Source: Butyrivibrio sp.
GTDB taxonomy: Bacteria; Bacillota; Clostridia; Lachnospirales; Lachnospiraceae
NCBI GenBank assembly: GCA_014799955.1
Contig: JAAVHB010000023.1
Location: 1-58,638 of the forward strand
DNA length: 58,638 bases
Direction of reading: 5' to 3'
Shown here: positions 1 through 58,638 of the stretch, in pieces
Layout of the letters: every line of letters starts with the position of its first letter
Position numbering within the stretch: the first letter of the stretch is position 1
The notes under the pieces: model-generated
Database searches by the model: none
Seen by the model: only the letters and a program-made list of their open reading frames with translations
Told to the model about the DNA's origin: nothing
Program-made: the position numbers and the translations under genes

Positions 1-199
1 ATTTGCTGGGTATTGCCGAAAATCCCGACTGAATCTCACCGTGTGCTCTTGTCGCGTTGATTATAAGCACATAAAACCAGAACAGACACAGCACTGAAAC
101 TAAAGTCAGTACAATATATGCTATCACCTTGCGGAATGTAAGCGATGCACTTTTTTCAAGTTCGCCGCCCGGCGTTCCCTGAACATTCTTTTTCGCCAT
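1..199 (-). CDS. Carbohydrate ABC transporter permease (MalG/CUT1 type), partial
   Basis: Only the N-terminal 66 residues lie in the window; the gene runs off the left edge. The ATG follows a GGGGGTGAT ribosome site. A short polar head is followed by one long hydrophobic segment (about residues 25-48) and then the motif INATRAHGEIQ. CUT1 MalG-type permeases typically have a similar sequence just after their first membrane helix. It follows the MalF-type permease by 12 bases and would form the second half of the membrane channel with it. The family call comes from this N-terminal signature and the operon; substrate is unknown. Confidence 0.8.
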   Translation of the reverse strand, partial: MAKKNVQGTPGGELEKSASLTFRKVIAYIVLTLVSVLCLFWFYVLIINATRAHGEIQSGFSAIPSK

Positions 200-211
200 A
201 ATATCACCCCC

Positions 212-1153
212 CTAATTATCTTTCTTTCTGTACATAATATTATATACGGAAAGACTGAGTATAGTTGTAATTATAAACAGGATTACCGAAAGGGCGCCTC
301 CGAGACCGTAGTTCTTGCTGAACAAATGCTTGTTCAGATACATTATCAGCGTCATAGAGGTACGGTTTATACCGCCGGCACCGTCCGTAAGTATCTGCGG
401 TACATCAAACATCTGGATACCGCCTATCAGAGAGGTAATAATTACATAAATAAGTATTGGTTTAAGCAGAGGAAGCGTAATTCTCGTGAATCTCTGCCAT
501 GAATTGGCTCCGTCCACCTCGGCAGCCTCGTAAAGCGATACGTCAATTCCCATAATACCTGCCATGAGGAGTATTGTGGTATTACCGAACCACATCAGGA
601 AGTTCATCGCCGCTACAAGACTTCGGGTTCCCCATACATTATACAAAAAGCTGAAAGGTTCATCAATAAGCCCTATTTTAATCAAAATACTGTTTACCGG
701 TCCGTTGTCGGAAAAAAGCGCAAAAAACAGCATTGAAAACGCCGATGCCATAATAAGGTTGGGAAGGTATATTACAGTCTTAAAGAAAGCGCTTCCCTTA
801 AGCTTAAGTCTGCTGTCCGAAAACCACTGCGCTAACAAAAGCGATACCAGAATCTGCGGTATGAATCCCATTATCCACATAATAGCGGTATTGCCGGCAT
901 ACTTTAACAAATCGGTCTTAAATATTGTCGCATAATTTTTAAACCCTACCCAATTGGGTCCGATTACCTTACGACCGTCTCTATAATATTCAAATAAACT
1001 ATAATAAAACGTGTTCACCAGCGGAACAAGCTGGAATACAAGAAATGCTACGATAAACGGTATCAGAAATATGTAACCCCATTTATTATACCGTACCGCC
1101 TTGCTGTTCTTGCTCTTTCTCACCGCGGTGGCACCCTTCTGATTAGCTGCCAT
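212..1153 (-). CDS. Carbohydrate ABC transporter permease (MalF/CUT1 type)
   Basis: A 313-residue integral membrane protein with about six hydrophobic helices. The inner-membrane-component loop is recognisable near the C-terminal third (EAAEVDGANSWQRFTRITLP), which contacts the shared ATPase. I chose the ATG preceded by AGGAGTG; an upstream in-frame ATG lacks a good ribosome site. It lies between the binding-protein gene and the MalG-type permease gene in one operon. No ATPase is encoded here, as is common for clostridial CUT1 systems that share one MsmK-like ATPase encoded elsewhere. Sugar specificity cannot be read from the permease; the neighbouring cellobiose phosphorylase makes a beta-glucoside plausible. 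Confidence 0.92.
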   Translation of the reverse strand: MAANQKGATAVRKSKNSKAVRYNKWGYIFLIPFIVAFLVFQLVPLVNTFYYSLFEYYRDGRKVIGPNWVGFKNYATIFKTDLLKYAGNTAIMWIMGFIPQILVSLLLAQWFSDSRLKLKGSAFFKTVIYLPNLIMASAFSMLFFALFSDNGPVNSILIKIGLIDEPFSFLYNVWGTRSLVAAMNFLMWFGNTTILLMAGIMGIDVSLYEAAEVDGANSWQRFTRITLPLLKPILIYVIITSLIGGIQMFDVPQILTDGAGGINRTSMTLIMYLNKHLFSKNYGLGGALSVILFIITTILSLSVYNIMYRKKDN

Positions 1154-1229
1154 ACCTTCACTCCTAACAATAATCTCTGCGTGTCCATACTGTTGCCCCA
1201 CAGAAAATTCCGCCGAACCCCTGTAAGGT

Positions 1230-1262
1230 AAAAAACATGCCTGCCCTTAAGAGCAGGCATGT
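1230..1262 (-). terminator. Stem-loop between binding protein and permease genes
   Basis: A 9-bp perfect stem (1236-1244 with 1253-1261) is followed on the minus strand by six U. It sits in the gap between the binding-protein stop and the first permease start. Such intra-operon partial terminators or mRNA-stabilising hairpins usually let the binding protein be made in excess over the permeases. Confidence 0.8.
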
Positions 1263-1276
1263 CTTAAAACATTTAA

Positions 1277-2770
1277 TTATTCTGCTGTGTACACAAGCTC
1301 GTAATCTGCAAGCTTAGGATATTTCTCGCCGATTGCAGTCTTGAATGCGTCCATAGCTTCTTCAAGAGTAGCAGCGCCAAGGAAATAGTTCCTCATTGCA
1401 TCCTGGAATTCCTCGTTGCAGCCCTGGTCATACTCGCCAAGATACTTAAGATCGATATTAGCCACGCCTGCCTTGTAATAAGGAATAGGATTTATCAAAA
1501 GGAAAGGAGACTTGTATTCCGTATCGTCAGCCATAACATCCATAGCGGGCTTATCGTTTACGAAGTCACTCTTCTGCTTGCAAATCTCGGTCATGATTTC
1601 CGTGTCTGCCGTAAGAGCAAGCATGATGTTCTTAACAAGTGTCTTGTTGTCTGTGCCTGCTGAAGCGCAAATCCATGTACCGCCCCAGAAATAGTTCTCA
1701 GGACCTTCACAGATTGACCATGCACCCTGATTGGTGTACTCGCCGGTACCATTACCATCCTCATCCTTAATCTCATGAGCAAGAGTGAAGTCTACGAACC
1801 AAGCCGGTCCGAAGTAAGCGAATACCTTCTGACCTGCCTCCTGGCTGGCAGTCCATGTATCGTCCCAAAGCTTTGATTTCTCGTTGTATCCGTTGTCCGC
1901 AAAATCCTTTGTCTGCTTAACCCACTCCATGATTCTGTCGTCAACTACGATCTTCTTGCCGTCTTCATCAACCCACTTTGAAGATACGTTGTTGGAGAAT
2001 ACACGGTAAGAATCCTCGAAGCTTGAAAGCATCTTGTAACCCTTATCGCTCATGGTCTTAGCCGTTGCCTCAAAAGTAGCCCAATCCTTAACCGCTGCCT
2101 GAACGGTATCTGCATCGTCAGATCCGAGAACATCCTTAGCGATTTCCTTGTTGTATATCATTACACCGGGACATGCCTGCCATGTAAGACCCTTAAGCTT
2201 GCCGTCAGCGCTGGTCATAACGTCCTGTGTATATGTATACTGATTAGCAAGGTCATCTTTAGTGATGCCGAGCTCAGCGATGTCAAGCGTTGCAGGGTCA
2301 TCAACATACTTAAGCGCGTAGTCAGCTTCTACAAGGAAAATATCAATCTTTTCATCGTCTGCAACTCCGCCCTTGTCCTCATTGTCAAGCTGCATATCAA
2401 GCTTATCCTGATAGTTGCTGCCTGTGTTCTCATTGATTGTGAACTTAACGGTTACGTCACCAATCTTACCTGTTGTTCCGTCAACCTTCTCATATCCGGG
2501 ATAAAACTCTTCAAGTCTCTGCTTGAACTCTTCATTCCAAACATAAATGTTAAGAACCTTACCTTCACCCTCGCCTACATCGCTGTAATCACGACCGCTT
2601 GCATCGGGTGCCTTTGTTCCGTCTTCTCCACCATTATTTGTCGGTGTATCTGCCTTAGTGCTGTCACCCGAACCTGATGATGAAGAGGAAGATGTTCCGC
2701 AGCCTGCGAATGCTGCGATTGACATTACAGCTGCCAAACCGATAGCTGCAAATCTTTTGAACTTTGTCAT
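1277..2770 (-). CDS. Sugar ABC transporter substrate-binding lipoprotein (CUT1)
   Basis: A 497-residue secreted lipoprotein. The signal peptide ends in the lipobox AFAG-C at residue 23, followed by a Ser/Gly/Asp-rich tether (to about residue 60) and a family-1 solute-binding fold starting at VLNIYVWNEEF. The ATG follows GGAGG at good spacing. It captures an extracellular oligosaccharide for the two permeases downstream. It is the first gene of the operon, with its own promoter and LacI-type operators immediately upstream, so it is probably induced by the transported sugar. The protein is rich in Asp/Glu and Trp, as expected for a carbohydrate binder. The ligand cannot be assigned from sequence. 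Confidence 0.93.
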   Translation of the reverse strand: MTKFKRFAAIGLAAVMSIAAFAGCGTSSSSSSGSGDSTKADTPTNNGGEDGTKAPDASGRDYSDVGEGEGKVLNIYVWNEEFKQRLEEFYPGYEKVDGTTGKIGDVTVKFTINENTGSNYQDKLDMQLDNEDKGGVADDEKIDIFLVEADYALKYVDDPATLDIAELGITKDDLANQYTYTQDVMTSADGKLKGLTWQACPGVMIYNKEIAKDVLGSDDADTVQAAVKDWATFEATAKTMSDKGYKMLSSFEDSYRVFSNNVSSKWVDEDGKKIVVDDRIMEWVKQTKDFADNGYNEKSKLWDDTWTASQEAGQKVFAYFGPAWFVDFTLAHEIKDEDGNGTGEYTNQGAWSICEGPENYFWGGTWICASAGTDNKTLVKNIMLALTADTEIMTEICKQKSDFVNDKPAMDVMADDTEYKSPFLLINPIPYYKAGVANIDLKYLGEYDQGCNEEFQDAMRNYFLGAATLEEAMDAFKTAIGEKYPKLADYELVYTAE

Positions 2771-2841
2771 TGTTCCTCCGTTCCGCCGTATTACCCTAAT
2801 TACGGCTAATTCTTTTTTCTTTTACTGCTAACGATTAAACT

Positions 2842-2853
2842 AAATCGTTTTCG
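2842..2853. promoter_or_regulatory. Candidate LacI-family operator O1
   Basis: AAATCGTTTTCG around a central CG, overlapping the predicted transcription start of the binding-protein operon. The identical 12-mer recurs at 2996-3007. An overlapping inverted repeat AACGATT-6-AATCGTT (2830-2849) adds further dyad symmetry. Confidence 0.55.
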
Positions 2854-2860
2854 CAAATTA

Positions 2861-2889
2861 ATGATACACCACATTAACAATAAATGCAA
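2861..2889 (-). promoter_or_regulatory. Promoter of the sugar importer operon
   Basis: Minus-strand -35 TTGCAT (2884-2889), 17-base spacer, -10 TATCAT (2861-2866). The predicted start lies near 2853, inside the candidate LacI-family operator, which fits direct repression. Confidence 0.65.
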
Positions 2890-2939
2890 CCACTTTTTGT
2901 ACTTTTTTGTTAATTTTGTCTATTTTATTTGGGTATAAT

Positions 2940-2990
2940 AAAAAATAATGGGCGTCCCAACCTTCCCTAAGCCCGATTGGGACGCCCATT
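2940..2990 (-). terminator. Terminator of the lacI-type gene
   Basis: A 13-bp perfect stem (2948-2960 with 2977-2989) around a 16-base loop, followed on the minus strand by a T-rich run (2941-2947). It separates the regulator transcript from the importer operon. Confidence 0.88.
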
Positions 2991-2993
2991 TTC

Positions 2994-3007
2994 CGAAATC
3001 GTTTTCG
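2994..3007. promoter_or_regulatory. Candidate LacI-family operator O2
   Basis: CGAAATCGTTTTCG, a 14-bp near-palindrome with central CG and one mismatched pair. It shares 12 identical bases with O1 about 154 bp away, a distance compatible with DNA looping by a LacI-family tetramer or paired dimers. Confidence 0.5.
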
Positions 3008-3054
3008 TTTTTTCGACAAAACAAGCATATAAACTTACACAAACTACAAAATAA

Positions 3055-4065
3055 TCAAATTTTCCTTACGGTCTCTCCTTCATACAGCTCGGAATCAATT
3101 ATAATGCTTTCGATAGCGGTCAGCCTCGGATGCTCGATAAGCCCTATAAGCTTTTCCGCCGCGCACTTACCTATATTGGCGGTTTTCTGAATAACCGTTG
3201 TGAGCTTCGGCTCAAACTGTATCGCCATCGGAATTCCGTCATAGCCCGCGACCGATATATCGTCGGGAATCCGAAGCCCCATGTTTCTCAGCGCGTTGAT
3301 TCCGCCGAAGCAGGCATAGTCATCCGGATACAGTATGCAGGTCGGCGGCGTCTGCAATGCCATAAGCTCACGCGTAGCATTTGCGGCCTCCTCCATATTA
3401 CGGTATTTTATCTCGCGCACATAAGCGTCGTTCACGGGAATCTTGTTGTTTTCCATTGTAATATAGAAGCCGGAAAGTCTGTTTGTGGTCGGAAGCGAAG
3501 CCTCCCCGTATATATACGCAATCCGTCTGTGCCCCATATCTATGGCATACTGAGTCAGCATTGACATTCCCTGTAAATTATTGGAGAGTATCGAAATCCT
3601 TTCGTTGGAGCTGTAGTCGATTGTTACAATGGGGATTTCACTGTTTATAAGCTCCTGCACCTCCGGCACTTCAAACTTTACGCAGGCTATTACCACTCCG
3701 TCAAATCTCCTGTAACGGCTGTGCTCAAGATAACTCATTCCGTTCTCTCCGTGCTTATGCGATATTATAAAAGTAATATCATAGCCGTATTTCTCCGCCG
3801 TGACCTTGAAGCTGTCAAGCACTCTCGCGAAGAAGTCATGGGTAAGACCGTTCATGGCCTCGTCTACAAAAAGCACTCCGAGATTCTTGCTTCTGTTCGT
3901 CTTAAGCACCTGTGCCGCCGCGTTCGGCCTATAGCCAAGCTCCGCCGCCTTTTTGCGGACAAGCGCCTTTGTACTCTCGCTTATATCACTATGGTTGTTT
4001 AACGCCTTACTCACCGTTGACGCGGAAACCCCGCACGCCGACGCTATATCCTTAATCGATACCAT
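3055..4065 (-). CDS. LacI-family transcriptional regulator
   Basis: A 336-residue repressor of normal LacI/GalR length. Residues 2-22 form the helix-turn-helix (SIKDIASACGVSASTVSKAL), followed by a hinge helix and a periplasmic-binding-protein-like effector domain (from about residue 60, GVLFVDEAMNG...) ending in the usual TTVIQKTANIGKCAAEKLIGLIE dimer region. The start ATG follows AGAGG. It lies immediately upstream of the importer operon on the same strand, with its own terminator between, and two matching operator-like palindromes flank that boundary. This makes it the likely local repressor, with a sugar inducer unknown. Confidence 0.94.
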   Translation of the reverse strand: MVSIKDIASACGVSASTVSKALNNHSDISESTKALVRKKAAELGYRPNAAAQVLKTNRSKNLGVLFVDEAMNGLTHDFFARVLDSFKVTAEKYGYDITFIISHKHGENGMSYLEHSRYRRFDGVVIACVKFEVPEVQELINSEIPIVTIDYSSNERISILSNNLQGMSMLTQYAIDMGHRRIAYIYGEASLPTTNRLSGFYITMENNKIPVNDAYVREIKYRNMEEAANATRELMALQTPPTCILYPDDYACFGGINALRNMGLRIPDDISVAGYDGIPMAIQFEPKLTTVIQKTANIGKCAAEKLIGLIEHPRLTAIESIIIDSELYEGETVRKI

Positions 4066-4110
4066 TTTTACCTCTTATGCCGCTGCCGTCCTTACGTCTT
4101 CGCGGCCTTT

Positions 4111-4737
4111 CTAGTCTTCCTTTTTCTCAATCTTTCTGAAAATATGCCTGTATATACCTACCGTGATATAAATAAGAACGGCGAAGCCGCAAAGCAGCCA
4201 AATCCATCCCATGTATAACAAAAGCCCCGGAACCGATAAAAAAACAAGAATCGGAACCGCCCACACAAACCATATAAGGACGGTCCACGCAAGATTTCCG
4301 AAGCCCACCTTAAAGCCGTTAAGAATCTGAGTCATTATCGTATTTTTATATCTCGCAATCAGCATGAAAACATAGGTGCCGCAGGCTCCCGCAATTATCG
4401 CTCCGATTGCGCACAAAACGCATGCCGCCATACTGCCGCCCACCGTAAAGCCCCATATAAAGCCGTACACAAGAGCGGACATGATTCCCGCAAAAATAAT
4501 CCACACAAGCGTCGAATTCAGGAAATTTGCCGCAAAAGCACGAAAAAATACAGATGTGATTTTCACATCCGGCTCCTCTTTCATCTTATAGCACACAAAA
4601 TCGGCTGCCGTAAGCGATGCGCCGACTGTCACAATCGGTATGCAGCACAGCAGAAAATAAATATTCACCAGTATAAAGCAGCCAAGCTTATACATAAATC
4701 TGTTAAAGGGATTATCCGCGTGAAAAAATTTGTTCAT
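4111..4737 (-). CDS. DUF624 (YesL-like) membrane protein
   Basis: A 208-residue membrane protein with four to five hydrophobic segments and the DUF624 signature at the N-terminus (HADNPFNRFMYKLGCFILVN), followed by a long first helix with CCIPIVTVGAS. DUF624/YesL proteins are almost always encoded in sugar-ABC-importer or glycan-degradation operons of Bacillota; their biochemical role is unsettled. It stands 45 bases upstream of the LacI gene on the same strand and so probably heads the regulator transcript. The mRNA leader carries the hairpin motif described at 4792-4846. Confidence 0.85.
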   Translation of the reverse strand: MNKFFHADNPFNRFMYKLGCFILVNIYFLLCCIPIVTVGASLTAADFVCYKMKEEPDVKITSVFFRAFAANFLNSTLVWIIFAGIMSALVYGFIWGFTVGGSMAACVLCAIGAIIAGACGTYVFMLIARYKNTIMTQILNGFKVGFGNLAWTVLIWFVWAVPILVFLSVPGLLLYMGWIWLLCGFAVLIYITVGIYRHIFRKIEKKED

Positions 4738-4791
4738 TCCCGGCTCCGCCTTTATCGGTATTTGTGCAAAAATCCCATTCCGTTATTTCCG

Positions 4792-4846
4792 CTAACACTC
4801 CCGCGGGGCGCTGACTTTCCTGGCTGCGCCGAACGGGACTTTCCTC
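4792..4846 (-). ncRNA. Structured mRNA leader motif, copy A
   Basis: On the minus strand the RNA reads GAAAGUCCCGUUCGGCGC, a 14-base loop, then GCGCCCCGCGGGAGUGUUAG. CCCG pairs with CGGG and GGCGC with GCGCC across a 3x3 internal loop. A -10 TATAAT (4857-4862) places transcription start a few bases before the motif, so it forms the 5' end of the DUF624 mRNA. Copies with the same flanks occur at 39066-39114 and 45879-45908. Confidence 0.55.
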
Positions 4847-4931
4847 AATATTAAATATTATATCAAAATATACCAAAAAGCAATTTCTTTTTGAAATTTT
4901 CTGAATATTTTCAAAGCTTAGGCTAAACTTC

Positions 4932-4960
4932 TTGTATTTTACTATTGATTTTGATATAAT
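4932..4960 (+). promoter_or_regulatory. Promoter of the GH94 phosphorylase gene
   Basis: -35 TTGTAT (4932-4937), 17-base spacer, -10 TATAAT (4955-4960). Transcription would start near 4967, giving a leader of about 80 bases. Confidence 0.7.
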
Positions 4961-4982
4961 AAAAATACTTGTGAGGTATTTG

Positions 4983-4996
4983 CCGAAGCGATTCGG
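4983..4996. promoter_or_regulatory. Candidate operator in the GH94 leader
   Basis: CCGAAGCGATTCGG is a near-perfect dyad with central CG (one mismatched pair) just downstream of the promoter. It resembles but is not identical to the LacI-type sites at 2842 and 2994, so it may serve a related regulator or the same one with relaxed spacing. Confidence 0.35.
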
Positions 4997-5046
4997 TTCC
5001 CATTAATTATGGTAATGGGATATTTTTTATCAGGAGGATAATGTAT

Positions 5047-7482
5047 ATGAAGTATGGTTATTTTGACGATTCCAACAGAGAATATGTCATCACCACCCCG
5101 AAAACTCCCCTTCCGTGGATTAACTATCTCGGTTCAAAGGAGTTTTTCACGCTTATTTCCAACACCTGCGGCGGTTACACTTTCTATAAGGACGCCAAGC
5201 TGCTCAGGCTCACGCGTTACCGTTACAACGATGTACCCAACGACATTAACGGTAAGTACATTTACATAAAGGACGGCGATTCAATCTGGAATCCCGGCTG
5301 GAAGCCCACCAAAACGGAACTTGATTCATACGAGTGCCGTCACGGTATGGGCTACAGCAAGTTCAGAGGCAGTAAGAACGGACTTGAGGCGTCGGTTCTC
5401 ACCTTCGTTCCCATGAGCGACAACTGCGAGGTCACACGCCTTACGCTCACCAATAATTCCTCCGCGGACAAGGATTTCAAGGTATTCTCCTATGTTGAGT
5501 GGTGTCTCTGGAACGCTGACGACGATTCCCGTAATTTCCAGCGTAACCTGAGCACCGGCGAGGTTGAGGTTGACGGCTCCACAATTTATCATAAGACGGA
5601 GTACCGCGAACGCCGCAATCATTACGCCGTTTATTCGGTAAACAGCCCCGTTGACAGCTTCGACACCGCAAGGGACAGCTTTGTCGGACTTTACAACGGA
5701 ATCGACACTCCCGACGCCGTCGTAAACGGCGCGTGCACGAACTCCGTGGCAAGCGGCTGGTCGCCCATCGCAAGCCATCAGCTTAACGTAAAGCTCGCTC
5801 CCGGCGAAAGCAAGAGCTTCGTGTTCGTTCTCGCTTATATCGAAAATCCCGTTGAGGATAAATGGGAGTCCCATAATGTAGTTAATAAGAAGCCCGCAAA
5901 AGCGCTTCTTGCAAAATATCAGACGGATGAGGACGTTGACAGGGCATTTGCCGAGCTTAACGACTATTGGACAGCCCTTCTCTCCAAATATACGGTCAAT
6001 TCCTCCAACGATAAGGTCAACCGCATGGTAAATATCTGGAACCAGTACCAGTGTATGGTAACCTTTAACATGAGCCGTTCCGCTTCTTACTACGAATCGG
6101 GCATCGGCCGCGGAATGGGTTTCAGAGATTCCTGCCAGGATCTTCTCGGCTTCGTTCATCTCATTCCCGAGAGAGCGCGCCAGAGAATTATAGATATCGC
6201 TTCGACGCAGTTTGAGGACGGAAGCGCTTATCACCAGTACCAGCCCCTTACCAAAAAGGGTAATGCCGACATAGGAAGCGGCTTCAACGACGACCCGCTC
6301 TGGCTCATTGCCGGAACCAGCGCCTACATCAAAGAAACCGGTGATATTTCCATACTTAAAGAAATGGTTCCTTTTGACAATGACGAATCCAAGGCACAGC
6401 CGCTTATGACGCATCTTAAGCGTTCCTTTGATTACATTGTAAATCACAAGGGACCTCATAAGCTTCCTCTTATCGGACGCGCGGACTGGAACGACTGCCT
6501 TAACCTTAACTGCTTCTCCGAGCAGCCCGGCGAATCCTTCCAGACCTTCGGTCCCTCGGAAGGCCCCGTTGCCGAGTCGGTATTTATCGCCGGAATGTTT
6601 GTAAAATACGGCAAGGAATACGCTGAGCTTTGCGAGCTTCTCGGAGATTCCTCCGAAGCCGCTTACGCGCTTGCCGAGGTTGATAAAATGTATGAAGCCG
6701 TTCTTGCGGACGGCTGGGACGGCGACTGGTTTGTTCGCGCCTATGACGCGTACAGCAACAAGGTCGGCTCCAAGGAATGCGAAGAGGGTCAGATTTTCAT
6801 CGAGCCCCAGGGCTTCTGTGTTCTCGCCGGAATAGGCGTTGAAGAAGGCCACGCAAAGAAGGCTCTCGACTCCGTTAAGGAAAAGCTTGATACAAAATAC
6901 GGCGTAATGATTCTTCAGCCCGCCTATACCAAATACCATGTCGAGCTTGGCGAGGTCACCTCATATCCTCCGGGATACAAGGAGAACGCCGGAATCTTCT
7001 GTCACAACAACCCTTGGGTTTCCTGCGCCGAAACCGTTATCGGACGCGGCGACAGAGCCTTTGAGATTTATCAGAAAACCTGCCCCGCGTACTGCGAGGA
7101 ATTCAGCGAAATTCACAGAACCGAGCCGTATGTATATTCACAGATGGTTGCGGGACGCGACGCGAAATTCCACGGCGAGGCAAAGAACAGCTGGCTCACC
7201 GGTACAGCGGCATGGACCTTTGTAAACGTTTCCCAGTATATTCTGGGCGTTGCTCCGACGCACAAGGGACTTTCAATAAATCCCTGTACGCCTAAGGGCT
7301 TCGGCGACTTTACGCTGACCAGAAAATTCCGCGAGGGCACCTACAACATCACGGTTAAGAATCCCTCCGATGTTGAAAAGGGCGTTAAGTCAATGACAGT
7401 TGACGGCGCCGCCGTTGACGGATGCGTAGTTCCCTACGTTCCCGGCAAGGAGGTTTACAACGTAGAGGTTGTAATGGGATAA
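5047..7482 (+). CDS. GH94 cellobiose/cellodextrin phosphorylase
   Basis: An 811-residue cytosolic enzyme, the usual length for cellobiose phosphorylase. It opens with [18 protein letters not shown] and continues with the N-terminal beta-sandwich, then the (alpha/alpha)6 barrel. The catalytic-region motif [12 protein letters not shown] holds the general-acid Asp at about residue 483. The family splits cellobiose with phosphate into glucose-1-phosphate and glucose, saving ATP. The start was set at the second ATG because AGGAGG (5032-5037) is nine bases before it and only three before the first. It is divergent from the sugar importer, which probably supplies substrate. No signal peptide is visible. 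Cellobiose against longer cellodextrins is not decided by sequence alone. Confidence 0.93.
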
Positions 7483-7500
7483 AATTCAAATTAAATCAAC

Positions 7501-7534
7501 AAAGAGGACTGCTTGCCTGCAGTCCTCTTTTCAT
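7501..7534 (+). terminator. Terminator after the GH94 gene
   Basis: A 12-bp perfect stem (7501-7512 with 7519-7530), six-base loop, then TTTTCATTTT. Confidence 0.92.
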
Positions 7535-7554
7535 TTTATAAACCTCTTACGCCG

Positions 7555-7583
7555 TTGAAATATTACGACTATTGTTATACAAT
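7555..7583 (+). promoter_or_regulatory. Promoter of the choloylglycine hydrolase gene
   Basis: -35 TTGAAA (7555-7560), 17-base spacer, -10 TACAAT (7578-7583). It lies directly after the preceding terminator, so the next gene is transcribed alone. Confidence 0.65.
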
Positions 7584-7626
7584 CGGGGCAAAATAAATAT
7601 TATATATAAAAAACGGAGGCGGATTT

Positions 7627-8601
7627 ATGTGTACGGCAGCGACCTACAAAACAGAGGATTTTTATTTCGGCAGAACCCTGGATTATGAATTTTCATACGG
7701 AGAGAAGGTCACGGTAACGCCGCGCAATTATCCTTTTTCCTTTCGGCACGCGGGTACAATCGCCGGCCACTACGCGATGATAGGCATGGCGCATATTGCG
7801 GACAATTATCCGCTTTACTACGACGCGGTCAACGAAAAGGGACTTGGAATGGCAGGACTTAATTTTGTCGAAAACGCGTATTATGCAAAAGAAGCTCCAG
7901 GCAAAAATAACGTGGCTCAGTTTGAATTTATACAGTGGATTTTGTGTCAGTGCGCAAGCGTAAAGGAAGCAAAGGCGCTTCTTAAAGACATCAATATCAC
8001 GGACACGGCTTTTTGCGACACCATGCCGACGGCGCAGCTTCACTGGATTATTGCGGACAGAAACGAAGCGATTACCGTTGAAGCCGTAAGGGAGGGCGTA
8101 ACGGTATATGACAATCCCGTCGGCGTTCTGACAAACAACCCGCCCTTTAAAGAGCAGCTTTTTAACCTGAATAATTATATGCAGCTTTCGCCCAAGCCGC
8201 CCGTAAATTTCTTTTCCGACAAGCTTTCCCTTTCCGCTTACAGCCGCGGGATGGGCGCGCTGGGACTTCCGGGCGATTTGTCGTCCCAATCCCGTTTTGT
8301 ACGCGCCGCCTTCGTCAGTCAGAACTCCCGCTCCGGCAGCTCGGAAGAAGAAAGCGTAAGTCAGTTTTTCCATATTCTGGGCTCCGTTGACCAGCAAAGG
8401 GGCTGCTGCGAGCTGGACGGCGGAAAATACGAAATCACAATTTACACATCCTGCTGCAATGCCTCCAAGGGCATATATTACTATACCTCCTACGACAACC
8501 ATCAGATAACGGGAGTGGATATGCATAAGGAAAACCTCGACGGAAGCACGCTGTCGGCTTTCCCCCTTATTTTGAACGAGCAGATAAAAATGCAGAATTA
8601 G
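7627..8601 (+). CDS. bsh: Choloylglycine hydrolase family protein (bile salt hydrolase type)
   Basis: A 324-residue Ntn-hydrolase. After Met removal Cys2 is the nucleophile (MCTAATYKTEDFYFGRTLD), with Arg16 and Asp19 in the expected substrate-site positions. The LTNNPPF Asn and the LSSQSRFVRAAF Arg complete the family's catalytic set. The N-terminus matches gut clostridial bile salt hydrolases, which cleave glycine or taurine from conjugated bile acids; penicillin V acylases share the fold, so activity needs testing. No signal peptide is present, so the enzyme is cytosolic. The ribosome site is GGAGG. Its 3' end overlaps the convergent SpmA gene by 35 bp and there is no obvious terminator between them. 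Confidence 0.88.
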   Translation: MCTAATYKTEDFYFGRTLDYEFSYGEKVTVTPRNYPFSFRHAGTIAGHYAMIGMAHIADNYPLYYDAVNEKGLGMAGLNFVENAYYAKEAPGKNNVAQFEFIQWILCQCASVKEAKALLKDINITDTAFCDTMPTAQLHWIIADRNEAITVEAVREGVTVYDNPVGVLTNNPPFKEQLFNLNNYMQLSPKPPVNFFSDKLSLSAYSRGMGALGLPGDLSSQSRFVRAAFVSQNSRSGSSEEESVSQFFHILGSVDQQRGCCELDGGKYEITIYTSCCNASKGIYYYTSYDNHQITGVDMHKENLDGSTLSAFPLILNEQIKMQN

Positions 8602-9199
8602 GCGGATTTGTTTTTTTCCGTCCCATAATTTTACAAAAGATTACCGCTACCGCCGTGCTTACCGTTGTCGCGATTATTCCTGGGATAATTATCGCCGTCG
8701 GGCTTACGCTTCCGTACTCTGCTCTGTAAGCGATTATATTTACCGGAATAAGCTGGATTGACGAAATATTTATGATGAGAAAAGCGCACATTGCGTCGGA
8801 GGCGGTTTTCACATGGCTTCCCGCCGCCTCGTCCTGAAGTGAAGCGAGCGCCTCCATTGCCTTAAGCCCTGCCGGAGTCGCCGCCCATCCAAGCCCGCAT
8901 AAATTGGCAATCATATTCATCGCGATATACTCTGCCGCCGGGTGCGTCATCGGCACCTCGGGAAAAAGAAATTTAATAAGCGGACTGATTCTCCTTTTCA
9001 AAGAGGTAATCAGCCCGCTTTTCTGCGCGATATTCATAAGCCCTGTCCAAAGCGACACGATTCCGAGCATTGTGATGCACAACGATACCGCCTCGCCGCC
9101 GCCCTCAATAAGTCCGTTGCTCACTGACTCTATGTTTCCGGTCACGGTTCCGTAAATCACTCCCGCAAGAATCATAAAAGCCCAAAGATAATTAAGCAT
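8567..9199 (-). CDS. spmA: Spore maturation protein A (nucleoside-recognition-like)
   Basis: A 210-residue membrane protein with four to five helices and the Gate/nucleoside recognition pattern of SpmA: residues around PAAEYIAMNMIANLCGLGWA and DAMCAFLIINISSIQLIPVNI. SpmA acts with SpmB in spore core dehydration in Bacillus. SpmB is not adjacent here, which is unusual because the pair is normally encoded together. The start has only a weak GGGG ribosome site. Convergent overlap of 35 bp with the bile salt hydrolase gene means each mRNA tail is antisense to the other. Confidence 0.85.
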   Translation of the reverse strand: MLNYLWAFMILAGVIYGTVTGNIESVSNGLIEGGGEAVSLCITMLGIVSLWTGLMNIAQKSGLITSLKRRISPLIKFLFPEVPMTHPAAEYIAMNMIANLCGLGWAATPAGLKAMEALASLQDEAAGSHVKTASDAMCAFLIINISSIQLIPVNIIAYRAEYGSVSPTAIIIPGIIATTVSTAVAVIFCKIMGRKKTNPPNSAFLSARSK

Positions 9200-9253
9200 G
9201 CGCGATGCCCCGCATACATGGAGTTACAACAGTATATGCCGTTTCTTACGGCT

Positions 9254-10153
9254 CTATTCTCCGAAAATCATGCGGTAGCTCTTGCCAAATTCTTCTCCCG
9301 CCCCGAGACTGTTGCCCCATTCGCGTTCCTTAAGCTCTCCGTCAAAATCCTCTCCGTCGCAGCGTCCGTACCACGGCTCAATGCACACGAACGGCGCGTC
9401 CTTTCCCGCTGGGCTCCAAAGTCCCACCAACGGCGCGTCAAACTCAACCGTAACGTACTCCGTCCCGTCCGGCTTCGCAAGCGAAACCCTGTCCGCCTGA
9501 CTGTTTTCAAGTATCAGCGCGTCCTTCAAAAAAAGCTCCCTGCTTACGGCAAGAATCCCCCCGTCCGTTTCATAGCTCACCGTTTCCTTTGCCGCCGTCC
9601 CCTCCGAGGTCAAGTGCGTGCAGTCAAAGCCCTCAAGCGGCTTTCCGTCCTTATAAAGCCTTATTGTATAGTCCTTCTGCTCTCCTTCTCCGTCAACGGG
9701 ACACATAAAGGCGGGATGCCCTCCTATTGAAAAATACATCGTGCCGTTTCCCGTGTTGACCACTCTCCAGCTTACCTTCAAGCTTTTGTCCTCAAGCTCA
9801 TAGCTGATTTCAAGGCGGAAACTAAACGGATATACACGAAGCGTATCCTCATTATCCGTGAGCGCCATCGTTATTTTCGTATCGCTTTGGCTTACAAGCT
9901 CAAATTCCATATCCCTCGCAAAGCCGTGCTGTCCCATGGGGTATACCGCACCGTCATGCCTGTACTGTTTATCCTTAAGGCTTCCCACAATCGGGAAAAG
10001 CACCGGAGCCGTCCTGCCCCAGTATTTTGCGTCCGCATTCCACATATACTCGCATCCGTTCCTGACGACTGACGCAAGCTCCGCGCCCTTTGAATTGATT
10101 GTGACCGCGGTGTGACCGTCGGTGAGTATGTATTTGTTTGGTTTTGAAGTCAT
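9254..10153 (-). CDS. Aldose 1-epimerase family protein (LacX-like)
   Basis: A 299-residue galactose-mutarotase-fold protein. The motifs RTAPVLFPIVGSLKD (about residues 47-61), MGQHGFARDMEFEL (His near 75) and MYFSIGGHPAFMCP (His near 155) match the LacX/YeaD-like branch of aldose 1-epimerases, which interconvert sugar anomers. It is cytosolic, with AAAGGA ahead of the ATG. It stands 54 bases upstream of spmA on the same strand but shares no evident function with it. The exact sugar (hexose or hexose-6-phosphate) is not determinable here. Confidence 0.88.
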   Translation of the reverse strand: MTSKPNKYILTDGHTAVTINSKGAELASVVRNGCEYMWNADAKYWGRTAPVLFPIVGSLKDKQYRHDGAVYPMGQHGFARDMEFELVSQSDTKITMALTDNEDTLRVYPFSFRLEISYELEDKSLKVSWRVVNTGNGTMYFSIGGHPAFMCPVDGEGEQKDYTIRLYKDGKPLEGFDCTHLTSEGTAAKETVSYETDGGILAVSRELFLKDALILENSQADRVSLAKPDGTEYVTVEFDAPLVGLWSPAGKDAPFVCIEPWYGRCDGEDFDGELKEREWGNSLGAGEEFGKSYRMIFGE

Positions 10154-10182
10154 TGTTGTGTCCTTTCAATACTGCATATATT

Positions 10183-10380
10183 TTAATTATAATTGATAGA
10201 GCGCGAAGAAGCAATAACCGCATGATTAAACATGCGGTTATTTTCTGTCATGTTTTCCTCTGTTATCTTTGTCACCGTCGTTTCATTGGCAGAATTAGGC
10301 TCCGCGGTATTCGGTTCCTCTGTACACCCGGTGAAAGCTATGACAGCTCCTATAAATATCAATGATATAATTTTCTTCAT
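10183..10380 (-). pseudogene. Truncated paralogous lipoprotein (signal and tether only)
   Basis: 65 residues: a lipoprotein signal peptide with lipobox FTG-C at residue 19 and a Glu/Thr-rich tether almost identical to those of the next two lipoprotein genes. The entire folded domain is missing. The reading frame instead runs into the array's terminator hairpin, giving a nonsense tail. The start codon overlaps the upstream stop as ATGA. It looks like the end product of recombination between tandem copies at the 3' boundary of the array. Confidence 0.7.
10217..10246 (-). terminator. Terminator at the end of the lipoprotein array
   Basis: AATAACCGCATG pairs perfectly with CATGCGGTTATT around a six-base loop. 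It is nearly symmetric, so it may act in both directions. A degenerate relative, with the same AACCGCA/TGCGGTT arms, lies at 12399-12430 after another array member. Confidence 0.75.
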
Positions 10381-11120
10381 ACTTTATCTCCTGATTGGGT
10401 ATTATCATCTTCTAGTTCTATATAAGTTGTTTTATTTGTTGTCCCATTTCCTACTCGAACACTATATAATTCATTTTCAAAATAGTTTATGTAAATACGC
10501 AATACACAATCCCCACGATGATACTCTAACCAGTATAATCCTGAGCCCGTGTGTGCATCGGGCTCTCCTATCTTTTCGATTACCTCTTCTTCGGTCATTC
10601 CTAATTTCAACTGCTTCCCAAGGTTTATAAGGTATTCCTCATCGCTTACTTCTGCTTCGGTTGTATTCTCCGTACTTTCCTCTGTCGTTTTTGTTTCATT
10701 AGCAGGACTCGACAGTTGTGTGTTTTTATCACAAATAATCGTCTTTTGGTCATTTTTTTCATTATATATCCATATCAAATCTGCATTTCCGTATGGTGAC
10801 CATACCCGAATGTCCAAACTATAATCTCCACGATAATATTCCAGCCACAAAATACCTGACCCGGAATACACATCCGGCTCACCTATTGCATCAATTATTT
10901 CTTGCACACTCATTCCCAATTTAAGCTGTTTGCTAAGGTTCATAAGGTATTCCTCATCGCTTACTTCTGCTTCGGTTGTATTTTCTGTCATGTTTTCCTC
11001 TGTTGCCTTTGTTAATGCTGTTTCATTGACAGAACTCGGCTCCGCGGTATTCGGTTCCTCTGTACACCCCGTAAAAGCTATGACAGCTCCTATAAATATC
11101 AATGATAAAATCTTTTTCAT
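10377..11120 (-). CDS. Lipoprotein with two tandem BamE/SmpA-like repeats
   Basis: 247 residues. The lipoprotein signal has Cys at residue 19, followed by a Thr/Glu tether and two copies of an 80-residue unit beginning SDEEYL-NL-KQLKLGM. Each copy carries the GEPD turn typical of small BamE/SmpA-like (PepSY-adjacent) folds, then a WLEYYRGD or WLEYHRGD strand. The second unit is nearly identical to the single unit of the 11641-12083 gene, and the first is more diverged, so this gene looks like a recombination fusion of two array members. It would be anchored on the outer face of the membrane. An immunity role toward the secreted protein upstream is inference from layout; no function is known. 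Confidence 0.75.
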   Translation of the reverse strand: MKKILSLIFIGAVIAFTGCTEEPNTAEPSSVNETALTKATEENMTENTTEAEVSDEEYLMNLSKQLKLGMSVQEIIDAIGEPDVYSGSGILWLEYYRGDYSLDIRVWSPYGNADLIWIYNEKNDQKTIICDKNTQLSSPANETKTTEESTENTTEAEVSDEEYLINLGKQLKLGMTEEEVIEKIGEPDAHTGSGLYWLEYHRGDCVLRIYINYFENELYSVRVGNGTTNKTTYIELEDDNTQSGDKV

Positions 11121-11215
11121 ATTTTCGTTACACCTCCTTACTGCTTAACATCAGGATAAATTTTATTCCTTGAACAAAAACTATTCGCCATTAAGCCATA
11201 ATTTATTTCGTGTTA

Positions 11216-11644
11216 TTAATTATTTTCTGATTGTGTATTTTTGCTATACATATCATATATCTCCGTTGTCTTTCCTGTTATTGCGTTATATATCTCAACT
11301 CTGGACACCTCATCATAATAAGCTTGATGGTAAACACACAATACACAGTCCCCGCGATGGTATCCTACCCACGTCACGCCCGAACCATTACGCGAGTCCG
11401 GCTCCCCAATCTTATCTATAACATCCATATATGTCATACCCGGCTCCAACTGCTTACCAAGATTAATAAGATATTCCTCGTCCGACATATTTATATCAGT
11501 CCTGTTTTCCGTCCTATCCTCATTTGTCGTTTCAATCACCATCGTTTCATCGTCAGAATTCGGCTCCGCGGTATTCGGTTCCTCTGCGCATCCGGTGAAT
11601 GCTATAACTGCTCCTATAAATATCAATGATATAATTTTCTTCAT
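11216..11644 (-). CDS. Small lipoprotein, BamE/SmpA-like unit (array member)
   Basis: 142 residues. The signal peptide (lipobox FTG-C at residue 19) and tether are nearly identical at DNA level to those of the 10377-11120 and 10183-10380 genes. One folded unit follows: SDEEYLINLGKQLEPGMTYMDVIDKIGEPD, then VTWVGYHRGDCVL. The unit is more diverged than the signal region, suggesting that the leader is a shared recombination module while the folded part is under diversifying pressure. The start overlaps the upstream stop as ATGA, so it is translationally coupled. Confidence 0.78.
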   Translation of the reverse strand: MKKIISLIFIGAVIAFTGCAEEPNTAEPNSDDETMVIETTNEDRTENRTDINMSDEEYLINLGKQLEPGMTYMDVIDKIGEPDSRNGSGVTWVGYHRGDCVLCVYHQAYYDEVSRVEIYNAITGKTTEIYDMYSKNTQSENN

Positions 11645-12083
11645 ACTTTATCTCCTGATTGGGTATTATCATCTTCCAGCTCTATATCATATGTTTTATT
11701 TACTATACCATTTCCTATTCGAGCACTATATAATTCATTTTCAAAATAATTTATATAAACACGTAATACACAATCCCCACGATAATACTCTAACCAGTAC
11801 AATCCTGAGCCCGTGTGTGCATCGGGCTCTCCTATCTTTTCGATTACCTCTTCCTCTGTCATTCCTAACTTCAACTGTTTACCAAGGTTTATAAGATATT
11901 CTTCATCGCTCATTTCAATATCTGTTCTATTTTCTGTTATATTTTCTGTTGTACTTTCCATGATTTTCTCTGTTTCCTTTGTTTCATTTTCAGAACCTGT
12001 ATTCGTCGTTGTGCTTGTTTCGCCAGCACATGCTGTGCACAACATCATGAGACCCATAAAAATAATAACTACTGTTTTTTCAT
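11641..12083 (-). pseudogene. Array lipoprotein with frameshift in a poly-A start tract
   Basis: The ATG at 12083 follows AGGAGAG and is succeeded by six A. In that frame a stop comes after four codons. One additional A would give MKKTVVIIFMGLMMLCTACAG, a perfect lipoprotein signal running directly into the long downstream frame (11641-12057), whose folded unit SDEEYLINLGKQLKLGMTEEEVIEKIGEPD is intact. The gene is therefore one base short in a homopolymer: a true mutation, a slippage (phase-variable) switch, or a sequencing error. The unit is nearly identical to the second unit of the two-repeat lipoprotein gene at 10377. Confidence 0.72.
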
Positions 12084-12096
12084 ATTTATTCTCTCC

Positions 12097-12362
12097 TTAT
12101 TGTTTAACCGCATAATAAATAGTTTCACTGGAATAAAAATTTATAATACCGTCAAGTGACCAACCTGACGAACCATTGGCTAATGATGGATTCTCTACAC
12201 CGTCCACGCATTCCGAAGCATGATAAGCACCATGCTTGTTATACCATTTTCCATTACTCGCTCTGTACCAAAAGTGATAATCATAGAATTTTCAAAAATA
12301 TGAACCACCCCGAATTCACCTCCATACATACCAACAATTCATCCTGCTCCAGCACCGCATAA
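12097..12362 (-). pseudogene. Displaced C-terminal fragment of the DNRLRE/Cys-His protein
   Basis: Read in shifting frames, this stretch gives YYAVLEQDELLVCMEV, then YHFWYRASNGKWYNKHG, ASECVDGVENPSLANGSSGW and INFYSSETIYYAVKQ-stop. These match in order the last 85 residues of the secreted protein encoded at 12888-14867. A short deletion removes the segment before YHFWYR. No signal, no upstream domains and no start codon remain. It sits between two candidate immunity lipoproteins, exactly where polymorphic toxin loci keep orphan C-terminal cassettes. Confidence 0.75.
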
Positions 12363-12398
12363 TAACCTAACACATCTTATATTATTTTAACAAGGAAC

Positions 12399-12430
12399 AA
12401 CCGCACAGTTTATTAAAATCATGCGGTTAT
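12399..12430 (-). terminator. Degenerate terminator hairpin inside the array
   Basis: The arms AACCGCA and TGCGGTT are separated by about 16 bases, downstream of the 12448-12873 lipoprotein. The sequence is related to the array-end terminator at 10217-10246, which suggests the lipoprotein, fragment and terminator units duplicated together. Confidence 0.5.
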
Positions 12431-12447
12431 TCTCTGTCTTACAATCA

Positions 12448-12873
12448 CTATTCTGTTGTTTCGGTTTCGTCATCATATATAGAATATATACATGTAGTTT
12501 TATCTGTTTCATCATTATGTACTATAACTTCATAAACCTTATTTTCTTGAGGCCATATTGCAACCGATAATCCACAACTCCCTCGCTGATACCCTAAGAA
12601 GTATAGACCCGAGCCTATACGGTCATCCGGCTCTCCTATTTTTTCGATTACCTCCTTCTCTGTCATTCCCAGTTTCAACTGCTTCCCAAGGCTTATAAGG
12701 TATTCCTCGTCACTCATTTCTGCGTTACTTGCATCCTCCGTCGTGTTTTCCATACTTTCCTCAGTTCCTCTTGTTTCATAAGCGGAATATTGTTCTGTAT
12801 TATTTGTTTTGTCAGCACAAGACGTAAACACTAATATAACACATACAAATATAATGGATAATACTTTTTTCAT
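12448..12873 (-). CDS. Small lipoprotein adjacent to the secreted Cys/His protein
   Basis: 141 residues, with a lipoprotein signal (lipobox FTS-C at residue 19), an acidic tether and one folded unit (SDEEYLISLGKQLKLGMTEKEVIEKIGEPD, then LYFLGYQRGSCGLSV). It begins 14 bases after the stop of the secreted DNRLRE protein, with AAGGAGGGG at ideal distance, so the two are certainly co-transcribed. If the locus is a toxin-immunity system, this is the cognate immunity protein and the others are retained immunities to lost C-terminal domains. That role is inferred, not shown. Confidence 0.8.
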   Translation of the reverse strand: MKKVLSIIFVCVILVFTSCADKTNNTEQYSAYETRGTEESMENTTEDASNAEMSDEEYLISLGKQLKLGMTEKEVIEKIGEPDDRIGSGLYFLGYQRGSCGLSVAIWPQENKVYEVIVHNDETDKTTCIYSIYDDETETTE

Positions 12874-12887
12874 AATTCATCCCCTCC

Positions 12888-14867
12888 TTAAAGCTTAACA
12901 GCATAATATACAGTACTGCTTGAATAGAAATTAACTATATTACCAAGCATCCATCCTGACGAACTGTTCGCAGTAGACGGATTCAGCACATCTTCTACAC
13001 ACTCGGAAGCATTATTCCAACCATGCTTGTTATACCATTTGCCATTGCTAGCCCTATACCAAAAATGATAATCATACCATTGATTATAAACAGGAATCTT
13101 ATCAACTCCAACTCTCATACATACTAGCCATTCATCATGCTCCAAAGCTGCATTATAACTTGACACCTCCCTAAATCCTTTAGGAAAACATTCACCAAGC
13201 ACACCGCTTTTACCGTCTTTTCCCTCCATTAAGATTTTCGTTTGCTTTAACGCATCCGCAACAGTCATAGCCTTAAAATTCAAACCTGATTTTTCTACTG
13301 CCTTATAAAGTATGTCATCAGCTTGATTAAATGCATAACAAAAACAATTACCATACGCTGTCGCCGACATTGTCGTAACCGGTCTCACCCCATGATAAAA
13401 ATACGTCACCACAAGATAAGACTTAAAACTGCTGTTTTCCGAAGTGCAGATGGATTTATAATAAGTCGTGGAGGTTTCACTCGTGGTATTTTTAAGGATG
13501 AGCCCCTTTCCCATAGCCGTCCTGTCCGTCTGCCACTTTTTCATCGCGGATGTTATATCTATACTTTTAAGGATATTTGAAGGAGAAGAAAAAGATGCGC
13601 TGCCGACACTTGTTCCTACTCCGTTCCACACTGCGGCGCTGTAAACCGTCGATTCCGTCCACTCAGGTCCTGTATAATTATATGCCGTTATCGTCGCAGA
13701 CGTACTCTGACCGCTCACATCCTTCAAATACAAAATAGTTCCCAAAATAGTGTGGTTTGCATTCATAAACGCATTTGTGCCAAGTGTAGGAAACTTCATC
13801 AGCATACGTCCCGAGCCGTAAGAAGCGTTCACATAGCCGATAACGCCTGTCGTGTTCGCTCCTGCCGTTACATTTGCGGCTCCCGAGCCGTTGTAAATCG
13901 GAGTGTCAAGCACCGTCTTGGTTCCCGTTGAAGTAGCCGAGATTACCGTAGTTGACGGGTCAACAAATACCGGATAAACGGTTGCCTCGTTCTCAAGAAA
14001 ATCTCTGTCAACCGTTATCGTTATTTCGTAGACATCTCCGTAGATTTTCCTGAACTCCAGACCATTGGCATATGTATAATGTGTTTCGCCCTCCGGCACA
14101 TCTCCGACATAACTGTCATACACATATATCGGGCTCATCACGGCTTTAACTTCACCGGAGTTTTTATCTACAAAATTAATTGCGCCGTTTTCATTCTCCG
14201 GATAAGTGCCATGAGCATTCACGGTGAAGGAAAAAACATTCCCGCAATTCTCATATAGGACTATATCCTCCTTGAAGCCGTTAAAGGTAGTTTCATACCG
14301 CAGCTCTGTTTTTTCTCCGAATATATCCGGATATACCACGGTATTGTCAATAAGCTTTGCCGTCCCGCTGACTGCGTCAGTGTTCGGCATCATTTCCAGC
14401 GTGAAACCGTCGCTGTTTAAAAGGATTCCCGAATCTTCGGATAAAATATCGGGAAAGTATGTATTGATGTCGTTATCTTCGTTAAAATAAGAGTACCGGT
14501 CCCCGATTATATCACTGTCCGCTTCGGTTATCTCATTACTCTTGTCCCGAATTTCTCCGTTATCGTCAATATATTTTACTTCTTCATCAAATATATACGC
14601 TGTTTCCGTCCCGTCATAATTTGCGTATATAATCGTGTTGAGGTCTGGCTCCTTTATTTCAAGGCGCTCCACATGGTTCGTTCCGGTAACGCCGTTTTCT
14701 ATAAGCGCCTCGGCAAGCTCCGAATCCTCAAGAATCTCCGTTGTCTCCGACGCATAAACAATTTTTCCGGCATATCCGCTCATACAAGCGTTATTATTCA
14801 GAAATATGCCGCCAAAAAGTATAACTGACATTGCCGCGCAAGTCAGTTTGAATAATTTAAGTTTCAT
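12888..14867 (-). CDS. Secreted DNRLRE-type protein with C-terminal Cys/His domain (candidate polymorphic toxin)
   Basis: 659 residues. A signal peptide (about 1-39) is followed by a large beta-rich region, then a DNRLRE-like module (about residues 300-500: pseudo-symmetric beta sandwich with GRMLMKFPTLG, WTESTVYSAAVWN and ITSAMKKWQTD). DNRLRE modules are frequent in Rhs/wall-associated toxins of Bacillota. The last 150 residues form a separate domain with GNCFCYAFNQ (candidate nucleophilic Cys) and YDYHFWYRASNGKWYNKHG (candidate His and polar partner), a papain-like Cys/His layout. The ATG after GGAGG was chosen. Small lipoproteins and a stray copy of this C-terminal domain follow. No LPXTG is visible. 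Confidence 0.75.
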   Translation of the reverse strand: MKLKLFKLTCAAMSVILFGGIFLNNNACMSGYAGKIVYASETTEILEDSELAEALIENGVTGTNHVERLEIKEPDLNTIIYANYDGTETAYIFDEEVKYIDDNGEIRDKSNEITEADSDIIGDRYSYFNEDNDINTYFPDILSEDSGILLNSDGFTLEMMPNTDAVSGTAKLIDNTVVYPDIFGEKTELRYETTFNGFKEDIVLYENCGNVFSFTVNAHGTYPENENGAINFVDKNSGEVKAVMSPIYVYDSYVGDVPEGETHYTYANGLEFRKIYGDVYEITITVDRDFLENEATVYPVFVDPSTTVISATSTGTKTVLDTPIYNGSGAANVTAGANTTGVIGYVNASYGSGRMLMKFPTLGTNAFMNANHTILGTILYLKDVSGQSTSATITAYNYTGPEWTESTVYSAAVWNGVGTSVGSASFSSPSNILKSIDITSAMKKWQTDRTAMGKGLILKNTTSETSTTYYKSICTSENSSFKSYLVVTYFYHGVRPVTTMSATAYGNCFCYAFNQADDILYKAVEKSGLNFKAMTVADALKQTKILMEGKDGKSGVLGECFPKGFREVSSYNAALEHDEWLVCMRVGVDKIPVYNQWYDYHFWYRASNGKWYNKHGWNNASECVEDVLNPSTANSSSGWMLGNIVNFYSSSTVYYAVKL

Positions 14868-14976
14868 GAATACCTCCATTCTAAACAAGAGCGCATCCAA
14901 CTACTATATATTTTTAATTATACCACTATATATATGGCAAGTCAACAAATATGTTATTTATGATACACACGCAAAA

Positions 14977-15016
14977 ACCCGCGCCCACTGCCTTTTCACG
15001 GCATATGGACGCGGGT
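14977..15016 (-). terminator. Terminator after rubrerythrin
   Basis: A 10-base arm pair (14977-14986 with 15007-15016) with one mismatch, loop of 20, followed on the minus strand by TTTTTGCG. Confidence 0.8.
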
Positions 15017-15040
15017 ATGCGTAATTTACTGTTCTGTTTT

Positions 15041-15664
15041 TCACATTTCCGGAAGCCCGTACTTTGCGGCAACAAATTTATAATACTTATAGGGCACAAA
15101 ATAGCCTCTGTCGTGCTGGCAGACCGGACACTGCGCGGGCACGTTTTTGCCCTTGTAAATATGTCCGCAATTAAGGCAAATCCACTCGGTCGCCTCCTCG
15201 CCGACATACATTTTGCTGTTTTCGATAAGCTCCGCAAAGCACCCGAAGCGGTCGCCGTGCACCTTTTCGATTTCCGCAATCATTCTGAAGGAATTGGCGA
15301 TGGCGGCAAAGCCCTCCTCCTCCGCGATTCTCGCGAACTCGGGGTATACGGACTCAAACTCCTCGTACTCGTTGTGCTGCGCACTCTTCAGCAAATCCTC
15401 AAGCTTGTCGTAATTGTCCACGGGATAGCCCGCGTTGTCAATTACGATTGTTCCTCCGTTTTCGGATTTGAGGTGATTGTAGAAAATTTCGGCATGCTCC
15501 TTTTCCTGATTGGCGGTAAGCGTGAAAATATTGTAAATAAAATAATTTCCCGCCTGCTTGGCTTTCTCCGCCGCAAAGGTGTAACGGTTCCTCGCCTGAC
15601 TTTCTCCGGCAAACGCCCTCATAAGATTTACTTTTGTTTTACTTTCGGCAAAATTTACAGACAT
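15041..15664 (-). CDS. Rubrerythrin
   Basis: 207 residues. The N-terminal four-helix ferritin-like di-iron domain carries the Glu and ExxH ligands (MRAFAGESQARNRY, ANQEKEHAEIFY, FRMIAEIEKVHGDRF). A C-terminal rubredoxin-like domain has two CxxC pairs (WICLNCGHIYKG and QCPVCQHDRGYF). Rubrerythrin reduces hydrogen peroxide in the cytosol of anaerobes, using electrons from NADH-dependent rubredoxin reductases. Length and domain order are standard. It is transcribed alone and ends at a strong terminator. No PerR box was identified with confidence. Confidence 0.96.
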   Translation of the reverse strand: MSVNFAESKTKVNLMRAFAGESQARNRYTFAAEKAKQAGNYFIYNIFTLTANQEKEHAEIFYNHLKSENGGTIVIDNAGYPVDNYDKLEDLLKSAQHNEYEEFESVYPEFARIAEEEGFAAIANSFRMIAEIEKVHGDRFGCFAELIENSKMYVGEEATEWICLNCGHIYKGKNVPAQCPVCQHDRGYFVPYKYYKFVAAKYGLPEM

Positions 15665-15770
15665 AAAATCAACTCCTGTTTCGTTATTTTGCGCCCGCGC
15701 CAGCCTTCGGCACGCTCGCGAATGATTTTATTATCCGTAAAATTTCCAGAAATATGCACTCTTGGAAAAA

Positions 15771-18056
15771 TTAATCCTCCCTGTAGAAATTTATCAGACA
15801 GCCCGCAAGTATTATCCTGCGCTCGTCCTCGGTAAGAGCGCCTATTTTAAGCTCGAATTCCTTCATATCTTTATTGGCGACATACGCCTTGACGGAAGAC
15901 GCGCCGTTTTTTATCGCCTCAGCAATTTTCGGTATGAAAATATAGTCCAGATTCTCAAACGGAAGCTCCTCACCGTCGATTATGAAGGGAATCATACCCC
16001 AGTTGATAAGGTTTGAGCGGTATCTCTTGGTCGCGTATTCGTTGGCGATATTCGCCCAACCGCCCAGAACCTTCTGGCAGGACGCCGCCTGCTCCCTTGC
16101 GGAGCCGTCTCCCGGCTTTACCGCGAAAATGGTGCTGCCGACTCCCGTGTTGTCCTTGCATACGTCAAAGGTTTCTTTTATTTTGTGCATAACGTCGCGA
16201 AGCTCGGGAAGCGCATTTCCCATGCACTCGCCCGCCTCTCTCGCCTTTTCAGCCTTCTGCACCTCCTTGGCGCGTCCGACATAGAGCGGATCCTTTCTCG
16301 AAAGAGCAAACTCCGCAAGCCCCAGAGGATTAGAGCGGAATGATGAGGTTTCACCCGAAGGAATCAACTCGTCCGTCGTAGTGACGGGGTCATGAATCTC
16401 CGAAACACATTTGATAATGAGGTTTTCGGGAAGCGCGGGCATTGCAGGCCAGTCCTTTATATTGGGGCCGAATTTGATTTCCTGTCCGGGGTCCGCTATG
16501 CCGTGGCTGTCAAATACCCTGTTTGCGTAAATCGAGCTGTCGAAATGATATTTAGGACCTCTGAATTCAACATCGATATCCGCTGCCGAAGTGAGGTAAC
16601 CCTTGTTTGCGGCGGTTGCGGCGATTGAGCGCGCGTCCATAAGCGCAACCGAGGAAATCTGCCCGTTCTGAAGCTTCGAGCCCTCCCTGTTCGGGAAATT
16701 GCGGGTTGAATGCCTGATTGAAAATGCATTGTTCGCGGGCGTATCTCCGGCTCCGAAGCAGGGTCCGCAGAATGCCGTTTTGACAACAGCGCCGGTGCCG
16801 ATAAGATCGGCAAGACTGCCGTTTTTAGCAAGCTCCATATATACCGGCATACTTGCGGGATATACGCTGAGTGTGAATTCGTCCGCGCCTATCGAGCGTC
16901 CGCGAAGAATGTCGGCGGCAGCGCAGATATTTTCAAATCCGCCTCCGGCACAGCCGGCTATGATTCCCTGATCAACATAAAGTTTTCCGTCCCTTATTTT
17001 ATCTGTAAGCTTAAAATCAACCTTTCCGTCAAGACTGACAAGCGCCTTCTTTTCGCAGTCATGCAGAATATCCTCAAGATTGGCGTTAAGCTCGTCTATC
17101 GTGTATGTGTTGCTCGGATGGAAGGGCATTGCAATCATGGGCTTAACAGCGCTCAAATCAACATATACAACGCCGTCGTAATAAGCTACGCTGCCCGGAT
17201 TAAGCTCCTTGTACGCCTCGCTCCTTCCGTGAATCTCATAAAATTCCTTTACCGTCTCATCCGTTTTCCATATCGACGAAAGGCAGGTGGTCTCGGTGGT
17301 CATAACGTCCACGCCTATACGGAAATCGGCGCTGAGCTTTTCAACTCCCGGTCCCACAAATTCCATCACCTTATTCTTGACATATCCGTTGCCGAAAACC
17401 GCGCCTATAATCGCAAGCGCAACGTCTTGAGGTCCCACACCCTTAGCCGGCTCTCCGGTCAGATAAACGGCAACCACCTCGGGCATATTTATGTCGTAGG
17501 TCTTATTGAGAAGCTGCTTTACAAGCTCAGGACCGCCCTCGCCGACCGCCATTGTGCCGAGCGCGCCGTAGCGGGTATGGCTGTCCGAGCCGAGAATCAT
17601 TTTGCCCGCCTCAGCAAGCATTTCTCTGGCAAACTGGTGAATTACCGCCTGATGAGGGGGAACATAGATTCCGCCGTATTTTTTGGCGCAGGTAAGGCCA
17701 AACATATGGTCATCCTCGTTAATCGTACCGCCTACGGCGCAAAGGCTGTTATGGCAGTTGGTAAGCACATAGGGAATCGGGAATTTCTCAAGTCCGCTTG
17801 CTCTCGCTGTCTGAATTATCCCCACGAAAGTAATGTCATGCGACGTAAGCTTGTCGAATTTAATCTGAAGCCTTTCGTCGTCTCCCGACGTGTTATGTGA
17901 TGTAAGAATCCCGTAGGTGATTGTATTTTTTGCCGCTTCCTCCTTGGAAACCGCTCTGCCGCACTTTGCCGCAAGCTCCTGCGCTGCGCCGCCGTTATCC
18001 TCCACAAGCTCGGTTCCGTTGATAAGATAAGCGCCTTTTTCGCTTAATTTGACCAT
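15771..18056 (-). CDS. Aconitase-family hydratase (YbhJ-like)
   Basis: 761 residues. This is an aconitase superfamily protein with the three cluster cysteines visible: one in the [12 protein letters not shown] loop and two in [13 protein letters not shown], binding a [4Fe-4S] centre. The swivel domain follows with [35 protein letters not shown] is the conserved substrate-site region. The annotated close relatives are hydratases of the YbhJ type rather than confirmed citrate aconitases, so the substrate may be citrate or another hydroxy-acid. Citrate synthase lies about 11 kb away, supporting a citrate-linked role. The start at 18056 was chosen because AGGAGG precedes it. Confidence 0.88.
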
Positions 18057-18142
18057 TGTCTGTCCTCCTGCTATAATATTTCTATGAAAAATATTACCCC
18101 ATACACGGGAAAAAATCAATACATTCATTCGGAGGTATATCT

Positions 18143-18389
18143 ATGATTCGCGCGGTATGCAAAAACGATTTGGAAGAATGTGTAAAGGTTATCCGAAACA
18201 GCTTTAAAACAGTTGCGGACGAATTCGGCTTCACCGAGGAAAACGCGCTGCTCCGTGATGAACATCGGAATCGTGGAGGAAAATATCAGGCTGAGAAAAT
18301 GGTACGAAGATAACGGCGCGGAGCACATACGGACTGAAAAATATGATTTTTTTCCTTTTACCTGCGGATATATGAAAAAGTACTTGTAA
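18143..18389 (+). pseudogene. GNAT N-acetyltransferase remnant with internal deletion
   Basis: After GGAGG, the frame gives MIRAVCKNDLEECVKVIRNS and FKTVADEFGFTEENAL, a typical GNAT N-terminus. The central acetyl-CoA-binding region is missing. A second frame then continues with NIGIVEENIRLRKWYEDNGA and a FFPFTCGYMKKYL end, the typical GNAT C-terminus. The join near 18254 loses roughly the middle half of the expected gene and shifts frame. It is a clean in-place deletion rather than random decay. Confidence 0.8.
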
Positions 18390-18484
18390 AGCGTTAAAAG
18401 ATAATTCCGGGAAATTTGCGAAAAGACTTGATTTTTTTATGTTTTTTCATAATAATATTAATCATAATTCGAGGGTATAAAAAT

Positions 18485-19027
18485 ATGGAATATAACGAAT
18501 TACCGGAACGGTTAGAAAGAAACGTAATTTATGAAAGCGATTATGTCTCCTTATATGCCGACAAGGTGAGACTGCCAAACGGATATATCATAGAAAAATA
18601 TCACCAAGTCCACTATCCCCATGAAGCTGTGAGCATTGTTGTATTCAATGAAAACAACGAAGTTCTGCTGATTCAGTCCAAGCGGTATACGGTAATGCGT
18701 TTGGAATGGGAGATTCCGGCGGGCCGTGTTGAAGCCGGAGAATCAAAGGAAGACGCCGCTCGCAGAGAGTGCATTGAAGAAACAGGGTGTACGGTTAAAG
18801 ATTTAAAGTTCTTATGCTCTCAGAATCCGGCGAACGGAATGTCCGACTGTGTATGCCATGTTTTTGCGGCAAGGGTCGATACGGAATCCATGAGCTTTGA
18901 TGAAAATGAAGTGAAAGCGAAAAAGTGGGTTTCAAGAGACAGCGTACTGGAAATGTTGAGAAATAACGAAACAAAAGACGGGGTTGCTATTCTGGCGCTG
19001 CTTTTTGCTTTTGAATTTTATAAATAA
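18485..19027 (+). CDS. Nudix hydrolase (ADP-ribose pyrophosphatase type)
   Basis: 180 residues with a complete Nudix box, GRVEAGESKEDAARRECIEE followed by TGC, matching Gx5Ex7REUxEExGU. Upstream, the strand pattern VRLPNGYIIEKYHQVHYPHEAVSIVVF is that of ADP-ribose/nucleotide-sugar pyrophosphatases, which hydrolyse nucleoside diphosphate derivatives in the cytosol. The ATG at 18485 follows GAGGG; an earlier in-frame TTG would add a hydrophobic stretch lacking a ribosome site. It is followed 25 bases later by the alpha/beta-hydrolase gene, so the two are probably co-transcribed. Confidence 0.9.
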   Translation: MEYNELPERLERNVIYESDYVSLYADKVRLPNGYIIEKYHQVHYPHEAVSIVVFNENNEVLLIQSKRYTVMRLEWEIPAGRVEAGESKEDAARRECIEETGCTVKDLKFLCSQNPANGMSDCVCHVFAARVDTESMSFDENEVKAKKWVSRDSVLEMLRNNETKDGVAILALLFAFEFYK

Positions 19028-19052
19028 CTGCCAAATATACAGGAGGTTTACG

Positions 19053-20000
19053 ATGGCAAATAAAAAAGAATTTACTTTCCGTTCACGGGACGGCATAAAT
19101 ACCTGCTACGCTTACTCATGGGCTCCCGAGGACGGCAGAATCAGAGGGGTTTTCCAGATAATCCACGGAATGGTCGAATATGTTCAAAGATACGATGCAT
19201 TTGCAGAGTTTCTTGCATCGCACGGATTCCTTGTTGTGGGCGAGGATCATCTCGGACACGGAAAAACAGCCGCCACCGAAAAGGATTTGGGGTATTTTTG
19301 TCCTAACGACCCCGAAACCGTGCTTGTGCGGAACGCCCACCGCCTCAAAAAAATAATTCAGGAGCAGAATCCCGGAGTTCCTTATTTCATAATGGGACAC
19401 AGCATGGGCTCGTTTATTTTCCGCAAATACCTCACTATGTACGGAAGCGGAATCGACGGCGCAATCGTTATGGGAACCGGCGTTATGCCCGCGTTCGTAA
19501 CGGGTTTCGGCGTATTTCTGACCAACTTCCAGAAACTATTTTTCGGCGACAGGCATGTAAGCAAGCTCATAACCAAAATCGCCTTCGGCGGCTATAACAA
19601 AAAAATCCCCGATTTCCGCACCGACAGCGACTGGCTCACCCGCGACGAGGACATTGTGGACGCCTATGTAAAGGACCCTCTGTGCAGCTTCAAATTCTCG
19701 CTGAACGCATACCGGACGCTATTTAAAATACTCGGATATGTATGCAAGGAAAAAAATCTCACCACAATTCCCAAAACGCTTCCGATTTTCGTGGTTGCGG
19801 GAACCGCCGACCCCGTCGGCAATTACGGCAAGGGTCCGACGGCAGTGTACGAGCAATACAAGCGCCTCGGCATAAATGACGTAACACTCAAACTTTACGA
19901 GGGCTACAGGCACGAAATTCTCAACGAAATCGGCAAGGAGGAGCCCTTCAACGATATTCTTAACTGGCTTGACGGGCATTGCGCGAAAGAAAGCGCCTGA
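19053..20000 (+). CDS. Alpha/beta hydrolase, monoacylglycerol-lipase-like
   Basis: 315 residues. The Hydrolase_4 fold has the oxyanion motif IIHGMVEYVQRYD, the nucleophile elbow GHSMGS (Ser near residue 118), an acid in VAGTADPVG and the catalytic His in YEGYRHEILNE. The family hydrolyses lysophospholipids or monoacylglycerols. There is no signal peptide. The start ATG follows AGGAGG. The 3' end overlaps the convergent MATE gene by 41 bp. Confidence 0.9.
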   Translation: MANKKEFTFRSRDGINTCYAYSWAPEDGRIRGVFQIIHGMVEYVQRYDAFAEFLASHGFLVVGEDHLGHGKTAATEKDLGYFCPNDPETVLVRNAHRLKKIIQEQNPGVPYFIMGHSMGSFIFRKYLTMYGSGIDGAIVMGTGVMPAFVTGFGVFLTNFQKLFFGDRHVSKLITKIAFGGYNKKIPDFRTDSDWLTRDEDIVDAYVKDPLCSFKFSLNAYRTLFKILGYVCKEKNLTTIPKTLPIFVVAGTADPVGNYGKGPTAVYEQYKRLGINDVTLKLYEGYRHEILNEIGKEEPFNDILNWLDGHCAKESA

Positions 20001-21318
20001 AATCAATAACGACAACGATTGCGCATAAAATCCATATCGCGGGCTCAAGAAAGCAGATTCCGATATAACCGAGCGCCGGAGCGATAAAAAACGCCGCCGC
20101 GAATTTGCCCGCAAGCTCTATAGCGCTTCCGCAGATTGGGACAATTTTACGTCCCAATCCCTGAAGGGAGCTTCGCAAAATAAGCAGTATGTTAAGCACG
20201 AAAAAAAACGGAAGATTAATTCTTATGTATTTTACCGCGGTATCTATGACAAAACCGTTTCCGCTTCCCGTCAATGCTTTCACTACGGGTCTTGCGATTT
20301 TATACGCACAGATTACCGAAATAACACTCCAAACAAAACCGATTGCCATAGAGGTAAGTATTCCTTTTTTTACTCTCCCTATATTTCCCGCTCCGTAATT
20401 CTGGCTTGCAAAAGTCGAAGCGGAAAGGCTCACCGTTCCCAATACCAGCATAAATATATCGCCGAACTTCCGCGCCGCCGTGTGCGCCGTTACCGTCTCC
20501 TTGCCGAGCGAATTAACGGCATTCTGCATCGCCACCGAGCCTATTGAAACCACCGCAAGCATCAATCCCATCGAAAGGCCCGTTAAAGCCAGATCCCCGA
20601 GAAGCGTTTTGTCCGGTCTGACGCTCGACCTCTCAAATTTAAGAACCGTGAATTTTCTGCTCACGGCAAGCACGCACAGCACAACTGACACGCCCTGCGC
20701 TATAACCGTCGCGTATCCGGCTCCCGCAACTCCAAGCCCGAAATATTTTACAAAAATAATATCCAGAATCACGTTCAGTACTGTTGCGATTACAAGAAAA
20801 TAAAGCGGAATCCTGCTGTTTCCGATTGCCCTAAACATTCCCGCAAACATATTGTAAAACATTGTAACCGCCGCAAAAAGCAGTATAACCCTCAGATAAT
20901 TTTCGGTATCATCTATGATTTCAGACGGCGTATTTAAAAAAGCAAGCAGCGGTCTGATTCCTATCATGCTGAAAACAGTGAGTACAACGGAAATTCCCGC
21001 GGTCAGAAGATATGAAAAAGTAATTGCCCTCTTCATTTTCACGGTATCGCCCGCACCGTAGAAGCGCGCGATAACCACCGAAAAGCCGTTGGTCATTCCA
21101 TTTGCGAAGCTGATTACCAGACTGTACACCGGCGCCGCCGCGCCCACCGCCGCCAGCTTATCGTCACCCAAAAGGTTCCCGATTACCGCCGTATCCACGA
21201 TATTATAGCATTGCTGAAAAATATTCCCTATCAGTATTGGAAACGCAAAAAACAAAAGAGCCTTAAGTATGCTTCCCTCTGTCATTGAATTTTCTTTTGT
21301 TTTAATTCCTGCCTTCAT
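19960..21318 (-). CDS. MATE family efflux transporter
   Basis: 452 residues with about 12 hydrophobic helices in two pseudo-repeats, the MATE signature FFAFPILIGNIFQQCYNIVDTA near the N-terminus and the matching repeat-2 opening near residue 240. MATE pumps export drugs or metabolites using Na+ or H+. The ATG after GGAGG was chosen. It overlaps the preceding plus-strand hydrolase gene tail to tail. Substrate unknown. Confidence 0.92.
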   Translation of the reverse strand: MKAGIKTKENSMTEGSILKALLFFAFPILIGNIFQQCYNIVDTAVIGNLLGDDKLAAVGAAAPVYSLVISFANGMTNGFSVVIARFYGAGDTVKMKRAITFSYLLTAGISVVLTVFSMIGIRPLLAFLNTPSEIIDDTENYLRVILLFAAVTMFYNMFAGMFRAIGNSRIPLYFLVIATVLNVILDIIFVKYFGLGVAGAGYATVIAQGVSVVLCVLAVSRKFTVLKFERSSVRPDKTLLGDLALTGLSMGLMLAVVSIGSVAMQNAVNSLGKETVTAHTAARKFGDIFMLVLGTVSLSASTFASQNYGAGNIGRVKKGILTSMAIGFVWSVISVICAYKIARPVVKALTGSGNGFVIDTAVKYIRINLPFFFVLNILLILRSSLQGLGRKIVPICGSAIELAGKFAAAFFIAPALGYIGICFLEPAIWILCAIVVVIDFRRFLSRNARQAS

Positions 21319-21529
21319 CAAGGCGCTCCTCCCGCCGCTGCCATACGGCGTCAAAATTCTCTCCGGTTTGCCAAGGGTTCATTATAGCACACTCCCTTCC
21401 GTTGTCAATCTTGATTTTTATTTGACTTTATAAGCAAAAAAATGGCATAATTCTCAGCTTTTGGGACATACTCAAAGCATACCCGCAAAACCGGGATTTA
21501 TCTGATTTAGTTTAAGGAGCGCCAAAACT

Positions 21530-22510
21530 ATGGATATTGCTTTTTTCGGAACAAAACCCTATGACAAGCTGTGGTTTGAGCCTTTAAGCAAGGAATACAG
21601 CTGCCATATACATTTTATTGAAGCCAAAATGAATTCCGACACCGTTGTGCTTGCGGAGGGCAGCAACGCAGTCTGTATTTTCGTAAACGATTATGTGACG
21701 GAGGAGGTTGCACAGCGCCTGTCTTCCATGGGCATCAAGCTCATTCTCTTAAGATGCGCCGGCTTCAACAACGTAGATTTATCCGCAACCAAGGAGCTCG
21801 GAATCACGGTTCTGCGTGTCCCCAGCTATTCTCCGGCAGCCGTCGCCGAATTTTCAATGGCGTCAATACTCGCGGTAAACCGCCAGCTCCACCGCGCCTA
21901 CAACCGCACCCGCGACTTCAATATGAGTATCAACGGTCTCATGGGGCGCGATATGAACTGCAAAACCGCCGGAGTAATCGGAACCGGCAAAATCGGCCAG
22001 TGCATGATTGACATTTTCAACGGCTTCCATATGAAAGTGCTGGCATATGACGTGTATCCCAACGAAAACCTCGATGCGGTGTACGTTCCTTTGGACGAGC
22101 TTTTTGAAAAATCGGATTTCATATCGCTTCACTGTCCGCTGACAAAGGACACCTACCATATAATAAACGGCAATTCCATTGCCCGTATGCGCCCCGGAGT
22201 AATAATCTCAAACACCTCACGCGGCTCCCTGATTGACTCCAACGCCCTTCTGGACGGGCTTAAGGAAGGAAAAATAGGCGGCGTGGCGCTTGACGTGTAC
22301 GAGGAGGAGGAAGGAATTTTCTATGAGGACGTGTCCGGCAAAATAATTCAGGACGATGTGCTTTCCCGCCTCTCCACCTTCCCCAACGTGCTGATTACCT
22401 CCCACATGGGCTTCTTTACGCGGGAAGCAATGCAGGCAATCGCCATAGAAACTCTGGAAAACGCCTTCGCCTACGAAAACGGAATGAAGCTGATTAATAT
22501 AGTGCAGTAA
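21530..22510 (+). CDS. D-isomer specific 2-hydroxyacid dehydrogenase (D-lactate dehydrogenase type)
   Basis: 326 residues. The Rossmann dinucleotide motif is GVIGTGKIGQ (about residues 147-156), followed by the catalytic Arg in NTSRGSLID, the Glu in the DVYEEE segment and the catalytic His in ITSHMGFFTREA. The N-terminus MDIAFFGTKPYD is characteristic of fermentative D-lactate dehydrogenases (LdhA-like) rather than glycerate dehydrogenases. It would reduce pyruvate with NADH in the cytosol. A typical AAGGAG ribosome site precedes it, and a strong terminator follows. Confidence 0.92.
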   Translation: MDIAFFGTKPYDKLWFEPLSKEYSCHIHFIEAKMNSDTVVLAEGSNAVCIFVNDYVTEEVAQRLSSMGIKLILLRCAGFNNVDLSATKELGITVLRVPSYSPAAVAEFSMASILAVNRQLHRAYNRTRDFNMSINGLMGRDMNCKTAGVIGTGKIGQCMIDIFNGFHMKVLAYDVYPNENLDAVYVPLDELFEKSDFISLHCPLTKDTYHIINGNSIARMRPGVIISNTSRGSLIDSNALLDGLKEGKIGGVALDVYEEEEGIFYEDVSGKIIQDDVLSRLSTFPNVLITSHMGFFTREAMQAIAIETLENAFAYENGMKLINIVQ

Positions 22511-22512
22511 GT

Positions 22513-22541
22513 AAAAGCTCGGTACACAGCCGAGCTTTTTG
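22513..22541 (+). terminator. Terminator after the dehydrogenase
   Basis: A 10-bp stem (22513-22522 with 22530-22539) ending in a T run. Confidence 0.9.
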
Positions 22542-22581
22542 CATGGTTTATTCAATTATTCCATTAACTATTACGCAAATT

Positions 22582-23214
22582 TCACCAAATACCTTTTCCA
22601 TCACCAAGTAAAATATTCTTTATGTTTTCGTCTATTTCTCTTTCAGGTAAGCCTTGTTGAATGAGCGGCTGAATAACTTCACGGCTCTCTCTTGTATGGG
22701 GAAGTTCAGACGCAAGTCTGTCCGCTTTATCCTCATATCCTGCTTTCAAATACAGAAAACACAGAGCTGCGCGCATAGTAGCTTTTTGTTTCTCATTGAT
22801 TGAGACAGGCAAGCCTCTTTCCGTTAATTCGATAGCTTCCTCTGTATTTCCCTTTAACGCCAGTACACTCGCCAGCCCAAGAATCATCCCCGGCTTATTC
22901 GGATAAATCAACAATGCATCCCGATATATTTTTTCGGCAGAATCATAATCTCCCTTTCGCTGACACTCAACAGCCCTTTTATGAATGTTATATCGCGTTG
23001 CTTTTGCACGAATCACATCCATTCCAACTAACAAATCAATACTTGTTTCAAATATGTTTGCCAGTGCCGGCAAAAGCGTAATATCCGGATAAGATTCACC
23101 GCGCTCCCATTTTGAAACGCTTTGCGGTGTAATCATTAAATACTTCGCAACATCCTCCTGTGTAAGATTTTTCAAAATACGGTATTTCTTTAAATTTTCC
23201 GATAAATACAGCAT
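22582..23214 (-). CDS. XRE-family regulator with TPR-like C-terminus
   Basis: 210 residues. The N-terminal helix-turn-helix (about residues 5-60) contains LTQEDVAKYLMITPQSVSKWERGESYPDI, a classical XRE/Cro motif, and the C-terminal half carries TPR-like helices (AEKIYRDALLIYPNKPGMILGLA and following). Such proteins often sense peptides or small ligands through the TPR part. The ATG preceded by GGGAGGG was chosen. It lies downstream of a free-standing small RNA on the same strand. Target genes unknown. Confidence 0.88.
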   Translation of the reverse strand: MLYLSENLKKYRILKNLTQEDVAKYLMITPQSVSKWERGESYPDITLLPALANIFETSIDLLVGMDVIRAKATRYNIHKRAVECQRKGDYDSAEKIYRDALLIYPNKPGMILGLASVLALKGNTEEAIELTERGLPVSINEKQKATMRAALCFLYLKAGYEDKADRLASELPHTRESREVIQPLIQQGLPEREIDENIKNILLGDGKGIW

Positions 23215-23382
23215 ATCGCCCTCCCGATAACTTATTATAGTAAAATCCGTTTCTGATTCCATAATGAAATCATACCATGGGCACCTGCAAATTCAATAAC
23301 GCAATAGTTGTCTTTCATTCAACCGTATCCATATATGCTCAAGTTTCTGACCTTTCTCGATAAGAGAAACCGTAAGAAAAAG

Positions 23383-23480
23383 TAAAAATGCCTCTCCTGT
23401 CTAGCCCACAGGAGAGGCTGTGTCCGTAAGGACGATCTAACCTTTTTGGGAGGCTCCACTTTGGAGTGGGTACTCTTCTT
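23383..23480 (-). ncRNA. Free-standing small RNA with own promoter and terminator
   Basis: About 98 nt on the minus strand, between a good promoter and a strong terminator, with no sensible reading frame. Stems seen in order are CCACU-CCAA-AGUGG (23456-23469), GUCC-UUAC-GGAC (23422-23433) and the terminator stem. The sequence between stems (CUCCCAAAAAGGUUAGAUC) is unpaired and could be a target-pairing or ligand region. It does not match any riboswitch family I recognise. Confidence 0.6.
23384..23418 (-). terminator. Terminator of the small RNA
   Basis: An 11-bp perfect stem (23390-23400 with 23408-23418), seven-base loop, then AUUUUUACUUUUU on the minus strand. Confidence 0.9.
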
Positions 23481-23486
23481 ATGTTT

Positions 23487-23515
23487 AATATAGCACAAGA
23501 TATATTAAAACTCAA
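23487..23515 (-). promoter_or_regulatory. Promoter of the small RNA
   Basis: Minus-strand -35 TTGAGT (23510-23515), 17-base spacer, -10 TATATT (23487-23492). The predicted start is at about 23480. Confidence 0.65.
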
Positions 23516-23546
23516 CATTTATTTTCTCATTATCACAATACTGTAT

Positions 23547-24521
23547 TTATTTACCCTCCAGCAGCCGCCGCTGCCTGCTTAAACGCTCTTTTACAAGCCC
23601 GAGAAAGTCTTCGCTGCCGACAACCTTAAGCATCGGACCGAAGGAAAGCACCTCGATGAGCAGCTCGGTTTCGGTTCTTTTATTATAGTAGATAAGGCAT
23701 TCGTATGTATCGCCGTCGATTTTTCTCGTTCTCTTGTCATAATTGGCAAACTGAAGCATGGCACGTTCAAGAACGTTGCGCTTGTTATTTATTATGACGC
23801 GCGCAGGCTCTTTGTAATAGGAATGACAAAGCGCGCGGTTTATGTTGGGTATGTGCTCCGCCGTTTCCCCGGACGGGATAATTTGTGTTATGCGGTTAAG
23901 ATTCAGCATTTCGACTCTCGGATTCCGTAACGCACGTCTGTCAACCGCCAGAAGACGGAAGCGGTCATTTTTAATCGAATACTCCAGACGGCAGGGCAGA
24001 TAATTATGGTGAACCCGTTGCCCGGTACGCGATTCGTAATCAATATCAAGATACTCACGGTTTTTAATACCCTGAATAAGTGCCTGAAAATGCTTTCTGT
24101 ACTTGGGGTCGGTGTAGTCGTCCTTATCGGCAAAGCGGTCATAATAATAAAAATCGTCGGACGTATAAAGCGGCTCCACTTCGCCGAGCGCGGCGTTTAT
24201 GCCGTCGATTTCATCATCGTCAAGAAAAAGACGGATTTTGTCGTCGGTCAGAATCGCTTTGAGATAGGATTTCTGCAAATCGGTAAGCGGAACATAGAAA
24301 TCCGTGGACAGTCTTGATTTGAAAACGCTTGCGCCGTCTTTTTCATAAAAGCCCCATTCGCCGTCTGTAAGCTTGGGGAAAAGATAGAAAAGACTCTCCT
24401 CAAACCCGCTGTCCTTAATGCGAAAATCCAGCTCGTTTTTGGATATGCGGTCCTTCTTTTCAATCAGCGACTTTATTACCTGAAAATAGCAGTTATATAC
24501 CTCCGAAAAGATTTCGGACAT
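23547..24521 (-). CDS. WYL-domain regulator 2
   Basis: 324 residues. The WYL fold is recognisable in the middle (about residues 150-230: REYLDIDYESRTG, LPCRLEYSIKNDRFRLLAVD, RNPRVEMLNLNRI), followed by a WCX-like C-terminal extension. No clear helix-turn-helix is seen at the N-terminus, so it may act as partner of the adjacent larger WYL protein. WYL domains bind nucleic-acid-derived ligands and control RNA-repair and phage-defence operons. It starts 14 bases after the first WYL gene, with GGGGGAG as ribosome site. Both face away from the RtcB module. Confidence 0.85.
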   Translation of the reverse strand: MSEIFSEVYNCYFQVIKSLIEKKDRISKNELDFRIKDSGFEESLFYLFPKLTDGEWGFYEKDGASVFKSRLSTDFYVPLTDLQKSYLKAILTDDKIRLFLDDDEIDGINAALGEVEPLYTSDDFYYYDRFADKDDYTDPKYRKHFQALIQGIKNREYLDIDYESRTGQRVHHNYLPCRLEYSIKNDRFRLLAVDRRALRNPRVEMLNLNRITQIIPSGETAEHIPNINRALCHSYYKEPARVIINNKRNVLERAMLQFANYDKRTRKIDGDTYECLIYYNKRTETELLIEVLSFGPMLKVVGSEDFLGLVKERLSRQRRLLEGK

Positions 24522-24535
24522 ATGCTCTCCCCCTT

Positions 24536-25768
24536 TTAGTCAAAATACAGCTTATATGTTTCGTAGAAATCCCTCTTGAAAAGCCCGGCAAGCTTTTCGC
24601 TGTCCGATTCAACATCAATTATCCTTCCGGTAAAGCTGCGAATCCACGGAAGCATTTCGTTTGCGTCAAACACTTCGGTTTCGTATGTAAAGGTATCCGG
24701 AGCAATCCGTGAAAGAACGCCGCCCTTTCCCTCGCGCTTAAAACGGTTAATAATATGTTCCTCGGTTTTTTCATTGATATTCACGGTCAGCTTTACACGC
24801 TCCGTACGCGTACGGCTTTCATTCTGAAAAGAAACGCCCCACGCCCTTTCTTTATTTCTGTACAAATCCTCTCTTATATCCTTATAGCCGGGGCATTTTT
24901 CCTGAAGCTTAACCTCCTTTACGGCGTCAAGACGGAAACAGCTAAATTTCTTTTTTTCCGTAATATAAAAACAGACATAACGCCGACCGGTGCGCGTGCT
25001 TATAAATATTTTGAGCGGAACACCGCCCTGCTCCTGAAAATTTTCGTTTTTGGAGCTTTTCAGCTTTACAATAACCGCTCTTTCGTCATGCATGGCGCGG
25101 AGTATGTCAAGAAGCACCTCGTCCTCCAGCGTATGCACAAAAAAGCTGTGCTTCACCCGAAAAACGTCATTTTTAAAACCAAGATTTTCCATTACGGTAT
25201 TTCCGAGTATTCCGACAGGAGCACTAAGCTGGTAAAGCTTCACGGCCTCCGCCAGTGCGGGGAAACGTGAAAAAATTTCGCGCGGCGAAGCGTTAAGGCT
25301 GTACAAAACCTCCCTGCCGCTCTTTGATTTTATCAATATCCCCTCCGCCGCATATTCGTTGCATTTGCGTCTTATCGTCTGAGCGTCAAAAAACACGCCG
25401 TATTTATCAAGAATCCCGTCCGTTATCCCGTCGGCGGTCTTTTCGTTTTCCTTAAGAAGATAATCGATTATGTAAAAATGCAGCATAATGTCATTGTCGG
25501 TAAAGCTTTTTGCCTTCCAGACCTGATACAGCGGATTTGTGTCAAGCAGATTGCTGTCGATTGAAAGATATATATTTTTACCCTTTTCCGTATAATCCTG
25601 CTTTACATAGCCCGCAAGCCAGCTTTCAAGCCTGCGCCGCTCGTTATCGTATGTGCGTCCGCTCCAGCCTGAGAATTCATCACGGGTTTTAAAGCCGTAC
25701 ACAAAAAAATCCCGCACATATTCACGGCTCTTTGAAAAGGACTTTATAAGCTCACTGAATTCCGACAT
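24536..25768 (-). CDS. WYL-domain regulator 1 with N-terminal helix-turn-helix
   Basis: 410 residues. The N-terminal third is helical, with a winged-helix-like segment (ITDGILDKYGVFFDAQTIRRKCNEYAAEGIL). The WYL-type domain follows (AVIVKLKSSKNENF, VPLKIFISTRTGRRYVCFYI, SCFRLDAVKEVKL), and then a WCX-like region ending in YKLYFD. It heads a two-gene operon divergent from the Y RNA/TROVE/RtcB unit, with about 220 bp between. In other bacteria RtcB operons are controlled by RtcR or by WYL proteins, so this pair is the likely switch, perhaps responding to RNA termini or damage products. The start follows GGAGG. Confidence 0.85.
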   Translation of the reverse strand: MSEFSELIKSFSKSREYVRDFFVYGFKTRDEFSGWSGRTYDNERRRLESWLAGYVKQDYTEKGKNIYLSIDSNLLDTNPLYQVWKAKSFTDNDIMLHFYIIDYLLKENEKTADGITDGILDKYGVFFDAQTIRRKCNEYAAEGILIKSKSGREVLYSLNASPREIFSRFPALAEAVKLYQLSAPVGILGNTVMENLGFKNDVFRVKHSFFVHTLEDEVLLDILRAMHDERAVIVKLKSSKNENFQEQGGVPLKIFISTRTGRRYVCFYITEKKKFSCFRLDAVKEVKLQEKCPGYKDIREDLYRNKERAWGVSFQNESRTRTERVKLTVNINEKTEEHIINRFKREGKGGVLSRIAPDTFTYETEVFDANEMLPWIRSFTGRIIDVESDSEKLAGLFKRDFYETYKLYFD

Positions 25769-25813
25769 ACCTGCCTCCGATTTGAAGAAACTCTTTTAAA
25801 TGATTATACCTTG

Positions 25814-25890
25814 ACAACTAACCTCGGCTACGCCTCGCTAAGGTGTCAGGTATATATTCATACTAAGCTCGTTAAAACCTCGCTAAGTAT
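25814..25890. promoter_or_regulatory. Divergent control region with paired CCTCGCTAAG repeats
   Basis: CCTCGCTAAG occurs at 25833-25842 and again at 25878-25887, exactly 45 bp apart. Each copy is the right arm of an imperfect inverted repeat (left arms near 25821 and 25863). The region lies between the WYL operon and the Y RNA unit, so these are candidate WYL operators. No consensus -35/-10 pair for the Y RNA transcript was convincing. Confidence 0.45.
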
Positions 25891-25984
25891 TCATATTATA
25901 TCATATGTTTTTAAGCTCGCAACTTTTTTGAAATGATAAAAATTTCCAGTTGTCATATTATGTATTCAGACAAAGGAAAACAAA

Positions 25985-26113
25985 GGTAAGGCGCTGTCGT
26001 ATAGCTCAGTCGGTAGAGCGCAAAAAACAGGTCTTGACAAAGACCTTAACAGCAACTTAAGCACATTAAAAGTGGTTGTCGCGGGTTCGAATCCCGCTGC
26101 GCCTGCCCTTACC
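25985..26113 (+). ncRNA. Y RNA-like tRNA mimic 1 (YrlA type)
   Basis: A tRNA-like shell without an anticodon arm: D stem GCTC/GAGC (26004-26007 with 26016-26019), T arm GCGGG-TTCGAAT-CCCGC (26081-26097) and an acceptor-like AGGCGC/GCGCCT pair (25989-25994 with 26099-26104). GGTAAGG/CCTTACC (25985-25991 with 26107-26113) offers an alternative outer helix. In place of the anticodon arm is a 60-nt module containing the hairpin GGUCUU-GACA-AAGACC then UUAACAGCAAC. That module is shared with the next RNA. It lies directly upstream of TROVE-like and rtcB genes, the standard context of bacterial YrlA RNAs, which tether Ro60-type proteins to nucleases. Confidence 0.82.
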
Positions 26114-26137
26114 GATGTTTTCCGGCGTCATATGAAA

Positions 26138-26247
26138 TGCGAAGTAGCTCAGCGGATAGAGCACCATATGAAAAACAAGCCTTGACAAAGGCTTTAACAG
26201 CAACACTCAGGGACGTGGCGGTCATGGGTTCAAATCCCATCTTCGCA
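26138..26247 (+). ncRNA. Y RNA-like tRNA mimic 2 (YrlA type)
   Basis: A near-perfect tRNA frame: acceptor TGCGAAG/CTTCGCA (7 bp, 26138-26144 with 26241-26247), the U8-A9 equivalent TA, D stem GCTC/GAGC (26147-26150 with 26159-26162) and T arm ATGGG-TTCAAAT-CCCAT (26224-26240). The anticodon arm is replaced by a module of about 60 nt with AGCCUU-GACA-AAGGCU then UUAACAGCAAC. The hairpin stem covaries with that of mimic 1 while the GACA loop and UUAACAGC are invariant, which argues for selection on structure. No CCA is encoded. Ends 38 bases before the TROVE-like start codon. Confidence 0.85.
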
Positions 26248-26285
26248 ATTTGCGCAAAATTATTTCAGTACGGAGGTTGAATATC

Positions 26286-27794
26286 ATGAGTTTTATGGAA
26301 AAACTGAACAATACACTGAACAACAGAACAAAACTGACCGAAAACGGCGCGCTTGGCTGCGAAACAAGCGGCAAGGCGCTTGTGGATCTGAATTTTTCCG
26401 TTTCGTCGCTTCGCAGCAAGAGCGAAAAGGAAATTATCAGGCTTTTTATCCGCGCTTTTTACGAGGACAGAGTGCTTGCGGTCAAATGGCTTTTCTTCCT
26501 GCGCGATGTCAGGGGCGGTCTGGGCGAAAGAAGATCCTTCCGCATTATAATAAGGTACATGGCAAGAAGCTTTCCCGACACGGTAAACGCACTTGTGCCG
26601 ATAATGGCGGAGTACGGCCGTTTCGACGACCTACTGTGTCTGCTTGGCTCTCCCGCCGAAGAAAAGGTGATGAGCACACTTAAGGCACAGCTTTACGAGG
26701 ATATTGAAAATATGCAGAACGGCATGAGCGTTTCTCTCTGCGCAAAGTGGATGCCGAGCGCCAACGCTTCCTCTGAGGAATCCGCGAAAACGGCGGCAAA
26801 GCTGCAAAGCTTTTTCGGACTTACCGCAAAGGAATACCGCAAGCTGCTTTCCGCTCTGCGAGCGTACCTGAACGTGACCGAAACTTATATGAGCGCCAGT
26901 CGTTGGAGCGAAATCGACTATACGGCAGTTTCCTCAAGGGCAAACATTATTTACCGCAACGCTTTTCTGCTTCACGACGAAGAAAGAAGGAAAGCGTACC
27001 TTGACGCCGCGCAAAATAACGAAGCAAGAATTCACGCGGGCGTGCTGATGCCCCACGAAATTGCAGTGCAGTATACCTCAAGAAACCCTTACAGTCTTAA
27101 GATAAACGCCAAGGATGCGGCTCTTGAAGCTCTCTGGCAGAATCTGTCCGATACGGTTTCGGGTGCGGAAAACGTTCTGTGCGTCGTGGACGGCTCGGGC
27201 AGTATGCTTTGTCAGGTGGGCGGCGGCACTACCGCGCTTCATGTTTCAAATGCGCTCGGAATTTATTTTGCAGAACGCCTGAGCGGCGCGTACCGAAACA
27301 AGTTCATCACGTTTTCAAGCAGCCCGAAGTATGTGGACATATCCTCGTGCAGAACGCTTAAGGAAAAGCTTGAGCTTGCGTTTTCAAATAACGACTGCAC
27401 AAACACCAATATCGAAGCGACCTTTGACCTGATACTGGAAACAGCGGTCAGAAACGGGCTTAAGCAAAACGAGCTTCCGCAGACCGTCCTCGTTATTTCC
27501 GATATGGAATTCGACTCGGCGATGTTCAGAACCAAGCCCGAGGCTTTGTTTAATACAATACGAAATAAGTTCCTGCGCCGCGGCTACATAATGCCGAAGC
27601 TGGTATTCTGGAATGTGAACAGCAGAACGGGTGTGGTTCCGGTTCGCGAAAACAGGCTCGGAGTGGGACTTGTCAGCGGATTTTCAGTCAATGTATGCCA
27701 TATGGTTCTCTCAAACGAGCTTGACCCGTATGCGTGCCTGAAGAAAATTCTTGACGGAGAAAGATACAGAAAGGTGGAAAATTGCATATGTTAG
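26286..27794 (+). CDS. TROVE/DUF2828-like vWA protein (Ro60-like RNP component)
   Basis: 502 residues. The N-terminal helical-repeat region (about residues 30-250) contains FFLRDVRGGLGERRSFRIII and AEYGRFDDLL, typical of the TROVE/DUF2828 group that forms a ring around RNA ends. The C-terminal von Willebrand A domain has the MIDAS-type DGSGSM motif (near residue 304), then TNIEATFDLIL and VISDMEFDSA, and ends with the DUF2828-type LVFWNVNSRTG and GLVSGFS. The family is related to Ro60, which binds Y RNAs and misfolded RNAs. The start after GGAGG was chosen. Its TAG stop overlaps the RtcB ATG (ATGTTAG), indicating coupling. The Y RNA partners upstream support the RNP assignment. Confidence 0.85.
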   Translation: MSFMEKLNNTLNNRTKLTENGALGCETSGKALVDLNFSVSSLRSKSEKEIIRLFIRAFYEDRVLAVKWLFFLRDVRGGLGERRSFRIIIRYMARSFPDTVNALVPIMAEYGRFDDLLCLLGSPAEEKVMSTLKAQLYEDIENMQNGMSVSLCAKWMPSANASSEESAKTAAKLQSFFGLTAKEYRKLLSALRAYLNVTETYMSASRWSEIDYTAVSSRANIIYRNAFLLHDEERRKAYLDAAQNNEARIHAGVLMPHEIAVQYTSRNPYSLKINAKDAALEALWQNLSDTVSGAENVLCVVDGSGSMLCQVGGGTTALHVSNALGIYFAERLSGAYRNKFITFSSSPKYVDISSCRTLKEKLELAFSNNDCTNTNIEATFDLILETAVRNGLKQNELPQTVLVISDMEFDSAMFRTKPEALFNTIRNKFLRRGYIMPKLVFWNVNSRTGVVPVRENRLGVGLVSGFSVNVCHMVLSNELDPYACLKKILDGERYRKVENCIC

Positions 27795-29020
27795 TAATTT
27801 TTAATGATAAAACAAAATTTCCTGTTAAAACATGGCTTTCGGGCATGGATAGGCTGGAGGAGTCCTGTCTTGAACAGGCTTACAATCTCTCAAACCTTCC
27901 TTTTATCCACAAATGGGTATGCCTTATGCCCGATACTCACACCGGAATGGGTATGCCTATCGGCGGCGTGATTGCCGCAAAGGACGTTATTATTCCCAAC
28001 GCGGTGGGCGTGGACATCGGCTGCGGCATGGTTTTTACGGCAACAAATATAAAGCTTGACGCAATAAAGGATATTACGGTCGGCACCTCGACAATAATAC
28101 AGTCCATGATCGGCGGCATCATGCGTGCCATACCGGTAGGCTTTGAAAGCTATAAGGAAAAACAGAAATCCGAGGTGCTTGATACCGCACTTGAAAGCAT
28201 GGATAAATACAATGACAACCCGGAGCTTACGCACCTGATTGACGAGGGCTATTTTCAGGTGGGAACTCTCGGCGGCGGCAATCACTTTATTGAGCTTCAG
28301 GAGGACGGAGACGGTTATCTTTGCATTATGATACATTCGGGAAGCCGTCACCTCGGAAAGGAAATCTGCGACTGTTTTCACAAAAAGGCGCGTGAGCTTA
28401 ACAGGAAATGGTACAGCGAAGTGCCCGACGGGGCAAGACTGGCGTTCCTTCCCGTTGATACAAACGAGGGAAAACAGTATCTTAACTGGATGAATCTCGC
28501 AATGGATTACGCCTTTGAAAACAGGGAGCGTATGCTTGAAAAAACCTGCGCCGTAGTCAGGGAGCATATAGAAAAATACGCCGGACTTTCCGTGGAATTT
28601 ACCGACAAAATCAACTGCCACCACAACTACGCCGCCCTCGAAAACCACTACGGCGCAAACGTATGGGTTCACAGAAAGGGCGCGACAAGAGTACGCGCAG
28701 GCGAGCTCGCCGTTATCCCCGGCGCAATGGGCTCCTACAGCTATGTCGTAGAAGGCAGGGGAAACGAGGAATCCTTCTGCACCTCCTCGCACGGGGCGGG
28801 AAGAGCTTACTCAAGAAGCGGCGCAATGCAGGCGTTCACGACGGAGCAGGTTATTGTAGATTTAAAGGAACAGGGAGTTGTCCTCGGCAAAAGAAAAAAG
28901 AACGACGTCGCGGAGGAATGCCGTTTCGCCTACAAGGACATTGACGAGGTTATGGCACAGCAGACCGATATTGTAACGCCGATAAGAAAGCTGAAAACGG
29001 TGGGCGTAGTAAAGGGGTAG
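27788..29020 (+). CDS. rtcB: RNA-splicing ligase RtcB
   Basis: 410 residues, the compact bacterial RtcB. Metal and guanylate ligands are visible in order: VGVDIGCGM (Asp/Cys), TLGGGNHFIEL (Asn/His), IHSGSRHLG (His), KINCHHNYAALENH, and SSHGAGRAYSR with the His that is guanylylated. RtcB joins RNA 2',3'-cyclic phosphate or 3'-phosphate to 5'-OH using GTP and Mn2+. It repairs tRNAs and other RNAs cut by ribotoxins. Translation is coupled to the TROVE-like gene. A hairpin at the stop codon (29011-29038) probably ends the transcript. Confidence 0.96.
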   Translation: MLVIFNDKTKFPVKTWLSGMDRLEESCLEQAYNLSNLPFIHKWVCLMPDTHTGMGMPIGGVIAAKDVIIPNAVGVDIGCGMVFTATNIKLDAIKDITVGTSTIIQSMIGGIMRAIPVGFESYKEKQKSEVLDTALESMDKYNDNPELTHLIDEGYFQVGTLGGGNHFIELQEDGDGYLCIMIHSGSRHLGKEICDCFHKKARELNRKWYSEVPDGARLAFLPVDTNEGKQYLNWMNLAMDYAFENRERMLEKTCAVVREHIEKYAGLSVEFTDKINCHHNYAALENHYGANVWVHRKGATRVRAGELAVIPGAMGSYSYVVEGRGNEESFCTSSHGAGRAYSRSGAMQAFTTEQVIVDLKEQGVVLGKRKKNDVAEECRFAYKDIDEVMAQQTDIVTPIRKLKTVGVVKG

Positions 29021-29038
29021 CCAAAGGCTGCCCCCTTT
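29011..29038 (+). terminator. Hairpin at the rtcB stop codon
   Basis: AAAGGGGTAGCC pairs imperfectly with GGCTGCCCCCTTT around three A; only a weak T tract follows. The stem includes the stop codon. Confidence 0.55.
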
Positions 29039-29052
29039 AATCATTCTGAAAG

Positions 29053-29126
29053 TCGGCGCGACAGGATTTGAACCTGCGACCTCTGCGTCCCGAACGCAGC
29101 GCTCTACCAAACTGAGCCACGCGCCG
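29053..29126 (-). tRNA. tRNA-Pro (anticodon CGG)
   Basis: A 74-nt cloverleaf: acceptor CGGCGCG/CGCGCCG, D arm GGCTCAGTTTGGTAGAGC, anticodon stem CTGCG/CGCAG with loop TTCGGGA, and T arm GCAGG-TTCAAAT-CCTGT. The CCA is not encoded. Reads CCG proline codons. Confidence 0.96.
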
Positions 29127-29155
29127 ATGTAAAAAAATTTGCTTTTTAGCAACAA

Positions 29156-29182
29156 CACGGTGTAACCTGACGGTTACACCGT
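29156..29182 (-). terminator. Hairpin between the two tRNA-Pro genes
   Basis: ACGGTGTAACC pairs perfectly with GGTTACACCGT around a four-base loop. It lacks a strong T run on the minus strand, so it may be an RNA-processing signal or a weak terminator between the tRNAs. Confidence 0.6.
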
Positions 29183-29188
29183 ATTAAG

Positions 29189-29262
29189 TCGATGCGACAG
29201 GATTTGAACCTGCGGCCTCTACGTCCCTAACGTAGCGCTCTACCAAGCTGAGCCACGCATCG
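29189..29262 (-). tRNA. tRNA-Pro (anticodon AGG)
   Basis: A 74-nt cloverleaf: acceptor CGATGCG/CGCATCG, anticodon stem CTACG/CGTAG with loop TTAGGGA, and T arm GCAGG-TTCAAAT-CCTGT. It differs from its neighbour mainly in acceptor and anticodon stems. Reads CCU proline codons. Confidence 0.95.
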
Positions 29263-29323
29263 CCACTGCATTGACTATTCTACAATATCTTTGACAACTT
29301 TGCAAGCAGTTTTTTAAAAAATT

Positions 29324-30700
29324 TTACTGTCTTTCGTCAATATCCGTGTAATCCGTATGATGCCCGACATATTTGTAGGCGGGGCGGATTATTTTACCGT
29401 TATTCACAAGCTCCTCCAAGCGGTGCGCGCACCAGCCGGAGATTCTCGATATGGCAAAAATAGGCGTGAACAGCTCCTCGGGTATTCCGAGCATGGTATA
29501 TACGAAACCGCTGTAAAAATCCACGTTGGCGCAGATTGGCTTCAGCGTGTTACGCGACTTTGTGACAAGCTCCTTGGCGATTCTTTCAATCCTGTCAAAA
29601 AGCTCAAACTCCTTCACAAGTCCTTTTTCCTCGGAAAGCTTCTTTGCGTATTTTTTAAGAATAACGGCACGCGGGTCGGAAATCGTGTAAACCGCGTGAC
29701 CTACGCCGTATATAAGTCCTGCCTTATCAAAAACCTCTTTGTTAAGGATTTTCTGCAGATACGCCCTTAATTCCTCCTCATTCTCCCAGTCGGAAACATT
29801 GCGCATAATATCGTCAAACATCTGCTTGACCTTAAGATTGGCTCCGCCGTGACGCGGTCCCTTAAGCGAGGCAACCGAGGCCGCAACCGTCGAATATGTA
29901 TCGGTTCCCGAAGAGGTAACAACATGAGTTGTAAAGGTGGAGTTATTACCGCCTCCGTGCTCCGCGTGAATCACAAGCGCAACATCAAGCACCTTTGCCT
30001 CAAGCTCCGTATACTTGCCGTCAGGACGCAGCATACGAAGAATATTCTCGGCAGTCGAGCATTCGGGGTCTGGATTGCGGATTATCAGAACGTCATCCAT
30101 CTTAAAATGCATATACGACTGATACGAAAAAACCGACATAACCGGAAGCTTTGCGATAAGCTGCAAAGACTGCCTCAGCACGTTCGCAACTGAAATATCC
30201 TCAGCCTTCTCGTCATAAGAATAAAGCGTCACGATGCTTTTTTGCAGCGCGTTCATAATATTGCTGCTCGGAGCCTTCATTATAACATCGCGGACAAAAT
30301 GCCCCGAAAGCTCCCTTAAGCCCCCGAGAATTCCGATAAACTGATTTAACTGCTGCTTTGTAGGCAGCGCGCCGAACAGCAGCAGGTATGTAACCTCTTC
30401 AAAAACAAAGCGTCTGCTGTCGCCCCTGCCTATCAAATCCATTACGTCAATGCCCTGAAAATACAGCCGTCCGTCGCAGGGTACACGCTTCCCGTCCACA
30501 TTGGCAAATCCCACAACGTCCGAAATCTCCGTAAGTCCGGTAAGCACGCCCTTTCCGTTGCTCTCGCGAAGACCTCTTTTAACGTCGTATTCCGTATATA
30601 AATTCAAATCAATAGCGCCGGAAGCCATGCAGTATTTAACAAGCTCTTCAAATTCGCTGTCCAATTCCGGATTAAGCTCCATCATTTCTTTATTGTTCAT
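29324..30700 (-). CDS. gltA: Citrate/2-methylcitrate synthase
   Basis: 458 residues. The citrate synthase large and small domains carry the catalytic residues: His in LVIHAEHGGGNNSTF, His in YGVGHAVYTISDPRA, and the Asp in the final ANVDFYSGFVYTMLGIP. It condenses acetyl-CoA (or propionyl-CoA) with oxaloacetate. The N-terminal extension (about 70 residues ahead of the core) is typical of clostridial forms. The ATG after GGGAGGG was chosen. It is transcribed alone. With the aconitase-family enzyme at 15771 it would supply the oxidative half of a partial TCA cycle leading to glutamate. Confidence 0.93.
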   Translation of the reverse strand: MNNKEMMELNPELDSEFEELVKYCMASGAIDLNLYTEYDVKRGLRESNGKGVLTGLTEISDVVGFANVDGKRVPCDGRLYFQGIDVMDLIGRGDSRRFVFEEVTYLLLFGALPTKQQLNQFIGILGGLRELSGHFVRDVIMKAPSSNIMNALQKSIVTLYSYDEKAEDISVANVLRQSLQLIAKLPVMSVFSYQSYMHFKMDDVLIIRNPDPECSTAENILRMLRPDGKYTELEAKVLDVALVIHAEHGGGNNSTFTTHVVTSSGTDTYSTVAASVASLKGPRHGGANLKVKQMFDDIMRNVSDWENEEELRAYLQKILNKEVFDKAGLIYGVGHAVYTISDPRAVILKKYAKKLSEEKGLVKEFELFDRIERIAKELVTKSRNTLKPICANVDFYSGFVYTMLGIPEELFTPIFAISRISGWCAHRLEELVNNGKIIRPAYKYVGHHTDYTDIDERQ

Positions 30701-30781
30701 GGCTTTCCCTCCCGCTTTAATATGCATAATTATTCACTGTATACAAACCAATTACCTTACATTCTACAACATAGGCTATAA

Positions 30782-31819
30782 TCAGTCAAGAAAAAGCTCG
30801 TTCACGTAATTGTTGTGATACATATCAATCATCGCAAAATATCTCTCATGCTCGCGCCAGCCCTGGTCCACCGAACCCTCGCCGTAATATACAATCTGAG
30901 CGTCAGGGTAGGTCTGCCGCAAGAGTTCATAGTCCTCCTCCGTCAGCAGCGTATGCTCAAGATACAGCCGCTCTATCTTCGGAAGCTTCATAAGATACTC
31001 GACCTCGCTTATCGGATTATAGCTTATGTTCAAATCCACAAGATTAGGAAGGTCGTACAAAAAGCTTATATCCGACACCGAGCCGACAAAAAACTCCAGA
31101 TACCGCAGCTCCGGCGTATATCTGAGCCATGACAAATCCGAAATATACACATCGTCATACCCCTCAACCCTGTTGTCAACGAGAATGAGTATTCTGAGCT
31201 TCGGCATGTACTGTAAAAAAGAAATATCCGTAACCCTGTTGTGCCCCAAATCTAGCGCCACCATATCGGTGCAGTATTTTAAAACCTTCACGTCGTCGTT
31301 GGTCAGCCTGTAGGTTATCGTTCCGTCCTTAAGCGTGGAAAAAGCGACGCAGTCCGTCCTTATCGTCCACAGCCCCAAGGTCACCTTCCACACAAATTTG
31401 ACATCGGGAAAGCGCTTTGTAAGCTCCTCCATAGTTTCGTTGCTCAGCCCGCAGTCGCACATATCAATCTTGTTAAGCATCGTAAGCTTTGTAAGACGGT
31501 CAATCAGATAATCCAAATCGTCAACGGCAGTTCCGGAAATATCTATTTGCTGCGTATCATACGGATAAACCGTTCCGTACAGCTCGACATCCTCACCCGC
31601 GGTCGGCTCCTCTGTCATCGCCTCGGTTTCCGCCTCCGTGCCGACCGGCTTATCGCCGTATCCTCCGACAAACCCGAATGTCGTGGACTTTTCCGCATTC
31701 TCCGAAGAAAGGCTTTCCGCGCCGTTTTTCTTTTCGGAATCAAAAAGCTTTATGAGAACCGTCAGCAATATGATAAGCACACCCACCAAAATTATCAGAA
31801 TTCCCGTTTTCCTGTGCAT
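30782..31819 (-). CDS. Membrane-anchored leucine-rich-repeat protein
   Basis: 345 residues. One N-terminal membrane segment (about residues 5-25) is followed by a Glu/Thr-rich linker and four to six leucine-rich repeats of the internalin/SDS22 type (LDLGHNRVTDISFLQYMPKL, LRYLEFFVGSVSDISFLYDL, LVDLNISYNPISEVEYLMKL). LRR domains mediate protein binding; here it would face the cell exterior. It is the last gene of a four-gene operon with NAGPA, a second membrane protein and a MATE pump. Ligand unknown. Confidence 0.82.
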   Translation of the reverse strand: MHRKTGILIILVGVLIILLTVLIKLFDSEKKNGAESLSSENAEKSTTFGFVGGYGDKPVGTEAETEAMTEEPTAGEDVELYGTVYPYDTQQIDISGTAVDDLDYLIDRLTKLTMLNKIDMCDCGLSNETMEELTKRFPDVKFVWKVTLGLWTIRTDCVAFSTLKDGTITYRLTNDDVKVLKYCTDMVALDLGHNRVTDISFLQYMPKLRILILVDNRVEGYDDVYISDLSWLRYTPELRYLEFFVGSVSDISFLYDLPNLVDLNISYNPISEVEYLMKLPKIERLYLEHTLLTEEDYELLRQTYPDAQIVYYGEGSVDQGWREHERYFAMIDMYHNNYVNELFLD

Positions 31820-31834
31820 TGCCGCTAACCTCCG

Positions 31835-32974
31835 TTACTGTCTGAGCACAAAATAATTCAGATACCACTGTCCGTCGATTTTATGAAAAAGCATACGGTA
31901 ATTGAAGGTTTCCTCTCCCGATTCCATAGCTCCCTCTTCATATTTATAAATTTTCCCGTAATAGCTGCACGCAAAAAGACTGTCTCCGTACTGTACGCAG
32001 TCCGACACACTCTGTTCAAGAATATCCACTGTATCGGGCGTCCATCCCCATATAATCGAAGCCTGAACGTCAGCCACCACCGCGTAAGCGTCCGAACCGT
32101 ATTCAAGATACGCTGCCGCCTCCGCAAAGGTTTTTTTATTGTAAATATTGTATATATACGCGTTTATGGTATCAAATACACGCTGCTCAACACCTGCCCG
32201 GAACTCTTCGTCAAGCCTTGCGGTATAATCGTAAAGCCCCTCGCCGTTTACGGCAGGTTCAAGTACGGCCCCGTCCGCATCGGTTACCGTAAGCTCCGGT
32301 TCGCCGATAACGCCCTCAATTCTGTACATATCGCCCTGTGAAACCGCGCCGCCGAGAGAAAGCGCTTTTTCAAGCACGGGGTCTTTCACATCCTCTTTAT
32401 CGCACAGATTTTCCGCACCGAGAAGTATGCCGTCAAATATGACGGAGGCTCCGGCCGGCACCTTTACGGTAATATCTCGATAATCTATAACATCCGTGTC
32501 AAACGCCATTTCTTTAAGCTGCCATTTGTGATAGCCGAACTCGTCGTTTTTGCCCTCCGGCTTAAGCGAAATAACCGCCACTCTCGTGCTGCCCGAATAA
32601 ATATCGTATACGGGAAGAGCCTTTTTGAATTTTTCGCTGCGCTCATAGCGCGCGGGGGAATTTTTTATAAGCTCCGCAAAATAGCGCGCGTGCCTTCCTT
32701 CATAGTCAAGGCTGCCCTCACCGTTTAAACCATAGGTATGTATATATGACAAAAAAGCGTCCTCGTCCAGCCCCTTTACAAATTCCGATACATAAATATC
32801 GGGATTGCCCTGCGCCTCTGCGCGGTCATAGCGTTCCTGATATTTTTTAAGACTGTTCCACAAAACGGCACATACAACAATTATTGCAACGGCAAGAATT
32901 CCTACATATACCTTAAGAAAAATACCGAAGCTTCTGCTGCCTGCCGACTTTTTCTTATTTTTCTTCTGCTCCAT
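31835..32974 (-). CDS. Single-pass membrane protein of unknown function
   Basis: 379 residues. A Lys-rich cytoplasmic head (MEQKKNKKKSAGS), one membrane helix (about residues 20-42) and a large extracellular domain ending in an NTF2-like pattern (AYIYNIYNKKTFAEAAAYLE, YRMLFHKIDGQWYLNYFVLRQ). I do not recognise a named family. It lies between the NAGPA and LRR genes with tight spacing: its ATG directly abuts the NAGPA stop and the LRR start follows 15 bases after its own stop. It probably acts with them at the envelope. Confidence 0.7.
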   Translation of the reverse strand: MEQKKNKKKSAGSRSFGIFLKVYVGILAVAIIVVCAVLWNSLKKYQERYDRAEAQGNPDIYVSEFVKGLDEDAFLSYIHTYGLNGEGSLDYEGRHARYFAELIKNSPARYERSEKFKKALPVYDIYSGSTRVAVISLKPEGKNDEFGYHKWQLKEMAFDTDVIDYRDITVKVPAGASVIFDGILLGAENLCDKEDVKDPVLEKALSLGGAVSQGDMYRIEGVIGEPELTVTDADGAVLEPAVNGEGLYDYTARLDEEFRAGVEQRVFDTINAYIYNIYNKKTFAEAAAYLEYGSDAYAVVADVQASIIWGWTPDTVDILEQSVSDCVQYGDSLFACSYYGKIYKYEEGAMESGEETFNYRMLFHKIDGQWYLNYFVLRQ

Positions 32975-34063
32975 TTAATCCACCGCCGATCTTACGACTA
33001 TCGCCGTAGGAACTCCCCTCGCACCGTATATCGAGGAAATTTCGTTGCATATCTCACCGTCATAGTACAGCACCGTCGAACCGCCGCCGTCAAGATTGGC
33101 GGCGTTGACCGCTCCGAAATCAAGCATTACGTTTATAAGGTCATTCATTGAAGCCCCGAGACTGTGCGTCTGCCGTCCGTCTATTATAAGCATGAGCACC
33201 CCACCGTCTGCGCGCTGACCTATGGCGGTTCTCGGATTCAGTCCGCCGCCCATTCCCGTGACCTCAAGCGGCTCTCCGTTCATTATCAGGAAAGGCCCGA
33301 ACGAAACCGCGTCCCTTATTCCTCTGTCAATCGCCTGCTGTCCCGTCATGTTTCCGATTACAAAAACATTATTTGAATCAAATCCAATCAGATTGTACGA
33401 CTCCGTAAGACTTCCGTATTTAAGCTGTCCCTCGGACATAACTATCCCAAGCGGCGTACCGCCGTTTCCGACGCCGCCTATATCCTCAAAGCCGCCCGCG
33501 TTGGTCGCCGCTATCGCTCCGTATTTCTCGCATATCGCAGGCACGTTTATTCCCGCCTCGCCCTGATAATCTCCCGACGTACCGACAAACACTCTGGAGG
33601 GGTCGGGCACCACAAGCATGGTTCCGGCAAAGGTTGAGCCTGACACCTTATAAAAGGCTATTCCGTTTTCCTCAAGGTACGGCTTAATCCCTTCCTTTTC
33701 CAAATCATCGGGAACCGACGGCTTATCGCCGCCCGGTTTATTTTCAAACTGAATAAGACTTGTATCCGATACTCCGTCTATATCCACAACGGAATTGGCA
33801 TCCTCTATCGCCTTAATCTGCGCCTTTGTACAGACCATATTTGCAAGGAATCCCCCAACGCTCGTTTCTCGTACCGAAAGTACGAACAAATCCCTTGCCA
33901 CAACCGAAGGCCCGTGCGTGCACACAAGCATCACCGCGTAAATTCCGACTACCGCCATTCCGATGGTTACCCCAAGGACCGCAAACATTCTGCCTATGAT
34001 TTTTGAAACCGCGGGCTTCTTTTTCTTGTTTTTTCTCCTTATTCTGACCAGTTCCTCATCCAT
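32975..34063 (-). CDS. Phosphodiester glycosidase (NAGPA) family membrane protein
   Basis: 362 residues. A basic head and one membrane helix (about residues 25-50) are followed by an extracellular NAGPA domain with NPRTAIGQRADGGVLMLIIDG and ANLDGGGSTVLYYDG, the family's substrate-site motifs. NAGPA proteins remove sugars linked by phosphodiester bonds; in bacteria they are associated with cell-surface polysaccharide turnover. Its ribosome site (AAAGGAGG) lies inside the end of the MATE gene, only a few bases apart, so the operon order MATE-NAGPA-membrane protein-LRR is translationally tight. Confidence 0.87.
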   Translation of the reverse strand: MDEELVRIRRKNKKKKPAVSKIIGRMFAVLGVTIGMAVVGIYAVMLVCTHGPSVVARDLFVLSVRETSVGGFLANMVCTKAQIKAIEDANSVVDIDGVSDTSLIQFENKPGGDKPSVPDDLEKEGIKPYLEENGIAFYKVSGSTFAGTMLVVPDPSRVFVGTSGDYQGEAGINVPAICEKYGAIAATNAGGFEDIGGVGNGGTPLGIVMSEGQLKYGSLTESYNLIGFDSNNVFVIGNMTGQQAIDRGIRDAVSFGPFLIMNGEPLEVTGMGGGLNPRTAIGQRADGGVLMLIIDGRQTHSLGASMNDLINVMLDFGAVNAANLDGGGSTVLYYDGEICNEISSIYGARGVPTAIVVRSAVD

Positions 34064-34067
34064 ATAT

Positions 34068-35483
34068 CTATACGTCCTCCTTTCTGACAGCCTCCTCGTA
34101 TAAGAGCCTGCGCCTGCTGCCTATTGCCAGCGGCAGAATCAGCATTACCGCCTTAAATACATTATCCGCAATCATGCAGTACCATACTCCCTTTAAATCA
34201 GCATTCCACAGGTTTATGCTGAGAAATGTCATAAAAATTCTCACGCCCCACATTCCGAGACTCTCGATTATAAAAGCGTATTTCGTGCGCCCCAGTCCGT
34301 ACAGAATCCCTTCGCTCACTATCATCAATCCGAAAAACGGCTCCGAAAACGCGACAAGCCTTAACATTCTCGCTCCGAGCGCCGCAGCATTCGGGCTGTT
34401 TGTCATAAGGCGCATCAGCGGGTGCGCTACCCAGAACAAAATCACTCCGCTCGCAACCATCATTCCCATAGTTACAAAAACGCTCAGATAGCTTATGTCG
34501 GACAGCTTCTGCCTGTCGCCCTCGCCCCTTGCGATTCCGACCAACGCCGAAGTCGCCGTCCTCAATCCGTAGCCCGGAATATAAAAAATCGTTTCCGCCG
34601 TAACCGCAATGGAATGCGCCGCGAAAACCGTCGTTCCCATTCCCGAAACAAGCCTTGCAAAAACAACATATCCAAAGCAGGATACCACACCCGTTCCGAG
34701 TACGGGCAGACTGACTTTAACACACTCGGCAATCAGCCCCTTATCAATGCGCCACTCCTTGAAGTGCCAGCCAAGATGCTTATTACGCCTGTATACGGCA
34801 AACATGAGCGTACCCGACAGGATATATGAAATTGCGGATGCAAGCGCCGCTCCCGTAACGCCGAGCTTCAGCGCATATATGAGCAGATAATTCAGTCCGG
34901 CGTTGACTGCATTTGCCGCAAGATTAACCAGCATCGGCGTTCTGGTATCCTTTGTCGCCCTTATCGCCGCCCCGAGAATCATGGATGCCGACCTGAAAAT
35001 CATCGGCGCGCTTATTATGAAAAAATACCGTGCCGCCTCTTTTTGTATATCCGGCTCCGCTCCCATCCAGACCGGGATATACGGGCTTAAAATCATTGAA
35101 ACGCCGCCAATCAGCACGCCGCAGATTCCCGTCATCAGAAAGACCTGCTGGGAAAGCCTTTTCATAAGCTTTCCGTCCTTTGCCCCGTAAGCCTTGGAAA
35201 TCAGCGCAAGCGCCCCGACTCCTATGGAGCTTGGGACGCTGTTTACCAGCCATGTCACCGTCGCCGTAACGCTTACCGCCGCCGTCGCCTGCTCTCCCAG
35301 ATGCCCGACCATGGCGGTATCGACATACTGGAGAAGCGTTGCCAGAACCTCCTCAACAATCGTCGGTATCGACATAAAAATCAGCGTCCGCAGAATTTCC
35401 TTAAGATTCCGTTCGTAGGGTCTGTAATTATATAATTTTCCGCAATTCCCTTCCTGCGTCTTAGCTAACGGCTTTTTTTCCAT
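34068..35483 (-). CDS. MATE family efflux transporter (second)
   Basis: 471 residues with about 12 helices in two repeats (LIFMSIPTIVEEVLATLLQYVDTAMVGHLG; KVSLPVLGTGVVSCFGYVVFARLVSG). The start is uncertain: the ATG at 35483 has a weak ribosome site, but earlier codons would read through unrelated sequence at the end of the histidine phosphatase gene. It heads the envelope operon. Being placed with a polysaccharide-type glycosidase, a lipid-linked or glycan substrate is conceivable, but drug export is the default expectation. Confidence 0.9.
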   Translation of the reverse strand: MEKKPLAKTQEGNCGKLYNYRPYERNLKEILRTLIFMSIPTIVEEVLATLLQYVDTAMVGHLGEQATAAVSVTATVTWLVNSVPSSIGVGALALISKAYGAKDGKLMKRLSQQVFLMTGICGVLIGGVSMILSPYIPVWMGAEPDIQKEAARYFFIISAPMIFRSASMILGAAIRATKDTRTPMLVNLAANAVNAGLNYLLIYALKLGVTGAALASAISYILSGTLMFAVYRRNKHLGWHFKEWRIDKGLIAECVKVSLPVLGTGVVSCFGYVVFARLVSGMGTTVFAAHSIAVTAETIFYIPGYGLRTATSALVGIARGEGDRQKLSDISYLSVFVTMGMMVASGVILFWVAHPLMRLMTNSPNAAALGARMLRLVAFSEPFFGLMIVSEGILYGLGRTKYAFIIESLGMWGVRIFMTFLSINLWNADLKGVWYCMIADNVFKAVMLILPLAIGSRRRLLYEEAVRKEDV

Positions 35484-35520
35484 AAGAATACATACCAAAT
35501 TTCCGATAAAAATTTCCGGC

Positions 35521-36303
35521 TCACTGCATAAACGGTGTCGCAAAGGAGCCGTAATACGATACGGGTTCGTTCCCCGCCTTAAGATGCGCCGTACATCCGA
35601 CAAGCTGGCATCTGAAATACGCCTTTCCCGGAACACGTTCCTCCGACGTCACCACTGTAACCGATGAGGTCGGCATAAAAAATCCATGCCAGATTGTGCA
35701 CGGCGACGCGTTTATCAGATGTGCAATCAGTAACGACATTATTCCGAGATGGCAGAAAAACACAAGAGTGGTTCCGTCCGATTTGTCGTTCTTGTAATGC
35801 TCAAGAGTATTGCCGTCGTATTTCATAAATTCGCTAGTCGATACATGCTCCTTCGGCGAATCATAGCACAGACCGTTCCGTTTGTAGTCGTACCGCTCAA
35901 GCAGCCTGTCAAACTCGCCGCATACTCTGTCGTACTCTTTCCTGATATTTCCGCTTTTCATTATTTCGGTGTCGCCCCACTTGTCCAAATCAAAAAGCAG
36001 AGGATTGCCGCTTAAGTATTCGGGGGAAAAATCCCTGCAAAGCTTTTTGCCCCCGGGATTCTCATAGTCGTCCACTACAAAATTGAATTCCTCAAGCCAG
36101 TCAAGGACTACCGGAGAGCGTCCCGCCGCCTCGAAGATAAGCTTTCCCGTATCCTTTGCCCTTCCCATGGGAGAGCTGTAAAATTCGTCCGCGCGCCAGT
36201 TTTTTGCCCTGTCTGCCAAAAGCCTTGCCTCGCGCCATCCCTTTTCGGTCAGCCCGTCCACGTCGTAATCCGGTTCCGCGTGACGGACAAAAATAATCCT
36301 CAT
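35521..36303 (-). CDS. Histidine phosphatase family protein
   Basis: 260 residues. The RHAEPDYD motif at the N-terminus has the phospho-accepting His near residue 7, SSPMGRAKDT the second Arg, and FCHLGIMSLL the second His. The family includes phosphoglycerate mutases and many small-molecule phosphatases; substrate cannot be assigned. The middle insertion (about residues 85-170) is longer than in minimal members. It lies just upstream of the MATE operon and downstream of the PurF-like gene, all on the minus strand. Confidence 0.88.
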   Translation of the reverse strand: MRIIFVRHAEPDYDVDGLTEKGWREARLLADRAKNWRADEFYSSPMGRAKDTGKLIFEAAGRSPVVLDWLEEFNFVVDDYENPGGKKLCRDFSPEYLSGNPLLFDLDKWGDTEIMKSGNIRKEYDRVCGEFDRLLERYDYKRNGLCYDSPKEHVSTSEFMKYDGNTLEHYKNDKSDGTTLVFFCHLGIMSLLIAHLINASPCTIWHGFFMPTSSVTVVTSEERVPGKAYFRCQLVGCTAHLKAGNEPVSYYGSFATPFMQ

Positions 36304-36333
36304 ATTATTATGCTCCTAATCCGTTTGTAAATA

Positions 36334-37740
36334 CTATTCTTTTCCGCTCCAGCAATATGTGCAAAGCTTGCTTTCGTCGATTCCTACCGCCTCTATCATA
36401 TCGTCAAGCCTGTGGAAACGAAGCGAAGTAAAGTTCAGCTTTTTGCGAATGCCTTCAACCATTTTCTCATACTTCTCGGAATTGTAATCGGCATATTCGC
36501 GAAGCACCTCCTCCGACACCTCGCCGCCCTCAAGCTCGCTTATAACCTTTCTCGTAATAAGCTCCATTTCGGAGGAGCTGCGCGAGAAATTCAAAAACTT
36601 GCAGCCGAACACCAAGGGCGGGCACGCCGGACGTATGTGTACCTCTTTCGCTCCGCTTTCATACAGGAATTCCGTAGTTTCGCGAAGCTGCGTCCCCCTT
36701 ACAATCGAGTCGTCAATTATAAGCAGGCTTTTGCCGTTTATCAAATCATGCACGGGCAGAAGCTTCATCTTGGCGATAAGATTTCTCTGCTTTTGTATGG
36801 TCGGCATAAAAGAGCGCGGCCATGTCGGCGTATATTTTATAAAGGGTCTGGAAAAAGGAATGCCCGATTCGTTCGCGTATCCGATAGCGTGCGCCGTTCC
36901 CGAATCCGGAACACCCGCCACAATATCGGGCTTAACATGATCCCTTTTTGCAAGAAGCTTTCCGCAGCGGTACCTCATCTGCTCGACATTTACGCCCTCA
37001 TATGTAGAAGAGGGATAACCGTAGTAAATCCACAGGAAGGTGCATATTTTCATTTCCTTGCCCGGAGCGACGAGCGTCCTCGCGTGCTCGCTGTCAATAA
37101 CCACAATCTCTCCCGGTCCAAGCTCTCTGTAATCTGTATAGCCGAGATTCAGATAGGAAAAGCTCTCGAACGCCGCGCAGTACGCACCCTCCTTGTGTCC
37201 GAGAACAATCGGAGTTCTTCCCATTTTATCTCTCGCACAGTATATTCCCTTGTCCGTCAGAATAAGCATGGACATTGAGCCCTCAATTATCTCCTGCGCG
37301 TACCTTATTCCGTCAATAAAATTATCCTTCTGGTTGATAATTGACGCCACCAACTCCGTCGCGTTAATCTCACCGTTGCTCATCTGGAAAAAATGCGTCT
37401 TATTTTTAAGTATCTCCGCCGTAATTTCCTCGGCGTTGTTTATTTTGCCCACCGTCGCTATCGCAAAGCTTCCGTGGTGGGAACGAACGAGAATCGGCTG
37501 CGCCTCATAGTCCGATATACAGCCTATTCCGAAGGTGCCGTGCATTGAATTGGCTTCCTTCTCAAATTTTGTACGGAAAGGTGAATTCTCAATCTTGTGT
37601 ATGGATTTCTCAAATCCCGTTTCACTGTCATACACTGCAAGTCCCGCGCGTCTTGTTCCCAGATGCGAATGATAGTCTGTTCCGAAAAACAAGTCAAACA
37701 CACAGTCCTCTTTTGATGCTACTCCAAAAAAACCTCCCAT
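36334..37740 (-). CDS. purF: Amidophosphoribosyltransferase-like protein lacking the N-terminal Cys
   Basis: 468 residues. An N-terminal class II glutamine-amidotransferase (Ntn) fold is followed by a phosphoribosyltransferase domain with the PRPP loop SLLIIDDSIVRGTQLRET. Canonical PurF begins M-C-G-(V/I), with Cys1 as glutaminase nucleophile; this protein begins MGGFFGVASKEDC, so Gly replaces it and the next Cys is 13 residues in. It may therefore use free ammonia, or have another role. AGGAGG directly precedes this ATG, so the start is secure and no alternative Cys-start is available. A canonical copy may exist elsewhere in the genome. Confidence 0.85.
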   Translation of the reverse strand: MGGFFGVASKEDCVFDLFFGTDYHSHLGTRRAGLAVYDSETGFEKSIHKIENSPFRTKFEKEANSMHGTFGIGCISDYEAQPILVRSHHGSFAIATVGKINNAEEITAEILKNKTHFFQMSNGEINATELVASIINQKDNFIDGIRYAQEIIEGSMSMLILTDKGIYCARDKMGRTPIVLGHKEGAYCAAFESFSYLNLGYTDYRELGPGEIVVIDSEHARTLVAPGKEMKICTFLWIYYGYPSSTYEGVNVEQMRYRCGKLLAKRDHVKPDIVAGVPDSGTAHAIGYANESGIPFSRPFIKYTPTWPRSFMPTIQKQRNLIAKMKLLPVHDLINGKSLLIIDDSIVRGTQLRETTEFLYESGAKEVHIRPACPPLVFGCKFLNFSRSSSEMELITRKVISELEGGEVSEEVLREYADYNSEKYEKMVEGIRKKLNFTSLRFHRLDDMIEAVGIDESKLCTYCWSGKE

Positions 37741-37771
37741 AACTTTCCTCCGGTATAAAAATATTATGTCA

Positions 37772-37796
37772 TAAGCCCCGCCGCAAAGACGGGGCT
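37772..37796 (-). terminator. Hairpin after the GH5-type gene
   Basis: AAGCCCC pairs with GGGGCTT across a short GC-rich loop, between the GH5-type stop and the PurF-like start. No strong T tract follows on the minus strand. Confidence 0.6.
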
Positions 37797-37812
37797 TCAA
37801 GCCGTCTTAAAT

Positions 37813-39051
37813 CTACTTTGCCGCCTCTTTTGAAGCTACCTCTTTTGCTCCGTCAATGAAATCCTCAAGACTTCCGCAGTCGTCAACTCCGTTTGAGGTC
37901 CACGCAAACAGTCCGTTCCAGCCGTTGCCGTACACGCTGGTATAGCATTCCGAGGGCGACATATCCTTGGAGCCGTTTGTATTGCTGGTCATTCCGGTTG
38001 CGGGAAACTCGCCGAGTACCGCGGGCTTGGTTCCGTCAAGTCCGAAGGTTACGGGGTCCTTATCAAACGGGAATCCGTACCACGGAGCCTCCCACTCATA
38101 GAAATGCGTAGAATAAAAATCAAGATACGCAAGCTCGCTGTCATATACACTCTGCAAATACTTATCCGAACCGAAATTTCCCGAATATTTGTCGCTGTTG
38201 TATTTTATCATGCCGAATCCGACCGTTACAAGTATATCGCTGTTCGCGTGGATTGCCGCCGCCTCTCTTGCCCAAAGCGCGCCGAGCTTATCCCACGGAA
38301 TTTTGCCGCACTCGTCATTCTCGTGTATCCAGTCAGGCTCGTTGCACAAATCAATCGACCAAAGCGAATCGTACGCGTCATACCTCTTGCAGAAGGGAAT
38401 AACATAATTATCCACATACGAATCCATTGCCATCTCATCGTCAAGCATTGCGCGCCACGACGCGTATTTTTTGTTTGAATCCTTGAAATGGTCAAAGGAC
38501 ATGAGCGTTGCCATAATATATATTCCGTTTTCCTCCGCTGCCTTGAAAAGAGAATCCAAATCCTTCCAGTGCTTCGGCATTGCCGCAACAACATATCCGT
38601 CGTCCTTTATGCTTATGCCGACGTCACCGTTACAGGAAATCCATACGCGCACGGCATTGATTCCCGCCTCATGAAGCTCGGCAAAATGACTGTTCCAGAA
38701 CGAGCTGCTGAAGCTTCCTCCGAAATCGTTCCACTTATCCCACGGCGTATTTACTCCGTTCATAAATATCTTCTCGCCGTCTACCACAAAATCGGTTCCG
38801 TCCACCTCAATCTTGCCGGGAATTATCGAATTAACAGTGCTCTTATCCATTTCCTCCGGCATAAGTATAGCCGAGGTTTCGGCCTCTCCCTCTGTGGTTT
38901 CGGCAGGCACCTCGCCGTCTCCGGTCTGCTGTTCCGTTACGGCATCGGTCTTATCGACATTATCGCTGCTCTCCTCCTTGCCGCACGCAAAAAGGCCAAG
39001 GCACATAATTCCCGCCAGCAGAATGGCGGTTAATCTCTTTAAAATTTTCAT
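37813..39051 (-). CDS. Secreted GH5-type cellulase-family lipoprotein
   Basis: 412 residues. The signal peptide has lipobox LFA-C at residue 23, followed by an acidic Thr/Glu linker and a TIM-barrel glycosidase domain from about residue 75. FAELHEAGINAVRVWIS marks the early barrel, WSIDLCNEPDW holds the acid/base Glu after Asn, and PAVLGEFPATG the nucleophile Glu. The layout fits GH5-type beta-mannanases or endoglucanases. Tethered outside the cell, it could release oligosaccharides for the ABC importer at the window's left end. The start ATG follows TTAGGAGGAG, part of the leader motif at 39066-39114. Confidence 0.88.
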   Translation of the reverse strand: MKILKRLTAILLAGIMCLGLFACGKEESSDNVDKTDAVTEQQTGDGEVPAETTEGEAETSAILMPEEMDKSTVNSIIPGKIEVDGTDFVVDGEKIFMNGVNTPWDKWNDFGGSFSSSFWNSHFAELHEAGINAVRVWISCNGDVGISIKDDGYVVAAMPKHWKDLDSLFKAAEENGIYIMATLMSFDHFKDSNKKYASWRAMLDDEMAMDSYVDNYVIPFCKRYDAYDSLWSIDLCNEPDWIHENDECGKIPWDKLGALWAREAAAIHANSDILVTVGFGMIKYNSDKYSGNFGSDKYLQSVYDSELAYLDFYSTHFYEWEAPWYGFPFDKDPVTFGLDGTKPAVLGEFPATGMTSNTNGSKDMSPSECYTSVYGNGWNGLFAWTSNGVDDCGSLEDFIDGAKEVASKEAAK

Positions 39052-39065
39052 TGATGCTTCTCCTC

Positions 39066-39114
39066 CTAACATTCCCGCGAGGCACTCTCTTCTTTGTGCC
39101 GAACGGGACTTTCA
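39066..39114 (-). ncRNA. Structured mRNA leader motif, copy B
   Basis: The RNA reads GAAAGUCCCGUUCGGCAC, a 10-base loop, then GUGCCUCGCGGGAAUGUUAG, ending at the AGGAGG ribosome site of the GH5-type gene. Relative to copy A the inner helix changes GGCGC/GCGCC to GGCAC/GUGCC, a compensatory change. The loop differs while GAAAGUCCC and GGG-A/G-UGUUAG are kept. Confidence 0.6.
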
Positions 39115-39188
39115 TCTAATACAAACTATGTATTTTATTTCATTATAATTAATCAGGGGAACTTATGTCAAAAAAAAAACAAAAAAAC

Positions 39189-39212
39189 AGCGGTTCGATT
39201 TCTCAAACCGCC
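39189..39212 (-). terminator. Terminator of the ABC exporter operon
   Basis: AGCGGTT pairs with the AACCGC arm around about 10 bases, followed on the minus strand by TTTTTTTG and a further T run. Confidence 0.85.
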
Positions 39213-39234
39213 GTATCACTTTTATCTGCCTTTA

Positions 39235-39897
39235 CTATAGAACAACCTGACCGTCCTTCAGGCTGATAACTCTGTCGCAATGATTTGCTACATTCAAATC
39301 ATGTGTTACTATAACTATGGTTTTACCCTCTTCGCTTATAGTCCTTAATAAAGCGATAATCTGCTCCGAGGTTTTTGTATCAAGCGCTCCTGTCGGCTCG
39401 TCGGCAAGAATTATCGACGGCTCGGCTGCAATTGCTCTCGCTATGGCAACTCTTTGCTTTTCGCCTCCGGATAAATCCACAACCTTTTTCTTGATCAATT
39501 CTTCAATGCCAACCAATTCGGCGATATTGTATGCCCTCCTCTTCATTTTGGAATAGCTTTGAGAGGTAAAATAAAGCGGTAACATAATATTGAACATAGC
39601 TGTCTGATGATTTACCAAAGAATAGTCCTGCATCACAAAACCAAGCTTTTTGTTCCTGAATTTCGCCTTTTCGCTTTCGGACAAGGTTTCAAGGTGGGCA
39701 CCGTCTACAATGCACTCGCCCGACGTAGGAGAATCAAGTGTTCCTATAATGTTAAGAAGCGTACTTTTCCCCGAGCCGGATTTGCCGAGAATGGCGGTCA
39801 TACCGCCCTTTTCTATCTCAAGATTTAATTTTTTAAGCACCGGATATATATTTTTCCCGTTCTTATAGCTTTTGGATATGTCAACGCATTTTATCAT
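39235..39897 (-). CDS. ABC transporter ATP-binding protein (MacB/LolD-like)
   Basis: 220 residues, a stand-alone ATPase. Walker A is GKSGSGKST, the Q-loop FVMQDYSLV, the signature LSGGEKQRVAIARA, Walker B ILADEPTGALD, and the H-loop His in VTHD. The subgroup matches MacB/LolD-type exporters and peptide-resistance transporters. Its start overlaps the stop of the preceding permease gene as ATGA, so stoichiometric coupling is likely. The earlier in-frame start codons fall inside the permease gene and were rejected. Confidence 0.93.
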   Translation of the reverse strand: MIKCVDISKSYKNGKNIYPVLKKLNLEIEKGGMTAILGKSGSGKSTLLNIIGTLDSPTSGECIVDGAHLETLSESEKAKFRNKKLGFVMQDYSLVNHQTAMFNIMLPLYFTSQSYSKMKRRAYNIAELVGIEELIKKKVVDLSGGEKQRVAIARAIAAEPSIILADEPTGALDTKTSEQIIALLRTISEEGKTIVIVTHDLNVANHCDRVISLKDGQVVL

Positions 39898-40859
39898 AAC
39901 GAATTCCTCCTGTACAAATCTATCGGTGAAAATCCCGTAAGCATAATAATCTGCGCAATTCCCGAAACCGCAAGCATTGCCGCCGCCGAACATATGCAGA
40001 TATAACATTCCTCGGATGTCAGCTTCATCGCCCAATTTGATATATCGATATTAAACAGCTCTGCCAATCCGTTAAAGTTTATTATTATCAGACAGGAAAC
40101 CACACACGGAATCGCCGATACAAACAGCATGGCAATAATGCCAATAAGGCATATCCTTATTTTGTTTCCGCCGCATAAATAATAGACGGCGTAATCAGCC
40201 AGTCTGCTGTCAATAATAAGTATCGTTATGACAAGGCAGGAAAAAATAAGCACGCCCATCATTATTTTCGGTATAAGAAGCTGTCTTTTTATTTCCGCAA
40301 CAGTCGTACTCAACTTATTGTCAACCGCCTCCGACACCGGAACATAATAGCCACACTCCTCAAGATACGCTCTCACACTGTCCTTTTCCGGCACCGATAT
40401 TTTGTCATTATAAATAATGTAAAAATTACGGCACAGCATGGAATCTCCGTTTATATCCGGATTTTCAAAGCTGTCCGCCGATTCGCATATAGGCTCTTCA
40501 CCTGCTATAACGTCCTCCGGCTCCAGCCTGTCTGTGCTTGAACTGAATGCAAGCCCATCTCGCTCCGACGTCGTACTGTAAAGGACCTTTTCAACTCCGT
40601 CAAGCTTCTCTACAATATGTATAATATTTAATGTATCTTCGGCTATAAGTGGCGCAAATCCGTACTGCATAAAATAATCCGCTTCATATATGAACGAATT
40701 TTTCAGCTTATTTATGTCCTGCATTTCATACTCATAGTAACCGTGCATAAAGCTGAGCATCAGCATTGCTAGAGCTACTACAAGCGTTTGCATTGCTATC
40801 ATACCTTTGTTTTTGGTAAAAAAAACCGATATAAGCTTAATAATTTTCACTGCTCTCAA
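39894..40859 (-). CDS. ABC transporter permease, FtsX-like (subunit 2)
   Basis: 321 residues. One N-terminal helix (about residues 18-38), a large extracellular domain (about 40-190) and three C-terminal helices (LIPKIMMGVLIFSCLVITILI onwards) form the classic FtsX/MacB topology. It overlaps both neighbours by four bases. With the previous permease it would form a heterodimer driven by the ATPase. MacB-like systems extrude or protect against peptides at the cell surface. Confidence 0.82.
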   Translation of the reverse strand: MRAVKIIKLISVFFTKNKGMIAMQTLVVALAMLMLSFMHGYYEYEMQDINKLKNSFIYEADYFMQYGFAPLIAEDTLNIIHIVEKLDGVEKVLYSTTSERDGLAFSSSTDRLEPEDVIAGEEPICESADSFENPDINGDSMLCRNFYIIYNDKISVPEKDSVRAYLEECGYYVPVSEAVDNKLSTTVAEIKRQLLIPKIMMGVLIFSCLVITILIIDSRLADYAVYYLCGGNKIRICLIGIIAMLFVSAIPCVVSCLIIINFNGLAELFNIDISNWAMKLTSEECYICICSAAAMLAVSGIAQIIMLTGFSPIDLYRRNSL

Positions 40860-41902
40860 TACCTCCTGAAGTCTGCCACCGAATATCTGTAGCTCCTAAA
40901 AAGATGCGGCAGTATAATAATAAACGATAACAACGAGGTAAGAGCTACAACAATAACATAATCCGCAAATGACATATGCACATTGTCATAGAAATTAATT
41001 TTTCGGAAAACAGGATAATATAATGTCAGATGCAGAATAACCGCCGTAACCGAAAGCGCCAGATTCATTATAATATGCTCAAGAAATATTATGCCTATAA
41101 CCTCTCCCTTGCCCGCTCCTACAAGCATATATATTCCATCCTCTTTTTTGCTTGTTTGTATGATGTATTTTACCAAAAAACCAAACACCAGCATCATTGC
41201 AAAAAAACCGAGAGAAATCGAAATAATACCGATACGGTTGTTCTTCTGCTCCTCATCCGCATAAAGCTCGGGCGATTTTACTCCCTGAATTTCCATAAGC
41301 CGCGACAGTTCACCGAGAAACTCTTGGCTGTTCTCGTAAGATAAAACCTGATTAAGATATATCTCGACGTTGGAGGTCTCAAAATTGTTCTCGATATAGC
41401 CCTGCATGGATATAACGCACGTCCCTACGGTATTGCTCCAGCCAACGACCTCATAGCTCCTTCCCTCAAGCTCCACCTTATCCGGCTTGGTTCCGTATTC
41501 CTCGGTTTTCTCGGGAAATATAATATAATTACCGTCATATTTTCCTATGTCAACTATACCTCCGCTTGTAGGAACTATAATTTCATCTTTATAATACGCC
41601 TGTATTTCTACTCCTTCAAAATCAGCCACCTTATGATAAAATATAATATAGCCCGGATTATATCCCTCAATCGTCCTTGTCACCTCAGCGACATCAATAT
41701 TTTCCCCGTCAAGATAAATATTGTAATACCTGTCAATCGAATCGTTCCTGCCCTCCCTCGTGACCGAGGGCATAAAATTATTGTACACATAAATAAATAC
41801 AAGCACACACAGAATATAGCTGCCGATGTAAAGAGCCATCAGCAGCCTTTTCTCATGTAAATATCCTGTTATACGGCTAAAAACAAGACGGAAATAGTTC
41901 AT
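40856..41902 (-). CDS. ABC transporter permease, FtsX-like (subunit 1)
   Basis: 348 residues with the same topology as subunit 2: an N-terminal helix (about 24-45), an extracellular domain (about 46-230) and three helices ending in a basic tail (RSYRYSVADFRRY). The start at 41902 was chosen from AGGTAG spacing; it lies three bases after the stop of the small secreted protein gene. The tight packing indicates that the secreted protein and transporter work together. Confidence 0.82.
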   Translation of the reverse strand: MNYFRLVFSRITGYLHEKRLLMALYIGSYILCVLVFIYVYNNFMPSVTREGRNDSIDRYYNIYLDGENIDVAEVTRTIEGYNPGYIIFYHKVADFEGVEIQAYYKDEIIVPTSGGIVDIGKYDGNYIIFPEKTEEYGTKPDKVELEGRSYEVVGWSNTVGTCVISMQGYIENNFETSNVEIYLNQVLSYENSQEFLGELSRLMEIQGVKSPELYADEEQKNNRIGIISISLGFFAMMLVFGFLVKYIIQTSKKEDGIYMLVGAGKGEVIGIIFLEHIIMNLALSVTAVILHLTLYYPVFRKINFYDNVHMSFADYVIVVALTSLLSFIIILPHLFRSYRYSVADFRRY

Positions 41903-41904
41903 AA

Positions 41905-42348
41905 TCAATCTACCTGCAAAGTATAAATCTTATCAATCTTATTAACTCCCGTTCTGAAGTCAGCATAGTATTCGGCATGCTTGGCATATTTTTGTCCTTT
42001 CACGGAAGCTTTATCACAGTATTCCCATCCTCCCTTAGAAGCGCTTACACCTCTGTCGCTGCTGTCCTTCTGTCCGTCAATCGTAATTATAGTAGTCGCA
42101 AAATAGCCCGGCTCGTTTATCTTCATAAATCCGCCTGCTCTGGTCGATGCATAATCCGTCCACCATAAGGCGCCGCTCTTCGGTGAATATTGAAACGAAA
42201 CATTCCCCGACGCATATGTATATTCATATGATTTTGTAAAATCCTGATTTTTCTTATAATAAGGATACTTTGTTGAAGCTGACGCCTTAACTGCAAACGC
42301 CGCCAATGCTATGATAATTACAGAAATACTTAAAACCAATTTCTTCAT
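41905..42348 (-). CDS. Small secreted protein coupled to the ABC exporter (bacteriocin-like candidate)
   Basis: 147 residues. A Sec signal peptide (cleavage after KASA, about residue 25) is followed by a basic, Tyr/Lys/Trp-rich mature domain of about 120 residues with no Cys pair (one Cys only). I do not recognise the family. Placement directly ahead of two FtsX-type permeases and an ATPase resembles secreted-bacteriocin loci of the lactococcin-972 kind, where the exporter gives self-protection. A role as the exporter's accessory or substrate is equally possible. Confidence 0.65.
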   Translation of the reverse strand: MKKLVLSISVIIIALAAFAVKASASTKYPYYKKNQDFTKSYEYTYASGNVSFQYSPKSGALWWTDYASTRAGGFMKINEPGYFATTIITIDGQKDSSDRGVSASKGGWEYCDKASVKGQKYAKHAEYYADFRTGVNKIDKIYTLQVD

Positions 42349-42495
42349 AATTTTACTTCTCTCAAATTAATATGTTTATTGTATTTATAAGTTTTGCCGT
42401 ATTTTTGCATTATATCATAATGTATTGTTTATGTCAACATGCCTCTATTTAAAGATATATCAAATGATACATATGCCGTATTATTTGAGTAAATC

Positions 42496-42536
42496 AAAAG
42501 GCTCATGCCGCCATCCGCGCAATTTGAGCCCTTTTC
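42496..42536 (-). terminator. Terminator after the frameshifted membrane protein gene
   Basis: AAAAGGCTCA pairs with TGAGCCCTTTT with one bulge around a 19-base loop, immediately after the stop of the 42538-42986 gene. Confidence 0.65.
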
Positions 42537-42537
42537 T

Positions 42538-42986
42538 CTACTTCATATAAATAATATGCCCGGGATTTTCCGTATCAACTCTCTCCCCGTCGTCAACAAG
42601 TATCTCAAAATCCGAAAATCCGTTTTTAACGGAGATTACTCCGAAGTAACAAGTATTTAATACCGCATGATTATATTCCCTGTATATCAGCATGGCATTA
42701 TTCTCTATCCGTAAGTCCTGTACCTCTCCCTCTGTCTGTTCGTAACCTTCTATTTCTATTTTGCCGGAAAAAGAATCCGCCGCCCACAACTTATACGAAT
42801 ACTTGCCGGAAATATATACCTCCGGCTCTCGCTCCTGTGTTTTTCCGTCAATATTACCGCGCTCGTATGCCGTTATCCTCTTATCGACCGATACAGTAAT
42901 GCCATGAAACCGCCAAAATAAAAGAAAGCATATCAGCAGTACACCAAAACATATTCCCACCGCTTTAAACCAATTCGTTTTTTCAT
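42538..42986 (-). pseudogene. Small membrane/secreted protein with frameshift in a poly-A start tract
   Basis: The ATG at 42986, after AGGTGA, is followed by six A; in that frame translation ends after 17 codons. One additional A gives MKKTNWFKAVGICFGVLLIC and then enters the long open frame (about 140 residues, one N-terminal helix, then a beta-rich extracellular domain ending HIIYMK). An in-frame GTG at 42960 could restart translation but has no ribosome site. This is the same defect as in the lipoprotein at 12083: exactly one base short in an A-tract directly after ATG. Confidence 0.65.
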
Positions 42987-43101
42987 GTTGTCACCTGAAG
43001 AGGCAGTGTTGCGTTTATAATATACTGCGTTAAGACAATATTATTATTGGTCCTAATGCTTACTGCCTGTATAAAAGAATATTTACGAGTTACACTGTAC
43101 C

Positions 43102-43668
43102 CTGTCAGATTGCTTTATTTGTATATATCTGAATAACATTTTTTAAAGTTTCCAATTTATCTTTCATGTTTGTTATTTTCTTGGTTGTATTACATGAATG
43201 GTTTGCATTCGCAACAGGTGATGCTATTACACTGTATACCCATGTACCGTCTATCATTTTCTGACCGCGTAAAACTGGATTTTATCGTTAGACGGAGGCA
43301 CCGGCACATCCGAAAATCCCTGTAGCGCATCTTCCTGTATCCCCGCTAAGCTTAATACAGCACTTGCCTGCTGAGGGTCATCAGACTCTTCTAAAAACTC
43401 TGCCACATCATATATTCCAAACTTCAATTTCCAATTCCCGCATCTTATTGTCTATTTCCGAAATCTTCTCTTCCTTTTCGTCTCCCTGCGGCAACATTTC
43501 ATATTCTATTCTTCGATTTATTATTTTCAGCTCTTCTTCAAACAAGCCTTCTTCTATGCACACATTATTTTCATGTGCATCCGTTTTTGCATATGCCGTA
43601 ACAGAATCTATAGATAATAATGTACTTATAGCGATTGTGCAAGCGGATTTTATAATTTTTCTAATCAA
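43102..43668 (-). pseudogene. Decayed secreted protein gene
   Basis: A clean start (MIRKIIKSACTIAISTLLSI, signal peptide cleaving after AYA) leads into a charged helical segment and then a stop at 43408. The next frame carries on with DVAEFLEESDDPQQASAVLS and LAGIQEDALQGFSDVPVPPS, ending VRK-stop. A third frame overlapping at ATGA gives MIDGTWVYSVIASPVANANH and ends at TNKAI-stop. At least two frameshifts in what would be one protein of about 190 residues. The parent family is not recognised. Confidence 0.6.
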
Positions 43669-43838
43669 ATCTTATATTCTCCTTGTGTACTTTTATACAA
43701 ATATTAAGTTAATAGTATTATATAATTTTATGATATAACTGTCAATTTGCCAAAATCCGTACTCTCCTCGGATTAATCTTCTATACGATGTCTCACATTC
43801 CTTCTCCATTTTCATGTTTAATGCTAAAAAATTTCTTT

Positions 43839-43876
43839 GGAACGCAAAAGGAACGCTTTCGGAATTTTAAAGGAAC
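43839..43876 (+). promoter_or_regulatory. Four 11-bp-phased direct repeats (SARP-type operator)
   Basis: GGAAC/GGAAT pentamers begin at 43839, 43850, 43861 and 43872, exactly 11 bp apart, with AAAA/TTTC/TAAA between them. They end 10 bp before the -10. Tandem repeats on one helix face replacing a -35 are the hallmark of SARP/OmpR-type activator sites, and a protein with such a DNA-binding domain is encoded at the end of this cluster. Confidence 0.7.
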
Positions 43877-43886
43877 AATATATGGG

Positions 43887-43892
43887 TATAAT
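43887..43892 (+). promoter_or_regulatory. -10 element of the fatty acid cluster promoter
   Basis: TATAAT without a recognisable -35 at 16-18 bp; the position is occupied by the third and fourth GGAA repeats. This implies activator-dependent transcription of the cluster. Confidence 0.7.
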
Positions 43893-43947
43893 AAATATCT
43901 GTAAGTGGTAAAAACTGCTTGAATAATTTTATTGGAGGCATATTATT

Positions 43948-44169
43948 ATGTATTTTGACGCTATCGCTAAAATCGTTTCGGAGCGCACCGGCTGTGACAT
44001 CGCTACAGTAAAGCCCGAGAGCAAATTCTCTGAGCTTGGCATCGATTCTCTCGACACGGTAGAGCTTCTGATGAATCTGGAGGACGAAATCGGTATTGAA
44101 ATTGAGTTGGACCAGAAGGTGGAAACAATCGACGATTTGGACAAATTCATCCAGAGCAAACGGGGTTAA
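43948..44169 (+). CDS. acpP: Acyl carrier protein
   Basis: 73 residues, an acidic four-helix carrier. The phosphopantetheine attachment Ser lies in GIDSLDTVELLM (near residue 37). It shuttles acyl chains between the enzymes encoded directly downstream. First gene of the cluster, with GGAGG at good spacing. A separate housekeeping ACP may exist elsewhere in the genome. Confidence 0.95.
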   Translation: MYFDAIAKIVSERTGCDIATVKPESKFSELGIDSLDTVELLMNLEDEIGIEIELDQKVETIDDLDKFIQSKRG

Positions 44170-44174
44170 AAATT

Positions 44175-45119
44175 ATGATTAAGTCAGAGCTTTGCGAACT
44201 GCTGGGTATACAGTATCCGGTATTTCAGGGTGGTATGGCTTGGATTGCCGACGGTAAACTGGCCGCCGCCGTGTCCGATGGCGGCGGTCTTGGCATTATC
44301 GCGGCAGGAAACGCTCCCGGCGAATATGTCAGGGAGCAGATAAAAATTGCCAGATCGCTTACCGATAAGCCTATCGGTGTTAATATTATGCTGCTGAGTC
44401 CCTTTGCGGATGATGTGGCGCAGATTGTAACGGAGGAAAAGGTTGAAGTCGTAACCACCGGCGCCGGTAATCCCTCTAAATATATGAAAGCATGGAAAGA
44501 AGCCGGAATCAAGGTAATTCCCGTAATAGCCTCGGTTGCCATGGCAAAGCTGATGACGCGCGTGGGCGCTTCGGCTCTGATTGCCGAGGGCGGCGAAAGC
44601 GGCGGTCATGTGGGTGAGCTTACCACAATGGTACTTGTTCCCCAGATATGTGACGCAACCGATTTGCCGGTCATAGCCGCCGGAGGTATTGCGGACGGCA
44701 GGGGTGTTGCGGCATCCTTTATGTTGGGTGCCTGCGGTGTCCAGATGGGCACCCGTTTTCTGAGCGCAAAGGAATGCACGATTCACCCTGACTATAAGGA
44801 AAAAATTATTAAAGCCACCGACCTTTGCACAATGGTGACAGGCAAGCGGCTGGGACATCCCGTGCGCAGTCTTCGCACACAGTTTGCAAGAAATTATTCC
44901 AAGGCGGAATACGGCGGTATGCCCGACGACGAATTGGAGGCACTGGCTACGGGCGCTTTGCGGATTGCCGTGCAGGAGGGTGACGCCGAAAAAGGCTGCT
45001 TTCTTTCGGGACAGTGTGCCGCAATGGTAAAAAAAGAACAGCCCGCCGCTGAAATCATTAAAGAGGTTATCGAATCGGCAGAGCAGGTTCTTCTGAAAGC
45101 ATCAAAATGGACTGATTAA
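44175..45119 (+). CDS. fabK: Enoyl-ACP reductase II
   Basis: 314 residues, an FMN-dependent TIM-barrel enzyme of the FabK/nitronate monooxygenase superfamily. The N-terminus IQYPVFQGGMAWIADGKLAA, the active-site His in EGGESGGHVGE and the FMN phosphate site in AAGGIADGRGVAASF/GACGVQMGTRFL are all present. FabK reduces trans-2-enoyl-ACP with NADH/NADPH and is the usual enoyl reductase of clostridia; it is insensitive to triclosan. It begins five bases after the ACP stop. Confidence 0.93.
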   Translation: MIKSELCELLGIQYPVFQGGMAWIADGKLAAAVSDGGGLGIIAAGNAPGEYVREQIKIARSLTDKPIGVNIMLLSPFADDVAQIVTEEKVEVVTTGAGNPSKYMKAWKEAGIKVIPVIASVAMAKLMTRVGASALIAEGGESGGHVGELTTMVLVPQICDATDLPVIAAGGIADGRGVAASFMLGACGVQMGTRFLSAKECTIHPDYKEKIIKATDLCTMVTGKRLGHPVRSLRTQFARNYSKAEYGGMPDDELEALATGALRIAVQEGDAEKGCFLSGQCAAMVKKEQPAAEIIKEVIESAEQVLLKASKWTD

Positions 45120-45150
45120 CTCAGTACATTAACGGCACGGAGGTAAAACT

Positions 45151-45879
45151 ATGTTAAAAGGAAAAACGGCGCTTATCACCGGAGGCTCACGCGGTCTCGG
45201 CGAGGCAATCGCGGTAAAATTCGCGTCAATGGGCGCGGATATCGCCGTTATTTACGCCGGAAACGAAGCCGCCGCCCAGAACGTCTGCGAAAAATGCAGA
45301 CAAGAATATAAAGTAAAAGCAAATTATTATAAATGCGACGTATCGGATTTTGATTCGGCAAAAGAAACCGTCGCAAAAATCAAAGCGGATTTCGGTACAG
45401 TGCATATTTTGATTAATAACGCGGGCATAACCCGCGACGGTCTTTGTGCAATGATGAAGGAAGAGGATTTTGACAGGGTAATCGCCGTCAATCTTAAGGG
45501 TGCTTTTAATATGATACGCCACTGCTCGGGGCTGTTTCTGCGCAACCGCGAAGGCTGTATTATCAATATCTCCTCCGTTGTCGGGCTTACCGGCAATGCG
45601 GGACAGTGCAACTATGCGGCGTCAAAGGCGGGGCTTATAGGTCTTACCAAAACCGTCGCCAAGGAGCTTGCGCCCAAGGGCATTCGCTGCAATGCCATCG
45701 CTCCCGGATTCATCGCAACGGATATGACCGTTGAGCAGGCGGACAATCCGCTGATAAAAATGATTCCTTTAGGCAGAATAGGAAAGCCCGACGATGTTGC
45801 CGATGCGGCGGCATATCTTGCTTGCGCGAAATATGTGACAGGCGAAGTACTCCGCGTTGACGGCGGCATCGCTATATAA
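45151..45879 (+). CDS. fabG: 3-oxoacyl-ACP reductase
   Basis: 242 residues, a short-chain dehydrogenase. The TGGSRGLGEAIA NADPH site, the NNAG motif, Ser in NISSVVG and Tyr/Lys in YAASKAG complete the catalytic set. It reduces 3-oxoacyl-ACP to 3-hydroxyacyl-ACP. Good GGAGG ribosome site. Fourth-strand and C-terminal motifs (RCNAIAPGFIATDMT, GEVLRVDGGIAI) are typical of true FabG. Confidence 0.94.
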   Translation: MLKGKTALITGGSRGLGEAIAVKFASMGADIAVIYAGNEAAAQNVCEKCRQEYKVKANYYKCDVSDFDSAKETVAKIKADFGTVHILINNAGITRDGLCAMMKEEDFDRVIAVNLKGAFNMIRHCSGLFLRNREGCIINISSVVGLTGNAGQCNYAASKAGLIGLTKTVAKELAPKGIRCNAIAPGFIATDMTVEQADNPLIKMIPLGRIGKPDDVADAAAYLACAKYVTGEVLRVDGGIAI

Positions 45880-45908
45880 TGAAAGTCCCTCTCGGGAATG
45901 TTAGGAGA
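45879..45908 (+). ncRNA. Structured mRNA leader motif, copy C (minimal form)
   Basis: GAAAGUCCC-UCUC-GGGAAUGUUAG, a short hairpin that keeps both conserved flanks of copies A and B but lacks the inner helix. It lies between the fabG stop and the fabF ribosome site (the last bases, TTAGGAG, are the ribosome site). Here it is inside an operon, not at a 5' end. Confidence 0.5.
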
Positions 45909-45915
45909 ATTTGTT

Positions 45916-47160
45916 ATGAGTGAAAACAGACGAGTGGTTGTTACCGGAATCGGTGCGGTAACCCCTTTGGGAAATAATGTAAAAGATACTTGGGAGGGCT
46001 TAAAATCAGGTAAAAACGGCATTGCTCCCATTACTTTATTTGATACGGAAAAATTCAAGGCAAAGCTTGCCGCGGAGGTTAAAAATTTCGAGCCGAAGGA
46101 TTATCTTGAGGTAAACGACATACTCCGGAGCGACCGCTTCGCGCAGTTTGCGGTAGCAGCCGCGCAGCAGGCGGTGGACGAAAGCGGCATTGAAGGAACG
46201 GTTGAGCCGGAGCGTTTTTCCGTATTTTTCGGAACGGGAATCGGCGGTATCGGCACCTTTGAAAACGAGTACACCAAGCTTATGGAGAAGGGGCCTCGCC
46301 GTGTATCCGCGCTGTTTATTCCCATGATGATTACAAATATGGCGGCAGGCATGATTGCGATTCGCCACGACTGCCGCGGCTCGGCTATGCCGGCTGTTAC
46401 TGCCTGCGCCTCCGGCTCAAACGCCATTGGCGAGGCAATGAGAATGATACGGCACGGTTATGCGGATGCGGTTATTACCGGAGGCGCGGAAGCCGCCGTC
46501 ACACCATCTGCCGTTGCGGGCTTTGTCAATATGCAGGCGCTTTCCGCCTCGGAAAATCCCGATACGGCATCTCTGCCCTTTGATAAACGCAGAAACGGAT
46601 TTGTTATCGGCGAGGGCGCGGTTTCTCTTGTTTTAGAGGAATACGGGCACGCAAAAGCGCGAGGCGCTAAAATATACGGCGAGGTCTGCGGCTACGGCTC
46701 TACCTGCGACGCGCATCATATCACCGCGCCTCATCCCGAAGCAAGAGGCGGCGCGCAGGCTATGCTTGACGCCATGCGGGAAGCCGGATATACAAAAAAC
46801 GATACCGTATATATAAACGCGCACGGCACCGGCACTCCCATGAATGACGCTATTGAAACAGTCGCAATCAAAAAGGCTCTCGGAGAAGACGCCGCAAAAC
46901 AGGCGTATGTCAGCTCCACAAAGTCTATGACCGGACATATGCTCGGAGCCGCGGGCGCGGTTGAAGCAATGGCTTGTTTATTTGCGCTTAAAGAGAAACT
47001 GGTTCCCCCTACCATCAACCTGAACGAGCCGGACGAGGTCTGCGACCTTAACTGTGTGCCCAATACAGCGGTAAATGCCGATATTACATTGGCTCTGTCC
47101 AATTCTCTCGGCTTCGGCGGCCACAATGCCTGTCTTGCTTTCAGGAGGGTGACGCCATGA
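45916..47160 (+). CDS. fabF: Beta-ketoacyl-ACP synthase II
   Basis: 414 residues. The catalytic triad is Cys in VTACASGSNAIGEA, His in NAHGTGTPMNDAIE and His in TKSMTGHMLGAAGAVEA. FabF extends acyl-ACP with malonyl-ACP. The start at 45916 follows TTAGGAG; an upstream in-frame ATG lies in the hairpin motif. Its stop overlaps the fabZ ATG as ATGA. FabD and FabH partners are not in this window. Confidence 0.95.
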   Translation: MSENRRVVVTGIGAVTPLGNNVKDTWEGLKSGKNGIAPITLFDTEKFKAKLAAEVKNFEPKDYLEVNDILRSDRFAQFAVAAAQQAVDESGIEGTVEPERFSVFFGTGIGGIGTFENEYTKLMEKGPRRVSALFIPMMITNMAAGMIAIRHDCRGSAMPAVTACASGSNAIGEAMRMIRHGYADAVITGGAEAAVTPSAVAGFVNMQALSASENPDTASLPFDKRRNGFVIGEGAVSLVLEEYGHAKARGAKIYGEVCGYGSTCDAHHITAPHPEARGGAQAMLDAMREAGYTKNDTVYINAHGTGTPMNDAIETVAIKKALGEDAAKQAYVSSTKSMTGHMLGAAGAVEAMACLFALKEKLVPPTINLNEPDEVCDLNCVPNTAVNADITLALSNSLGFGGHNACLAFRRVTP

Positions 47161-47570
47161 ACAAGGAAGAAATTATGAGGATTTTACCGCACAGAGACAA
47201 TATGCTCCTTTTGGACGATGCAGAAAATACAGACGGTACGGCCATAGGTCACTATACCGTCCGCGGAGACGAATTTTTCTTAAAGGGCCATTTTCCGGGT
47301 AATCCCATCGTTCCGGGCGTGATTCTTTGCGAGATACTGGCGCAGTCCGCCTGCGTTCTTATGAAGGATATGATGAGCGAAAATAAGCTTCCCGTTTACA
47401 CGGGACTGAACAATGTGAAATTCCGCTCCCCGGTAAAGCCCGGCGATACAGTCGAAACACGCTGCAGTATAAAAAGGTCAAAGCATCCCTTCTATTTTGC
47501 TGAGGGTACGCTTACCGTTGACGGAAGGCTTTGTGTATCCGCCGAATTTTCTTTCGCCATTAAGGAGTAA
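47157..47570 (+). CDS. fabZ: 3-hydroxyacyl-ACP dehydratase
   Basis: 137 residues, a hot-dog-fold dehydratase. The active-site His lies in LKGHFPGNPIVPGVILCE and the catalytic Glu in the next helix (CEILAQSA). It removes water from 3-hydroxyacyl-ACP. Translationally coupled to fabF. Length is normal for FabZ (FabA would be about 170 residues). Confidence 0.95.
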   Translation: MNKEEIMRILPHRDNMLLLDDAENTDGTAIGHYTVRGDEFFLKGHFPGNPIVPGVILCEILAQSACVLMKDMMSENKLPVYTGLNNVKFRSPVKPGDTVETRCSIKRSKHPFYFAEGTLTVDGRLCVSAEFSFAIKE

Positions 47571-47572
47571 TT

Positions 47573-49207
47573 ATGAGTATATATCAAAAATTTTGTACCG
47601 AAATTACAGATGAATCCGGCAATCTTCAAAAACTCACGCTCAATTATCCCGACAATTTTAATTTCGGATATGATGTTGTCGATGCCGTTGCGGACAAATC
47701 TCCGGATAAAAAAGCGCTTGTCTGGTGCAATACCGAAAATGAAGAACGCTGTTTCACTTTTTCCGATATAAAAAAATACAGCAACAAAATGGCGAACGTA
47801 TTTAAAAATGCCGGAATTGCCCGGGGCGACTGTGTAATGCTTGTGCTTAAACGCCATTACGAATACTGGTTTGCGGCTGTAGCGCTTCACAAGCTGGGCG
47901 CCGTGATGATTCCGGCGACTCATATGCTGACGGTGAGCGACCTTGTATACCGTATAAAGGCATCCGACGTGAAAGCCATCGTCTGCACTCCGCAGAACGA
48001 TATGCCCGAAAAAGTCCAAGCCGCTCTTAATGAATTGCAAATGACCGTAAAACTTTGGTGTGTACAGACAGACATATCGGGTTTTGAAAATCTTACAAAG
48101 GCGGCAGAAAAAGAAAGCTGCGAATTTGAGCGCGCCGAAACTCTTGCATCCGACCCGATGCTTATGTATTTTACTTCCGGCACCACGGGCTATCCCAAGG
48201 GCGTTATTCACGATTATACTTATCCTTTGGCACATATAGTTACGGCAAAATACTGGCAGAAAGCCGAGGACGGCGGATTACACTTCACGGTTTCGGAAAC
48301 CGGCTGGGCGAAAGCGTCATGGGGAAAAATTTACGGTCAATGGCTTGTTGAAAGCGCCGTCATGGTTTATGATTTTGACAATTTCGAGCCAAAACAGCTT
48401 ACACATATTATCAACCGTTACGGTGTAACCTCGTTCTGCGCGCCTCCTACGGTTTACCGCTATCTTGTACGCAAGGATATTCCCGATATGCCGAGCCTGA
48501 AGCATACCTCTACTGCCGGTGAAAAGCTTGCGCCGGAGGTTTTCCGTAAATTTACCGAACGCACCGGTCTGCCTCTTTGCGAGGGCTACGGTCAGACCGA
48601 AACAACTCTTCTGATGGCAAATTTCAAAGACAAGGAGCCGGTAGAAGGTTCTATGGGAACGGTATCTCCCTTCTATAACATCAGGCTTCTGAACAAATCC
48701 GGCGAGCCCGTATCCGTCGGCGAAATCGGCGAGGTTGTAATCGTTCCGCCTGAAAACGGCAGACAGCCCGGTGTTTTTACGGCGTATCTTGACAATGATG
48801 AGCAGTATGATTATGTCTGGCGCGGCGGTGTTTATCACACCGGCGACGCGGCCTATATGGACGAAAACGGTCTTTACTGGTTTCACGGCCGCTTTGATGA
48901 TATTATTAAAACCGGCGGCTTCCGTGTCGGTCCCTATGAAATTGAAAATGTTCTGAACGAGCATCCCGCCGTTATGGAATGCAGCGTTGTCGGAGTTCCC
49001 GACGCTCTCCGCGGTCAGGCAATCAAAGCCGTTGTCATGCCGGCTCCCGGATATACGCCTTCCAAGGAGCTTGAGCTTGAAATCAAGGAATTCTGCAATC
49101 GGAAGCTTGCGGAATACAAATGGATACGCATCGTTGAATTCGCGGAGGAAATGCCGAGAACCATCAGCGGCAAGATTCAAAAAAGTATGCAGCGAAAACA
49201 GGACTGA
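47573..49207 (+). CDS. AMP-dependent acyl-CoA synthetase/ligase
   Basis: 544 residues, ANL superfamily. The P-loop is YFTSGTTGYPKGV, motif A5 EGYGQTE, the YHTGDAAYMDENGLYWFHGR hinge, and the C-terminal catalytic Lys in RTISGKIQKS. The N-terminus and the trimmed acyl tunnel resemble medium-chain acyl-CoA or acetyl-CoA synthetases (ACSM/AcsA-like). It activates a carboxylic acid with ATP, ligating CoA or possibly the cluster's ACP. It starts three bases after fabZ. In this cluster it would feed an external acid into the chain-extension enzymes, or release the product. Which is not decided by sequence. Confidence 0.88.
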   Translation: MSIYQKFCTEITDESGNLQKLTLNYPDNFNFGYDVVDAVADKSPDKKALVWCNTENEERCFTFSDIKKYSNKMANVFKNAGIARGDCVMLVLKRHYEYWFAAVALHKLGAVMIPATHMLTVSDLVYRIKASDVKAIVCTPQNDMPEKVQAALNELQMTVKLWCVQTDISGFENLTKAAEKESCEFERAETLASDPMLMYFTSGTTGYPKGVIHDYTYPLAHIVTAKYWQKAEDGGLHFTVSETGWAKASWGKIYGQWLVESAVMVYDFDNFEPKQLTHIINRYGVTSFCAPPTVYRYLVRKDIPDMPSLKHTSTAGEKLAPEVFRKFTERTGLPLCEGYGQTETTLLMANFKDKEPVEGSMGTVSPFYNIRLLNKSGEPVSVGEIGEVVIVPPENGRQPGVFTAYLDNDEQYDYVWRGGVYHTGDAAYMDENGLYWFHGRFDDIIKTGGFRVGPYEIENVLNEHPAVMECSVVGVPDALRGQAIKAVVMPAPGYTPSKELELEIKEFCNRKLAEYKWIRIVEFAEEMPRTISGKIQKSMQRKQD

Positions 49208-49230
49208 CGGGTACCTTATCCCGTCAGTCT
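49202..49230 (+). terminator. Terminator after the ligase gene
   Basis: ACTGACGGG pairs with CCCGTCAGT around seven bases, followed by CTCGCTTTC. The T tract is modest; the next gene has its own promoter. Confidence 0.75.
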
Positions 49231-49252
49231 CGCTTTCACCGGACGGGGATAT

Positions 49253-49280
49253 TTGCACTCTGTGAAAAATATGGTATAAT
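49253..49280 (+). promoter_or_regulatory. Promoter of the PAS regulator gene
   Basis: -35 TTGCAC (49253-49258), 16-base spacer, -10 TATAAT (49275-49280). A conventional promoter without the GGAAC repeats. Confidence 0.7.
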
Positions 49281-49313
49281 ATATTTAGAGCTTTCTGCGC
49301 ACACGGAGATACC

Positions 49314-51314
49314 ATGAAAAATATTATCAAAGATACCGAAGAAGTATTATACCGCCATGTCAGCGGTTTTCATCAATATGTCTTAACGGACCCGGTTCAT
49401 TTAAGCTATGTAAGCAAAAATCTCTGCGATATGGTAGGTCTTACGGAAAATGAGCTGTTAAGTGAAAGCGAGGATTTATTTGCGCCTTTGGTACATCCGT
49501 CAGACAGAGAAACCTACTCCGAATTTATTCATAATCTAAAATCAAAAGAACAGACGCTTACATGCGAGTACCGCCTTGTGATAAAGGACAAAACAACTCT
49601 TTATGTAAGCGATACCACCGTTTCCCGAAAATCCGATAACGGTATTATGGTCGGCGATTCCGTTCTTACGGATATTACCGATATTAAAAAGGAAAATGAC
49701 AATCTGCGCTTTCTTAACGAAACTATTCCCTGCGGATTTATTAAATATACCTGTGAAAAGCAGCCCAAGGTTACCTACATAAGCAAACAGATGGCGGACT
49801 TTCTGCGCTTTCCCGAGACACGTAACGGCGAACCCGATTATCTGGAGCTTTACAAAAATAATATCTTTTTAATGGTTCCCATGGAAGAACGGCGCAGATT
49901 CGCTCTGTTTTTGAACCGCGTTTATACCGTCGGCGTGCCGGTTGCGGGTGAAATGACCTTGCTTCGCTTTGACGGAAGCAAGGCATATATATTCGGCTGG
50001 GTTACAAAATGCGTAAACGAACAGGGCATCGAGGAATTCCAGAGCGTTTGTATGGACGTGACCGAAAGAAACCGGGTGAGAAAGGCAAACGAATCCCGAC
50101 GTTATCTCAAAGCGCTTACCGATGTTTACGATAAAATATTTGAATACGACCTCGGCTCAAACACCGTAAAATGCCTGTACAGCAACAATTCTCCCCTATT
50201 CAAAGGGCTTGAAAATATCCCGATGCAGATGAAGTACGCAACCGATAAATGGATTTCGGAAACTGCGGCACCCGACGACCGTGACAGGATCCGGTCTTTC
50301 TTTAAGGACTTCGCTCAGAAAAAGCTAAACAAATCCGGAAGCAAACCGCCGCAGATAACATACAAAGCGCAATCGTCAGACGGCGAGATGAAACTGTACA
50401 GAGGAATTTTCCTGAAAATGGATAACAACGTCAGTCTTTATTGCTGCCGCTGCGTTTCGGACGCGCAGGAAGCTGATATTCTTCGCAGCGAAAATGATTC
50501 CTTGAAGGAAAATATGCAGGAGCTGGTTATGCGGTTTACCGACGGTATCGCGGCATTTGAGGTGACAGCCGATTCCGTAAGACCGCTGTATGCCAGTGAC
50601 AACGTCTGCGAATTCTTTGGCTTTACCAAAGAAGAATGGCTGCCGCTGATGAAGAAAAACACGCTTCTTAAGGACTTCGTTTCCCACAGCCAGACGAATT
50701 ATGATGATATTTCTGAGCTTCTCAGAACCGGAGAGGCGGAATTTACATATTTTGATTTAAAATCCAAAACAGAACGGCACATCAAAGCCATCTGCTCTCA
50801 AAAAGTTTCCGACTCCTCTCCCAGATATGTAATGCTTTACAATATCGGAAACGGTACATCACCCGACGTCCAAACGCTGTCCGAAAACCGTACGGTATCC
50901 ATCCGCACCTTCGGTTATTTTGACGTTTTTGTCGGCGAAAAGCCCATCGCCTTCCGCAGCCGGAAATCCAAAGAATTATTTGCGTTGTTGGTAGACAGGC
51001 GGGGCGGATATGTTTCCTCAGAAGAAGCAATCGGATTTTTATGGGAGGATGAATCGGTGAACCCAGTGACTCTGGCGAGATACCGCAAGGTTGCGCTCAG
51101 GCTCAAAAACCTCCTGGAGGAATACGGAATTTCCGAGATTGTCGAATCGGTGGACGGCAAGCGCCGCATTGTAACGGAGAAGGTACGGTGCGATTTGTAC
51201 GACTATCTTTCCGGCGAAAAAGAATACACTCGGCTTTTCAAGGGCAGCTATCTTACCAATTACAGCTGGGGAGAAACCACTCTGGCAGAGCTTACGGGAA
51301 ACATTCTATATTAA
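49314..51314 (+). CDS. PAS-domain sensor with C-terminal SARP/OmpR-type DNA-binding domain
   Basis: 666 residues. Three PAS-like sensor modules are visible (about 10-120, 130-245 and 410-520; motifs YVSKNLCDMVGLTENEL, YISKQMADFLRFPE, YASDNVCEFFGFTKEEW). A C-terminal winged-helix regulatory domain (about 535-666) has FRSRKSKELFALLVDRRGGY, TLARYRKVALRLKNLLEEYG and a final SARP-like tail. No kinase or receiver domain is present, so it is a one-component regulator. SARP/OmpR winged helices bind tandem direct repeats, and four such repeats precede the fatty-acid cluster promoter. Likely cluster activator; the signal it senses is unknown. Confidence 0.82.
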   Translation: MKNIIKDTEEVLYRHVSGFHQYVLTDPVHLSYVSKNLCDMVGLTENELLSESEDLFAPLVHPSDRETYSEFIHNLKSKEQTLTCEYRLVIKDKTTLYVSDTTVSRKSDNGIMVGDSVLTDITDIKKENDNLRFLNETIPCGFIKYTCEKQPKVTYISKQMADFLRFPETRNGEPDYLELYKNNIFLMVPMEERRRFALFLNRVYTVGVPVAGEMTLLRFDGSKAYIFGWVTKCVNEQGIEEFQSVCMDVTERNRVRKANESRRYLKALTDVYDKIFEYDLGSNTVKCLYSNNSPLFKGLENIPMQMKYATDKWISETAAPDDRDRIRSFFKDFAQKKLNKSGSKPPQITYKAQSSDGEMKLYRGIFLKMDNNVSLYCCRCVSDAQEADILRSENDSLKENMQELVMRFTDGIAAFEVTADSVRPLYASDNVCEFFGFTKEEWLPLMKKNTLLKDFVSHSQTNYDDISELLRTGEAEFTYFDLKSKTERHIKAICSQKVSDSSPRYVMLYNIGNGTSPDVQTLSENRTVSIRTFGYFDVFVGEKPIAFRSRKSKELFALLVDRRGGYVSSEEAIGFLWEDESVNPVTLARYRKVALRLKNLLEEYGISEIVESVDGKRRIVTEKVRCDLYDYLSGEKEYTRLFKGSYLTNYSWGETTLAELTGNILY

Positions 51315-51360
51315 AGAAAAAAAGCCTCAAACCAGCGTTACCGCGTAGCTTGCGACTTTA

Positions 51361-51403
51361 GTGCGCCGCCAGGGGTTCGAACCCTGGACACCCTGATTAA
51401 GAG
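51361..51403 (-). other. tRNA-Lys (CTT) 3' fragment: attachment-site scar
   Basis: On the minus strand the sequence from the anticodon loop onward is intact: CTTAATCAG, GGTGTC, T arm CAGGG-TTCGAAC-CCTGG and acceptor 3' strand CGGCGCAC. The 5' half (D arm and 5' acceptor) is absent, and an AT-rich island begins right after it. Tyrosine-recombinase elements integrate at the anticodon loop or T arm of tRNA genes and leave such 3' copies as one att site. Confidence 0.75.
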
Positions 51404-51651
51404 ATAGATTTTTCAATTCCACGAAATCTACGGTTTTATTATGTTTCATTTGATTTATTGATGAAATTGGGTACGAAATGGGTACGGAGAAAAACTTTGA
51501 TTAATGAAATATTCTTTATATATGTTTGGTAAATAGTGGATAACTAATGAAAATGAAGCTCTAGATTACTTTTGACTGTGTGAATTTTGAAAAAGTTTAT
51601 AAAAATCAATTTTTCCATTAATAAGTTTATTTTACACTATTTACATAAAAA
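51404..51651. other. AT-rich island edge with GGGTACG direct repeats
   Basis: About 250 bases without a credible gene. GGGTACG occurs at 51469-51475 and 51480-51486, 11 bp apart, the sort of paired site bound by an integrase arm-binding domain. Otherwise AT-rich low-complexity spacer. Confidence 0.4.
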
Positions 51652-51740
51652 AGACAAAACACTAGGGGCATATAACCTCTACAAGTGCTTTGTCTACAGT
51701 CTGAAGCACGGATGCTATATGTTTCCGTGCTTATTTTTTT
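51652..51740 (+). ncRNA. Two-hairpin RNA ahead of HicAB
   Basis: A long first stem-loop (AGACAAAACACT at 51652-51663 with AGTGCTTTGTCT at 51684-51695, and an imperfect inner AGGGG/CCTCT helix) is followed by a terminator. Candidate small RNA or leader; no reading frame. Its own promoter was not convincing. Confidence 0.5.
51704..51740 (+). terminator. Terminator upstream of hicA
   Basis: A 9-bp perfect stem AAGCACGGA/TCCGTGCTT (51704-51712 with 51724-51732) followed by ATTTTTTT. Confidence 0.88.
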
Positions 51741-51772
51741 CCATAAAATTTTAATATTTTCTTAAATTCTTC

Positions 51773-51801
51773 TTGACTATACGTGTTATACGTGTTATAG
51801 T
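51773..51801 (+). promoter_or_regulatory. hicAB promoter with tandem ATACGTGTT repeats
   Basis: -35 TTGACT (51773-51778), 17-base spacer, -10 TATAGT (51796-51801). The spacer is two direct copies of ATACGTGTT, the likely autoregulatory site of the HicB antitoxin. Confidence 0.75.
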
Positions 51802-51823
51802 ATTCTTGTAAGGAGGTAAGAAC

Positions 51824-52000
51824 ATGAAAGATAAAGACCTACTCAAACTTTTGGAGAAAAACGGATGGAAGCTTATAAGAATTAACGGCAGCCATCATGT
51901 TCTTCAAAAAAATGGGAAAACTACAGTAGTACCCATACATGGCAGAGATGTTCCTATCGGCTTACTTAATACTATTCTCAAGGAGACGGGGCTTAAATAG
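51824..52000 (+). CDS. hicA: HicA-type mRNA interferase toxin
   Basis: 58 residues, a double-stranded-RNA-binding-domain-like toxin with the active-site His in INGSHHVLQK and the conserved HGRDVPIGLLNTILKETGL end. HicA cleaves mRNA and is neutralised by HicB. AGGAGG gives a strong ribosome site. Promoter and terminator isolate the pair from neighbours, as is usual for toxin-antitoxin cassettes on islands. Confidence 0.95.
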   Translation: MKDKDLLKLLEKNGWKLIRINGSHHVLQKNGKTTVVPIHGRDVPIGLLNTILKETGLK

Positions 52001-52031
52001 CCCCTCTCCCATAAAAATAAAGGAGGTTACT

Positions 52032-52412
52032 ATGTTATTTGTATATCCCGCTATTTTTCACAATGAAGATAACTCATATTGGGTTGAGTTTCCGGACCTT
52101 CCCGGATGCCACACTTATGGAGCTTCTATCACCGAAACTATGGAATCCGCCCAAGAGGCGATGTCCGCTTATTTGCTCACATTATTAGAGCAGGACAAAG
52201 ACATCACTGCTCCCTCTGACCTTTCGACATTTCATGCTGACGACGGTTTTTGCACGCTTGTATCGTGCGACATAAACCAGTACAGGGACACAAAGGCAGT
52301 AAAAAAGACTTTAACCATTCCGGCATGGATGAACGAACGCGCCGTATCTATGGGTGTGAATTTTTCACAAGTTTTGCAGGAAGCTCTTCTTTCAAAAATA
52401 CAGGCCCAGTAG
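52032..52412 (+). CDS. hicB: HicB-type antitoxin
   Basis: 126 residues. The partial RNase H-like N-terminal fold (FPDLPGCHTYGASITETMESA) is followed by a C-terminal ribbon-helix-helix/helix-turn-helix region (LTIPAWMNERAVSMGVNFSQVLQEAL) that would bind the repeats at the promoter. AGGAGG precedes the ATG. It follows the toxin by 31 bases, which is standard order for hicAB. Confidence 0.93.
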   Translation: MLFVYPAIFHNEDNSYWVEFPDLPGCHTYGASITETMESAQEAMSAYLLTLLEQDKDITAPSDLSTFHADDGFCTLVSCDINQYRDTKAVKKTLTIPAWMNERAVSMGVNFSQVLQEALLSKIQAQ

Positions 52413-52439
52413 CTTGTTAAGAGGTTATTTACATGAATA

Positions 52440-52493
52440 AACTTTTCGCAGGTATTGCAAGACGCTCTAAAAACTCAGCTCCATATCGGATAA
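52440..52493 (+). pseudogene. hicB: HicB C-terminal remnant
   Basis: NFSQVLQDALKTQLHIG-stop repeats, with changes, the last 17 residues of HicB. It begins directly after the intact hicB stop and has no start. Evidence of a former tandem duplication of the antitoxin gene. Confidence 0.6.
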
Positions 52494-52502
52494 CATCTAG
52501 CT

Positions 52503-52536
52503 ACCCTCGGTTCATATAAAACCGAGGGTTTTTATT
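52503..52536 (+). terminator. Terminator after hicAB
   Basis: A 10-bp perfect stem (52503-52512 with 52520-52529) followed by TTTTATTT. Confidence 0.92.
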
Positions 52537-52595
52537 TATTACTTTATTATCATTTATTACACTTTTAAAATATTATCGCAATAATTTAATATTAC

Positions 52596-52625
52596 TTGAC
52601 GCTTAAATATTTAATGTACTATAAT
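52596..52625 (+). promoter_or_regulatory. Promoter of the island membrane-protein unit
   Basis: -35 TTGACG (52596-52601), 18-base spacer, -10 TATAAT (52620-52625). It drives the 54-residue frame and the following membrane protein gene. Confidence 0.65.
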
Positions 52626-52686
52626 TATAAAAATATTCACAAAAAATTTTCTTAACTGAGGAATAGAAAGAAGGAACAAAATACTT

Positions 52687-52851
52687 ATGAAAAGGAAATC
52701 TATAAAAACACCAAAGAATAATATTATCTACATGGAAAAACATGGAAAAACATGGAAAAATATGAAAAAATGGGAAATCTTAACAGAAACATTAAACATC
52801 GTAAAATGTAATATCTTACACCTAATATTAAAAGTATCTTACAATCATTAA
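52687..52851 (+). CDS. Possible 54-residue peptide containing a 10-bp tandem repeat
   Basis: MKRKSIKTPKNNIIYMEKHG... The frame is open across three copies of CATGGAAAAA plus a degenerate fourth (52731-52770). The product is basic (many Lys). A weak AAGGA ribosome site precedes it. Because 10 is not a multiple of 3, each repeat unit is read in a different frame, so the repeat is unlikely to be selected for protein sequence; expansion by one unit would shift the frame. It could be a leader peptide of the next gene, or spurious. Confidence 0.35.
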   Translation: MKRKSIKTPKNNIIYMEKHGKTWKNMKKWEILTETLNIVKCNILHLILKVSYNH

Positions 52852-52865
52852 GTGAGGTGCAATAT

Positions 52866-53837
52866 ATGAAAAAAATTAAGAGAAAACTAAAAAACGAAAT
52901 AATGTCAAGAATAGTCATGCAATATAGAGAAAACCAAAAATTACCCTCAAAAGACGAGGCGGTAAACTTATTTTCTATTTGGCGCGAACATGATATTCAT
53001 ATGTCATATTCAGATTTTATTGATGTAATTATAGAATTAGAAAAGAAAGGATATTTATATTACATAAAAGCTGATCCATCTAGTAGAAAAACTTTTATGA
53101 AAGGCGAAGTTGTTTATGTAGAGGAATATGTTACTCTAGAAACTATAGGTAAGGATTTTCCAGAAACACTTTCAATCAAAGAAAAAAATAAAAGCAAAAT
53201 ATACTTAAAATATCCCCTTCTTACTTTATGTCTGACAATAATAATTACTATTCTTTTATCTGATATTCCAATGGGTTATTTATGGAACAAGATAATCATA
53301 TATACCTCCGCTTCGGAACATGCTTTAAAATATATATTTGATTTACTTGTATTTTTGTTCCCATGTTTTATACTAATAGAAATAACTATAATATGTAATC
53401 TTGTACGTTCAAAACTCAAAAACTCATGTTACATTATACATATTTTATTTATATTCTTATATATTATTATTTCCAACCTAACCTCACTTGGATATGGAAA
53501 CAAAATTGCTTTTATTATAGGAGCTTCTGTATATATTATTTGGATTATAATTTTATTAATACTTTTTGCCTTCCTCAAATTCTATAAGTATATTTACCAA
53601 TATATCGCATTTCTTATATATTCCGTTTTTATTGTTTTATACCTTTTATTGCATGTTTATATCAGGCTTAACTATGAGGGTATATATCAAGCAGATTTTA
53701 TTGATATAATTATTATAGAAATTAAGAATTTTGATTATTGTAGAGCATTCTTAAATATCTTACAAAATGACTTGCTTAAAGGGGTTATCGTAAGTGCGCT
53801 AGCAGGAATATTATTAGAAGTGTACAAAAAAAAATAG
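52866..53837 (+). CDS. Membrane protein with N-terminal winged-helix-like domain
   Basis: 323 residues. The soluble first 110 residues have a winged-helix-like pattern (NEIMSRIVMQYRENQKLPSK, DEAVNLFSIWREHDIHMSYS, DFIDVIIELEKKGYLYYI), followed by six to seven membrane helices and a short basic tail. No named family is recognised. The winged-helix-plus-membrane layout is used by one-component membrane regulators and by some phage-defence effectors. It lies alone between hicAB and the decayed XRE gene. AT content is visibly higher than in the flanking chromosome, consistent with acquisition. Confidence 0.65.
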   Translation: MKKIKRKLKNEIMSRIVMQYRENQKLPSKDEAVNLFSIWREHDIHMSYSDFIDVIIELEKKGYLYYIKADPSSRKTFMKGEVVYVEEYVTLETIGKDFPETLSIKEKNKSKIYLKYPLLTLCLTIIITILLSDIPMGYLWNKIIIYTSASEHALKYIFDLLVFLFPCFILIEITIICNLVRSKLKNSCYIIHILFIFLYIIISNLTSLGYGNKIAFIIGASVYIIWIIILLILFAFLKFYKYIYQYIAFLIYSVFIVLYLLLHVYIRLNYEGIYQADFIDIIIIEIKNFDYCRAFLNILQNDLLKGVIVSALAGILLEVYKKK

Positions 53838-54044
53838 AAGAAAATGAGTTTATTAGTTCCATATCCAAATCAGAAAGTATGTTTACCTTATATTTTTATG
53901 ATTATAATTTAAAAATTTTTCATTTTTTTCTATCATTTAACATTTTTACTAAAAAATATTACAAAATCATAACAAAAATCCACATATGACCAGTAATTTT
54001 ATACACTGTTCTTACCTACAAAAATATTAATGAGGAACAATGTT

Positions 54045-54341
54045 ATGGTTTTACTAGGAGAAAAATTAAGGGCATTAAGAGAAAGAAAAGGGCTGACCTT
54101 AGAGCAAACAAGCGAACTTTTAGGAGTTGCCGTAAGCACGGTATCATCCTACTAATCTGATACCCGCAAACCCTCTTACAAAGTGCTTATAAGATATGTC
54201 GATATTTTCAACACAACCGCAGACTTCATTCTTGGCACTAGGAATCAGTTAAAAGACATCTTATCCCGTCTGAACTATGAACACAGAAAATTAATAGAAG
54301 AATTTGCAGAATTTTTGTTAAGTAAAGAACAACAGCATTAA
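54045..54341 (+). pseudogene. XRE-family regulator interrupted by an in-frame TAA
   Basis: 98 codons read MVLLGEKLRALRERKGLTLE... with a complete XRE helix-turn-helix, but codon 37 (54153-54155) is TAA, where related proteins have a charged residue in the SSYE-DTRKPS turn. The rest of the frame is intact to the true stop, followed by a strong terminator. A single substitution from a working gene. Confidence 0.8.
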
Positions 54342-54353
54342 TACTTAACAACT

Positions 54354-54403
54354 AAAAACGACGGTCTGATATAGATTTTCTACAATCAGGCTGTTGTTTT
54401 TCC
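54354..54403 (+). terminator. Terminator after the XRE pseudogene
   Basis: A 17-bp stem with three G-U pairs (54354-54370 with 54385-54401) ending in TTTTT. Confidence 0.85.
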
Positions 54404-54494
54404 AAAAATTAGAGTATTGAAATGGGAAATAGCATATCACAGCCATATCTGCTTTAATACAAAAATTCGCGTGCCTGTGCTTCATATTTCCCTA

Positions 54495-54522
54495 TTGACA
54501 TATGGTATATTATTGATATAAT
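54495..54522 (+). promoter_or_regulatory. Promoter of the 213-residue protein gene
   Basis: -35 TTGACA (54495-54500), 16-base spacer, -10 TATAAT (54517-54522), both consensus hexamers. Confidence 0.75.
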
Positions 54523-54557
54523 ATTATTTAATTCTAAAATCATAAGCTAATATAAGA

Positions 54558-55199
54558 ATGCATGAGAAACTTTGTAACAAATTACATTCTATAATTTATG
54601 AAAAAACAGGAAATACAGACTACAAAATGATGAAAGATATAATAACAACAATAACCGCCTTAATTGGTTGCTTATTAGGAATCTACAATTTTGTCTATAG
54701 AATTGTTAAAGACAAAACACAAATAGAGTTTTCCGTAGAATCAGCGAATAGAACTTATTCGATAATTGAATGTAAAAAAATCTCTGATGAAATGTATGAT
54801 TATACTGTCAAAATTGATACAATTGTTTGCTTTTATATAAAAAATGAATCCGCAATATCTATATTTTTTCATACACTACTTATGGAAGACTATATCTATA
54901 GTCGTTGGGATGAACAAGAGCGTGGAGTATTTCAAATAACTTCTTCAAAAAGAACCTATGATTGTTTTCATCATAAAGAGGGAAAAGAAATCCCAACAAT
55001 GCTCCCGTTCAAAATTAAATCATATGATGTAGATATTTTCACATATAAAGAAAGTTATATATATAAATGTTATGAATCCAAACCCTCCAATCTGATTCCA
55101 CAATCAGAAACAGAGCGTAGAAAATTATACTATGAAATAAATAAAAAAACGTACACAACATATACATACTTTGATGTTACATCTAAAATATTAATCTAG
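54558..55199 (+). CDS. Single-pass membrane protein of unknown function
   Basis: 213 residues. A short N-terminal segment is followed by one helix (about residues 25-45, DIITTITALIGCLLGIYNFV), then an acidic/Tyr-rich cytoplasmic domain of beta character. No family recognised. It has its own consensus promoter but no convincing ribosome site, so the exact start is uncertain. Island gene, AT-rich, without coupled neighbours. Confidence 0.55.
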   Translation: MHEKLCNKLHSIIYEKTGNTDYKMMKDIITTITALIGCLLGIYNFVYRIVKDKTQIEFSVESANRTYSIIECKKISDEMYDYTVKIDTIVCFYIKNESAISIFFHTLLMEDYIYSRWDEQERGVFQITSSKRTYDCFHHKEGKEIPTMLPFKIKSYDVDIFTYKESYIYKCYESKPSNLIPQSETERRKLYYEINKKTYTTYTYFDVTSKILI

Positions 55200-55282
55200 A
55201 TTATATTCATAAAAAGCCTTCACAAGATATATCTATCAATATGCAGACCTCTCCTAATAGCAAAGAGGTCTGCGCATTGCTT

Positions 55283-56182
55283 CTATTCCGGCAGTTTCAA
55301 AACCTGCCCCACATAAACAACATCGTCCTTAAGTTCGTTCAGGCTCATTATTTCCTTATAGCGACCGCCGTTTCCAAGCTGTTTGGCGGCAATTGCCCAA
55401 AGGCTGTCGCCTGCCTTGACCGTGTATGTTTTTTCTGCGGCAGGAGATGGAGCGGTGGTAACGGTTTCAGCATTGCTTTCCAAAAGCGCTATGTCATCAA
55501 TGCTTACCCAAAAGCTGACCTGTTTGTTCATGCCGACATGCGCCGCGCTGTTCGTCATTCTGATGCGCCCGTTCTTGACCTCGTCAGACCAGACATAATA
55601 TATTCCTGACCTTCTTCCGTAGGATTTTCCGCTCTCGGAATTATAAACGGGTGTATCTCTCAAATCGAATTTCGCTCCGGCTTTAACCTCAACAGATGCA
55701 ACACCCGGAAACTCCTTATCGAGCCATTCCTGCGCGTCAAGCCACTCATACGCCGACACATCATGCAGATTCCCGGCGGGAACCGCCTTGTACTTCCTCA
55801 CCTCAAAATGCAAATGCGCGCCGAAGCTGTTTCCGGTGTTTCCCATGAACCCGATTTCGTCACCCTGAGCCACCGTCTGACCTTCACGGACATACACAGC
55901 CTCCAGATGCGCGTATAAGGTCACATAATTGCCGTCATGCAAAATCATAACATAGTTGCCGTAGCCCATGCCCTCGTCATCGACAATGCCGTTTGTGCCT
56001 CCGAGATAATCAACCACCTTTATTACTCTGCCCGCACTGTGCGCCGTTATCTTATCAATCTGCGCCTTATACTTAACCACATCGGCACCCTTCGCCCATG
56101 CCTTTCCGGCGGCGACGTTGGCGCAGTGCTGCGCGTATGTACACGTTATCTGATTACTTCCTGATTTTAAAACTCTGCTCAT
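55283..56182 (-). CDS. Phage-type endolysin: M23 peptidase plus LysM
   Basis: 299 residues. The M23/LytM peptidase domain (about 35-145) carries the zinc ligands: H in ITAHSAGRV-type strand, D/H near the LYAHLEAVYV turn and the HLHFEVR motif. A middle SH3-like stretch (about 160-240) and a C-terminal LysM (YTVKAGDSLWAIAAKQLGNG) bind the wall. It cuts peptidoglycan peptide bridges at the end of a phage lytic cycle. It follows the holin gene on the minus strand, opposite to most island genes, and base composition is higher in GC, so this is a prophage remnant from a different source. Confidence 0.85.
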   Translation of the reverse strand: MSRVLKSGSNQITCTYAQHCANVAAGKAWAKGADVVKYKAQIDKITAHSAGRVIKVVDYLGGTNGIVDDEGMGYGNYVMILHDGNYVTLYAHLEAVYVREGQTVAQGDEIGFMGNTGNSFGAHLHFEVRKYKAVPAGNLHDVSAYEWLDAQEWLDKEFPGVASVEVKAGAKFDLRDTPVYNSESGKSYGRRSGIYYVWSDEVKNGRIRMTNSAAHVGMNKQVSFWVSIDDIALLESNAETVTTAPSPAAEKTYTVKAGDSLWAIAAKQLGNGGRYKEIMSLNELKDDVVYVGQVLKLPE

Positions 56183-56185
56183 CTC

Positions 56186-56479
56186 TTACTCCTCCTTTGA
56201 CGCCTGTTTTATTATCTGATTTGCGTAGGTGCTTAAGCCGGCCACAAGGACGCCCTGTACTATCGCCGTAAATACCGCAAGCATTATCTGCTGTACTCCG
56301 TCCAACTCCGAGGTTGCAAGTACCCATATGAGCGCGAGCAGAATCCCCACAAGTCCGAGAATTAACGGGATAAGCTTATCCTTAACCGCCTGAGCCTTTT
56401 TAAGCGCCAAACCCACAAAATACGGTACCACCGCAAGCACTACAAGCTCCGGCTTGACATAGTTCAATATTATTTCCAT
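56186..56479 (-). CDS. Phage holin-like membrane protein
   Basis: 97 residues with three to four hydrophobic segments (VLAVVPYFVGLAL, LIPLILGLVGILLALIWVLA, IMLAVFTAIVQGVLVAGLST) and a charged tail. Size and position directly before the endolysin match class I phage holins, which time lysis by forming membrane pores. The ATG after AAAGGAAAA was chosen. The endolysin starts four bases after its stop. Confidence 0.8.
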   Translation of the reverse strand: MEIILNYVKPELVVLAVVPYFVGLALKKAQAVKDKLIPLILGLVGILLALIWVLATSELDGVQQIMLAVFTAIVQGVLVAGLSTYANQIIKQASKEE

Positions 56480-56588
56480 AATTTTTTCCTTTCCGCCCAA
56501 CCGGGCATAAAAATAGCCGGGATAGTCCCAGCGTGAACAAGTTGATATTTGATTTTTTATCAGTCACCGTGCATAGCCATCACCTCCT

Positions 56589-56900
56589 TTAATCGTCGTC
56601 AAGGTCGTGCGCGGCCTGATTAAGATGCTTGTCAATCCTATTTATAGCCTCGGTCACCGGACCGTTGCAGCCCTGCTCCTTAAGCCCTTTAAGACATACC
56701 TGTACACCGTAGATTACAAGACAAAGCTCTTTGTTGGTCTTTTCTTCATCGGCTTTATGACGCGCTTCGATTTCCTCGATTTTCTTGTCCTACTCTGCCT
56801 GATGCAAAATGAGCTTATAAGCCTTATTGTAATACTTGCAGATAACCGCGATAGCGGTTATAAATGACCCCGCCGTTATTATCATGCTTATGGTTGACAT
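56589..56900 (-). pseudogene. Phage lysis-module protein interrupted by TAG
   Basis: 104 codons from an ATG to TAA, read MSTISMIITAGSFITAIAVI and on, with one in-frame TAG at 56790-56792. Downstream the frame stays perfect (DKKIEEIEARHKADEEKTNK, then a conserved CLKGLKEQGCNGPVTEAI end), as in small coiled-coil proteins encoded just before phage holins. The TAG sits where Gln (CAG) is the natural residue. Either a C-to-T nonsense mutation or reading of TAG as Gln. The ribosome site is GGGGG. Confidence 0.75.
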
Positions 56901-56903
56901 TTT

Positions 56904-57117
56904 TTACACCCCCTCCCCGTATATCTCTGCCTTGGCGCGCGCCTTACACTCCATGACATAGCCGTCATATTCGTCAAATTCAGCCTTATCAGCCGGATTC
57001 GCAAGATACTCACGGATAACCTTATTCTCGTCATCCTGTGAGTAGCGTTCGCGTATGTAGGCTACGCTTGCGGCTTCGTATGCCGGCGCACTGGTCCAGA
57101 AATGTTCTGACAGACCC
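56904..57117 (-). pseudogene. C-terminal fragment of a phage tail-region protein
   Basis: About 70 credible residues (from FWTSAPAYEAASVAYIRERY to the KAEIYGEGV stop), encoded just upstream of the TAG-interrupted gene. Upstream codons belong to the integrase remnant on the other strand, so the gene is cut at about 57117. Family not recognised beyond position in a phage late operon. Confidence 0.55.
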
Positions 57118-57882
57118 AGATTGTGCCAACAACTGATTATGACGCTCAAGCAGATATGCAGAGCTGCCGAACGTGATAAACTACTTCCCAAAGGAGAAAC
57201 GCTTGACATATTCGCGGAAATCCACCCTCCCAAATACAAAGCGAAAGAAAAGCGCCCCCTAACCGAAGAAGAAACCGCTGCCTTGTCCTATACGGAACTG
57301 TCGGAAAAAGAACGCGCCTTTGTCTCACTACGCCGTGAAGAAGCGCTCGCGCTTACCGTATTTGATGTGAATTTCAAGGATAGCCTGATTAAAATAAGCA
57401 AAGCCGTTGCCTTTGACGGAAACAACCCATATATCAAAGCTCCCAAATCCCGAAACAGTTACCGAAATGTACCGATGTGTGCCGAGCTCGCGGACATATT
57501 AAAGCCATACTCTCTATCATTATCCGGCACAAATTTATTTGAAAAATCTGCCGGAGGTTTGATAACCCATAGCGCATACGTCAAAATGTGGGATTCAATA
57601 CGCAACAAACTGAAAAAGTCATACATCAAACACTCCGGGGACCGTATGCCGGATTGGGGTCGCGTCGGGTTTGAGGACCTGACCGCGCATATTTTCCGAC
57701 TTAATTACTGTACTAGGCTTTGCTATGCAATGGCTGAAGGGCATAATCTTACCACAAAGAAAATAGCCGCCTTACTCGGCGACAGCGAAAAAATGGTACT
57801 TGATGTATACTCCCACATAATGGAAGAAAAAGAGCGGCCTATGGAAGCTATTGAATCAGTATTAAGCCTTAAGGCAAAATAA
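57118..57882 (+). pseudogene. Tyrosine recombinase (phage integrase), N-terminally truncated
   Basis: The C-terminal catalytic domain is complete: first Arg in FVSLRREEALALT, Lys region, HIFR (HxxR) and the nucleophilic Tyr in DVYSHIMEEKE. The arm-binding and most of the core-binding domains are missing; the visible frame begins mid-helix (IMTLKQICRAAERDKLLPKG) without a ribosome site, abutting the cut phage gene on the other strand. Probably inactive. It would originally have driven integration of an element such as this island. Confidence 0.78.
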
Positions 57883-57932
57883 ATCGCAGGCTCGTGACAA
57901 CTTACAGCACGTCTACTGCTCACTGTTTTTAC

Positions 57933-57961
57933 TTGACGCTCCAAACTTTTTCTTATATAAT
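57933..57961 (+). promoter_or_regulatory. Promoter of a candidate small RNA
   Basis: -35 TTGACG (57933-57938), 17-base spacer, -10 TATAAT (57956-57961), downstream of the integrase remnant. Confidence 0.65.
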
Positions 57962-57967
57962 GATTGT

Positions 57968-58055
57968 GCAAGGTCGCAGCTATTAAAATAGCGCCTATAG
58001 GGCATTAAAGATGATAGTAATAAAAGGGCTCCACATTTTTGTGGAGCTCTTTTAT
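57968..58055 (+). ncRNA. Candidate small RNA upstream of the Abi gene
   Basis: About 85 nt between a good promoter and a terminator. A perfect GCUAUU-AA-AAUAGC hairpin (57978-57991) and a terminator stem (GAGCTCCACA-type arms, 58027-58050) flank a short single-stranded segment. No protein frame. In island context near an Abi gene it could be an RNA antitoxin or an unrelated sRNA. Confidence 0.5.
58022..58055 (+). terminator. Bidirectional terminator
   Basis: GGCTCCACA pairs with TGTGGAGCT around TTTT, with A-rich 5' and T-rich 3' flanks, so it can work on both strands. Confidence 0.85.
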
Positions 58056-58231
58056 TATCCATGCCAATCCTTTTAAGGTTTTTACTTCACAGAATGGATA
58101 CAAAAACATTTTGAGTTTGGGTACTAAATGCTTTATCATTCTTTTTGCTGTCAACGGAATATACGAGGAAAAGGTTGGGTATAAAATAATCACCGTCATG
58201 TTTGTAGAATCAAGTCGATTAATAATATTTC

Positions 58232-58261
58232 TTGACATATCGACTATATATTAACTATAAT
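58232..58261 (+). promoter_or_regulatory. Promoter of the Abi unit
   Basis: -35 TTGACA (58232-58237), 18-base spacer, -10 TATAAT (58256-58261). An inverted repeat AGTCGA (58213-58218)/TCGACT (58240-58245) flanks the -35 and may be an operator. Confidence 0.7.
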
Positions 58262-58267
58262 AAATCC

Positions 58268-58316
58268 AATACTTAAAATCACGCCTGTACTTTAAGCAAG
58301 TGTTTTTTATAGTTTG
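58268..58316 (+). ncRNA. Candidate short RNA/leader directly upstream of the Abi gene
   Basis: From the predicted start, CTTAAA and TTTAAG arms form a hairpin around about 13 bases and are followed by a TTTTTT run, giving an RNA of about 45 nt. Could be a terminated small RNA or the gene's leader. Abi-D/F toxins have been reported with adjacent small RNA partners, which makes this worth testing; the structure itself is modest. Confidence 0.4.
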
Positions 58317-58373
58317 TTTAAAATATGCGACTTATTTTGTTTCAAATATAATACATTTACTCAGGAGAATATG

Positions 58374-58638
58374 ATGTTACATTTGCAGTCACCCGAAGCT
58401 TTAATCGAAAAAATGCAGTCACAAAACATTCAATTTAACAAAATAACAGTAAACGATGCAATAAAATATCTGACTTATAACACATACTATAAAAAAATTT
58501 CCAGTTATAAGAAAAATTTCAGTTACTCTACTCCTGAAAAAGAAAAGAAATACTTTGATCTAGATTTTGAATATTTAAAAGATTTATCTATAATTGATAT
58601 GCGCCTTAGGATGATAATAATTGAAAGTTGTCTTAATA
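58374..58638 (+). CDS. Abi family (AbiD/AbiF, Abi_2) protein, partial
   Basis: The first 88 residues are visible before the right edge. MLHLQSPEALIEKMQSQNIQ, the Tyr-rich NTYYKKISSYKKNF segment and LKDLSIIDMRLRMIII match the N-terminus of Abi_2 (AbiD/AbiF-type) abortive-infection proteins. These carry a HEPN RNase domain further downstream, outside the window. AGGAG (58363-58367) favours the second of two adjacent ATGs. It has a promoter and small-RNA-like leader upstream. Phage-defence role by family. Confidence 0.72.
   Translation, partial: MLHLQSPEALIEKMQSQNIQFNKITVNDAIKYLTYNTYYKKISSYKKNFSYSTPEKEKKYFDLDFEYLKDLSIIDMRLRMIIIESCLN

Follow-up and report, generated by a model that had tools for sequence, protein, structure and literature searches.

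Covarying tRNA-shelled RNAs beside DUF2828 genes: a candidate Ro60-like ribonucleoprotein of bacteria and phages

DUF2828 is, to our knowledge, a protein family without a tested function, and a Butyrivibrio sp. locus in which a DUF2828 gene lies between two tRNA-like RNAs and an RNA ligase gene raises the question of what such a protein might bind, and for what use. The window (the whole stretch of DNA analysed, 58,638 nt of contig JAAVHB010000023.1, assembly GCA_014799955.1) carries this locus at 23547..29020; the host is a gut-type bacterium. A sequence-only reading had described a divergent pair of WYL regulators, two RNAs, a vWA protein gene and rtcB as one coherent system, and this order is confirmed, as is the overlap of the last two genes, with the rtcB ATG at 27788 lying within the 3' end of the DUF2828 gene. 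The features are as follows.

23547..24521, minus strand: WYL-domain regulator A, 324 aa (PADLOC WYL; Pfam WYL below cut-off)
24536..25768, minus strand: WYL-domain regulator B, 410 aa (PADLOC WYL; Pfam WYL below cut-off)
25895..25922, minus strand: promoter-like TTGCGA-N16-TATAAT for the WYL genes (consensus scan, 10/12)
25918..25937, plus strand: candidate operator CGCAACTTTTTTnnnnTGAT (pattern search of own genome)
25933..25961, plus strand: weak promoter-like ATGATA-N17-TATTAT before RNA1 (consensus scan, 9/12)
25995..26105, plus strand: RNA1, tRNA-shelled (Rfam tRNA, model R1, fold z-score)
26029..26055, plus strand: candidate recognition module of RNA1, AGGUCUU-GACA-AAGACCU-UA-ACAGCAA (core search, covariation)
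26062..26074, plus strand: remnant anticodon hairpin of RNA1, CAC-AUUAAAA-GUG (read from sequence)
26138..26248, plus strand: RNA2, tRNA-shelled (Rfam tRNA, model R1, acceptor pairs, fold z-score)
26177..26203, plus strand: candidate recognition module of RNA2, AAGCCUU-GACA-AAGGCUU-UA-ACAGCAA (core search, covariation)
26286..27794, plus strand: DUF2828 + DUF7788 (vWA) protein, Ro60-like, MIDAS DGSGSM (Pfam, alignment, hhalign)
27788..29020, plus strand: RtcB RNA ligase (PF01139)

The 502-aa protein had been taken for a TROVE/DUF2828-type protein with a DGSGSM vWA domain, nearer to the DUF2828 branch. The branch assignment stands, with matches to DUF2828 (PF11443, E 1.2e-32, 113.8 bits, cut-off 29) and DUF7788 (PF25043, E 7.5e-40), but membership of TROVE does not, since PF05731 has no match in the Butyrivibrio genome, a search whose positive control in Deinobacterium chartae gave a match. 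Across an alignment of 27 DUF2828 proteins, D302, S304, S306, T374 and D406 are invariant. Aligned by hhalign, the DUF2828 and TROVE families correspond with a probability of 96.6% over 388 columns (61-486 onto 69-495, 15% identity), while a profile search of PDB sequences returned nothing significant, TROVE appearing only at E 0.12. Judged from these profiles, DUF2828 is a remote homologue of TROVE/Ro60, collinear through the N-terminal part and the MIDAS-bearing vWA domain. The Ro-likeness of DUF2828 is already known and used in phage annotation. The family matches 681 of 50,697 phage records, and the genome collection yields at least 559 relatives.

Both RNAs exceed the gathering score of the Rfam tRNA model (29 bits; RNA2 49.6, RNA1 35.6), each with a large insert, which agrees with the earlier description of tRNA-like shells; ARAGORN called only two tRNA-Pro genes in the window, and neither RNA. 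The core of the insert (24 bases, up to 3 mismatches) occurs twice in the window and in none of 100 shuffles. Folding z-scores are -4.45 for 25980-26117, which holds RNA1, and -2.73 for 26137-26249, which holds RNA2. The lowest-energy fold of RNA2 is a cloverleaf shell bearing the module; that of RNA1 retains the module and the T arm, lacks the D arm and is not a cloverleaf. In the tRNA register the acceptor of RNA2 pairs at 7 of 7 positions, that of RNA1 poorly, at 5 of 7. A longer outer helix is also possible within 25980-26117. Model R1, which had both RNAs among its building sequences, scores RNA1 at 96.8 bits and RNA2 at 90.9 bits.

Comparison of DUF2828 loci gives the defining element as a 7-bp helix, two bases and RCAGCAA. 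Homologues are not consistently without adjacent RNAs: the element lies upstream of DUF2828 at 76 of 94 loci (148 copies), compared with 6 of 76 downstream stretches (10 copies) and 3 of 94 loci in antisense (3 copies). A first, looser scan, later replaced, had found it at 57 of 76 upstream loci; doublet shuffles gave 5.6 of 76, and the downstream stretches held 9 matches. The scan is empty at 18 of the 94 loci, four of which (L003, L076, L104 and L107) have a divergent module; L003 and L107 are identical in RNA sequence. The relaxed rule has a real background, because it also matches 8 of 14 stretches derived from TROVE loci, each ~3 kb long and scanned on both strands. One of these matches, in G254 (stretches L171 and L177), extends over the beginning of the YrlA-like RNA.

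Evolutionary conservation of the pairing is clear from 36 aligned relatives, in which 23 of 28 pairs have changed on both sides, 96.4% of cells are paired (33-50% in slid controls) and double changes fill 268 cells versus 78.3 after shuffling. This covariation, together with the conserved RCAGCAA, contradicts the reading of the RNAs as decayed tRNA pseudogenes devoid of function, which the weak acceptor and non-cloverleaf fold of RNA1 might otherwise recommend and which is scarcely credible. Co-occurrence across genomes says less. Model R1 matches all 150 genomes searched in the family, and only matches of at least 57 bits were counted, since those listed at or below 54.2 bits are mostly of tRNA length (73 bases). 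DUF2828 is present in six of the seven RNA-bearing genomes so defined, an association that is weak because six of these seven also supplied sequences for building R1 and the sole independent genome (G131) has the RNA and lacks DUF2828.

In the aligned relatives, which represent a closed form, the module interrupts a cloverleaf at its anticodon stem. The anticodon arm had been read as replaced, and here the earlier description does not hold: the arm is split by the insert, and 25 of the 36 relatives keep, 3' of it, a 7-base anticodon loop on a three-position stem with at least two pairs. In the alignment the complete hairpin is missing from the other 11, RNA1 and RNA2 included; the RNA1 hairpin CAC-AUUAAAA-GUG was not aligned as such by MAFFT, and the equivalent helix (80-82/90-92) covaries in relatives. 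The 25 complete loops carry varied anticodons (GAU 5, GUC 5, UUU 4, UCU 2, with one or two of each of eight others), with U at position 33 in 22 and A at position 37 in 23. Elsewhere the module is circularly permuted into an open form, and its loop sometimes holds a T arm or a tRNA, the latter either in the usual order or permuted as in YrlA. One candidate for a permuted tRNA (L050@1361) was rejected, as it spans two tandem closed RNAs. The open form has a complementary 3' arm at 55 of 57 core motifs (2.8 expected), and 39 of the 94 loci have open forms only while 32 have closed forms only.

RtcB is a known tRNA-splicing ligase, and the closed form could accordingly be imagined as an intron-bearing tRNA whose module is cut from the anticodon stem by an unknown nuclease and whose halves RtcB joins into functional tRNAs. 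The insertion point after nucleotide 28, the full cloverleaf that many relatives would regain on removal of the insert, and the tRNA-like bases at positions 33 and 37 are in keeping with this. It is nonetheless improbable: the relatives without a complete anticodon hairpin include both window RNAs, the D arm is lost in sister RNAs (as read from their sequences), in 40 of 55 cases the open form retains the module but no T arm was located, simple excision could not turn permuted copies into tRNAs, and RtcB is not seen at 66 of 80 loci within the available stretch. Quite improbable, too, is the reading of the RNAs as a cis-acting leader in the 5' UTR, used by the DUF2828 protein to control its own mRNA. 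Bacterial modules do lie upstream of DUF2828 on the same strand, but there are several per locus, phage copies are scattered over kilobases among tRNA genes, one copy in genome G118 lies ~7.6 kb upstream, and one in G131 stands before another operon.

The remaining genes of the locus recur beside DUF2828 as optional partners. Both regulators match the PADLOC WYL model (A, E 1.4e-8; B, E 1.3e-9) and fall below the Pfam WYL cut-off of 21.8 bits (17.5 and 18.1 bits), while the ligase matches PF01139 over its full length (1-426 of 426; E 1.1e-111, 374.6 bits). Among 80 genome loci, many with short flanks, RtcB neighbours DUF2828 at 14, WYL A at 17, WYL B at 16 and both WYL genes at 15; for the 49 loci whose two flanks both exceed 3 kb, the counts are 12 for RtcB, 11 for both WYL genes and 4 for WYL A with RtcB. 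The candidate operator CGCAACTTTTTTnnnnTGAT shares bases with the -35-like hexamer of the promoter that reads divergently into the WYL genes and has its sole match (up to 1 mismatch) in the 2.78-Mb genome at this site, a reversed control pattern having none. Its core CGCAACTTTTTT (up to 1 mismatch) is present at 15 of 17 loci with WYL A versus 8 of 63 without (compared by Fisher's test). In one DUF2828-less genome the WYL pair and RtcB lie side by side with the operator, and a separate site carries an RNA preceded by this operator core. The conserved candidate operator connects the two regulators with the RNAs and with rtcB.

The reading that we favour, at a probability of roughly three in four, is that the locus encodes a Ro60-like ribonucleoprotein with tRNA-mimicking RNAs, made together with the RtcB ligase upon tRNA damage. 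The DUF2828 protein would bind the shared module (7-bp helix, two bases, RCAGCAA), and the tRNA-like part would be the effector end of the particle, presenting a tRNA mimic, its anticodon loop intact in many relatives, to tRNA-binding, tRNA-modifying or tRNA-cleaving enzymes. The particle may either bait anticodon nucleases or channel damaged tRNA, breaks with 2',3'-cyclic phosphate and 5'-OH ends would be resealed by RtcB from the same operon, and the WYL pair would switch the operon through the CGCAACTTTTTT operator in response to a damage signal.

In phages, the modules lie near tRNA genes. At ten hand-chosen phage DUF2828 loci, eight of which have annotated tRNA genes in the fetched stretch, the copies are spread across kilobases among the tRNA genes and are predominantly in sense orientation (33 versus 4 antisense); no sense module is present at three loci (L173, L188 and L191), and none was found on 16 of 32 viral contigs. 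The two modules of a further locus (L174) look doubtful. Listeria phage P100plus has an RtcB-type ligase downstream of DUF2828. This position beside phage tRNA genes ties the DUF2828 system to the tRNA arms race. It would also suit a doubtful, though possible, alternative in which the RNAs are mainly decoys or sensors of anticodon nucleases, with cleavage of the RNA bait feeding the WYL switch and DUF2828 serving as a stabilising shell. The intact and varied anticodon loops of 25 relatives favour such decoys, as does the competitive-inhibitor role suggested for YrlA (PMC7790460); against them, exclusively open loci are about as frequent as exclusively closed ones, most open forms have no visible anticodon loop, and the same paper reports Salmonella YrlA as a non-substrate of the nuclease.

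For the ribonucleoprotein reading, the recurrence of one RNA signature beside DUF2828 in many bacteria and phages points to a widespread, mostly unrecognised particle probably tied to tRNA protection or repair. More broadly, and with the chances evenly balanced, DUF2828 may represent a second, TROVE-independent class of Ro-type ribonucleoprotein across bacteria and large phages, with the helix and RCAGCAA as an RNA code of its own and a tRNA mimic that comes in either circular permutation (an unpermuted tRNA with the module in its anticodon stem, or permuted tRNA inside the module loop as in YrlA); jointly with RtcB, it would shield tRNA pools against anticodon nucleases. A literature search, with most subscription papers outside its reach, found no published description of the RNA class, its permutations or the WYL operator. 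The candidate RNA partner turns DUF2828 into a testable ribonucleoprotein.

Several known systems resemble this one in part. With TROVE/Ro60 (PF05731), the window protein shares a collinear N-terminal part and a vWA domain with a MIDAS, but Pfam places it in DUF2828/DUF7788. The paired WYL activators of the PafBC type likewise consist of two adjacent WYL proteins, whereas the presumed target here is an RNA-repair operon. The phage "Ro-like RNA binding protein" (phrog_850; CKA15_055 of Listeria phage CKA15) belongs to the same family as the window DUF2828 protein, and CKA15_055 is probably the DUF2828 gene, since HHpred matches it to Rsr and it adjoins the tRNA genes. Abundant noncoding transcripts up to 2 kb upstream have been proposed as possible Y RNAs in that phage (PMC12282133), an RNA family or motif not being defined in the available part of that work. 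A highly transcribed CKA15 region (26,236-26,727) was considered as evidence of expression and rejected, as it does not overlap the modules of the related phage cka17 (25,287-25,553; same numbering assumed).

The closest parallel is YrlA with Rsr/Ro60 beside rtcBA in Salmonella and Deinococcus, which likewise combines a tRNA-like module and a protein-binding helix (predicted in the window RNAs) with a Ro-type protein and adjoining rtcB. The window RNAs, which had been called Y RNAs, are not YrlA by the sole available model (RF02553): the best match is 29.8 bits (gathering cut-off 69) and a chimera of the RNA1 T arm and the RNA2 D arm, and the topology differs, YrlA running T arm, closed acceptor, D arm and the window RNAs D arm then T arm with an open acceptor. 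The YrlA order does occur in some phage RNAs adjoining DUF2828, two of which match the model over its full length (45.2 and 34.3 bits); only the former stands clear, because ordinary tRNA-rich places reach ~33 bits. In five genomes of the phylum, the YrlA-like RNAs adjoining TROVE have UACUUCG ahead of their tRNA-like part, a motif present as TACTTCG in just 3 of 94 DUF2828 upstream regions, whereas the window modules have ACAGCAA (generally RCAGCAA); YrlA systems have the regulator RtcR, and the window has a WYL pair. That one module occurs in two permutations suggests that geometry, a tRNA mimic beside a binding helix, is selected rather than RNA order, an idea that bears on why Y RNAs mimic tRNAs.

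Two RNAs with tRNA shells, a DUF2828/DUF7788 protein and RtcB are read in one direction at this locus, and two WYL-domain regulator genes in the other:

23547-24521, minus strand, WYL gene, opposite in direction to the RNA operon
24536-25768, minus strand, WYL gene, opposite in direction to the RNA operon
25995-26105, plus strand, tRNA-shelled RNA1 (Rfam tRNA model)
26138-26248, plus strand, tRNA-shelled RNA2 (Rfam tRNA model)
26286-27794, plus strand, DUF2828/DUF7788 protein of 502 aa (family match)
27788-29020, plus strand, RtcB, overlapping the end of the DUF2828/DUF7788 gene

The sequence-only reading, which had described a system of two WYL regulators, two tRNA-mimicking RNAs, a TROVE- or DUF2828-like protein and RtcB, was right in outline. 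Both RNAs exceed the Rfam tRNA gathering score, their anticodon region being interrupted by a large insert; ARAGORN called neither, its sole calls in the window being two tRNA-Pro genes downstream of rtcB. These genes (CGG and AGG anticodons, 29052-29262, minus strand) lie directly 3' of rtcB in convergent orientation. The two inserts share CUUGACAAAGRCYUUAACAGCAAC; shuffling the window 100 times never produced such a match.

Of 150 same-family genomes, 20 hold a relative of the DUF2828 protein (the window's own genome counts among them, and another, G106, has a stop-containing fragment of 27 residues). Further relatives come from 32 viral contigs and from at least 559 places of the genome collection, 80 of which were retained. 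Among the matches listed, the collection relatives belong mostly to Lachnospiraceae and other Clostridia, with others in Treponema, Breznakiella, Brachyspira, Veillonella, a Bacteroidales bin and a Victivallales bin. Upstream of these relatives recurs an element, here called the module, that consists of a 7-bp helix with a tetraloop (often GNNA), two bases and RCAGCAA. Candidate tRNA-like RNAs filled 54 rows (one empty), of which 50 could be parsed and three others lacked the module under the parsing rule; once two parses judged wrong (loci L135, and L091 at -159) and two identical copies were removed, 46 unique module-bearing sequences remained, and 36 of them were aligned. Counts over loci represent non-independent events, as many loci are draft bins and mutually related. 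The whole case for the RNA module and its RNP is comparative, with binding and expression as predictions.

The model tested on the 36 aligned relatives places the module in a cloverleaf, after nucleotide 28, where it divides the anticodon stem in two. Standard pairs occupy 96.4% of 974 cells, both sides change in 23 of 28 pairs, and double-change cells number 268, where shuffles give 78.3. Pairing falls to 33-50% once the partners are slid by 1-3 columns. Both halves of the split stem covary (helix 3, 94.4% paired; helix 5, 90.2%). Unaided, RNAalifold missed the anticodon remnant helix and recovered those of the acceptor, D arm, module and T arm. In 25 of the 36 RNAs the 7-base anticodon loop is complete, on a stem with at least 2 of 3 pairs; of these, 22 have U at position 33 and 23 have A at position 37. 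Both window RNAs fall outside this group. Folded alone, RNA2 yields the shell and module, and the lowest-energy fold of RNA1 lacks the D arm.

Many loci carry the module in an open form, 5'-AAGRYNN-NN-ACAGCR ... complementary arm-G-3'. Core motifs upstream of the DUF2828 gene total 94, of which 37 are closed. A complementary arm lies no more than 170 bases away in 55 of the other 57 (2.8 expected when downstream bases are shuffled), with a G directly after the arm in 55/55; a 1.56-Mb control sequence contained 22 cores, 4 of them with an arm. A T arm was detected in 15 of the 55 open-form loops. Because helix and motif geometry are the same in both, the closed and open forms may be read as circular permutations at the AAG/CUU helix end. 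The alternative that the module is an intron in a tRNA is disfavoured, since module RNAs without a D arm, anticodon loop or T arm, or with a permuted tRNA, are common.

Association of the module with DUF2828 was assessed with one relaxed rule for open and closed forms. Modules were present in 76/94 upstream regions (each at least 400 bases with few N) versus 6/76 downstream and 3/94 antisense readings (148, 10 and 3 modules, respectively), and 4 of the 18 scan-negative upstream loci (L003, L076, L104, L107) hold divergent copies under an earlier parse. The rule has chance matches, occurring in 8/14 TROVE-derived stretches (~3 kb each, both strands, some overlapping), where one match lies at the start of a YrlA-like RNA (genome G254). 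The 32 viral contigs contain 43 sense versus 4 antisense modules, with at least one module in 16. Ten annotated phage loci, chosen from match lists, contain 33 versus 4; three of the ten lack a sense-strand module, and the two modules in L174 look doubtful. Full-length matches of at least 57 bits to R1, the model built from the window RNAs and relatives, occur in 7/150 family genomes; six contributed to R1, and the seventh, G131, is independent of the model and without DUF2828. Among individual loci, the DUF2828 gene of one viral contig (L038 1634-4212) is interrupted by a gap of over 1 kb separating query residues 78 and 80, possibly an inserted element; a Clostridiales-1 RNA (RF01699, 113.2 bits) lies upstream of, and on the opposite strand to, the DUF2828 gene at L005 (174-339, minus strand); and in Klebsiella phage KP2025 (L174 5854-6285) a deposited 432-base 'tRNA-Arg-TCT', possibly a mis-called tRNA or a tRNA-like element, overlaps the DUF2828 gene start.

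With up to 1 mismatch allowed, the genome contains a single copy of the putative operator, CGCAACTTTTTTnnnnTGAT, and this copy lies between the promoters of the WYL genes and the RNAs. Its core lies upstream of DUF2828 in 15/17 loci with WYL A, one of the two regulators, versus 8/63 without (Fisher p 8e-9, related loci not being independent). In G131 the core stands between the WYL pair and an RtcB of 69% identity, and again, in the stretch L160 8000-13000, ahead of a closed tRNA-like RNA followed by an operon of nicotinamidase, PRPP synthetase, nicotinate phosphoribosyltransferase, NAD synthetase and Nudix genes (read by eye), which looks like NAD salvage. G047 has its WYL pair and its DUF2828 locus (L107, we infer) on separate contigs, with the core at both places. 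These placements of the core support a predicted WYL regulon covering RtcB and the RNAs. NAD genes echoing the G131 operon (nicotinamide phosphoribosyltransferase, PnuC-like transporter) also lie near phage DUF2828 (L174, L176; Klebsiella and Enterococcus phages).

Annotated tRNAs occur within the fetched stretch at 8 of the ten phage loci (at L189 a single one, >2 kb from DUF2828), and Rfam adds a ninth, L175; L173 has none. Listeria phage P100plus encodes an RtcB-type ligase 1.3 kb downstream of DUF2828. Among 20 neighbouring genes taken from chosen loci, extra WYL genes (L110, L133, L134), an aminotransferase (L102, L104) and, after it at L102 (8813-10294), downstream of DUF2828, a weak, below-cut-off RNA_ligase match (PF09414) were seen; the other neighbours are unrelated housekeeping genes. 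Hughes et al. 2020 (PMC7790460) report that damaged tRNAs regulate the Salmonella rsr-yrlBA-rtcBA operon, and they propose YrlA as a possible competitor for the nuclease. The interpretation of the DUF2828 system favoured by this analogy is a Ro60-like RNP that would process or protect tRNAs when damage occurs, RtcB acting as ligase.

The Ro-likeness of the phage protein is already in print and in databases. Phage records of the family include RNA-binding protein, 'Ro-like RNA binding protein' (mycobacteriophages) and hypothetical protein. Three papers report a Ro-like protein with suggested nearby Y RNAs in Listeria phage CKA15 (PMC12282133) and, with DUF2828 identity unmatched here, Ro-type proteins in a jumbo-phage survey, with a ROT/TROVE note (PMC7824862), and in Vibrio phage pir03 (PMC7765460). 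The literature searched gave no paper defining the RNA class, its module or the operator next to the WYL genes.

The vWA MIDAS residues D302, S304, S306, T374 and D406 are invariant in 27 DUF2828/DUF7788 sequences, and profile-profile comparison with seven same-phylum TROVE proteins gave 96.6% probability over 388 columns at 15% identity. TROVE itself is rare in the phylum sample (9/398 genomes) and absent from the window's own genome. The YrlA order (T arm, closed acceptor hairpin, D arm) occurs in the loop at some DUF2828-adjacent phage loci, by sequence and minimum-energy fold at L029@5085, L176@774, L190@3155, L190@3495 and L192@2081, and by sequence only, with different lowest-energy folds, at L175@3743 and L192@2473. 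Two such RNAs of Enterococcus phage EfV12-phi1 match the YrlA model full-length (45.2 and 34.3 bits; cut-off 69). Sub-cut-off matches also occur in 9/9 TROVE genomes searched and 11/14 control genomes, reaching ~33 bits away from TROVE, in our reading as ordinary tRNAs; only the 45.2-bit match therefore stands clear. YrlA-like permuted RNAs adjoin TROVE in 5/9 TROVE genomes (32.5 to 39.9 bits, all sub-cut-off), with UACUUCG ahead of the tRNA-like part. TACTTCG, on either strand, is in 14/14 TROVE-derived stretches, some expected by chance at that length, versus 3/94 DUF2828 upstream regions, which are shorter and read on one strand. The DUF2828 and TROVE families thus each seem to be paired with an RNA signature of their own, the main argument for the module as the DUF2828 protein's candidate binding site.
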